Below are positions 1-32,757 of a stretch of DNA of 32,757 nucleotides, in pieces (position 1 is the stretch's first letter; the number at the start of each line of letters is the position of its first letter). The position numbers were made by a program, and so were the translations under genes. The notes under the pieces were generated by a model. It ran no database searches. It saw nothing but the letters and a program-made list of their open reading frames with translations, and was not told where the DNA came from. The stretch comes from Prosthecobacter debontii (lineage in GTDB: Bacteria; Verrucomicrobiota; Verrucomicrobiia; Verrucomicrobiales; Akkermansiaceae), in NCBI GenBank assembly GCA_945869855.1, contig CAMBQC010000010.1:1-32757 (forward strand). The letters are read 5' to 3'.

Positions 1-3
1 TGA

Positions 4-1404
4 ATGCTCCCTGTCATTCACTGGTTCCGTCGTGATCTGCGTGTCGCCGACAATACCGCCCTGCATCAAGCTGCCAGCCATGGCGCGCCGGTGATCCCGG
101 TTTACATTCTGAGTCGTTGGGAAAAATCGCATCATTGGACCGGCCCAAACCGCCAGCATTTCCTCTGCGGCTGTCTCGCCTCCTTGGCTAGGAACCTGGA
201 AACCCTGCAAGGTCGCCTCATCATCCGTGAGGGCGATGCCGTGGAGGAACTGCGAAAACTCATCACCGAGACCGGATCGACCGCCATCCATTTCAACCGC
301 AATCCCGACCCCTTTGGAAAAGCTGTCGAAGCAAGACTCGAAACACTCTGCAATCAACTTGGCATCAGCTGCCACGGTCATGACGACGTTTCCCTTCACA
401 ACCCCACCGCCGCCCTCACCCAATCCGGCTCCCCCTACAAGGTCTACACCCCGTTTTCGAGAAATTGGCTTTCGCTGGAAAAACCCGCCCCGCTGCCGAA
501 ACCCAAATCGCTTTCCACTCCAAACGGTATCCCATCGCTCGATCTCCCCACGGTCGCCTACTGGGGTTTAGAAGCTCCCGACACCGAGCTTCCCGAAGCG
601 GGCGAACGCGCCGCCCGCCTCCGCATGGATCGCGCTATTTTACAAATCATCTCCACCTACTCCGCGCGCCGCGACCTCCCCGCGGAGGACGGCACCTCCC
701 GCCTCTCGCAGGATCTCCGCTACGGACTCATCTCCGTGCGCACCCTTTTCCGCAAGGTCACCGAAGCCCGCCAATCCGCCGCCCCCGCCGCGCAGGCCTC
801 CATCGACATCTACATCAAGGAGCTCGCCTGGCGGGAATTCTACTTCGCCATCCTCCACCACTTTCCGCATGTCTTAGACCACGAGTTCAACACCGATTGG
901 AAAGGCCTGCCATGGGACGAACCGGGCGAAAAATTCGAGCTCTGGAAACAGGGACGCACTGGTTTCCCCATCGTCGATGCAGGGATGCGCCAACTCCTCA
1001 AGACCGGTTTCATGCACAACCGCGTCCGCATGATCACCGCCATGTTCCTCACCAAGGATCTCCACATCGATTGGAAACTCGGCGAGTCCCACTTCATGCA
1101 GCACCTCACCGACGGCGAGATTGCCTCCAACAACGGCGGCTGGCAATGGTCCGCCGGCACCGGAGCCGACGCCGCACCGTATTTCCGCATCCAAAACCCA
1201 TGGTCGCAGACCGCCAAGCACGACCCCGACGGGAAATACATTAAGCGCTGGATTCCCGAGTTGGCAAACATCCATCCGAAACGTTTCCATGCCCCTCCCG
1301 AGGACGGACGCCCGCTCGCCGACGGCTACCCCCTCCCCTGCCTCGACCACAAGACCGAGCGCGACCGCACCCTAGCCATTTTCAAAAAACATCGGGCAAA
1401 ATGA
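4..1404 (+). CDS. phrB: Deoxyribodipyrimidine photolyase (class I CPD type)
   Basis: Light-driven DNA repair enzyme that splits UV-induced pyrimidine dimers with a reduced FAD cofactor. The 466-residue length is normal for class I photolyases. The N-terminal antenna domain (about 3-160) opens with WFRRDLRVADN; the FAD-binding helical domain (about 200-455) carries RRDLPAEDGTSRLS, ELAWREFYF, GFPIVDAGMRQL, MHNRVRM, and the NNGGWQW segment whose Asn and Trp belong to the flavin pocket and electron-transfer tryptophan chain. PYFRIQNPWSQ near the C-terminus is also typical. The ATG lies three bases after the window edge, directly behind a TGA, so an upstream gene may end there. The stop overlaps the next start as ATGA, indicating co-translation. 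A cryptochrome is the alternative; motif agreement with repair photolyases makes that less likely. Confidence 0.95.
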   Translation: MLPVIHWFRRDLRVADNTALHQAASHGAPVIPVYILSRWEKSHHWTGPNRQHFLCGCLASLARNLETLQGRLIIREGDAVEELRKLITETGSTAIHFNRNPDPFGKAVEARLETLCNQLGISCHGHDDVSLHNPTAALTQSGSPYKVYTPFSRNWLSLEKPAPLPKPKSLSTPNGIPSLDLPTVAYWGLEAPDTELPEAGERAARLRMDRAILQIISTYSARRDLPAEDGTSRLSQDLRYGLISVRTLFRKVTEARQSAAPAAQASIDIYIKELAWREFYFAILHHFPHVLDHEFNTDWKGLPWDEPGEKFELWKQGRTGFPIVDAGMRQLLKTGFMHNRVRMITAMFLTKDLHIDWKLGESHFMQHLTDGEIASNNGGWQWSAGTGADAAPYFRIQNPWSQTAKHDPDGKYIKRWIPELANIHPKRFHAPPEDGRPLADGYPLPCLDHKTERDRTLAIFKKHRAK

Positions 1405-2210
1405 AATTCGCCATCTGCAACGAAACCTTCCGCGCCCACGACTTCCCCGGCACCTGCGCCGAGGCCGCCCGCCACGGCTACACCGGCCTTGAGATCGCCC
1501 CCTTCACCCTCGGAAATCCGGAAACGCTCACCATCGACGACGCGGAAAAGCTCGGCTCCATCGTCCGCGACCACGGCCTTGAAACGGTCGGCTTTCACTG
1601 GCTGCTCGCGAAAACCGAAGGCTACCACCTAACCGATCCCGACCCCGCGGTCCAAGCCCGCACCTTCTCTTACGCCCGCCACCTCGCCGAGCTCTGCTCC
1701 ACCATGGGTGGCGGTATCATGGTCTGGGGCAGCCCGCAGCAACGCACCCTCCATCCATCCTGGTCGCGCCCGGACGCCGAGGCGCGCACCATCGATTTCT
1801 TTCAGCGCCTCTCCCCCCATCTCACGGCGGCGGGCGTCACCATCGCCTTCGAGTTCCTCGGCCCGTCCGAAACGAACTTCCTCAACACCGCCGCCGAGAC
1901 CATCGCCCTGTTAGAGAAAATCAACTCACCGAACGTCCGGCTCCACCTCGACGTGAAAGCCATGTCCGCCGACACCCGCCCCATCCCGCAGATCGTCCGC
2001 ACCTTCCTGCCCTGGACCGCCCACTTCCACGCCAACGACCCCAACCTCCGCGGCCCCGGCATGGGCGACATCGACTTCCCCCCCATCGCCGCCGAACTGA
2101 TCCAAGGCGGCTACGACAAATGGGTTTCCGTCGAGGTCTTCGACACCACCATCCCCCCCGAAAACCTCGCGGCGGAGAGCATGAAAAACCTCCGGGCGGC
2201 CTTCCGTTAG
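1401..2210 (+). CDS. Sugar phosphate isomerase/epimerase-like TIM-barrel protein
   Basis: A 269-residue cytoplasmic protein of the xylose-isomerase-like / AP-endonuclease-2 TIM-barrel superfamily. The barrel starts with KFAICNETF and shows the spaced metal-binding residues of the family: Glu in FEFLGP, Asp in LHLDVKAM, His in HFHANDP and Glu in SVEVFD near the end. Members isomerise or epimerise sugars, inosose or keto acids through a divalent metal; the substrate cannot be read from sequence. It overlaps the photolyase gene by 4 bp (ATGA), so the two are probably one transcript although their functions have no obvious link. An MFS transporter converges on it from the other strand, which might supply a sugar, but that is only inference. 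Confidence 0.85.
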   Translation: MKFAICNETFRAHDFPGTCAEAARHGYTGLEIAPFTLGNPETLTIDDAEKLGSIVRDHGLETVGFHWLLAKTEGYHLTDPDPAVQARTFSYARHLAELCSTMGGGIMVWGSPQQRTLHPSWSRPDAEARTIDFFQRLSPHLTAAGVTIAFEFLGPSETNFLNTAAETIALLEKINSPNVRLHLDVKAMSADTRPIPQIVRTFLPWTAHFHANDPNLRGPGMGDIDFPPIAAELIQGGYDKWVSVEVFDTTIPPENLAAESMKNLRAAFR

Positions 2211-2235
2211 GGCAACCCAAGCCATCCGGCTGACG

Positions 2236-2305
2236 GGTCGGGAAATGTTCACCTGGGCTGTTTCCGGTCCCGGATTGGGGCGTTGAGCATTTTCCGACCG
2301 TTTTT
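2236..2305 (+). terminator. Possible terminator between convergent genes
   Basis: A 12-base arm (2236-2247, GGTCGGGAAATG) pairs with 2288-2299 (CATTTTCCGACC) with one G-T wobble and is followed by G and five T at 2301-2305. The loop of about 40 bases is long, so this is a weak call. Its position 26 bases after the isomerase stop and before the convergent MFS stop fits a terminator. Confidence 0.35.
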
Positions 2306-2322
2306 CCCCTCCCATAGCAACC

Positions 2323-3783
2323 TCAATCCTCCGGCAGCGGCTTGCCTTTGGTTTCCGGCAGGAAGGGCAGGACAATGATCCCGAGCAGGAAGATCAGGCA
2401 CATCCAGGATGCGGCGTCGCGGAATGCATCGATCTTTGCGACGGTTTTGAGCGCGCCGAGGGCGGCTTCGCTAATCCCCGCCGGGGCGCCGTCCGCCGCC
2501 GCTTTCTGGGCGGTCTTGCCGAATCCGGCCGCCAGCGCGCCGAGTGTGAACGGGCCGAGCGCCGCGAGGTAGCGCCCCACGTTGTAGCAGAACGAGACGC
2601 CGGTGGCGCGCAGGCGCGTCGGGAACAATTCGGGGAGATAGATCGAGAATCCGGCGAACACCGAAAGATGGAAGAAGCCCATCAGCGGAGCCATCCACAG
2701 GATGTCCCAGCGGCCGTTGATTTTCCCGATCATCTGGAACACGAAAACCGTCACCAGCAGGGAACCCGCGAAAAAGATCGCGAAGGATTTCTTCCGCCCG
2801 AGGTTCACCGCGAAGCGGGTGAAGATAAGCATGCCCGCGAAGGCACCTACGTTGAACATGAGCAGGTTAAGCGACATCCAGAGCTGCTTGCCCTTGTTGA
2901 CCTCCTCCGCCGCGGCTCCCGCCTGCGCGAGGTTGTGCGAGACGATGTCCCCCACGAGGTCAGAGGAAAAGACCCCGATTCCCCATAAGCCGATGACCCC
3001 GGCGCAGGACAGCACCATGCCGAACAGCGCGTGCCTGCGCCAGACCGCGTGCCCGAAGAGATCCCGGTAGGAACCCGCACGCTTGCCTTCCGCGCGCGCC
3101 TTGTCGCGGGATTGCGTCCAAGATTCCGGCTCTTTCATGCGGAGCTGGATCGTTGCGACGAGGAACGCCGGCAAGGCACCGATCACGAACAGCCACTTCC
3201 AATAATTCTGATCCTCACCCAGCGCCGTGAGCGCGATGGAAAGTCCGATGAAACCGGCGGCGCAGTTTCCGACCGCTGAAAACGACTGGAGCACCCCGAG
3301 CGCACGAGGCCGGATGTGGCTCGGCACCGTGTCCGCGACGAGCGCCACGGCAAGCCCGAAGACCCCGCCGACGCCCAGCCCGGTGATGAAGCGATAGACG
3401 GCGAAGTCCGTGAAGCTCTGCGAAAGCGCCGAAAGACCCGTCGCGATCGAATAAAGCAGCACCGTGACGGAAAGCATCTTCGCCCTGCCATAGCGATCAC
3501 CCAAAGAGCCAAAAATCATACCGCCCGTCGCCCATCCCAATACGAAGATCGACGTTGCGAGCGCACCGGCCTGAATCGGAAACTTACCAAAAAGAATCAG
3601 CTCTTGTTTGGCTCCGAGCAAAGCATCCATAGCGGGTTTGCGAGCAAGATTGAAAAGCTGCTGATCCAGGCAATCGAACATCCATGCCAGCGTGGCGACG
3701 ATGAAAACCAAGCGCTGGTAAGGCTTTAGCTGGCTCCACCAGCCGGTGGCGTTCGGGTTGAAATCTGCGGCTTGGTTCGACAT
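2323..3783 (-). CDS. MFS transporter (sugar/carboxylate-porter-like)
   Basis: Major facilitator superfamily inner-membrane transporter of 486 residues, with about twelve hydrophobic helices in two halves. The loop between TM2 and TM3 holds the family signature GSLGDRYGRAK (residues 92-102), and the second half contains PELFPTRLRATG, the sugar-porter-like motif after TM10. Conserved RFITGLGVGG lies in TM4. A long hydrophilic loop with AEGKRAGSYRDLF separates the halves. Substrate is not determinable; relatives carry sugars, aromatic acids or monocarboxylates by proton symport. The gene stands alone on the minus strand, with the hypothetical gene 59 bp upstream in the same orientation. Start chosen at ATG in front of SNQAADF; no Shine-Dalgarno is visible. 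Confidence 0.9.
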   Translation of the reverse strand: MSNQAADFNPNATGWWSQLKPYQRLVFIVATLAWMFDCLDQQLFNLARKPAMDALLGAKQELILFGKFPIQAGALATSIFVLGWATGGMIFGSLGDRYGRAKMLSVTVLLYSIATGLSALSQSFTDFAVYRFITGLGVGGVFGLAVALVADTVPSHIRPRALGVLQSFSAVGNCAAGFIGLSIALTALGEDQNYWKWLFVIGALPAFLVATIQLRMKEPESWTQSRDKARAEGKRAGSYRDLFGHAVWRRHALFGMVLSCAGVIGLWGIGVFSSDLVGDIVSHNLAQAGAAAEEVNKGKQLWMSLNLLMFNVGAFAGMLIFTRFAVNLGRKKSFAIFFAGSLLVTVFVFQMIGKINGRWDILWMAPLMGFFHLSVFAGFSIYLPELFPTRLRATGVSFCYNVGRYLAALGPFTLGALAAGFGKTAQKAAADGAPAGISEAALGALKTVAKIDAFRDAASWMCLIFLLGIIVLPFLPETKGKPLPED

Positions 3784-3842
3784 GGTTCGGATGGGCTAAA
3801 GGTTCAGGTGACTCCACCGCCCCCCGCCGCACCCGGCAAGCA

Positions 3843-4331
3843 CTATTTCGGGCAAAGCCGGACAGGGATAAAAATCCCCTCCCGGGCGATCTGCCTACCA
3901 TCTAACGGGAAATCGCCTCGTCCGCGCAAGACACGCCGGGCGATGTGGAAGCATTTCCATGCGCGGGCAATGCGCTCCTCCCGCCGCGGCCCGCTCATCC
4001 GCGTGGCGAGGTGCTGGAAATGGCGCACCGGATTGCCGAGGAATCCCACCGTGCCGTCGGCGGCGTGTTCCAAGATCCACTCCAGCGCGGCGTAGGGCCA
4101 CGGCCACTTTTTCAAAACCGGGTCATCGTCCCGCAGGTCGGCGGAGAAAGCCTTGTTGAGTTGCAGGATCGCCTGCGCAGGTTTTCCCGCAAGCCAATGA
4201 CCCTGAGCAAAGGCGAGCGCGTCGAGATAGAAGGCGGCGCTGCGATCCACCCCATGCCGCATCGGTTTTCCGGGATCGTGTTCGGGCAGATAAGGGCAGT
4301 CGGAAATCACGTGGCGGAATTGTTCACACAC
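3843..4331 (-). CDS. Conserved hypothetical protein
   Basis: A 162-residue protein with no function I recognise. The stretch from DRSAAFYLDAL through QGHWLAGKPAQA, LQLNKAFSADL and WPWPYAALEWIL has the look of a helical, conserved fold, and the C-terminal third is basic (SGPRREERIARAWKC). No signal peptide or membrane helix is seen. The GTG start used here is uncertain: the same frame stays open for at least 20 codons upstream and reads like helix-forming protein (EIRGLLEIV), but offers only rare start codons, so the real start may be further up, towards the divergent phosphofructokinase start at 4413. It could be co-transcribed with the MFS gene 59 bp downstream. Confidence 0.65.
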   Translation of the reverse strand: MCEQFRHVISDCPYLPEHDPGKPMRHGVDRSAAFYLDALAFAQGHWLAGKPAQAILQLNKAFSADLRDDDPVLKKWPWPYAALEWILEHAADGTVGFLGNPVRHFQHLATRMSGPRREERIARAWKCFHIARRVLRGRGDFPLDGRQIAREGIFIPVRLCPK

Positions 4332-4412
4332 AAAGGAAACGATTTCAAGCAGCCCCCTGATTTCAGGAATCTCCTTGCCGCGTGGAGGTGAAACCGGAAT
4401 CCTCCCGCGCGT

Positions 4413-5639
4413 ATGAGCAACCGTCTTGAAGGAAAAGTCCTAGTCGCCCAAGGTGGCGGCCCCACCCCGGTCATCAACCAGAGCATCGTCGGCGTTGCGC
4501 TGGAAGCCCGGAAATTCTCGCAGGTCACCTGCATCTACGGCGCGGTGCACGGCGTTTCCGGCATCATCAACGAGAACTTCGTCGATCTCACGCGGGAAAC
4601 GACCCACAACCTGGAACAGGTTGCCGGAACCCCTTCCTCCGGCCTACTCTCCACCCGCGACAAGCCCGACGAAGAATACTGCGCGCGCATGTTCGAGGTC
4701 ATGAAAGCCCATGATATCCGCTACTTTTTCTATGTCGGCGGCAACGATTCCTCGGACACCGTCCGCATCGTCAACGAGCAGGCGAAGGCCGCAGACTACG
4801 AACTCCGCGCGATCCACATCCCCAAGACCATCGACAATGACCTGATGGAAAACGACCACTGCCCCGGCTTCGGCTCGGCGGCGCGCTTCGTGGCTCAGGC
4901 GTTCATGGGCGTGAATCTCGACAACCGCGCCCTGCAGGGCGTCTACATCGGCTGCATCATGGGCCGCCATGCCGGCTTCCTCACCGCCGCCTCCGCTCTC
5001 GCGCAGAAATATTTCAACGACGGCCCGCACCTCGTCTATGTACCGGAGCGCCACTTCAAGACCGAGCAGTTGCTCGCCGACGTGGATCGCGTCTATTCGA
5101 AATACGGCATGTGCACCATCGCCGTTTCCGAAGGCATTTCCGACCCGGACGGCACGCCGATGATCGTGAAACTCCTCGGCAAGGAGGAGCGCGACTCCCA
5201 CGGGAACGTCCAACTCTCCGGCACCGGTGCCCTCGGCGACCTGCTCGCCGATACCATTCGCGACGGCCTCAAAATCAAGCGCGTGCGCTCCGACACCTTC
5301 GGCTACCTCCAGCGCTCCTTCATGGGCATCCAGTCGGACCGCGATGCCCGCGAAGCCCGCGAGGTCGGCGAGAAAGCCGTGCAATACGCAATGTGGGACA
5401 ACGTCGACGGCTCGGTCGCGATCAAGCGTCCCGTGCTCGATTACTCGGTCGATTACGAACTGGTGGATATCAAAAAAGTCGCCGGAAAGACCCGCCACAT
5501 GCCGGACAACTTCATCAACGAAGAGGGCAACGGCGTCACGCAGGATTTCATGAACTACTGCCGCCCGCTGCTCGGCTCCAACATTCCCGAGCCACACCGC
5601 CTCCGCGCACCCGCCGTCGCTAAAATTCTCAATCGCTGA
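4413..5639 (+). CDS. pfp: 6-phosphofructokinase, pyrophosphate-dependent type
   Basis: Glycolytic enzyme converting fructose-6-phosphate to fructose-1,6-bisphosphate in the cytoplasm; the sequence type suggests pyrophosphate rather than ATP as phosphoryl donor, which makes the step reversible. The 408-residue protein has the nucleotide/PPi loop GGGPTPVIN (14-22), GGNDSSDT (109-116) in place of the ATP-enzyme GGDGS, the catalytic PKTIDND (137-143) with the Lys characteristic of PPi users, and the sugar-phosphate motif MGRHAGFLTA (183-192). Donor specificity is inferred from these motifs. The gene is monocistronic: it starts divergently from the hypothetical gene and is followed by the inverted-repeat element. 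A purine-rich GGAGGTGA lies about 20 bases before the ATG, too far for a normal ribosome site. Confidence 0.88.
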   Translation: MSNRLEGKVLVAQGGGPTPVINQSIVGVALEARKFSQVTCIYGAVHGVSGIINENFVDLTRETTHNLEQVAGTPSSGLLSTRDKPDEEYCARMFEVMKAHDIRYFFYVGGNDSSDTVRIVNEQAKAADYELRAIHIPKTIDNDLMENDHCPGFGSAARFVAQAFMGVNLDNRALQGVYIGCIMGRHAGFLTAASALAQKYFNDGPHLVYVPERHFKTEQLLADVDRVYSKYGMCTIAVSEGISDPDGTPMIVKLLGKEERDSHGNVQLSGTGALGDLLADTIRDGLKIKRVRSDTFGYLQRSFMGIQSDRDAREAREVGEKAVQYAMWDNVDGSVAIKRPVLDYSVDYELVDIKKVAGKTRHMPDNFINEEGNGVTQDFMNYCRPLLGSNIPEPHRLRAPAVAKILNR

Positions 5640-5659
5640 ACACACCGTCCTTTTAAGAG

Positions 5660-5880
5660 CGTTTGCCCATTCGCGTCAATTTAAGGTGTAAGTCCGCAGC
5701 CTCGTTGATATAGCGATGATCGTTTGCGCTTACATCGCCTAATATGCTTGGGATATATCGGTATTTCTGACTTCAAGCTTCGCAATATGCGGAGTCACCC
5801 CGATAGCCATGTGTAGAGTTTTTCCGCGCTGATCTCTATGCGAGGTTTCCACTTTTTAAATTGACGCGAATGGGCAAACG
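5660..5880. repeat. Inverted-repeat element A (221 bp, 25-bp perfect ends)
   Basis: Bases 5660-5684 are the exact reverse complement of 5856-5880 (25 of 25), enclosing 171 bp of AT-richer sequence with no open frame. Inside are further pairings: CCTCG near the left end with CGAGG near the right, GCGATG with CATCGC around 5712-5737, and a local hairpin at 5778-5794 (CTTCGCA, loop ATA, TGCGGAG). As RNA or single-stranded DNA it would fold into one long branched hairpin. It begins 20 bp after the phosphofructokinase stop. No target-site duplication is obvious. Its ends (GTTTGCC inward, GGTCTA just outside on the right) resemble the element at 19902-20136. A non-autonomous mobile element or a large bidirectional terminator are the main readings. 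Confidence 0.8.
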
Positions 5881-6018
5881 GTCTAGTCCATTATGTTGTA
5901 ATGGTAATATTTCTGGCCCACCCCCGCTTTTTCAGGAGCCATGGGGCGCGGTTGCGTGAATGCCGCCTGAAAGCCGAGGTCGAGGAAGCCGGTAAGAGAA
6001 ATTAGGGAGAACGCAGCG
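5881..6018. other. Intergenic stretch with a small hairpin
   Basis: Holds a perfect 6-bp hairpin at 5888-5904 (CCATTA, loop TGTTG, TAATGG). A short plus-strand frame near 5940-6003 reads ARLRECRLKAEVEEAG, possibly the tail of a vanished gene, but it cannot be assigned. Nothing else is recognised. Confidence 0.3.
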
Positions 6019-6075
6019 TGTTTGGTTGCGGTTGACGATTACGACGCTTGCCAGGCGGCAGAGCTTGGTGAGGTT
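6019..6075 (-). pseudogene. Fragment of a YefM/Phd-type antitoxin gene
   Basis: Read on the minus strand this translates NLTKLCR then SVVIVNRNQT, matching NLTKLCRSGKRFVIANRNQP of the intact antitoxin at 6566-6817. At DNA level 22 bases at 6056-6077 are identical to 6762-6783. Only about 19 codons remain, with neither start nor stop, so it is a dead partial copy. It lies directly downstream of the VapC remnant. Confidence 0.75.
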
Positions 6076-6087
6076 CGGCTGCTGCGT

Positions 6088-6213
6088 TCAGCTGGGTTTC
6101 CAGAGCGGAACCAACTTTGATTTTCGGATCAGCCGGTGTTTGGTTGCCAAGGGCAACTTGAGTGCGTGGGCAGTGACAACGGTAAGGCGATCCGCCGGAT
6201 CCCGATGAAAGGA
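6088..6213 (-). pseudogene. C-terminal remnant of a VapC (PIN-domain) toxin
   Basis: Forty-one codons plus the natural TGA stop read as the end of a PIN-domain ribonuclease: FHRDPADRLTVVTAHALK, then LPLATKHRLIRKSKLVPLW. HRDPADR carries the conserved acidic residue of PIN active sites, and the closing pattern is typical of VapC tails. The N-terminal two thirds, with the first catalytic acids, are missing. The upstream edge joins directly, out of frame, to an antitoxin N-terminus (6212-6256), as expected after an internal deletion of a vapBC-like pair. Assignment rests on motif recognition only. Confidence 0.7.
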
Positions 6214-6256
6214 GGCACTTGGTCTTGAATTCCGTAGCGGTCACTGTTCGCTTAAT
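6212..6256 (-). pseudogene. N-terminal remnant of a Phd/YefM-family antitoxin
   Basis: The minus strand reads KRTVTATEFKTKCL, the characteristic first residues of a Phd/YefM antitoxin (usual form MKxVxATEFKxKCL). The expected initiator is ATT instead of ATG at 6254-6256. After KCL the frame is lost and the sequence continues as the VapC tail in another frame, so roughly the last 60 antitoxin codons and most of the toxin have been deleted. Confidence 0.65.
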
Positions 6257-6306
6257 GACCAGTGTATGTGACCAGTCAGGCAAAGGTAAACGAGGATGGC
6301 GTTGTG

Positions 6307-6585
6307 TCATTTCCCGCGCTTACCCAGAATCTGCTCGAAAAGTTCATAGATCACATCACGTGTGTTCGCGTATTCGAGGAGAATTTCCTTTCCTGAAATC
6401 TGACGGAAGATGATGCGGATGCCGCCGATGCGGAGTCGGTTGAATCCCTCAAGGTTTCCTTGCAATCCCTTGATGTCGCCCCTCCCTTTCGCCAAGGTGC
6501 GCAAGGCCGTGCGGACGCGGTGCTTGGTTTGCGGCGGCAGGGCGCAGAGCCAGTCAGCGACCTGATCAGAGGCCGAAATTTTCAT
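6307..6585 (-). CDS. RelE/ParE-family toxin
   Basis: A 92-residue type II toxin of the RelE/ParE superfamily. Members either cleave mRNA on the ribosome or poison gyrase; which one applies cannot be read here. Family features are the N-terminal helix pair (QVADWLCALPPQTKHRVRTAL), the GxxxxL-G-L core in KGLQGNLEGFNRLRIGGIRIIF, and the C-terminal strand-helix ANTRDVIYELF. Its start overlaps the upstream antitoxin by 20 bp, the usual arrangement for translational coupling, so antitoxin is made first. Remnants of other toxin-antitoxin genes begin 50 bp downstream. Confidence 0.85.
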   Translation of the reverse strand: MKISASDQVADWLCALPPQTKHRVRTALRTLAKGRGDIKGLQGNLEGFNRLRIGGIRIIFRQISGKEILLEYANTRDVIYELFEQILGKRGK

Positions 6586-6817
6586 CGTCGAGGTTCAGCG
6601 GCCGGTATTGGGTTTTGCCGACCTTGGCGGAGCGGATGGCGGTCATGGCGGCGGGATCGGCGAGGACATCCATGGTTTCCATGAGGGCTTCGAAATCCTC
6701 CACCGGCATCGCGACGACGACAGGTTGGTTGCGGTTAGCGATGACGAAGCGCTTACCCGAGCGGCAGAGCTTGGTGAGGTTCGCCTGCGCCTCCTTCATG
6801 TTGTACGTATCAGGCAT
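6566..6817 (-). CDS. YefM/Phd-type antitoxin
   Basis: An 83-residue antitoxin that would bind and neutralise the RelE-type toxin and autorepress the operon. YNMKEAQANLTKL is the DNA-binding N-terminal signature of the Phd/YefM family, followed by RFVIANRNQPVVVAM and EDFEALMETM; the C-terminal half (PLNLDDENFGL) would be the toxin-wrapping segment. The ATG at 6815-6817 was chosen over a longer frame because family homology begins there and because a promoter-like sequence ends exactly before it. The 3' end overlaps the toxin start by 20 bp. Confidence 0.85.
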   Translation of the reverse strand: MPDTYNMKEAQANLTKLCRSGKRFVIANRNQPVVVAMPVEDFEALMETMDVLADPAAMTAIRSAKVGKTQYRPLNLDDENFGL

Positions 6818-6852
6818 AGGTTTTGTATAGACGAAAAATGGGGCGGTAGCAA
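6818..6852 (-). promoter_or_regulatory. Predicted promoter of the antitoxin-toxin operon (leaderless)
   Basis: On the minus strand TTGCTA (6847-6852) is separated by exactly 17 bp from TATACA (6824-6829). Counting from that -10 element places the first transcribed base on the A of the antitoxin ATG, predicting an mRNA with no leader. Each hexamer matches four of six consensus positions, and there is no Shine-Dalgarno, which agrees with leaderless translation. Confidence 0.45.
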
Positions 6853-6871
6853 GGCGTGAGTTCAGAAAGAC

Positions 6872-6949
6872 GGAGACTGCAAGTCTCCCGGACGGACCCG
6901 CCTTCGCCAAGGCTAAGGACGGGCAGGCTGGGGACTGCAAGTCCCAGCC
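6872..6949. repeat. Hairpin cluster downstream of thrS
   Basis: Two hairpins share the core GACTGCAAGTC: 6872-6888 (7-bp stem GGAGACT/AGTCTCC, loop GCA) and 6926-6949 (GGCT plus GGGACT with AGTCCC plus AGCC, one bulged G, loop GCA). Between them GCCTT-CGCC-AAGGC forms a third stem. The cluster begins two bases after the thrS stop on the minus strand, so it could terminate or protect the thrS transcript; the repeated core also looks like a REP-type unit. Confidence 0.6.
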
Positions 6950-6951
6950 AC

Positions 6952-8826
6952 TTACAGGGAGCGGCTTGAGATCTCGCTGAGGAGGTCGTCGATGAACTGC
7001 TGGACGGTCTTGGTGATCGGCTGCTCCTCGCCGCGGATGCGGACGGAGACGGTGCCGTCTTCTACTTCTTTCGCACCGAGGATCGCCATGTTCGGGACTC
7101 GTTCCATGCGGGCGTTGCGGATTTTTGCGCCGACCTTGTCAGAAGTGCGGTCCACGGAGACGCGCACGCCGAGATCGGCGAGCTTAGCGGCAAGGGCGTT
7201 CGCTTCATCGAGGGATTTTTCGGAAATGGGGAGGACGCGGACTTGTTCCGGGGCGAGCCAGGTCGGGAATTTCCCTTCGAAATGCTCGATGAGCAGGCCG
7301 GTGAACCTTTCCAAAGATCCGAAGGGCGCGCGGTGGATCATGACGGGGATGTGCGGTTTGTTGTCCTCGCCGACGTAGGAGAGCTTGAAGCGGACGGGCA
7401 GATTGTAATCCACCTGCACGGTGCCGAGCTGCCAGTCGCGGCCGATCACGTCTTTTACGACGAAGTCGATCTTTGGCCCGTAGAACGCGGCCTCACCGAG
7501 TTCCTCGGTGTAATCGACGCCGAGATGGATCACGGCTTCGCGGAGGGCGGCCTCGGCCTTGTCCCAGTTCTCGGAGGAGCCGACGTATTTATCGCTCTCC
7601 GGATCGCGGAGGGAAAGGCGGACGCGGTAATCGTTCATGCCGAGGGTGGTGAGCACCTTTTTCACGAGGTCGAGGCAGCCTTTTACTTCCTGCGCCACCT
7701 GATCGGGGGTGCAGAAAAGGTGGGCGTCGTCCTGGGTGAAACCGCGGACGCGGGTCATGCCGCCGAGTTCGCCGGATTGTTCCCAACGATAAACGGTGCC
7801 GAACTCGGCGAGTCTAACAGGCAGGTCGCGGTAGGAATGGTGATCGCTCGCGAAGATCTTGATGTGGTGCGGGCAGTTCATCGGCTTGAGCAGGTAACCT
7901 TCGTAGGTTCCGTCCGAGAGGCCGTTGATCAGGATGGCGCAGGTCGCGTCCTCGTCGGCGAGTTTTTCAAGAGTGTCCCGTTCGGCGATCGGGGCGAACT
8001 GGCTTTCCTGATAGTAGGGGAAATGGCCGGAGGTGCGGTAGAGATCGAGCTTGCCGATGTGCGGGGTGAAGACCTGCGAGTAGCCCTGCTTGTCGAGCTC
8101 GGCGGTGATGAATTCCTGGAGCGCGCGGCGGACGAGGGCGCCCTTCGGTTTCCAGAGGACGAGGCCTTGGCCGACCATTTCATCGATGTGGAAAAGTCCC
8201 AGCTCGCGGCCGAGGCGGCGGTGGTCGCGTTTTTTCGCCTCCTCCAGGCGGACGAGGTGGCTTTCCAGCTCCTCCTTGTTCTCGAAGGCCGTGCCGTAAA
8301 GCCGCTGGAGCTGGCCCTTCGATTCATCGCCCAAGTAGAACGAGGACGAGACCGACATGAGTTTTACGTTCTTGCACTTCGAGGTGTAGCCGACGTGCGG
8401 GCCGGCGCAGAGGTCGATGAAATCGCCGTTCTGGAAACAGGAAATCTGCTCGCCTTCGGGGATCTTGTCGATGAGGTCGAGCTTGAAGCGGGAGGGGTTC
8501 CCCGGGCGCTCGGAAAGCCCACCGAGGCGGCCGCTTTCCGCCATTGCCTTCGCTTCCTCGCGGGAGATCGCCTTGTAGTCGAATTTCTGATTTTCCTTGG
8601 CGATTTTTTTCATCTCCGCCTCGATTTTTTCAAAATCATCCGGCGTGATGCGGTGGGCCATTTCGAAATCGTAGTAGAAGCCGCTCTCGATGGGCGGCCC
8701 ATAGGCGAACTGGGCGTCGGGCCAGATGCGGAGGATGGCGGTGGCCATCACGTGCGCGCTGGAGTGGCGCACGCGTTCAAGATCGGTCATCTGGGCGCGT
8801 TCGTCGAGGGTCTTGCGGTCGGACAT
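6952..8826 (-). CDS. thrS: Threonyl-tRNA synthetase lacking the TGS domain
   Basis: Class II synthetase that charges tRNA-Thr and edits mischarged Ser-tRNA-Thr. The editing (SAD) domain starts almost at once: HSSAH at residues 21-25 and CAGPHVG later supply the His/Cys editing residues. The catalytic domain shows the Zn ligand Cys in KPMNCPHH, motif 2 around FGTVYRWEQSG and RVRGFTQDDAH, and motif 3 HRAPFGSLERF; the anticodon-binding domain follows from FPTWLAP. Compared with E. coli ThrRS, the N-terminal TGS domain of about 60 residues is absent, while about 20-30 extra residues (LADEDATCAILINGLSDGTY) sit before KPMNC. ATG before SDRKTL was preferred to an upstream TTG. No T-box is recognisable upstream. 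Confidence 0.95.
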   Translation of the reverse strand: MSDRKTLDERAQMTDLERVRHSSAHVMATAILRIWPDAQFAYGPPIESGFYYDFEMAHRITPDDFEKIEAEMKKIAKENQKFDYKAISREEAKAMAESGRLGGLSERPGNPSRFKLDLIDKIPEGEQISCFQNGDFIDLCAGPHVGYTSKCKNVKLMSVSSSFYLGDESKGQLQRLYGTAFENKEELESHLVRLEEAKKRDHRRLGRELGLFHIDEMVGQGLVLWKPKGALVRRALQEFITAELDKQGYSQVFTPHIGKLDLYRTSGHFPYYQESQFAPIAERDTLEKLADEDATCAILINGLSDGTYEGYLLKPMNCPHHIKIFASDHHSYRDLPVRLAEFGTVYRWEQSGELGGMTRVRGFTQDDAHLFCTPDQVAQEVKGCLDLVKKVLTTLGMNDYRVRLSLRDPESDKYVGSSENWDKAEAALREAVIHLGVDYTEELGEAAFYGPKIDFVVKDVIGRDWQLGTVQVDYNLPVRFKLSYVGEDNKPHIPVMIHRAPFGSLERFTGLLIEHFEGKFPTWLAPEQVRVLPISEKSLDEANALAAKLADLGVRVSVDRTSDKVGAKIRNARMERVPNMAILGAKEVEDGTVSVRIRGEEQPITKTVQQFIDDLLSEISSRSL

Positions 8827-9105
8827 GGGGCGGCTTTTGAAGCAGGGAACGGGGAACAAGTCAACTGTGGGAGCGATCCGTGCGGAGCAAGCACATTTAA
8901 ATTCTGAGGATTTTTCGAGGGACGAGTTCTTCCATCTGGCACGTTTGATAGGTCCTTTACTGCCGCGATTTTTATCGTTTCAAGGCCGATGGGATTGAGC
9001 GACAATGATAGTTAGATACCCTGATATTTCTTCCTCTACCGCAGCCCGCAGGTGGACTTCGATCCCCTGTTGCCGCACTGGTGGATCTAGGTTGGGAAAA
9101 CGCGC

Positions 9106-9390
9106 TCATTCCCACGCCACCGTTGGCGGGGTGGCCTAGTCGTTCCATATTTGGTCGAGGAGCTACTTGTCGGGTGCAGCGTCGAACGTGACGAAGCGGT
9201 ATTCGGAGCGGTATGCCTTGTCGTGTGTGATCTCCATGTCTCCCGCCATCTGCGGAGCGAAGCAAATGAACGGCTCCAGCGGGTGAACACGGATCGGCTG
9301 GGGCGCACGGAAATTTCCCGGATGGCCGCGGATCGGAGCAGATACACCAAGCGGAGCGGGAAGGGCTTTGAGATTTTCTGTTAGAGCCAT
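9106..9390 (-). pseudogene. Broken gene, C-terminal part of a DUF6807/PmoA-like protein (tentative)
   Basis: One minus-strand frame runs on through two TAG stops (9163-9165 and 9136-9138) while still reading like protein: GHPGNFRAPQPIRVHP, LEPFICFAPQMAGD, YRSEYRFVTFDAAPDK, then after the first stop LLDQIWND, then ATPPTVAWE before a third stop. The second stop sits where a Tyr would be expected (ND-Y-ATPP). The text resembles the end of the DUF6807 (PmoA-like) family, from memory only. The first possible ATG (MALTENLKALP) overlaps the vapC ATG by two bases on the other strand. The 279 bp between here and thrS hold nothing I recognise. Confidence 0.5.
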
Positions 9391-9790
9391 GAGGATCCTG
9401 CTCGATACGAACATCTGTATCTACGTGATGAACGACCGTCCGGCGCGTGTCGTCGAGCGGTTCAGGCATTACAAACTGGGAGATATCGGTGTGACGGCGA
9501 TCACGCTGGCGGAGCTCCAATTCGGTGTTTCCAAAAGCAGCCAGATCGAACGCAACCGCAGCGCCCTTTTCCGATTTCTGGCACCGCTTGATATCGTGCC
9601 TTTCACGGGCGAAGCCGCCGAGCATTACGGACAGATCAAGGCACAACTGCATGCGCTCGGGACGATGATCGGCGAACTCGATTGCCTGATCACCGCACAG
9701 GCGCTTTCGTTGAAACTCCCACTGGCCACCAACAACACTTCGGAGTTCGAGCGGATCGCTGATCTAGTTGTCGAGAACTGGGCGGAGTAA
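9389..9790 (+). CDS. vapC: VapC-type PIN-domain ribonuclease toxin, without visible antitoxin
   Basis: A 133-residue PIN-domain protein of the tRNA(fMet)-endonuclease VapC type. The Mg-binding acids are visible at D6 (ILLDTNICIY), E42 (LAELQFG) and D98 (IGELDCLITAQAL), with Asn in ATNNTSEFERI at the fourth position, as in many VapCs. It would arrest translation by cutting tRNA. ATG at 9389 was chosen because homology starts at RILLDTN; a start 21 bases upstream is possible. VapB is normally encoded just upstream on the same strand, but that space holds only a broken minus-strand gene, so the toxin looks orphaned. It converges on trmD with 17 bp between stops. Confidence 0.88.
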   Translation: MRILLDTNICIYVMNDRPARVVERFRHYKLGDIGVTAITLAELQFGVSKSSQIERNRSALFRFLAPLDIVPFTGEAAEHYGQIKAQLHALGTMIGELDCLITAQALSLKLPLATNNTSEFERIADLVVENWAE

Positions 9791-9807
9791 TCGCGAGATC
9801 ACTTACA

Positions 9808-10485
9808 TCAGGCATGATCCGAGAGATCTGGACGATTTTTGCGAGTGCGCTCCTCCGCCTTTTCCCTTCGCCATGCCTTGATCTTCGCGTGGTTTCCGGA
9901 AAGTAGGACGTCAGGGACTTTGATGCCCATGAAATCGATTGGACGCGTGTAACAAGGAGCCTCTAACAGATCTGGATCGGAGAAGGATTCCTCAACGGCG
10001 GATTGCGAATCGCCGAGCGCGCCGGGCAGCAGGCGGATGACGGCGTCGCAAAGTATGGCAGCGGCGATGGCTCCGTTGGTCAGCACGTAATCACCAATGG
10101 AAACCTCCTCGTCGATGAGCGTCTCGACGATGCGGTGGTCGATGCCCTCGTAGTGGCCGCAGACGATGAGGAGATGCCCTTCAGAGGAAAGCTCGCGGAC
10201 GCGGGCCTGTTTCAGCGGTGCGCCCTGCGGTGTCATCAAAATCACGCGGGTGTTTTCCTTTTTCAGCGCCATGATCGCGGCGTGTAAGGGCCCGGGCTGC
10301 AAGACCATCCCCGGCCCGCCGCCGCAGGGCGAGTCATCCACGCGGTGGTGCTTATCCTCCGACCAATCGCGCAGGTTGTGCCCGCGCACATCAACCAACC
10401 CCGCGCCCCGCGCACGCTGGATGATCGAGTCACTGAGGGGTGCCAGCGCGATCTCGGGAAAGAGGGTGAGGATGTCGATGCGCAC
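9808..10485 (-). CDS. trmD: tRNA (guanine-N1)-methyltransferase TrmD
   Basis: SPOUT-family enzyme that methylates G37 of tRNAs, preventing frameshifts. The 225 residues start RIDILTLFPE and contain HHRVDDSPCGGGPGMV, the knot motifs VCGHYEGID and SIGDYVLTNG, the flexible lid, and CYTRP with VPDVLLSGNHAKI near the end, all diagnostic. The start is GTG at 10483-10485, five bases after the stop of the upstream oxidoreductase gene; a much longer open frame upstream is only shadow of that gene. In most bacteria trmD sits with rpsP, rimM and rplS; here it is the last gene of a run from tyrA, so that operon has been broken up. Confidence 0.95.
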   Translation of the reverse strand: MRIDILTLFPEIALAPLSDSIIQRARGAGLVDVRGHNLRDWSEDKHHRVDDSPCGGGPGMVLQPGPLHAAIMALKKENTRVILMTPQGAPLKQARVRELSSEGHLLIVCGHYEGIDHRIVETLIDEEVSIGDYVLTNGAIAAAILCDAVIRLLPGALGDSQSAVEESFSDPDLLEAPCYTRPIDFMGIKVPDVLLSGNHAKIKAWRREKAEERTRKNRPDLSDHA

Positions 10486-10490
10486 GGGTC

Positions 10491-11279
10491 TCAGATACTC
10501 ATCGCCTGGAATCCACCGTCGACGATCATTTCCATGCCGGTGATGAAGGAGCCGGCCTTGGGGGAGGCGAGGAGGAGAGTGGCTCCGATGAGTTCCTCGG
10601 CGTTGCCGAAACGGGAGGCGGGGGTGTGGCGGAGGATGTCGAGCACGCGGGACTCGTCGAGCACCTTGCGGTTCTGCTCGGCGGGGAAGAAGCCGGGAAC
10701 CAGCGTGTTCACGCGGATGTCCTTGTCCGCCCACTCTCGGGCGAGGTTGCGGGTGAGGTTGTGCACGGCGGCCTTGGAGGCGGAGTAGGTAAACACGCGC
10801 GAAAGCGGGTTCAGACCGGAGATGGAGCCGAGGTTGATGATGGACGCGGGACGCATGTCATCGACGAAATATTGCCCGAAAACCTGGCAAGCGCGGAAGA
10901 TGGAGGCGAGGTTCGTGTCGATGATCCGTGAGTATTCCTCCTCTGTGATCTCCAGGAAAGGCGTGGGTGAATTGGTGCCCGCGCCGTTGATGAGAATGTC
11001 CACGCCGCCGGATTTTTCCAAAACCGTCTCAAGCAGGTCATGGAGGGACTGCCGCGAGGTGACATCGACAGGAACGAAGTAACCCTTCCCGCCGTAGCCC
11101 TCGATTTCCGCGAGCCGCTTCTCCGCTTTTTCCGGGATGCGTCCGCCGAGCACCACTTCGGCCCCCGCCCGCGCGAGGCCGACGGCCATGGTGCCGCAGA
11201 GTTCGCCCGTTCCGCCGATCACCACCGCCGTTTTCCCTGTGAGGTCGAAAAGTTCCTTGAGATATGTTGTCGCTGACAT
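10491..11279 (-). CDS. Short-chain dehydrogenase/reductase
   Basis: NAD(P)-dependent oxidoreductase of the classical SDR family, 262 residues from the ATG before SATTYL. The cofactor loop is [10 protein letters not shown] in place of the usual TGxxxGxG; NGAG, the catalytic Ser in GSISG, and YSASK (Tyr and Lys) are all present, and VDGGFQAM ends the protein. The opening [20 protein letters not shown] is close to SDR enzymes annotated as mannonate or 5-ketogluconate reductases, so a sugar-acid substrate is my first guess, with no firm support. It is five bases ahead of trmD and 67 bp after the cmk-plsC gene, so probably in their transcript. Confidence 0.88.
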
Positions 11280-11346
11280 GGGCCAAAGGTTTCCCACCGA
11301 GGCGGGTCTGCCAAGAGGAATCAGCCGCAGCGAAAGATCGAAAAAT

Positions 11347-12630
11347 TCAAAGGGCCTTGATTGCGGCCATGATGCGGTCGGTGAGAACTAGGTAGCCTTC
11401 CTTGTTGGAGTAGGCTTTGAATTCCTCCGGCGTGAGTAGGATGGGGGGGCCGACTTTTACGGTGATGCGGTCGAAGGAGATTTTTCCGGAGCCACGCGGT
11501 AAAGCCTTGTCGGCGCCGAAGATGCGGACGGGCTGGATGGGCACTCCGGCCTTGGCGGCGATCATGCCGATGCCGGGAGCTGCCTCGTTGATGCTGCCGT
11601 CGAGGGTGCGCTGGCCTTCCGGGAAAACGAGGACGCGCCAGCCTTCCTTGAGTTTGCGGATCGCCGCCTTCATGGAGCTCGTCTCGGGCTTGTCCTGGTC
11701 GATGGGGATGGCGTTCCACTGCGGGTAGAGCCATTTCCCGAAGCCTTTGAAGAGGGATTTGCGGGCGAAGTAAATCATCTCGGTCTGGTAGAGGTTCCCG
11801 ATGAGTGGCGGGTCGAGAAAGCTTTGGTGGTTGGAGGCGATGAGTACCGGGCCGGCCTTGATCAGGTTTTCATTTCCGATGACGCGCAGTCCGAAAAGGG
11901 TGCGGTAGGCGGCGCCGAAGGACATCCAGCCGAGCCAGTAGATCCAGCGCATGGGAGTGGGCGGTTCCTCTGCGGGTAAGTGCTGTGGAAGGGGGAAACC
12001 TTGCTTGCCTAGGATACCGATGGCCGCGTCAACCACTCCGCTGATCGTGAGCGCGGAGGTATCGAGTTTTGTGGCGCCGTCCGCGACCATCAGCGGAGCG
12101 GTCTTGCGCGAGCTGTCGGCGGCGTCGCGCTGGGAGACGGAATCGATCTCGCCCTCGACGGAGCGGCGTTCGTCGCGGACGGAGGGATCGGCATCGATGT
12201 AGATCTTGAAAGGGGTGTCGGGGAAAACAACAGAGCCGATATCGCGACCTTCCATGACGACGTGGGTGCGCTTCAGGTAATCGCGCTGGAGGGCGACGAG
12301 CCTTTCGCGCACCTGCGGGATGGCCGAGACGGTGGAGACGTTTGCGTTGATCTCCGGCTCGCGGAGGAAAGGGGTGGGATCGGTGCCGTCGATGCGGATG
12401 TTGGAGACGCTGCCTTCATGGCCGCAGTGGATGTCCATTCCATCGAGCAGGCGGATGACAGCGGCCGTGTCGGCGGGGTCGATTTCCTCACGGAGGATTT
12501 TCCATGTGACGGCGCGGTACATCGCGCCGGAGTTCACCATAACGAGGCCGAGGCGTTCGGCGAGGGCGCGGGCGAGCGTGCTTTTCCCGGAGGCCGCGGG
12601 GCCGTCGATGGCGATGGCATGATAGGTCAT
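11347..12630 (-). CDS. cmk: Cytidylate kinase fused to a PlsC-type acyltransferase
   Basis: A 427-residue two-domain protein. Residues 1-215 are CMP kinase, which makes CDP/dCDP: P-loop GPAASGKS (10-17), [22 protein letters not shown] and [12 protein letters not shown]. After a proline-rich linker ([14 protein letters not shown]) residues 230-427 are a 1-acylglycerol-3-phosphate acyltransferase domain with the HX4D catalytic motif in NHQSFLD (267-273) and FPEGQRT (336-342), which would make phosphatidic acid at the membrane; a hydrophobic stretch ([13 protein letters not shown]) may anchor it. The start is the ATG that overlaps the aroA stop as ATGA. The fusion joins two steps towards CDP-diacylglycerol supply; reading frame and both active sites look intact. 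Confidence 0.93.
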
Positions 12631-13976
12631 GGGATCACGGTGGGCAGGATGAAATCGGCGGAGTCGCGGCTTTCGCGGAGAACGGCTGCTAGGTGGTGGG
12701 CGAAGCCGGGGTAGGAGGTATTGATGCAATCGGTGTGGTGGATGACGGTCTCGCCCTCGGCGAAAAGCCCGGCGATGGCGAAGGCCATGGCGATGCGGTG
12801 ATCGCCGTGGGAGTCGATTTCGGCGCCCTTGAGCGGGAGGCCGCCGTGGATCGTCATGCCGTCCTCGAACTCCTCCACATCGGCTCCCATTTTACGCAGG
12901 TTGTCGACGGTGGTGGTGATGCGGTCGGTTTCCTTCACGCGCAGTTCGCGGGCGTTGCGGATGTGGGTATCGCCCTCGGCCAGCGCGGCGGCGACGGCGA
13001 TGACGGGGATCTCATCGATGAGGTTGGGAATTTCCTCTGGCAGCAGGGTGGTGCCTTTCAGCGGCGCGCCGTTGAGTTCGATGTTTCCGATCGGTTCGCC
13101 CTCGGTGTTGTGCAGGATTTCTGTCATGTGAGCACCCATGCGGGAGAGCACTTTGAGGATGGCGGTGCGGGTGGGGTTGAGGCCAACGTCCTTGATGAGC
13201 AGGCGGGAGCCGTCCATCGCGGCGGCGGCGACGAGCCAGAAAGCGGCGGAGGAGATATCGCCGGGGACGGTGAAATCGCAGGACTCCGGCATCTGACCGC
13301 CGGGCATGGAGATGGTGTTGCCGTGGGTGCGGCAGGAGATGCGGAAGCCTGCGAACATGCGCTCGGTGTGGTCGCGGGTGGCGGCGGGCTGGATCACGGT
13401 GGTGGTGCCTTCGGCAAAAAGGCCGGCGAGCAGCACCGCGCTTTTCACCTGGGCGGAGGCGACCGGCATTTCGTAGGTGATGGGGTTCAGCTTGCCGCCG
13501 TGGATGCGCAAAGGCGCGCAGCCCGGCTTCTCGCCGAGCGTCTCCAGGTTCGCGCCCATTTCCGCAAGCGGAATGGTGATGCGACCCATCGGACGGGAGG
13601 AAAGCGAGGCGTCGCCGAACAGCTCGGAGGTGAAGGGTTGGCCGGCGAGCAGGCCCGCGAGGAGCCTCATGCCGGTGCCGGAGTTGCCGCAGTCGATGGG
13701 CGCTACCGGGGCGGTTAGTTTCATCGAGCGCCCGTGGATGCGGAGTTTTGTAGGGCCGTAGCCATCTATTTCCTCAAGGACATCGAAGCTTGCGCCGAGC
13801 GAGCGCATCGCCTTGAGGGTGTTCACGCAATCCTCGCTGGGCAGGAAATTGGAAATTTCGCAGACCCCGTTCGAGAGGCCGCCGAGGATGGCCGCGCGGT
13901 GGGAGATGCTTTTGTCGCCCGGCACGCTGAATTCGGCATGAAGGGAGGAGATGGCTTTGACGCGGAGGCTGGACAT
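12627..13976 (-). CDS. aroA: 3-phosphoshikimate 1-carboxyvinyltransferase (EPSP synthase)
   Basis: Sixth step of the shikimate pathway: joins phosphoenolpyruvate to shikimate-3-phosphate. The 449-residue protein has the substrate-binding N-terminus PGDKSISHRA (19-28), the PEP-binding loop GNSGTGMR (97-104), GDASLSSRPM, and the C-terminal LRVKETDR and DHRIAMAFA motifs of the family. It overlaps cmk-plsC by 4 bp and follows tyrA after 12 bp, so the three form a tight operon; aroA next to tyrA fits shared use in aromatic amino acid synthesis. Confidence 0.95.
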   Translation of the reverse strand: MSSLRVKAISSLHAEFSVPGDKSISHRAAILGGLSNGVCEISNFLPSEDCVNTLKAMRSLGASFDVLEEIDGYGPTKLRIHGRSMKLTAPVAPIDCGNSGTGMRLLAGLLAGQPFTSELFGDASLSSRPMGRITIPLAEMGANLETLGEKPGCAPLRIHGGKLNPITYEMPVASAQVKSAVLLAGLFAEGTTTVIQPAATRDHTERMFAGFRISCRTHGNTISMPGGQMPESCDFTVPGDISSAAFWLVAAAAMDGSRLLIKDVGLNPTRTAILKVLSRMGAHMTEILHNTEGEPIGNIELNGAPLKGTTLLPEEIPNLIDEIPVIAVAAALAEGDTHIRNARELRVKETDRITTTVDNLRKMGADVEEFEDGMTIHGGLPLKGAEIDSHGDHRIAMAFAIAGLFAEGETVIHHTDCINTSYPGFAHHLAAVLRESRDSADFILPTVIP

Positions 13977-13988
13977 GGTGGGGAAATT

Positions 13989-14837
13989 CTAAGTCAGGGT
14001 GTCGCGGAGCGCTTTTGCTTCGGTGAGCAGGTGGCGGAGTTCTTCTTGGTTCGCCCCATCGAGGGCAACAAGAAATTCATCAAGCTTGGCGATGGTTTCG
14101 CGGACGGAGCGGGCGACTTCACCCCGGTTCTCCAGCAGGATCTCGGCCCACATCTCGGGATTTCCCCCGGCCACGCGGGTGGTGTCGCGCAGACCGCCGC
14201 CGGAAAGGATTCCCGAAGCGGTGTCGGCGGAGAGGGCTCCAAAAGCCGTCGCGGCGGCGGTGACATGCGGCAGGTGGCTGATGCGGGCGACCAGCCGGTC
14301 ATGCTCCGCCGCGCCGAGCCATTTCGTGCGGCAGCCGAGGGCTTTCCAGAAATTTTCCAGCGCCGTGCAAAGATCCGGCGGCGCGCCGGAATCATTGGTG
14401 AGCAGGCAGGCGGCGTTCTGGAAAAGGTCAGAGCGGGCGGCGGCGAGGCCGTTGCGTTCCGATCCGGCCATCGGGTGGCTGCCGATGAACGGGTTGCCGT
14501 TTTGCGCGAGAGCGGGCGCGAGATCGCGGTGCGGTGCGGCCTTTACGGAGCCCACATCGGTGACGAGGCACGCTTTCGGCAAGCCCGCTGCCATCGCCGC
14601 AGAGAGCAGGGCAGGCATCGCCCCGACGGGCACGGCGAGGATGAGCAGATCGGTGTCCGCAACGGCTTCCTTCAGCTCACCGGTGGCAAAATGCAAGCCG
14701 GAGAGTTGCGCGGCGTCCACAGCTTCGGGTCTCCGTATCCACAGCCGGACATCGGCTTTTTCCCGCAAAGCGAGCGCCGCGGAACCGCCTAGCAGGCCGC
14801 CGCCGAGGATGCCGATTTTCTGGAAAGGTTGGCTCAT
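13989..14837 (-). CDS. tyrA: Prephenate/arogenate dehydrogenase
   Basis: NAD(P)-dependent enzyme of tyrosine synthesis, 282 residues. The Rossmann loop GILGGGLLGGSAAL is at 9-22; the conserved GSHPMAGSERNG loop, the HDRLVARISHLPH segment and GGGLRDTTRVAGGNPEMW follow, giving a complete TyrA core without chorismate mutase or ACT domain. Start at the ATG before SQPFQKIG, where family similarity begins. That ATG directly follows the six-T tract of an intrinsic-terminator-like hairpin, with no room for a ribosome site, so initiation is likely to be regulated or to use an internal promoter. First gene of the tyrA-aroA-cmk run. Confidence 0.93.
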   Translation of the reverse strand: MSQPFQKIGILGGGLLGGSAALALREKADVRLWIRRPEAVDAAQLSGLHFATGELKEAVADTDLLILAVPVGAMPALLSAAMAAGLPKACLVTDVGSVKAAPHRDLAPALAQNGNPFIGSHPMAGSERNGLAAARSDLFQNAACLLTNDSGAPPDLCTALENFWKALGCRTKWLGAAEHDRLVARISHLPHVTAAATAFGALSADTASGILSGGGLRDTTRVAGGNPEMWAEILLENRGEVARSVRETIAKLDEFLVALDGANQEELRHLLTEAKALRDTLT

Positions 14838-14871
14838 AAAAAAGACCGGATCCAAGGGCTTGGACCCGGTC
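14838..14871 (-). terminator. Intrinsic terminator or attenuator touching the tyrA start codon
   Basis: On the minus strand a 13-base arm GACCGGGTCCAAG pairs with CTTGGATCCGGTC with one A-C mismatch, then six T run straight into the tyrA ATG. This is the best intrinsic terminator in the window. It ends the transcript of the lipoprotein gene upstream (stop 36 bp away) and would stop polymerase at the first base of tyrA. Confidence 0.75.
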
Positions 14872-14907
14872 GTGGGAAAGTTCGTGTTGTTTGGGTTCGG
14901 CGAATCC

Positions 14908-15339
14908 TTAGGGCACGCGGAAATACTTTTTCTCGGAGGCCGGGTAGGTGGGATCTTGAACAAGCGTGCCGCTGGGGATGTCGCGGACATCTACGAGCTT
15001 GTTGTTATACGGGCTGAAAACGAAGCCTTCTTTGCCGGGAACGGGATTCGCGAAGGAGTAATCGCTGCGGGGCTTCTCGACGGGCTTGTCGGGCGTTGTG
15101 GTGGTGGTGGTGGTCTCAGGAGTTTCCTTCGGAACGTCCGTGGTCGCTTCGGTTTTCAACTTCTCCTCATTCTCCTTCATCCGGTCACGCTGCTCCTGGA
15201 TCTTTTGCTGATCCTGGCTGGTGACGGTTTCGACCTCTGTGGGAGGCTTCGTCCCGCGCGTTTTGTCGGGGATTTGGTAGCATGATGCGAAGGCAAGGCA
15301 GCCGATGAGCGGGAGGCTGAGAAGAAACTTGGATTTCAT
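14908..15339 (-). CDS. Small Thr-rich lipoprotein
   Basis: A 143-residue exported protein of unknown function. MKSKFLLSLPLIG then CLAFASC is a lipoprotein signal; the Cys with Ala-Ser before it would be lipidated, though Phe at -3 is not ideal. The mature part has a charged, probably coiled segment (QDQQKIQEQRDRMKENEEK), a Thr/Pro linker with six consecutive Thr, and a C-terminal module containing GKEGFVFSPYNNK, VDVRDIPSG and KYFRVP, which I recall as recurrent in Verrucomicrobia proteins. ATG chosen because the signal peptide starts there; upstream frame is shadow. Its transcript probably ends at the hairpin before tyrA. Confidence 0.75.
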   Translation of the reverse strand: MKSKFLLSLPLIGCLAFASCYQIPDKTRGTKPPTEVETVTSQDQQKIQEQRDRMKENEEKLKTEATTDVPKETPETTTTTTTPDKPVEKPRSDYSFANPVPGKEGFVFSPYNNKLVDVRDIPSGTLVQDPTYPASEKKYFRVP

Positions 15340-15597
15340 GGCGGTGATTGGGGTTCGGAACTTTAACGGCACGGGAACCGGGAGAAACGCCGTGCGCCAC
15401 TCAGTAAAGGCGGGTAGCGCGCTCCCGTCAAGCGGGGTCGTTATGCGGAAACAGGAAAAACGGCTCCGTCCAGAAGGGTAGGGTGGTGGGTGGGGTTTTG
15501 TCTGATGGCCGCGCACCATCGGCTCGGTTTTCGGCCGCCAATGGTTCGCAGAAATCCTCCTTCCCCTGCGCGCCCGTTCCTGTTAGCTGGTTTTCAA

Positions 15598-16338
15598 ATG
15601 CGGAAAACAGGCGATTTCCCAACCCGATTCCAGCGCATCGCGGTCTGGAAATCAGCGCTCGCGACCGAGTTCCGCGTGGCGGGGGCGATCCACGCCTCCT
15701 ATCACGAGAAACGTTTCCTGACCGGACTCGCGTGGGATTTGCTCGCTGCTGCGGCCATGCTGCGCCCCTCCGGAAAGCCCGCCTCCATCCTCATGCTCGG
15801 CGTGGCGGGCGGCACGGCATTGCGCACCCTGCACCACCTTTTGCCGGAGGCTTCCCTGACGGGCATCGACCTCGACGCGGAACTCATCGCCCTTGCGGAA
15901 AAGGAGATGCACCTCGGCGAAACGGGCGCGGAGATTGTCATCGCCGATGCCTATGAATGGATGAAACAGAACAAGCGCCGTTTCGACGTGATCATCGACG
16001 ACCTCTACCTCGCCGGGGATGAGGATGTTTTCCGTGCGGATACCTGCGACGCCGACTGGCTCGGCCTACTGAAAAACTCCCTCGCGCCCGGCGGCCTCCT
16101 CGCGCTGAACCTCGTCACTGGCCCCGGCCACCGCGCGAAGCAATCCGCCACCCGGAAAAACCTCGCCGCCCGCTTCCCCTGCGTCCGCGCGCTCAGCACC
16201 GAGGAAAGCCTCAACGAAATCCTCGTCGCAGGCGATGATGTCGCAACCGGCTCGCGGCTCGAATCGCACACCGTCTCTTTCGCCGACTGGCGCGACCGCA
16301 TGTTCTGGAAACGCATCAAGGTGCAGAAATTGAAGTGA
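15598..16338 (+). CDS. Spermidine-synthase-like methyltransferase-fold protein
   Basis: A 246-residue Rossmann-fold protein of the spermidine synthase/SAM-methyltransferase superfamily. The binding loop reads LMLGVAGGTALR, followed by the acidic strand end GIDLDAELIALA, the next motif IADAYEWMK and FDVIIDDLYLAGDEDVF, where the Asp pair corresponds to the polyamine synthase active site. No true spermidine-synthase N-terminal beta domain is seen, so the amine substrate is uncertain and a role in spermidine synthesis is not claimed. Start at ATG before RKTGDFP; the longer frame upstream lacks protein-like character. A 46-bp gap with an AT-rich palindrome separates it from rarA, probably co-directional transcription. 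Confidence 0.78.
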   Translation: MRKTGDFPTRFQRIAVWKSALATEFRVAGAIHASYHEKRFLTGLAWDLLAAAAMLRPSGKPASILMLGVAGGTALRTLHHLLPEASLTGIDLDAELIALAEKEMHLGETGAEIVIADAYEWMKQNKRRFDVIIDDLYLAGDEDVFRADTCDADWLGLLKNSLAPGGLLALNLVTGPGHRAKQSATRKNLAARFPCVRALSTEESLNEILVAGDDVATGSRLESHTVSFADWRDRMFWKRIKVQKLK

Positions 16339-16351
16339 TTTCTTCCCTTGG

Positions 16352-16377
16352 AGTTTAAAGTTTAAAACTTAAAGTTT
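16352..16377. repeat. AT-rich near-palindrome before rarA
   Basis: A 26-base run of only A, G, C-poor sequence built from repeated AGTTTAAA units, including the palindrome AAGTTT-A-AAACTT. It is sharply AT-rich against the GC-rich surroundings and lies 8 bp before the rarA start, so it may hold promoter function or be a microsatellite scar. Confidence 0.45.
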
Positions 16378-16384
16378 CCCCGAA

Positions 16385-17722
16385 GTGTCCGACCTGTTTT
16401 CCACGCCCGCCGCGAAATCCGAAAAGCCGGCGGTTTCCGAACCGCTCGCCGCCCGCATGAGGCCGCGCACGCTCGATGAGGTGCTGGGTCAGGATCACAT
16501 CCTCGGCGAGGGCAAACTACTGCGCCGCGCGATCGAGGCAGACCGCTTCGCTTCGCTCATTTTCTACGGCCCGCCGGGCACGGGAAAAACCTCGCTCGCC
16601 GGGGTGATCGCGAAGACCACCGGCTCGCGTTTCGAGACCTTAAACGGGGTCGAATCGAACGTCGCCGAAATCCGCGAGAAAATCGCGCAGGCGAAGATGA
16701 ACCGCGATCTGCGCGGTGAGACGACGATCCTTTTCATCGACGAGATCCACCGCTTCAACAAAGCCCAGCAGGACACCCTGCTCCCGCACCTGGAGCGCGG
16801 CACGGTGCGCTTCATCGGCGCGACCACGCACAACCCGTATTTCTACGTCAACTCGCCGCTGGTCTCGCGCTCGCAGATTTTCCAGCTTGAAGCGGTCGAT
16901 GAAACATCCATCCGAAAACTGTTAGAGAACGCGCTCGCCGATGACGAGCGCGGCCTCGGAAGCCGGAACATCACCGCCGACCCCGAAGCCATCGACCATC
17001 TCGCGAAACTCTCCGACGGCGACGTCCGCAAGGCGCTCACCGCGCTGGAGCTGGCATCCCTACCTCAAACATCCGAAATCCAAAATCAACAATCATCAAT
17101 CCACATTTCCTTGGCCGTCGCCGAGGAATCGATCCAGCGCAAGGCCGTCCACTACGGCGACGAAGGCCACTACGACACGATCTCCGCTTTCATAAAGAGC
17201 ATCCGCGGTTCCGATCCCGATGCCGCGCTCTACTGGCTCGCGAAAATGCTCCACGCCGGGGAGGATCCGCGTTTCATCTCCCGCCGCCTCGTCATCGCCG
17301 CCTCCGAAGACATCGGCCTTGCGGATTCCGGCGCGCTGCGCGTCGCGCTCGACGCCCACCACGCCCTCGAATTCGTCGGTATGCCGGAAGGCCGCATCCC
17401 GCTTGCCCACGCCACCGTTTATCTCGCCACCTCGCCGAAATCGAACACCGCCTACGCCGCCCTCGGCGCCGCCATTTCCGATGTGGAAACCGGCCGCACC
17501 CTCGCCGTTCCCGAGCACCTCCGCACGCCCACCTCGAAGAAGCTCACTGGCAAACCCGAGGAGGCCATGCGCTACCTCTACTCCCACGATTACGAGGGCC
17601 ACTACGTCCCCCAGTCCTACCTCCCCGAAGGCCGCACCTACTACCACCCCGGAGAGCAGGGCATGGAAAAACGCATCAAGGAGCGGCTGGAATTCTGGAG
17701 AAATTCCATTCCCAAAACCTAA
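16385..17722 (+). CDS. rarA: Replication-associated recombination protein RarA (MgsA)
   Basis: AAA+ ATPase acting at stalled replication forks with single-stranded DNA-binding protein. The 445 residues include RPRTLDEVLGQDHIL, Walker A GPPGTGKTS (62-70), Walker B LFIDEIHRFN (116-125), sensor GATTHNP, and the C-terminal helical oligomerisation region with HYDTISAFIKS, EDIGLAD and the closing YLPEGRTYYHPGEQG. The start is GTG at 16385; the next in-frame Met is residue 25. Between residues about 226 and 240 a linker (TSEIQNQQSSIH) is coded by strikingly AT-rich DNA, described separately. It converges on the esterase gene with 12 bp between stops. Confidence 0.95.
   Translation: MSDLFSTPAAKSEKPAVSEPLAARMRPRTLDEVLGQDHILGEGKLLRRAIEADRFASLIFYGPPGTGKTSLAGVIAKTTGSRFETLNGVESNVAEIREKIAQAKMNRDLRGETTILFIDEIHRFNKAQQDTLLPHLERGTVRFIGATTHNPYFYVNSPLVSRSQIFQLEAVDETSIRKLLENALADDERGLGSRNITADPEAIDHLAKLSDGDVRKALTALELASLPQTSEIQNQQSSIHISLAVAEESIQRKAVHYGDEGHYDTISAFIKSIRGSDPDAALYWLAKMLHAGEDPRFISRRLVIAASEDIGLADSGALRVALDAHHALEFVGMPEGRIPLAHATVYLATSPKSNTAYAALGAAISDVETGRTLAVPEHLRTPTSKKLTGKPEEAMRYLYSHDYEGHYVPQSYLPEGRTYYHPGEQGMEKRIKERLEFWRNSIPKT
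17072..17103. other. AT-rich insert inside rarA
   Basis: About 32 bases made almost only of A, T and C (ATCCGAAATCCAAAATCAAC and on) interrupt the GC-rich rarA reading frame without breaking it. Thirteen of these bases (AATCCAAAATCAA, 17077-17089) recur at 32241-32253, right after the four-helix-bundle pseudogene. The coded residues fall in a family-variable linker. Confidence 0.55.
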
Positions 17723-17734
17723 CAGCCAGCGCGC

Positions 17735-18625
17735 TTATTTCCTCCACAGCCAGCGTATCGCGTCCGGGAAAATGGCTCCCATGTGCTTGCCGCTGTGGGC
17801 GCCGTGGCCCCAGACGTATTTGTGGTCGTAGCCCTTGAATTTCAGCGCCGATTCCATGGCCATGTTGCCGAGCGGCCAGTTGCCGTGCTCGTTGTCGAGG
17901 TCGTTGATACCTTCCTGGAAAAAGCCCCGTATGGGTTTCTTCTCGCTCTTGCGGATGAGGCCGGGGTAGGCGTCGCCGCCGCGGATGTTGGTGAACGAAC
18001 CGATGGAGGAGGCGACTTTCCGGAACGCGTCCGGCCTGACCCATGCCACCGTCCACGCACAGATCCCGCCGGAGCTGGTGCCGCAGATCGCGCGCATTTC
18101 CGGATCTTTGGTGAGGTTGTAGTCCTTGCCCACGAGCGGGAGGATCTCATCGATGAGAAAGGTGGCGTAATCCGCGGAGAGCGTGTCGTATTCGAAGCTG
18201 CGGTTGTTGTTTTTCCAGGGAGCCTCGGGCTTGGAATCCCCCTTGTGGCCCGGGTCGATGAAAATCCCGATGACCGGCGGCATGTCGCCGGCCGCGATCA
18301 GGTTGTCGAAAACGGTGGTGACGCGGAATTCGCCCTTGGGATTCACATAGGTGTGGCCGTCCTGGAAAACCATCACGGCGGTCTCCTTTTTCACATCGTA
18401 TTGGGCGGGGATGTAGAGATAGATGCGGCGATTCGTGCCGGGAAAAACCTTGGAATCGCTGAATACGAAATCGGTGACCTTACCCTTCGGGAATCCGGCT
18501 TTTTCCATGGAATCCGCGCCGAGCGCGGGCTCAGGCATTTCGGGGAGGGAGAGCTTCGGCGAAGTTTGCTGCGCGGTTGGATGGGCCGCCAGCAGAAGGG
18601 AGAGGAGGATGGATTTTTTCAGCAT
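17735..18625 (-). CDS. Secreted esterase (EstD/enterochelin-esterase-like alpha/beta hydrolase)
   Basis: A 296-residue alpha/beta hydrolase with an N-terminal Sec signal (MLKKSILLSLLLAAHPTAQ, cleavage near residue 19), so periplasmic or secreted. RIYLYIPAQYD and VMVFQDGHTY mark the esterase-D/Fes fold; the nucleophile is S184 in CGTSSGG, and the C-terminal HGAHSGKH supplies the catalytic His. Such enzymes cleave acyl esters on carbohydrates or siderophores; CE1-type carbohydrate esterase activity is the most natural guess in a polysaccharide-degrading lineage, but no substrate motif is visible. Single gene, divergent from the deacetylase-like gene 134 bp away. Confidence 0.85.
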   Translation of the reverse strand: MLKKSILLSLLLAAHPTAQQTSPKLSLPEMPEPALGADSMEKAGFPKGKVTDFVFSDSKVFPGTNRRIYLYIPAQYDVKKETAVMVFQDGHTYVNPKGEFRVTTVFDNLIAAGDMPPVIGIFIDPGHKGDSKPEAPWKNNNRSFEYDTLSADYATFLIDEILPLVGKDYNLTKDPEMRAICGTSSGGICAWTVAWVRPDAFRKVASSIGSFTNIRGGDAYPGLIRKSEKKPIRGFFQEGINDLDNEHGNWPLGNMAMESALKFKGYDHKYVWGHGAHSGKHMGAIFPDAIRWLWRK

Positions 18626-18759
18626 AGGACGGCAACGTGCGGGGCTTGCGGGATCTTGCAGCCGGGATCGACCTTTCCAAGCAAAAGCCCCGGCTTGTGG
18701 ACGACGAAAAACCAGCCCCCGTGAAGACGTAAGCCATTGTGCCGCTCAACCCCCGACAG

Positions 18760-19848
18760 ATGATGAAAACGAACCGCCACTCCAGGCTCGCGTCTCACCG
18801 GATCCCCGCTTTGCTTCTCGCAGCGATCACTTTGCCCTTTTTCACCATGACGATGCATGCCGAAGAGAAACAGCCCGCCGCGTTCCGCACGGCTCTGGTC
18901 TATGATGACATTTTCCTCAAGCACGACACCGGCCCCGGCTTCCCCGAAAGCGCGGACCGACTGCACATGATGACAAAGCACCTCAAAGCGCATCCGGTTT
19001 CCGAAAAACTGCTCCGGATGGAGCCGGACGACAAGATCGACCCGATGCCGTGGATCCTCGAAATGCATGAGGAGGAATATGTGAAGGAGCTAAAGCGCGC
19101 CTGCGAGGCCGCCGAGGGTGTAACTCGCCTCGGCGCGGACAACCCGATCTCGCCACATACTTACGACGTCGCAGTGAAAGCCGTGACCGCTTGCCTAACC
19201 GCGGTGGATGCAGTGATGGCGGGGCGCGTGAATAACGCCTTCGCCGCCGTGCGCCCGCCGGGGCACCATGCGATGCCGGACCGCGCCAAGGGCTTCTGCT
19301 TTTTCGGCAACGCCGCGATCGCCGCCCGCTACGCCCAGAAACACCACAAGCTGGAGCGCGTGATGATCGTCGATTGGGACGTGCACCACGGCGATGGCAC
19401 ACAGGAAATGTTTCTCAAAGATCCAACCGTGTTCTTTTTCTCCACTCACCAATATCCCTTCTACCCCGGGCTAAGCGGCTCACCGGACATCATCGGCGAG
19501 GGCGCGGGCAAGGGTTTCAACCAGAACGTGCCGCTCTCTCCAGGCGGCGGCGACGAGGCGGTGCTCAAGGTTTTCAGGACGACGCTGACCGAGGCCTTCC
19601 GGAAATTCAAACCGCAGATGCTCATCATTTCCGCCGGCTTCGATGCCCACGAAGCCGACCCGCTCGGCGGGCTCGGATGGTCGAGCGATTGCTACGCCGA
19701 ACTCACTGGTATCCTGCGCGCCCTCTGCCGCGAGCAAGGCCACGAACGCATCGTTTCCCTGCTCGAAGGCGGCTACAGCGAACGCGGGATCACGGAAGGA
19801 GTCCGCCGCCACATCGAGGCGCTTGAGGCTCCGGCTGAGAAACCGTGA
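18760..19848 (+). CDS. Histone-deacetylase-family hydrolase with export signal
   Basis: Zn-dependent amidohydrolase of the HDAC/acetylpolyamine deacetylase superfamily. All key motifs are present: RPPGHHA (165-171), VDWDVHHGDGTQ with Zn ligands D207 and H209, STHQYPFYPG, SAGFDAHEADPLGG with the third ligand D300, and LEGGY at the end. The class II-like core starts at residue 43. Before it lies a basic segment and hydrophobic helix (IPALLLAAITLPFFTMTMHA) that looks like a signal peptide cleaved near MHA-EE, predicting a periplasmic enzyme, which is unusual. Start is one of two adjacent ATGs (18760/18763); an upstream GTG at 18739 is possible. Substrate unknown: acetylated polyamines or sugars are plausible. 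Confidence 0.88.
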   Translation: MMKTNRHSRLASHRIPALLLAAITLPFFTMTMHAEEKQPAAFRTALVYDDIFLKHDTGPGFPESADRLHMMTKHLKAHPVSEKLLRMEPDDKIDPMPWILEMHEEEYVKELKRACEAAEGVTRLGADNPISPHTYDVAVKAVTACLTAVDAVMAGRVNNAFAAVRPPGHHAMPDRAKGFCFFGNAAIAARYAQKHHKLERVMIVDWDVHHGDGTQEMFLKDPTVFFFSTHQYPFYPGLSGSPDIIGEGAGKGFNQNVPLSPGGGDEAVLKVFRTTLTEAFRKFKPQMLIISAGFDAHEADPLGGLGWSSDCYAELTGILRALCREQGHERIVSLLEGGYSERGITEGVRRHIEALEAPAEKP

Positions 19849-19901
19849 CTCGGAAATCCTAAAGAGGAAAACGAACCACGAATCCGACTTCACCGCCTAT
19901 C

Positions 19902-20136
19902 CCGTTTGCCAAAAGTCCGTGCGCAAAACTGTGACAACAAAGTAGAGTGCGCCGCAGGCTCTGGACTGCTGTGATTCTTCATTCAAAGCTCTCAAGGGCT
20001 GCTTTGTTTTACGGGACGAAGGGTTGCTACGGGATACTTCGTTTTTCCATCGCGAACCCAAAAAGCGGCAGATGAGAACCGCCGCAGTCAAAAGCCTCCG
20101 GCGGCATGGATCTGCGCACGGACTTTTGGCAGACGG
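19902..20136. repeat. Inverted-repeat element B (235 bp)
   Basis: Bases 19902-19925 pair with 20113-20136 at 23 of 24 positions (19 perfect at 19907-19925 and 20113-20131). A second, inner pair of arms near 19950-19980 and 20070-20105 is complementary at roughly three quarters of 28 positions (GGCTCTGGACTGC against GCAGTCAAAAGCC), so the whole element can fold as one long imperfect hairpin. It fills the gap between the convergent deacetylase and dprA genes. Ends match element A: GTTTGCC on the left, and GGTCTA just outside the right end in both. No open frame inside; no clear target duplication. Confidence 0.75.
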
Positions 20137-20169
20137 TCTAAAAATCGCAAATTCAGCCCCCTTCCCTTC

Positions 20170-21273
20170 TTACCTCCGACTGAACCGAAAACCCGGCAAC
20201 GGGCGGACGAGGCGGCGGAGTTCGAGTTTGAAAAGGGCGGCGGTAACGACGGATGAGGGCAGGCCGCTGTGCTGGATGAGGGCGTCGATGGACATCTCGT
20301 CGCCGGCAGGCATGGCGGCGAGGACGGCGGCTTCTTCGGGCGGGATTTCGGGTTCGTCGCGAGTTTCCGTGAGGGGTAGTTCGTTGCTGCGGGCGAAGGG
20401 CAGATCGCCCATGTCGTCGATGATGTGGGAGGCGTCGGAGACGAGGGTGGCGCCATCGCGGATGAGCTGGTTGCAGCCGACGGAGGAGGGTTTGTCGATA
20501 GGACCGGGGACGGCGAAAATGGGCTTGCCGTAATCGGAGGCGAGGTTTGCGGTGATGAGTGAGCCGGACCAGGCGGGGCACTCGGTGACGAGCAGAGCTT
20601 GGCACCACGCGGCGACGATGCGGTTGCGCATGGGGAAGGTCTGCTTGTCGGGCTCCCGGTGCAGAGGAAACTCGGAAATCACCGCGCCGTTGCCATCGGC
20701 GATCTTTTGCGCGAGGGCCAGGTTTTCCGGCGGGTAGAGCCGCGCCAAACCGGAGCCGACGACCGCGATGGTGCGGCCTTTCGCGGCGAGCGCCGCCTCA
20801 TGCGCGGCGGTATCGATGCCGCGGGCGAGGCCGGAGACGATGGTGAAACCGGCGTGGGCGAGTTGGTAAGTCAACTTGCGGGTGGCGTTGACGCCGTAGG
20901 TCGTGGCGCGGCGCGAACCTACGACGCTGATGGCGTGGCGGTCGCGGGCGGTGATTTCCCCCCAGACATAAAGCAGGATGGGCGCGTCGTAGGCCTGGAG
21001 CAGGTGCTTCGGATAGGAAGTATCCTCGCGGGTGATGATGGCGATGCCGCGCTCCACTGCCTCGGCGAGTTCCTTCGCGGGATCGACGTAATCCTGCCAA
21101 GAGGAGATGAGCTTCGCGGTCTCCGGGCCGATGCCTTCCACGCGCAGCAAGCTCTTCGCCGGGGCGGAAAGGACGCTCTCGGCATCGCCGAAAGCCTCAA
21201 GCAGCCGCGTGATGCGGACGGGACCGAACGAAGGCAGGAGGTTGAGAGCGAGGATGGCTTCGCGGGGGGACAT
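20170..21273 (-). CDS. dprA: DNA-processing protein DprA
   Basis: Single-stranded-DNA-binding RecA loader of natural transformation. The 367 residues contain an N-terminal helix-hairpin-helix/SAM-like part (LLRVEGIGPETAK), the Rossmann-like core with VVGSRRA (117-123), SGLARGID (147-154), FPMRNRI (213-219), GSLITA (237-242) and VPGPIDKPSSVGCNQLIRDGA, and a C-terminal winged helix (about 300-367) of the DprA_WH type. Length and motifs are complete. Presence suggests the organism can be or was competent. The start ATG lies 45 bp from the stop of the gene encoding the Pro-Glu repeat protein, which is upstream on the same strand, with a hairpin between. Confidence 0.94.
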   Translation of the reverse strand: MSPREAILALNLLPSFGPVRITRLLEAFGDAESVLSAPAKSLLRVEGIGPETAKLISSWQDYVDPAKELAEAVERGIAIITREDTSYPKHLLQAYDAPILLYVWGEITARDRHAISVVGSRRATTYGVNATRKLTYQLAHAGFTIVSGLARGIDTAAHEAALAAKGRTIAVVGSGLARLYPPENLALAQKIADGNGAVISEFPLHREPDKQTFPMRNRIVAAWCQALLVTECPAWSGSLITANLASDYGKPIFAVPGPIDKPSSVGCNQLIRDGATLVSDASHIIDDMGDLPFARSNELPLTETRDEPEIPPEEAAVLAAMPAGDEMSIDALIQHSGLPSSVVTAALFKLELRRLVRPLPGFRFSRR

Positions 21274-21296
21274 GGGGAAGGAATGGGGATGACTTG

Positions 21297-21311
21297 GAGG
21301 CGGGACGCCTC
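21297..21311. terminator. Short perfect hairpin between the Pro-Glu gene and dprA
   Basis: GAGGCG (21297-21302), loop GGA, CGCCTC (21306-21311): a perfect 6-bp GC stem located seven bases after the stop of the Pro-Glu protein gene on the minus strand. No T-tract follows, so it is either a weak terminator, an mRNA end stabiliser, or a REP-type unit. Confidence 0.4.
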
Positions 21312-21317
21312 AGCTAC

Positions 21318-22133
<816 letters not shown>

Positions 22134-22243
22134 GGTAGGGATACGTGATGATGACAGTTTGTATTCACCGGATTTTTACGGGCGCGTCCCGTGGTCGGAT
22201 TGGAGGTTGTAGCGCGGGGTGCGGATTGGGTAGGTTTTTTTCC

Positions 22244-23362
22244 GTGAAGCAGATCTATGTCGTCGCGGGGGAAATGAGCGGGGACGCGCATGCCGCTGGG
22301 TTGTTACGTGAACTCACCGGGATGGTGGGACCGCTGGAGATCCGCGGCGCGGGCGGGCCGGAGATGAAAGAGGTCAGCGGCGGCGGGACGAAGGACTGGG
22401 TGGAGGACGCGGCGGTGATGGGCGTGATCGAGGTGCTGAAACGCTACGGCTGGTTCAAGGAGCGCTTCGAAGAGATGCTGGCGGAGATCAAGCTCCAGAA
22501 GCCGGATGTGCTACTACTCGTCGATTACCCCGGCTTCAACCTGCGCTTCGCGAAAGCGGTGAAGGAAGCCCTCCCAGACACGAAACAGGTCTATTACATC
22601 AGCCCGCAGGTCTGGGCATGGAACAAAAAGCGCATTCCGAAGATGGTCGATCTCCTCGACGAGATGCTCTGCCTGTTCCCTTTCGAGAAACCCATCTTCG
22701 AAAACGCCGGGCTCAAAACCACCCACGTCGGCCATCCGCTGGTGGACGAGCTTTCGGAAAAACGGATCAAGGGCGGAAGGGATCCGGATCTCATCGGACT
22801 TTTCCCCGGCAGCCGTGAGCGCGAGATCGCGAAACTTTTCCCGATGATGCTGGAAACCGCCGTCGCGCTGCGGAGATGGCGCGGCGACCTGAAATTTTCG
22901 GTTCCCGCAGCGACACCGAAACTCGCGCAAACCATGCGCGGGATGATCGCGGAGGCGGGTGCGGAGGATTGGATCACACTGACCGACGGCGGCAGCCACG
23001 AACTCATGCAACGCGCTGCCTGCGGAGTCATCGCCAGCGGGACGGCCACCCTAGAAGCGGCATGCTTTGGGCTGCCCTACTGCCTCGTTTACAAGATGGC
23101 TTGGACGACCTTTTTCCTCGGCAAGATGCTGGTGAAGATCAAATACATCGGCATTGTGAACATCCTCGCGGACGAGAAGGTCGTGGAGGAATTCATTCAG
23201 GCGGATGCCGCCGCGCCGGCGGTCAGCGCATGGGTGCGGGATATCCTTTCGAACGATGAGAAACGCCAGGCGCTCGTCGGGCGACTGGGCGAGGTCAGCG
23301 CGAAACTCGGCGAGCACGGTACGCACCGCCGCGCGGCGGAGAGGGTGGCCGAGTGGTTGTGA
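22244..23362 (+). CDS. lpxB: Lipid-A-disaccharide synthase
   Basis: GT19 glycosyltransferase that joins lipid X to UDP-diacylglucosamine in lipid A synthesis at the inner membrane. The 372-residue protein starts (GTG at 22244) with KQIYVVAGEMSGDAHA and shows YYISPQVWAWNKKRI, LCLFPFEK, VGHPLVDE, GLFPGSREREI and ASGTATLEAACFGLPYCLVYKM, the complete family pattern. The upstream open frame to 22145 has no family similarity and is rejected. Its presence shows an LPS-bearing outer membrane. It stands alone, followed by an inverted repeat before convergent ftsH. Confidence 0.95.
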   Translation: MKQIYVVAGEMSGDAHAAGLLRELTGMVGPLEIRGAGGPEMKEVSGGGTKDWVEDAAVMGVIEVLKRYGWFKERFEEMLAEIKLQKPDVLLLVDYPGFNLRFAKAVKEALPDTKQVYYISPQVWAWNKKRIPKMVDLLDEMLCLFPFEKPIFENAGLKTTHVGHPLVDELSEKRIKGGRDPDLIGLFPGSREREIAKLFPMMLETAVALRRWRGDLKFSVPAATPKLAQTMRGMIAEAGAEDWITLTDGGSHELMQRAACGVIASGTATLEAACFGLPYCLVYKMAWTTFFLGKMLVKIKYIGIVNILADEKVVEEFIQADAAAPAVSAWVRDILSNDEKRQALVGRLGEVSAKLGEHGTHRRAAERVAEWL

Positions 23363-23381
23363 TCAAGACTTGGAATGCTAA

Positions 23382-23506
23382 AGCCTGCTGTAGCTTTCCG
23401 CGAGACAGCCTGCAGTCAGCGGCGGAGGATCGGAAGCGTACGTATTGCAAGATGCCAATGCCGTCGGGTCGCAGCAGGGCTGCGTAACCGAAAGCTACAG
23501 CAGGCT
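23382..23506. repeat. Inverted repeat C (125 bp, 17-bp perfect arms)
   Basis: AGCCTGCTGTAGCTTTC (23382-23398) is exactly complementary to 23490-23506. Inside, CAGCCTGCAGTCAGCGGCGG on the left is partly complementary to the segment before the right arm (CGTCGGGTCGCAGCAGGGCTG), so a long imperfect hairpin forms. It fills the gap between the convergent lpxB and ftsH stops and could terminate both. Its ends differ from elements A and B. Confidence 0.75.
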
Positions 23507-23537
23507 GCAGCAGTCCATAGCCTTCGGTGAAAATACC

Positions 23538-25889
<2,352 letters not shown>

Positions 25890-25953
25890 GGTCTGCGTCT
25901 TTCCGGAGGCTTTCCTCTCGGGTGGAAAAAACTAGTCGCCACTCCGAAAATGT

Positions 25954-27039
25954 CTAGGCGGGGTTTTTTCGCTTCCGGAAGGCGCCAACCAACAGGATTG
26001 CCAGCACACCGGCCGTCGCGGGAGCCACGTAGAAGACCATCATCTGCCGGTAGCCAGCGAAAGCCGCGTGTCCCTGCGCTCCCAGAATCAGATAGACGAC
26101 GTAGGCCACATAGAATGCCAGGAAGTAGAACCCGCTCATCCGCCCGATCTTGTATCCGTGGAAAAAGACCGGGAAACACGCGATGGCCACTGCGATCATG
26201 ACCAGGATATCGAAATCCAGCGCCGCTTTTGCCACACCCACACCCGCGGGCGCGACGATCGAGGAGATCCCGAGCACGGTCAGGATGTTGAAAATGTTGC
26301 TGCCCACCACGTTGCCCACCGCGATGTCCCTCTCCCCTTTCAGGGCAGCCACCACGGACGTCGCCACCTCGGGCAACGAGGTTCCGGCAGCGATGATCGT
26401 CAGGCCGATGATCAGTTCGGATACGCCGAAACTTTTTGCGATGAATACCGCGCCATACACCAACCTGTCGGAACCGATCACCAGCCCCGCCACCCCGCCG
26501 AGCACAAACGCGATGTTTTTCAGCCACTTGGGATCCGCGGCGGGCTTGCCGTATTCCTGCTCGTATTCCGAAAGCACGCCCGCGTCCTTTTCCTTTTTCG
26601 ATAGGCGAAGGAGGATAACCACATACACCAGCAGCAGCGCGGAAAGGACGATCCCATCCACCCGCGAAATCAGCCCGTCCATCGAGAGAACGTAGAGGAG
26701 AATCGAGACCCCGATCATCACCGGAACATCGAAGCGGACAAGCTGCGCATGCACCACCAGCGGGATGATCATTGCGGAGACACCGAGGATGAAAAGGACG
26801 TTGAAGATGTTGCTTCCGACCACGTTGCCCAGCGCAATATCCGCCTGCCCCTTGAACGCCGACATCACCGATACCGCCAGCTCCGGCGCGCTTGTCCCGA
26901 AAGCCACCACGGTCAAGCCGACCACCAACGGAGAGATCCCGAGTGCCGCCGCGATGTTCGCCGCTCCTTTCACCAGGAAATCAGCGGAGTATACGAGGAG
27001 GACGAGTCCGACAATCAGGTATGCGATGGCTTCAAACAT
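25954..27039 (-). CDS. Sodium/calcium exchanger family protein (CaCA, YrbG-like)
   Basis: Inner-membrane cation antiporter of the CaCA superfamily, 361 residues with about ten helices plus a short basic C-terminus (FRKRKNPA). The two inverted alpha-repeats are complete: GLTVVAFGTSAPELAVS with GNVVGSNIFN (41-80) and GLTIIAAGTSLPEVATS with GNVVGSNIFN (about 207-246); their acidic residues bind the ions. The charged loop between halves (SKKEKDAGVLSEYEQEYGK) separates the repeats. Ion specificity (Na/Ca or K/H) is not readable. It lies 64 bp upstream of ftsH on the same strand and diverges from the recQ remnant across an AT-rich 111-bp spacer. Confidence 0.93.
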   Translation of the reverse strand: MFEAIAYLIVGLVLLVYSADFLVKGAANIAAALGISPLVVGLTVVAFGTSAPELAVSVMSAFKGQADIALGNVVGSNIFNVLFILGVSAMIIPLVVHAQLVRFDVPVMIGVSILLYVLSMDGLISRVDGIVLSALLLVYVVILLRLSKKEKDAGVLSEYEQEYGKPAADPKWLKNIAFVLGGVAGLVIGSDRLVYGAVFIAKSFGVSELIIGLTIIAAGTSLPEVATSVVAALKGERDIAVGNVVGSNIFNILTVLGISSIVAPAGVGVAKAALDFDILVMIAVAIACFPVFFHGYKIGRMSGFYFLAFYVAYVVYLILGAQGHAAFAGYRQMMVFYVAPATAGVLAILLVGAFRKRKNPA

Positions 27040-27150
27040 GCGGCCGGATGTTTTGCATATTCTCGGTAAGTCGCAATAGCTTATCTGACTTAAAAAACTG
27101 TTAAAAAAAACTTTTGCCGCCTATGGAGAAAAATTTTCTAACCACTAATT

Positions 27151-27436
27151 ATGTCCAGCCTGCTTGCCCCCCAATGTAGCAATTCTTCGGCTATCATTCC
27201 TTCCGGCCTCTCCAGTTGGAAATCATGTCTGCCACCATGGCCGGAAAGGACGTCGTCGCCATCCTCCCCACAGGCGCCGGGAAATCCCTTACCTTCCAAC
27301 TCCCCGCCCTCGCCGGGGATGGCCTCACCCTCGTCACCTCCCCACTCATTGCGCTGATGAAAGATCAGGTCGATTCCCTCACCGCCTCCGGCATCTCCGC
27401 CACTTTTCACAATTCCTCCCTTGATCCCACCGAGAC
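27151..27436 (+). pseudogene. recQ: RecQ helicase N-terminal remnant
   Basis: Only the first part of motif-bearing RecQ remains. ATG at 27151 gives SSLLAPQC, then a frameshift before about 27178 leads to FFGYHSFRPLQLEIM, GKDVVAILPTGAGKSLTFQL (Walker A) and TSPLIALMKDQVD (motif Ia), ending near NSSLDPTET at about 27430. A full RecQ is 600 residues or more. After that the sequence changes to the minus-strand GH57 remnant. Upstream is an intact AT-rich promoter-like spacer, so the gene probably died in place by a rearrangement plus the frameshift. Confidence 0.85.
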
Positions 27437-27944
27437 GCGCGATGCAAGGAGTTCGGCGACGGCCCATCAGTGAACGCCGACGTGCCTGCCGCGATCGCGC
27501 CATCGAATCCCATTGCCGGTGCAAGGGCGCGATCGCGTTGTCAAATATCAACTCGGAGTTGCGGAACACGCTGTGTCGCATCGCAAAGCACTCCTCCATG
27601 AGGTCGACTTGCATGACGCACTACCGCTGGAATTCCGCTTCGGAATACAGGAACGCGTGCGAGTGATGATACGTTTCCGCGAGCAGCTCCACGCCACCGG
27701 TGGCGACGAGTTCTTTAAATGACTCCAGCACATCCGGGCGGAATTTCCGGAACTGCTCGATCACTGTGCCGGTCAGCGAGAGTGCCATTCGAAACCGGCC
27801 GTGGCTTTCCTCGATGCGCTTGCGAAACATCTCGTTGGCAGGCAGGTAGCATTTGTCCGCCACGCGATTCATGATCTCGCGGTTGAGCTTCTTATCGAGC
27901 GGGTGCGGATGGTGCATCTGAAAATAAAGGCAAACGTCGGGCAC
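27436..27944 (-). pseudogene. GH57 glycoside hydrolase N-terminal remnant
   Basis: Starts with PDVCLYFQMHHPHPL (GTG at 27944) and continues NREIMNRVADKCYLPANEMF, RFRMALSLTGTVIEQF and LLAETYHHSHAFLYSEAEFQ, the N-terminal pattern of GH57 alpha-amylase-like enzymes. A TAG stop follows at 27621-27623; the same frame then resumes with QVDLMEECF and FRNSELIFDNAIA (the nucleophile-region motif), shifts frame near 27512 to MGFDGAIAAGTSAF and SPNSLHRA, and ends at the recQ junction. The usual loop after HxP is also missing. It would have cleaved alpha-glucans in the cytoplasm; it is now dead. Confidence 0.8.
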
Positions 27945-27998
27945 GGGGCTGGGTTTCGGAGGGGTAGCACCTAGCCCGTAGCAGCCAGTAAGCCAAAA

Positions 27999-28631
27999 TC
28001 AGTGATCGAGCTTCAGCTTTTTAAGCTTCGGCTCGACGACGTATTTGCAATAGCCGTTCTTCGACTTGTTCGCGAAGTAATATCCTTGGTGATAGTTTTC
28101 CGCGGGATAAAACACGGAGACCTTGGTAATCTCAGTTACGATGGGCTTATCAAAATTCGCCTGCGCTGCTTTTTTGGAGGCTTCCGCGACGATTTTTTGT
28201 TCGTCGTTTTCGTAGAAAATCACGGACCGGTATTGGGTGCCGATGTCGTTGCCTTGGCGGTTGAGTTGGGTCGGGTCGTGCAGATCCCAAAACCAAGCGA
28301 GCACGCGTTCGAGGGGGATTTTTTTCGGATCGAAAACGACGCGGACCACCTCGGCATGACCGGTGGCGCCGGTGGTGATGTCCTCGTAGGTGGGGTTTTT
28401 CGTCTCGCCGCCCATGTAACCGGAAACAGCGGAATAAACGCCATCAAGCTGATCATAAGCTGCTTCTGCGCACCAGAAACAACCAACCCCCACGGTCATG
28501 ACCTGCGCGCCCGCGGGCACTTCCTGCGCGGCAGCGGGTTTCTTGTCATTCTCGCTCATTTTCGTTTCAGTTTGGCAAGAGGCTAGGTTCGGAATCGCGA
28601 TACAGAATCCCAATAACAGATGTTTCATCAT
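27999..28631 (-). CDS. msrA: Peptide methionine sulfoxide reductase MsrA, lipoprotein form
   Basis: Repairs S-methionine sulfoxide in proteins. From ATGATG at 28626-28631 the protein has about 210 residues: a lipoprotein signal with a good lipobox (NLASC, Cys19), a hydrophilic spacer rich in Lys/Ala, then the MsrA domain with the catalytic GCFWCAEA (Cys51), GYMGGETKNPTYEDI, TGHAEVV and DPTQLNRQGNDIGTQYRS. C-terminal KYVVEPKLKKLKL ends the domain. The signal predicts an enzyme tethered in the envelope, protecting exported proteins. It lies 58 bp downstream of sod on the same strand, probably one oxidative-defence transcript. An upstream frame overlapping sod is rejected. Confidence 0.92.
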   Translation of the reverse strand: MMKHLLLGFCIAIPNLASCQTETKMSENDKKPAAAQEVPAGAQVMTVGVGCFWCAEAAYDQLDGVYSAVSGYMGGETKNPTYEDITTGATGHAEVVRVVFDPKKIPLERVLAWFWDLHDPTQLNRQGNDIGTQYRSVIFYENDEQKIVAEASKKAAQANFDKPIVTEITKVSVFYPAENYHQGYYFANKSKNGYCKYVVEPKLKKLKLDH

Positions 28632-28689
28632 ACAGTTGGGGTACACGAGACTTACTAAAAATTCCTCAGAAATTTTTTCGATTTCCAGA

Positions 28690-29313
28690 TCAGCCCGCGA
28701 AGTTTTCCGCGACGACATCCCAGTTCACCACGTTCCAGAACGCGTCGATGTAAGCCGGGCGCTTGTTCTGGTAGTGGAGATAATAAGCGTGCTCCCAGAC
28801 ATCGAGGCCGAGGATGGGCGTGTTGCCGCAGCCGCCGAAGGCCTCGCCCATGAGCGGGTTGTCTTGGTTGGCGGTGGAGCAGACGGCGAGCGTTCCATCA
28901 GCATTTTTGCAAAGCCATGCCCAGCCGGAGCCGAAGCGGGTCACGCCTGCTTTCGCGAAAGCTTCCTTGAAGGTATCGAAGGAACCGAACGCCGCGTCGA
29001 TGGCGGCCGCGAGATCACCGGAGGGAGCTTTCGCACCGCCGGGCGCGATCACTTTCCAGAAAAAGCTGTGGTTCACGTGGCCGCCGCCGTTGTTGCGCAC
29101 CGCGCCGCGGATGTCATCAGGGACAGCGGCGAGGTGGGTGATCAGGTCGAGCGCGGACTGCGCCTCGAGATCGGCCTTACCGGCGATCGCGTTATTGAGG
29201 TTCGTGATGTAGGCTTGGTGGTGCCTGCCGTGGTGGATTTCCATCGTCAGAGCGTCGATGTGGGGTTCGAGGGCGTTGAGCGCGTATCCGAGGTCGGGGA
29301 GTGTGTGTGCCAT
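28690..29313 (-). CDS. sodA: Superoxide dismutase, Mn-type by sequence
   Basis: Converts superoxide to oxygen and hydrogen peroxide. Metal ligands are H27 (MEIHHGRHH), H82 ([11 protein letters not shown]), D171 and H175 ([10 protein letters not shown]). Gly78 in GGGH together with Gln150 in [10 protein letters not shown] is the arrangement of Mn-dependent enzymes, whereas Fe enzymes carry the Gln in the earlier position; so Mn is inferred. The 207 residues are complete with no signal peptide, hence cytoplasmic. Divergent from rmuC, upstream of msrA. Confidence 0.94.
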
Positions 29314-29426
29314 AGTCTTGAAATGCTTGGTTGTTTGAATTAGCGCAGCGGTTCAGTATGTTCATCAGCAGCGCACACCACAACAAACCCAGCAACCCCA
29401 CTCCCGCAAGTAGAAAGAACCCGACC

Positions 29427-30908
29427 ATGCCAACCGAACTCGTAGCCTATCTCCCTCTCATCGTCACCGCCATTGCCTCGCTCTTCGTTGGCTGGCTTTT
29501 CACGCACCTCGCAGCAGGCTCCGCGAAATCCGCGCTGACCGAGCGCCTCAAGGCCGAGGAACGCCGCAATGCAGAAACGGAAGCCCGCCTCGCTCATATC
29601 GCCGCCGCGAGCCATGGCCACGAAACCACCGCCCAGACCTACCGCAACCAGCTCGCGGAAACGAACTCCCGCCTCGACGCCGAGCGCAAGGCCGCCCAGG
29701 AAAAGCAAGCCCTCCTCGAACGCGCCGAAGCAAAACTCTCCGACACCTTCAAAGCCCTCTCCGCCGACGCGCTTAAAGGTGCCTCCGAGCAGTTTCTTCA
29801 CCTCGCGAAATCCACCCTCGCCTCGCAAACCGAGGAGGCGAAGGGCGAGATCGAGAAACGCAAGACCGCCATCGAGACCCTAGTGAAACCCGTCGCCGAC
29901 TCGCTCGGGAAATTCGAGCTCCGCATCGGCGAGATCGAGAAACTCCGCGAAGGCGCGTATTCCGAGCTGAAGGAACAGGTCCGCGCCCTCGGCGAGGGCC
30001 AGCTCGGCCTCCAGAGAGAGACCGCCTCGCTGGTGAAAGCCCTCCGCCAGCCCACCGGCCGCGGCCAATGGGGCGAAATGCAGCTCCGCCGCGTCGTCGA
30101 GCTTGCTGGCATGCAGGAGCATTGCGATTTCACCCTCCAAACCAGCTCCACCACCGACGAGGGCAAGCGCCTGCGCCCCGACCTCGTCGTGAGGCTCCCC
30201 GGCGGGAAAACTATCGTCGTCGATTCCAAGACGCCGATGGACGCCTACCTCAACGCCCTCGAAACCGGCGATGAAGCGGAGCGCGAGCGTTTCCTTACCC
30301 AGCACGCCGCGCAGGTGCGCACCCACATCCAGCAGCTTTCCTCGAAGAAATACACCGACCAGTTCACCGACACTCCCGAGTTCACCGTCCTCTTCCTCCC
30401 CAGCGAATCCTTCTTTTCCGCCGCCCTCCATTCCGACCCCGGCCTGATCGAGCGCGGTGTGGATCACGGCGTCATCCTCGCCACGCCCACCACCCTCATC
30501 GCTTTACTGAAAGCCGTCGCCTACGGTTGGCGGCAGGAGGCGCTCGCCCTCAACGCCAAGGAAATCTCCGCCCTCGGCCGCACCATGCACGAGCGCCTCG
30601 GCAAGCTCGCCGACCATTTCTCGAAGCTCGGCAACTCACTCAACAATGCCGTCGATCACTACAATAAGGCCATTGGTTCCTACGAGACGCGCGTCATGTC
30701 CACGGCCCGCAAATTCGAGGAGCTTAAAGCCGCCCCCGAAAGCACCACCCTCCCTAACCTCGAGGCCATCGACAAAATCACCCGTCCCCTCCTCGCCAGC
30801 CCCGAAATCGACCTCGAGCCTAATGATGACTTTGGCTTCGTCCCAGAAGCGGACACCGCCTCAAAAAGCGCCGCGAGCGATCTTAGGGGCGCGTTTGGAG
30901 ATTTTTGA
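29427..30908 (+). CDS. rmuC: DNA recombination protein RmuC
   Basis: Nuclease-fold protein that limits rearrangements at inverted repeats in E. coli. From the ATG before PTELVAYL it has 493 residues: an N-terminal membrane helix (about 5-28), a long coiled coil (about 35-200, with KAEERRNAETEARL and ETNSRLDAERKAAQEK), then the RmuC domain with GRGQWGEMQLRRVVELAGM, RPDLVVRLPGGKTIVVDSK (the restriction-endonuclease-like core), LFLPSESFFSAAL and GVILATPTTLIALLKAVAYGWRQE. C-terminal tail is low complexity. The TTG start at 29331 is possible but less likely. A small candidate gene overlaps the end. Confidence 0.94.
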   Translation: MPTELVAYLPLIVTAIASLFVGWLFTHLAAGSAKSALTERLKAEERRNAETEARLAHIAAASHGHETTAQTYRNQLAETNSRLDAERKAAQEKQALLERAEAKLSDTFKALSADALKGASEQFLHLAKSTLASQTEEAKGEIEKRKTAIETLVKPVADSLGKFELRIGEIEKLREGAYSELKEQVRALGEGQLGLQRETASLVKALRQPTGRGQWGEMQLRRVVELAGMQEHCDFTLQTSSTTDEGKRLRPDLVVRLPGGKTIVVDSKTPMDAYLNALETGDEAERERFLTQHAAQVRTHIQQLSSKKYTDQFTDTPEFTVLFLPSESFFSAALHSDPGLIERGVDHGVILATPTTLIALLKAVAYGWRQEALALNAKEISALGRTMHERLGKLADHFSKLGNSLNNAVDHYNKAIGSYETRVMSTARKFEELKAAPESTTLPNLEAIDKITRPLLASPEIDLEPNDDFGFVPEADTASKSAASDLRGAFGDF

Positions 30909-31149
30909 ACACACAGCTGGTGGTCATGCAGTCAAGTTCCTCGTGCTTGATCCTGAAAAAATCGTCGTCGGAAAATCACCCTCACAACGTGATTTTAAGT
31001 TATGGGATAACGGCGCTAAAAATGAGCGACTCGCATCCGAACTGATATCCGTAGCGGAGACCACTGCGGTCGCCCACCGAACTGCCGGAGCACACCACCC
31101 TAAAAAAACCGAATTTCTTCCCCTTGAAGTTACCGTGAGCGTGGTCTAA
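30895..31149 (+). CDS. Possible small protein (uncertain)
   Basis: An 84-codon frame from TTG at 30895, overlapping the last 14 bases of rmuC, reads EIFEHTAGGHAVKFLVLDP, KSPSQRDFKLWDNGAKNER and ends EFLPLEVTVSVV. It is less GC-rich than its neighbours and has no usual start; GTG inside (before LDPEKIV) is another option. The composition looks protein-like but I recognise no family. It may be a decayed gene or chance frame in the 266-bp gap before sdhC. Confidence 0.3.
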   Translation: MEIFEHTAGGHAVKFLVLDPEKIVVGKSPSQRDFKLWDNGAKNERLASELISVAETTAVAHRTAGAHHPKKTEFLPLEVTVSVV

Positions 31150-31174
31150 TTAATGGCGACTTCGCATTAGATTC

Positions 31175-31867
31175 ATGAACGCACTAACTCGCAGCGCCGC
31201 CGCCTACTGGAATTCCTCCATCGGAAAAAAACTCGTAGTCGCCGTAACCGGGCTGGCCATGGTGCTCTTCCTAGCGGCTCACTTAACGGGCAACATGCTG
31301 ATCTACGCGGGCAAAGAGGCGTTCGATGAATATGCAAAATTCCTGCACGAGGCTGGCCACGGTGCGCTGATCTGGGTCGCTCGTCTCGGGCTGATCGTCG
31401 TAGTTGTCCTCCACGTCTGGGCGACCATCCTCCTGACTCGGCAAAATAAGATCGCGCGTATGCAGGAATACGCCTACAAGGCCACGATCCAAGCCTCCAA
31501 GTCCTCGCGGATTATGATTTGGTCCGGCCTCACCGTCCTCGCTTTCATCGTCTTCCACATTCTCCATTTCACCGTCCGCACAAGCTCCCGCCTCTCGGAG
31601 ATCGCCAAGGAATCTCCTTATGAAATGGTCATTGCGGGCTTCAGCGGCGGTTTCCTTCAGGTTCTCGTCGTCCTGTTTTATGTGGTCGCCATGACCCTGC
31701 TCTGCTCGCACATCAGCCACGGCGTCGCCTCCATGTTCCAGACCCTCGGATTCCGCTCGAAAAAATCGGCCGGCCTGACCCGGTCGCTCTCGCTCGGCTA
31801 CGCAGCCGTCATTTGGCTCGGCTTTGTATCTATCCCAGTCGCCATCATGCTCGGTCTTGTGAGCTGA
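31175..31867 (+). CDS. sdhC: Succinate dehydrogenase cytochrome b subunit
   Basis: Membrane anchor of complex II carrying heme b and the quinone site. The 230-residue protein has five hydrophobic helices; His residues suited to bind two hemes are visible in AAHLTGN (H36), LHVWATI, ILHFTVR and CSHISHG. This single five-helix subunit matches the type found in Bacteroidetes, Verrucomicrobia and epsilonproteobacteria, not the SdhC/SdhD pair of proteobacteria. sdhA begins 408 bp downstream, a longer gap than usual because the four-helix-bundle pseudogene lies between. ATG start without Shine-Dalgarno. Confidence 0.93.
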   Translation: MNALTRSAAAYWNSSIGKKLVVAVTGLAMVLFLAAHLTGNMLIYAGKEAFDEYAKFLHEAGHGALIWVARLGLIVVVVLHVWATILLTRQNKIARMQEYAYKATIQASKSSRIMIWSGLTVLAFIVFHILHFTVRTSSRLSEIAKESPYEMVIAGFSGGFLQVLVVLFYVVAMTLLCSHISHGVASMFQTLGFRSKKSAGLTRSLSLGYAAVIWLGFVSIPVAIMLGLVS

Positions 31868-31894
31868 AAATTGAATATTGATAATTGAGTATTG
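31868..31894. repeat. AT-rich imperfect tandem repeat
   Basis: Directly after the sdhC stop, about four units of seven to eight bases (AATTGA, ATATTGA, TAATTGA, GTATTG) run into the start of the four-helix-bundle pseudogene. Composition is sharply different from the neighbouring genes. Confidence 0.6.
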
Positions 31895-31899
31895 CGAAG

Positions 31900-32242
31900 A
31901 TGACACCTGACGAACTCAAAGCCTGCTTTAAGCAATTTTCGCTGTCTTTGATGCGCCTGAAGCGCACGCTTCATGATGACCGGGTCAGGCGCACAATTGC
32001 CAACCAACTTCCCCGGTCCGGCACATTCAAAGCCGCGAATTACCGCGCCGCCTGCCTTGCTAAATCCCCTGCCGATTTCGCCTCCAAAGTCGGCACCACT
32101 GTCGAGGAATCCGATGACCCCGCCTTCTGGATAGAACTACATCCTGCCCGTCAAACAAGTTGAATCCCTCTTGCAAGAGGCGAACGGACTCACCGCCATT
32201 TTTTGCGCCTTCATCAAAACCAGCCGCCAAAACAACCGCTAA
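31900..32242 (+). pseudogene. Four-helix-bundle (S23-like) protein gene, frameshifted
   Basis: ATG at 31900 gives TPDELKACFKQFSLSLMRL, then QLPRSGTFKAANYRAACLAKS and SKVGTTVEESDDPAFWIEL, the pattern of the four-helix-bundle family related to the S23 intervening-sequence protein. The frame then ends at a TGA (32161-32163), but another frame continues with the expected C-terminus: LPVKQVESLLQEANGLT, AIFCAFIKTSR and a TAA at 32240-32242. A small deletion near 32135-32145 explains the shift. It lies between sdhC and sdhA with AT-rich repeats on both sides, so it is probably an inserted cassette. Function of the family is unknown. Confidence 0.8.
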
Positions 32243-32275
32243 TCCAAAATCAATTTCAATCATTTACCCAATTCC

Positions 32276-32757
32276 ATGACACTTGACAGCAAAATCCCCG
32301 CCGGCCCTTTGGAGCAGAAATGGTCCAGCCACAAGATGAACTCGAAGCTCATCAACCCGGCCAACAAGCGGAAATTCAACATCATCGTGGTCGGCTCCGG
32401 CCTAGCAGGCGGGGCGGCGGCAGCCAGCCTTTCTGAGCTGGGCTACAACGTGCAATGCTTTTGCTACCAAGACTCGCCGCGTCGCGCCCACTCCATCGCC
32501 GCGCAGGGCGGCATCAACGCCGCCAAGAACTACCGCAACGACGGCGACTCCGTTTACCGCCTCTTCTATGACACCATCAAGGGCGGTGACTTTCGCTCCC
32601 GCGAGGCCAACGTCTATCGCCTCGCCGAGGTTTCCGGCAGCATCATTGACCAATGCGTCGCGCAGGGCGTGCCCTTCGCCCGCGAATATGGCGGCCTTCT
32701 CGACAACCGCTCGTTTGGTGGCGCGCAGGTTTCCCGCACTTTTTACGCCCGCGGCCA
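32276..32757 (+). CDS. sdhA: Succinate dehydrogenase flavoprotein subunit (partial, runs off the window)
   Basis: First 160 codons of the FAD subunit of complex II, cut by the window end. The FAD loop [15 protein letters not shown] is at 38-52; H72 in [16 protein letters not shown] is the residue that binds FAD covalently; [16 protein letters not shown] follows near the edge. An N-terminal leader of about 33 residues precedes the fold. The ATG at 32276 was chosen as the first Met in frame with the family motifs. The iron-sulfur subunit is expected beyond the window. Confidence 0.93.

What the first reader, a model, noticed from the sequence alone, without database searches (positions are those of the whole stretch)
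5660..5880. 221-bp element with 25-bp perfect inverted ends and internal structure
The ends are perfectly complementary over 25 bp, and the interior holds further pairings, including a tight hairpin at 5778-5794. There is no open frame. A length and layout like this fits a MITE-like non-autonomous mobile element or a large structured RNA/terminator. It sits 20 bp after a gene stop.
Basis: seen in the sequence. Interest (0 to 1): 0.62.

Follow-up and report, generated by a model that had tools for sequence, protein, structure and literature searches.

The report
Gutted jumping gene with inverted ends
The 221-base element is the shrunken remains of a bacterial jumping gene whose middle has been lost but whose two matching ends remain, sitting inside end sequences of a second kind of jumping element; this is an ordinary kind of event, with an unusually strict choice of landing site as the one interesting detail.

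Summary
In detail: 5660-5684 and 5856-5880 are perfectly complementary over 25 bp, or 29 bp at 97%. The interior does not fold better than shuffles.

The element is an internally deleted IS4-family insertion sequence. A congeneric genome (G014, a Luteolibacter MAG) holds the full element: the same 25-bp ends 1404 bp apart around a 429-aa IS4-type transposase. The window copy keeps the first ~195 bp (87% identical), including the last ~60 codons of the gene on the minus strand with one stop, plus the far end; about 1.18 kb is missing. It is single-copy in its incomplete genome: MITE-like in build, not shown to be an amplified MITE.

The 25-bp repeat is composite. The true IS ends are CATTCGCGTCAATTTAA (5668-5872). 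The outer 8 bp belong to the target, the end motif TAGACCGTTTGCC of an IS630-type family with a 243-bp copy at 19898-20140. All 16 distinct ends of this IS type that I could compare abut such a sequence (control 32 of 20,000). In the window the two target halves are inverted, not duplicated, which is only partly explained.

A known kind of thing. Structured RNA or terminator is not supported.

The parts
5668..5872 (-). internally deleted copy of an IS4-family insertion sequence (205 bp between true IS borders; strand is that of the transposase remnant)
   Evidence: aligned with the intact 1.4-kb copy G014:C64; borders set by 10-bp direct repeats outside CATTCGCG in other copies
5668..5684 (+). 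left IS terminal inverted repeat, CATTCGCGTCAATTTAA
5856..5872 (-). right IS terminal inverted repeat, same 17 bp
5684..5863 (-). remnant of the transposase C-terminus (residues 368-427 of 429, 75% identity, one TGA); the match runs a few bases into the right repeat
5850..5858 (.). deletion junction: IS position ~196 joined to ~1379, about 1.18 kb missing
   Evidence: alignment; exact base not fixed, the junction bases are ambiguous
5655..5667 (+). left target half, AAGAGCGTTTGCC, 11 of 13 to the IS630-type end TAGACCGTTTGCC
5873..5885 (-). right target half, TAGACCGTTTGCC on the minus strand, 13 of 13; inverted relative to the left half
4413..5639 (+). upstream neighbour: phosphofructokinase-family gene
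   Evidence: PF00365
19898..20140 (.). 243-bp short element of the IS630-type family whose end motif is the target of the IS

Best explanation
It is a dead, internally deleted copy of an IS4-family insertion sequence. Inferred history: a ~1.39-kb IS inserted into an IS630-type end sequence downstream of the phosphofructokinase gene; about 1.18 kb of its interior, most of the transposase gene, was then lost between IS positions ~196 and ~1379. Both terminal inverted repeats and the last ~60 codons of the transposase remain. Without a transposase the copy could move only if an intact relative supplied the enzyme in trans. Shown: ends, deletion, transposase remnant, relatives, 10-bp duplication in relatives, target association. 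Inferred: order of events, deletion in place rather than transposition of an already shortened form, loss of mobility.
For: Intact copy in G014 with the same 25-bp ends 1404 bp apart and a 429-aa IS4-family transposase (NF033592 E=2.6e-48). Window element = left ~196 bp of it at 87%, gap, right end. Transposase remnant with a stop. Further partial copies in G014 and G056. Perfect 10-bp direct repeats around three assembled relatives.
Against: No direct target duplication around the window copy itself (3 of 10 direct, 9 of 10 inverted). No intact IS of this type in the own genome, which is 80% complete. No second genome carries the same deletion, so nothing dates it.
Confidence: 0.9

Rival explanations
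1. A true MITE: the 205-221-bp deleted form is itself mobile and was spread in trans by the IS4-type transposase, arriving here already shortened.
For: Both ends are perfect, which transposition would need. Short relatives with the same kind of ends exist: a 403-bp element with a 10-bp direct repeat in G054:C265.
Against: One copy in the own genome, none of this form in other genomes. No direct repeat at this site.
Confidence: 0.12
2. A chimeric mobile unit: IS4 body with inverted IS630-type end motifs and TA outside, mobilised as a whole by the IS630-type transposase.
For: Window and G014:C64 both have inverted TAGACCGTTTGCC-like halves; in C64 both sides end in TA, in the window only the right side.
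Against: Only the outer 11-13 bp are shared with the IS630-type ends, which are at least 24 bp long in that family. Other copies show ordinary 10-bp duplications at IS4 borders.
Confidence: 0.06
3. A structured RNA or a transcription terminator of the phosphofructokinase gene.
For: Position 20 bp after a stop codon; a transcript would form a 25-29-bp stem.
Against: Interior folds like shuffles; hairpin pairs not kept in relatives; no Rfam match reaching threshold; no terminator-like site within the element; element absent after the same gene in the 10 other orthologous loci printed.
Confidence: 0.03

Closest known systems
IS4 family, subgroups with CA(T) ends: IS231, ISH8, IS4Sa (PMC2266710, section 6 and Table 1 read)
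   Same: DDE transposase with Y(2)R(3)E(6)K, single ORF, ~10-bp target duplications; the window's end CATTCGCGTCAATTTAA fits the IS231 end pattern CAT-------AA--TAA
   Different: Intact relatives are 1386-1397 bp between borders, a little below the listed IS231 and ISH8 ranges; host is not the B. cereus group; subgroup not tested by a tree; the window copy is deleted
IS231A in Tn4430 and IS231U/F/L in other class II transposon repeats (PMC1626470, passages)
   Same: IS4-family element inserted in the terminal repeat of another transposon
   Different: There the target is a Tn3-type (class II) repeat and the IS sits just before its last base; here an IS630-type end about 13 bp in
IS5075/IS4321, hunters of Tn21-type terminal repeats (PMC8269217, abstract and passages)
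   Same: Strong preference for terminal repeats of another element family
   Different: IS1111-type enzymes (per a reference title in that paper), not IS4 family
Bacterial MITEs as a class (review PMC10969869, search listing and start of abstract only)
   Same: Short, transposase-less, inverted ends shared with an autonomous IS
   Different: Single copy; no evidence that the deleted form has moved

Membership tests
IS4 family (for the parent element) | IS4-type DDE transposase with Y(2)R(3)E(6)K in a single ORF | tested here: met
   NF033592 above cut-off for G014 and G029 copies; motif read in the ORFs; feature as stated in PMC2266710
IS4 family (for the parent element) | target duplication of about 10 bp | tested here: met
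   10 of 10 direct in G029:C239, G021:C11 and the short G054:C265 element; not met in G014:C64 (2 of 10), G105:C81 (6 of 10) and the window copy (3 of 10)
IS231 subgroup of the IS4 family | ends CAT-------AA--TAA and transposase grouping with IS231 | tested here: inconclusive
   The window-type end fits the pattern in Table 1 (comparison by eye); no transposase tree was made
MITE | short, no transposase, terminal inverted repeats shared with an autonomous element | tested here: met
MITE | several copies of the short form / evidence that it moved | tested here: not met
   One copy in the own genome (80% complete); not found in other genomes
IS630-type family (for the target and 19898-20140) | IS630 transposase between the same kind of ends | tested here: met
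   G000:C21:16412-17234: ends TAGACCCTTTGCC / TATACCGTTTGCC around a transposase remnant, NF033545 E=6.4e-32 above cut-off
IS630-type family (for the target and 19898-20140) | TA target duplication | tested here: inconclusive
   TA at both borders of the assembled pairs; no empty site was compared
Structured RNA family | match to a covariance model or conserved pairing | tested here: not met

The most novel reading that the evidence does not exclude
In this genus an IS4-family element has become a strict parasite of IS630-type element ends, and insertion there yields chimeras (IS4 body bounded by inverted IS630 end motifs and TA) that either transposase might mobilise; the window element would be a gutted member of that chimeric lineage, and the 26-bp palindrome in G005:C137 its empty or pre-insertion site.
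Probability: 0.08. Interest if true: 0.5.

Novelty: new member of a known kind. Interest (0 to 1): 0.27.

Why it matters
The finding itself is ordinary: a decayed insertion sequence. What a mobile-DNA specialist may like is the target choice: all 16 distinct ends of this IS type that could be compared abut an IS630-type end motif, which would make the genus a natural system for studying how an IS4-family transposase picks the ends of other transposons, as described for IS231 in class II transposon repeats. It also warns that a perfect terminal repeat read by eye can be part IS, part target.

Tried and rejected
Structured RNA: Rfam at gathering threshold over the whole window gave nothing, and the relaxed scan of 5300-6320 gave only two sub-threshold matches, both outside the element; interior folding not beyond shuffles. 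Terminator: only one weak terminator-like site in 5500-6400, at 6095-6112, outside the element. Plasmid and phage records: no match to the 221 bp. tRNA: none in the window. A 25-bp IS end: rejected because other copies have different outer 8 bp and 10-bp direct repeats that start right outside CATTCGCG.

Explanations weighed for the inverted target halves in the window and in G014:C64: (i) recombination between two IS copies inserted in the two opposite ends of one IS630-type element, which would give exactly this junction; (ii) insertion into a palindrome with loss of the duplication, or excision leaving one, since a 26-bp palindrome of this kind occurs unoccupied in G005:C137; (iii) a chimeric mobile unit; (iv) assembly error, unlikely in two separate assemblies. 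I prefer (i) but could not decide.

Literature searches found precedents for IS231-type insertion in transposon ends; the one search naming Luteolibacter had zero occurrences of that word in the eight papers it listed of 2,408. I do not claim that the matter is absent from print.

Full report
What is there. The window carries a 25-bp perfect inverted repeat, 5660-5684 against 5856-5880, 29 bp at 97% when one mismatch is allowed, 20 bp after the stop of a phosphofructokinase-family gene. The whole 221 nt folds better than all 200 shuffles, but the 171-nt interior does not stand out (z = -1.0 as RNA, +0.1 as DNA). The small hairpin at 5778-5794 is real, but in the two relatives compared it keeps 5 of 7 pairs; its sequence is part of a transposase gene there.

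Relatives. In the own genome (1.96 Mb, 136 contigs, 80% complete) the full element occurs once. Among 73 genomes searched in the genus, 4 including its own match at E <= 0.001: G000, G014, G056 and G009. In a 386-genome sample of the order, 3 match at E <= 1e-5, all in the genus. G014 and G056 could be named because the transposase search in genome contigs returned contigs of the same lengths: JAJTHK010000093.1 (32,006 bp, MAG Luteolibacter sp. CoA8N_E16) and CAMCYT010000031.1 (16,907 bp, MAG labelled Prosthecobacter debontii) (compared). That search confirmed 4 loci of 15 candidate stretches. No plasmid or phage record matches.

The parent element. G014:C64:4753-6156 has the same 25-bp ends 1404 bp apart and between them, on the minus strand, an intact 429-aa ORF. 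It matches the IS4-family transposase model NF033592 at E=2.6e-48, above cut-off, and PF01609. G029:C239 carries a second, 40%-identical transposase between related ends. Both show Y(2)R(3)E(6)K, the IS4-family signature given in PMC2266710 (passages and section 6 seen). Aligned with the G014 copy, the window element is the left ~196 bp (87% identical), then a gap of about 1.18 kb, then the right end. The only match to the transposase in the own genome is this remnant: residues 368-427, 75% identity, one TGA. This is an internally deleted insertion sequence.

True borders. A genus-wide pattern scan for CATTCGCGTCAAYTTA (one mismatch; 14 of 73 genomes with a match; reversed control 1 match in all) and the fetched flanks show that the IS begins at CATTCGCG. 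Three assembled copies have perfect 10-bp direct repeats just outside: G029:C239 GGCCGGGTCC, G021:C11 TCAAAATACC, and a 403-bp short element in G054:C265, CCCTGCCGGG. A 115-bp candidate in G105:C81 does not (6 of 10), nor do G014:C64 and the window. Contig-end halves in G014 and G056 pair up by eye with 10-bp repeats (C71/C46 GGCATACGGT; C123/C90 GGCAAACGGT; G056 C118/C83 ACTGGTTGCC), but that two halves belong to one copy is inference.

What the target is. TAGACCGTTTGCC occurs with up to one mismatch 20 times in the own genome (reversed control 4), 23 in G014 (control 8), 11 in G009 (control 5) and 4 in G056 (control 3). Extended to TAGACCGTTTGCCAAAAGTCCGTGCG with up to 3 mismatches there are 10, 15, 9 and 1 (controls 0). 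In the own genome these ends bound elements of 243, 243, 244 and 124 bp, one of them in this window at 19898-20140. A copy at G000:C21:16412-17234 holds an IS630-type transposase remnant between such ends (NF033545 E=6.4e-32). The target is therefore the end of an IS630-type family with TA at its borders. In ten other same-genus genomes the motif is not clearly above its control (for instance G005 10 vs 5 and G051 14 vs 6, but G057 3 vs 19 and G001 2 vs 12), so the family seems concentrated in a few genomes.

How strict the targeting is. Over all distinct IS ends in the fetched loci (36, deduplicated by 25 bp of flank, at least 40 bp of flank needed), 16 abut an IS630-end-like sequence (at least 9 of 13 in one orientation or 8 of 10 in the other) against 32 of 20,000 random positions. 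These 16 are exactly the 16 ends with the window's end type CATTCGCGTCAATTTAA; none of the 20 other ends passes. Caveats: part of the loci were brought in with a query that includes CGTTTGCC, although the pattern scan that does not include it returned the same places. The threshold was chosen after seeing the flanks. Some ends are halves of one copy, so the 16 are not independent. One further end in G056 (C31, 7 of 10) misses the threshold, although its flank continues like another copy of the family in G056:C179 (by eye).

The unexplained part. In the window and in G014:C64 the two target halves are inverted (9 of 10 and 10 of 10 matches as inverted repeat, 3 and 2 of 10 as direct repeat) rather than duplicated. 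Recombination between two IS copies sitting in the two opposite ends of one IS630-type element would produce this exactly; that is inference. A 26-bp palindrome that differs by one base from the two halves of G014:C64 put side by side occurs unoccupied in G005:C137 (comparison by eye), which leaves open insertion into such a palindrome or excision from it. G005, the genome with the most similar phosphofructokinase (98%), has TAGACCGTTTCCC about 33 bp after the stop of that gene, perhaps an old trace of the same target; this is a single short match.

Orthologous sites. Of 59 genomes searched, 30 have the gene at E <= 1e-50. I gave 16 of these 30 loci to the script; 11 were located by its marker peptides and printed (the window's own and ten others), and none of the ten others has the element after the gene.

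Known or new. IS4-family elements that land inside terminal repeats of other transposons are known: IS231A in Tn4430, and IS231U, IS231F and IS231L in other class II repeats (PMC1626470, passages). IS5075 and relatives in Tn21-type repeats are another case (PMC8269217, abstract and passages). The ends fit the IS231 pattern CAT-------AA--TAA in Table 1 of PMC2266710; the subgroup was not tested by a tree. The window element is a new member of a known kind. Its interest is low to moderate and lies in the strict target choice of its parent.

Noticed in passing
window 19898-20140: A 243-bp short element of the IS630-type family (TATCCCGTTTGCCAAAAGTCCGTGCG ... GGTCTA), with further copies of 243-244 bp in G000:C16 and G000:C39; a better MITE candidate than the element asked about.
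   Followed up: partly
L205 257-660 (G054:C265:32957-33359): A 403-bp element with CATGCGCGTCAACTTA ends and a perfect 10-bp direct repeat, CCCTGCCGGG; G054:C140 has an end with the same flank.
   Followed up: partly
L235 around 1487 (G005:C137:3014-3039): Unoccupied 26-bp palindrome TAGACCGATTGCCGGCAAACGGTCTA, one base from the two target halves of G014:C64 side by side.
   Followed up: partly
window 6307-6940 (minus): Likely toxin-antitoxin pair: Phd/YefM-type antitoxin (6569-6940, PF02604 E=4e-10) next to a 92-aa ORF with no Pfam match, shortly downstream of the element.
   Followed up: partly
window 9368-9790 (plus): PIN-domain protein (PF01850 E=5.2e-21), possibly a VapC-type toxin.
   Followed up: no
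window 21318-22133 (minus): ORF with a long proline-glutamate repeat (PEPEPEP...), whose opposite strand is also open as glycine-serine and tryptophan-leucine repeats.
   Followed up: no

Follow-up and report, generated by a model that had tools for sequence, protein, structure and literature searches.

Element B, the second of two long inverted repeats with related ends in a 32,757-nt stretch of Prosthecobacter debontii DNA (the window), is very probably a non-autonomous IS630 (Tc1/mariner-type) MITE with a captured palindrome, and element A, the first, is very probably an IS231-type insertion into IS630-type ends. The ends of good copies of B agree at 25-26 of 26 positions with those of IS630-family insertion sequences, and empty sites of a sibling MITE and, more weakly, of one B-family copy retain a single TA, and it is therefore as a non-autonomous IS630 MITE that we interpret it. 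According to this interpretation, a full-length insertion sequence with the same ends would supply an IS630-family (Tc1/mariner superfamily) DDE transposase that recognizes TAGACCGTTTGCCAAAAGTCCGTGCG, and this enzyme would move B and insert it at TA, so that a TA flanks it at either end. The interior would be an older palindromic repeat of the GGACTGC class, separate in origin, that was captured once between IS630 ends, and the resulting chimera of ends and palindrome would then have been amplified as a unit in the genus.

Structure, borders and copies of element B

The original prediction described a long inverted repeat at 19902-20136 with arms complementary at 23 of 24 positions, and this structure proved to be real. 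Its two 24-nt arms, at 19902-19925 and 20113-20136, are 96% complementary and enclose a 187-nt spacer, and the single-stranded element folds at -109.6 kcal/mol, whereas shuffled sequences average -76.6 (z = -7.36; 0 of 200 shuffles as good). It is also a dispersed repeat, and therefore no chance hairpin. The element is wholly intergenic, lying between a gene for a histone-deacetylase-like protein and a convergent dprA gene, and its 243 bp contain no open reading frame of at least 80 aa (Table 1).

Table 1. Features of elements A and B and of the genes flanking B, in window coordinates.
Feature	Position	Strand	Remarks
MITE B, complete, TA to TA	19898..20140	.	243 bp; from copy alignment, similarity stops at TA on both sides
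B left terminal inverted repeat, TATCCCGTTTGCCAAAAGTCCGTGCGCA; consensus TAGACCGTTTGCCAAAAGTCCGTGCGCA	19898..19925	+	consensus identical to genus IS630 ends
B right terminal inverted repeat, TAGACCGTCTGCCAAAAGTCCGTGCGCA read inward on the - strand	20113..20140	-
B captured palindromic interior, GGACTGC...GCAGTC, BIME-like	19949..20104	.	stand-alone copies elsewhere
Flanking gene, histone-deacetylase-like protein	18739..19848	+	Pfam Hist_deacetyl, E 8.8e-92; ends 49 bp before B
Flanking gene dprA, convergent	20170..21273	-	Pfam DNA_processg_A, E 5.4e-75; ends 29 bp after B
Element A, IS4/IS231-type deletion derivative	5655..5885	.	IS part 5668-5872
IS630-type terminal repeats flanking A	5655-5667, 5873-5885

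The borders of B were set by comparing its copies. In oriented alignments, similarity within the B family starts and stops at TA: T occupies the first inside position in 20 of 20 ends of B-size elements and A the second in 95%, and the first 28 bases from the TA inward are 70-100% conserved in these 20 ends, compared with a mean of 38% outside, close to what the commonest base would reach in columns of unrelated sequence. As had been noted, A and B both have GTTTGCC at the left and GGTCTA at the right, but the copy-defined borders (19898 and 20140) place GGTCTA within B and not outside it. The ends had also been described as asymmetrical; this is decay, because the left end of the window copy has drifted (TATCCCG instead of TAGACCG), and better copies have TAGACCGTTTGCCAAAAGTCCGTGCGCA at both ends.

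A search of the source genome (1.96 Mb, 136 contigs, ∼80% complete) with the element recovered four further near-full copies (94, 91, 90 and 88% identical), making five, together with two partial copies and many end fragments; the copies sit in unrelated flanks. The proposed scan for paired ends found no match to the exact pattern in this genome, because the copies vary in length and the ends of B are mutated, and it was the search with the whole element that yielded more copies. B had matches in 11 of 99 genomes, the source genome among them; all 11 belong to one genus, and 38 searched genomes of other families in the order had none. Copies are thus carried by further species of this genus (Akkermansiaceae; the public relatives are Luteolibacter-like MAGs), and genome G102 alone gave 36 matches to window positions 19200-20700, nearly all over B. 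A degenerate end pattern detected 17 stretches in 84,980 species genomes searched, in records titled Luteolibacter, Akkermansiaceae, Akkermansia muciniphila and Prosthecobacter debontii.

MITEs with common TAGACCGTTTGCCAAAA ends fall into size classes of 123-124, 163, 205, 212 and 243-247 bp. A 212-bp MITE abuts a B-family copy on contig C9 of genome G050 (L030:1283-1500), the two having one TA in common, so that one was inserted at the other's edge. Minimal fused ends, consisting of two terminal repeats without an interior, were also seen (L175:2047, L216:2552, L217:2472 and L201:2540); they read TAGACCGTTTGCCAAACGGTCTA (23 bp) in G044 and G053, with a single change in one G053 copy, and TAGACCGTTTGCCGGCAATCGGTCTA (26 bp) in G005, and are possibly deletion scars or the smallest members. 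In G060 (contig C4; L187:1073-2200), an array of ∼200-bp tandem units adjoins a TAGACCGTTTGCC end, and these units resemble the flank of a G044 MITE.

IS630 partner elements and empty sites

The TA ends of B suggested an IS630/Tc1-mariner element. In good copies of B both ends read TAGACCGTTTGCCAAAAGTCCGTGCG, and IS630-family insertion sequences of this genus have ends that are identical to these at 25-26 of 26 positions. Matches at 26 of 26 positions lie directly past the C-terminus of an IS630 transposase in G053 (contig C6), in contig-end copies in G014, where the same end occurs in six, and in a deleted insertion sequence of 584 bp in G009, and a match at 25 of 26 adjoins a 265-aa fragment of an IS630 transposase in G109 (NF033545, E 4.5e-32). 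Genus-wide, IS630 elements terminate in TAGACCGTTTGCCAAAA, after which their sequences vary, and one subset is identical to the end of B over 26 bases. In the source genome there are IS630 remnants whose ends are related (21/26) and, on contig C21, a DDE_3 transposase remnant between related ends; this genome is ∼80% complete, its assembly breaks at these repeats, and an intact IS630 transposase gene was not seen in it. As is expected of an IS630 MITE, B is short and non-coding and has several copies in unrelated flanks.

TA is present on the left in 22 of 24 non-redundant elements and on the right in 22 of 24, and its duplication on insertion was evident from empty sites. When the flanks of a 124-bp MITE in G044 (contig C16), which has the same outer end as B, are joined at a single TA, they match uninterrupted sequence in G053 (98%) and in the source genome (91%). 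A 247-bp B-family copy in G102 (contig C17) has an empty counterpart on contig C48 of the source genome (86% over 148 bp, ungapped), and this site supports the same conclusion more weakly than that of the 124-bp sibling, since 24 bp of the match lie to the left of the junction and the sequence around it may itself be a repeat. The joined-flank search covered 3166 of 3630 query bases; it took in a small part of the final two loci, and one of these was compared separately. These findings support the suggestion in the original prediction that B may be moved in trans, and mobilization by an IS630 transposase, which we infer, is well supported.

The search for insertion polymorphism was successful in part. 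The orthologous gene pair in G053 and G005 lacks B, with ∼240 bp less between the genes, but the intergenic sequences there are too diverged for the junction of the window copy to be placed to the base. This absence from the same gene pair in two relatives also argues against the idea that B has been retained for a function, as a bidirectional terminator or RNA structure. Its position between convergent stop codons, its strong fold and its four terminator-like sites, compared with 1.0 in shuffles, would suit such a role; however, copies of B lie in unrelated flanks and an Rfam search of the window gave no match, and we consider the idea quite improbable.

As a MITE of the IS630 type, B appears closest in kind to RUP, the repeat unit of pneumococcus, a 107-bp element with IS630-Spn1-like ends for which mobilization in trans has been proposed (PMC3049150). 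Both are short non-autonomous hairpins that have terminal inverted repeats and a target duplication, and whose ends resemble those of an IS630-like element in the same host. Unlike RUP, B belongs to another phylum, is 243 bp long and has a captured palindrome as its interior, and its ends were found independently; the likeness is one of description. The Nezha MITEs of cyanobacteria, proposed to be mobilized by ISNpu3-like elements with similar ends (PMC3049150), provide a further pairing of MITE and insertion sequence, again likened by description, since host and sequence differ. RUP, BOX and SPRITE elements are reported to insert into one another (PMC10969869). In the literature searched, no paper named Luteolibacter or Akkermansiaceae together with MITEs or insertion sequences, and B therefore apparently represents a new family of MITEs whose helper can be identified. 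The family is new in its host, and the kind of object, an IS630 MITE, is an ordinary one.

The palindromic interior and a RAYT-like gene

Copies of the interior that stand alone, with no IS630 ends, are present in G032, G016 and G014, and are 71-75% identical to positions 19949-20104. The nested imperfect arms of B, correctly described from the outset, are explained by the palindrome that this interior repeat itself possesses (CGCCGCAGGCTTTGGACTGC...GCAGTCCAAAGCCTCCGGCGG). On contig C3 of the source genome, a gene for a RAYT-like protein of 178 aa (15424-15960) has an identical hairpin repeat of ∼135 bp on either side, in direct orientation, the two copies beginning at 15277 and 15999 (region 15277-16140, L309), and these repeats have 17 identical nucleotides in common with the interior of B (GGCTTTTGACTGCGGCG).

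The two-arm palindrome with its stand-alone copies, and the hairpins around this gene, are what might be expected if B were a REP/BIME element spread by RAYT, a Y1 HUH nuclease, and copying by a REP-type endonuclease had been suggested. For B as a whole this is the least credible of the alternatives: the borders of its copies are formed by TA and IS630 ends, rather than by the limits of the interior, and these ends, the TA empty sites and the matching insertion sequences point to a DDE transposase. The RAYT-like protein also scores 68.7 against NF047646 (E 4.8e-19), below the curated cut-off of 80, and we therefore treat it as a lead and not as a classification. What survives of the suggestion is that a REP/RAYT-like layer, judged by sequence, may exist only in the captured interior of B.

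REP/BIME elements and TIR repeats occur with RAYT/TIRYT genes (PMC3733652), and the interior of B is likewise a palindromic dimer, as is a third long inverted repeat in the window, at 23371-23517. This last repeat belongs to another class (TGGACTGCTACAGCCTGCTGTAGC...GCAGTCCA), with related copies on contigs C117 and C48 of the source genome (L017, L019). As in REP/RAYT systems, the RAYT-like gene on contig C3 is flanked by a palindromic repeat; unlike in those systems, no GTAG or CGTC tag was seen, and whole ∼135-bp hairpins flank the gene as direct copies.

Element A and an IS231-type insertion sequence

The left 200 bp of element A match, at 87%, a full insertion sequence in G014 (contig C64) that encodes a 438-aa IS4-family transposase (NF033592). 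The tips of this IS4/IS231-type element, which are also the true tips of A, read CATTCGCGTCAATTTAAG. Other copies in G014 begin CATTCGCG and have a perfect 10-bp repeat on either side, namely GGCATACGGT on contigs C71 and C46 and GGCAAACGGT on contigs C123 and C90, the contigs being paired by their matching repeats because they break inside the insertion sequence. The second duplication lies inside TTTTGGCAAACGGTCTA, an IS630-type end. Members of the IS231 subgroup of the IS4 family have ends of the form CAT-------AA--TAA and 10-12 bp repeats (PMC2266710), and the full-length G014 elements agree with the subgroup in their ends (CATTCGCGTCAATTTAAG), in the YREK motif (YRQRWEIEIHFRAWK) and in their 10-bp duplications. 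Element A in the window has the IS231-type ends only, and no direct duplication. Plasmid IS4 relatives, at only ∼25% identity, were uninformative on ends. In G009 (contig C52; L225:2495), an ISAs1-family transposase (NF033564) begins ∼100 bp behind a TAGACCGTTTGCC/CATTCGCGTCAATTTAAG end, and two transposase families, ISAs1 and IS4-type, are thus found behind this 31-bp end.

Exact copies of the outer 13-bp motif were found in 17 of 73 genomes of the genus, with 6-12 each in the source genome, G044 and G014 and 0 in a reversed-pattern control, and coincidence was rejected. The motif is present at both ends of both A and B, and in G014 it lies on both sides of the full-length IS4-type element on contig C64, so that an IS630 transposase might move the whole unit. 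It could be argued from this, as the original prediction did, that A and B form one family whose GTTTGCC/GGTCTA ends are recognized by one enzyme and whose cargo varies. However, both 10-bp duplications in G014 directly abut the tip CATTCGCGTCAATTTAAG, one of them at a site without a complete motif, and this tip fits the published IS231-subgroup end. A single end family for A and B was rejected, since the duplications abut CATTCG; the one-family reading is already largely refuted by them, and we regard it as very improbable. Conserved ends with variable interiors do describe the mobile family to which B belongs, but not A and B together.

We favor instead the reading that A resembles B only because IS630-type ends are the sites into which an IS231-type element inserts, with a 10-bp duplication. 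Judged in this way, GTTTGCC/GGTCTA is target DNA in A and the element's own terminus in B. Both A and the element on contig C64 of G014 have outward-facing IS630-type ends on both flanks and no direct repeat, and A may have come to lie between two such ends by recombination between two copies that had inserted at the opposite ends of one MITE, which would produce exactly this arrangement. A hot spot for IS231A lies in the terminal repeats of Tn4430. Unlike in the case of IS231A, the element here appears to prefer the ends of an IS630/MITE family as its target, so that a second parasite marks the ends of the first.

It is also conceivable, although unlikely, that in this Akkermansiaceae genus one short element serves as substrate for three unrelated machineries, its shell for an IS630 transposase, its palindrome for a RAYT-type nuclease and its ends as landing sites for an IS231-type element. 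If this were true, element A and the G014 contig C64 units would have become IS630-mobile composites. According to the favored reading, the two repeats have common ends for different reasons, which would be a trap for repeat annotation based on ends alone, and their nested layers would make the insertion of element into element directly readable.
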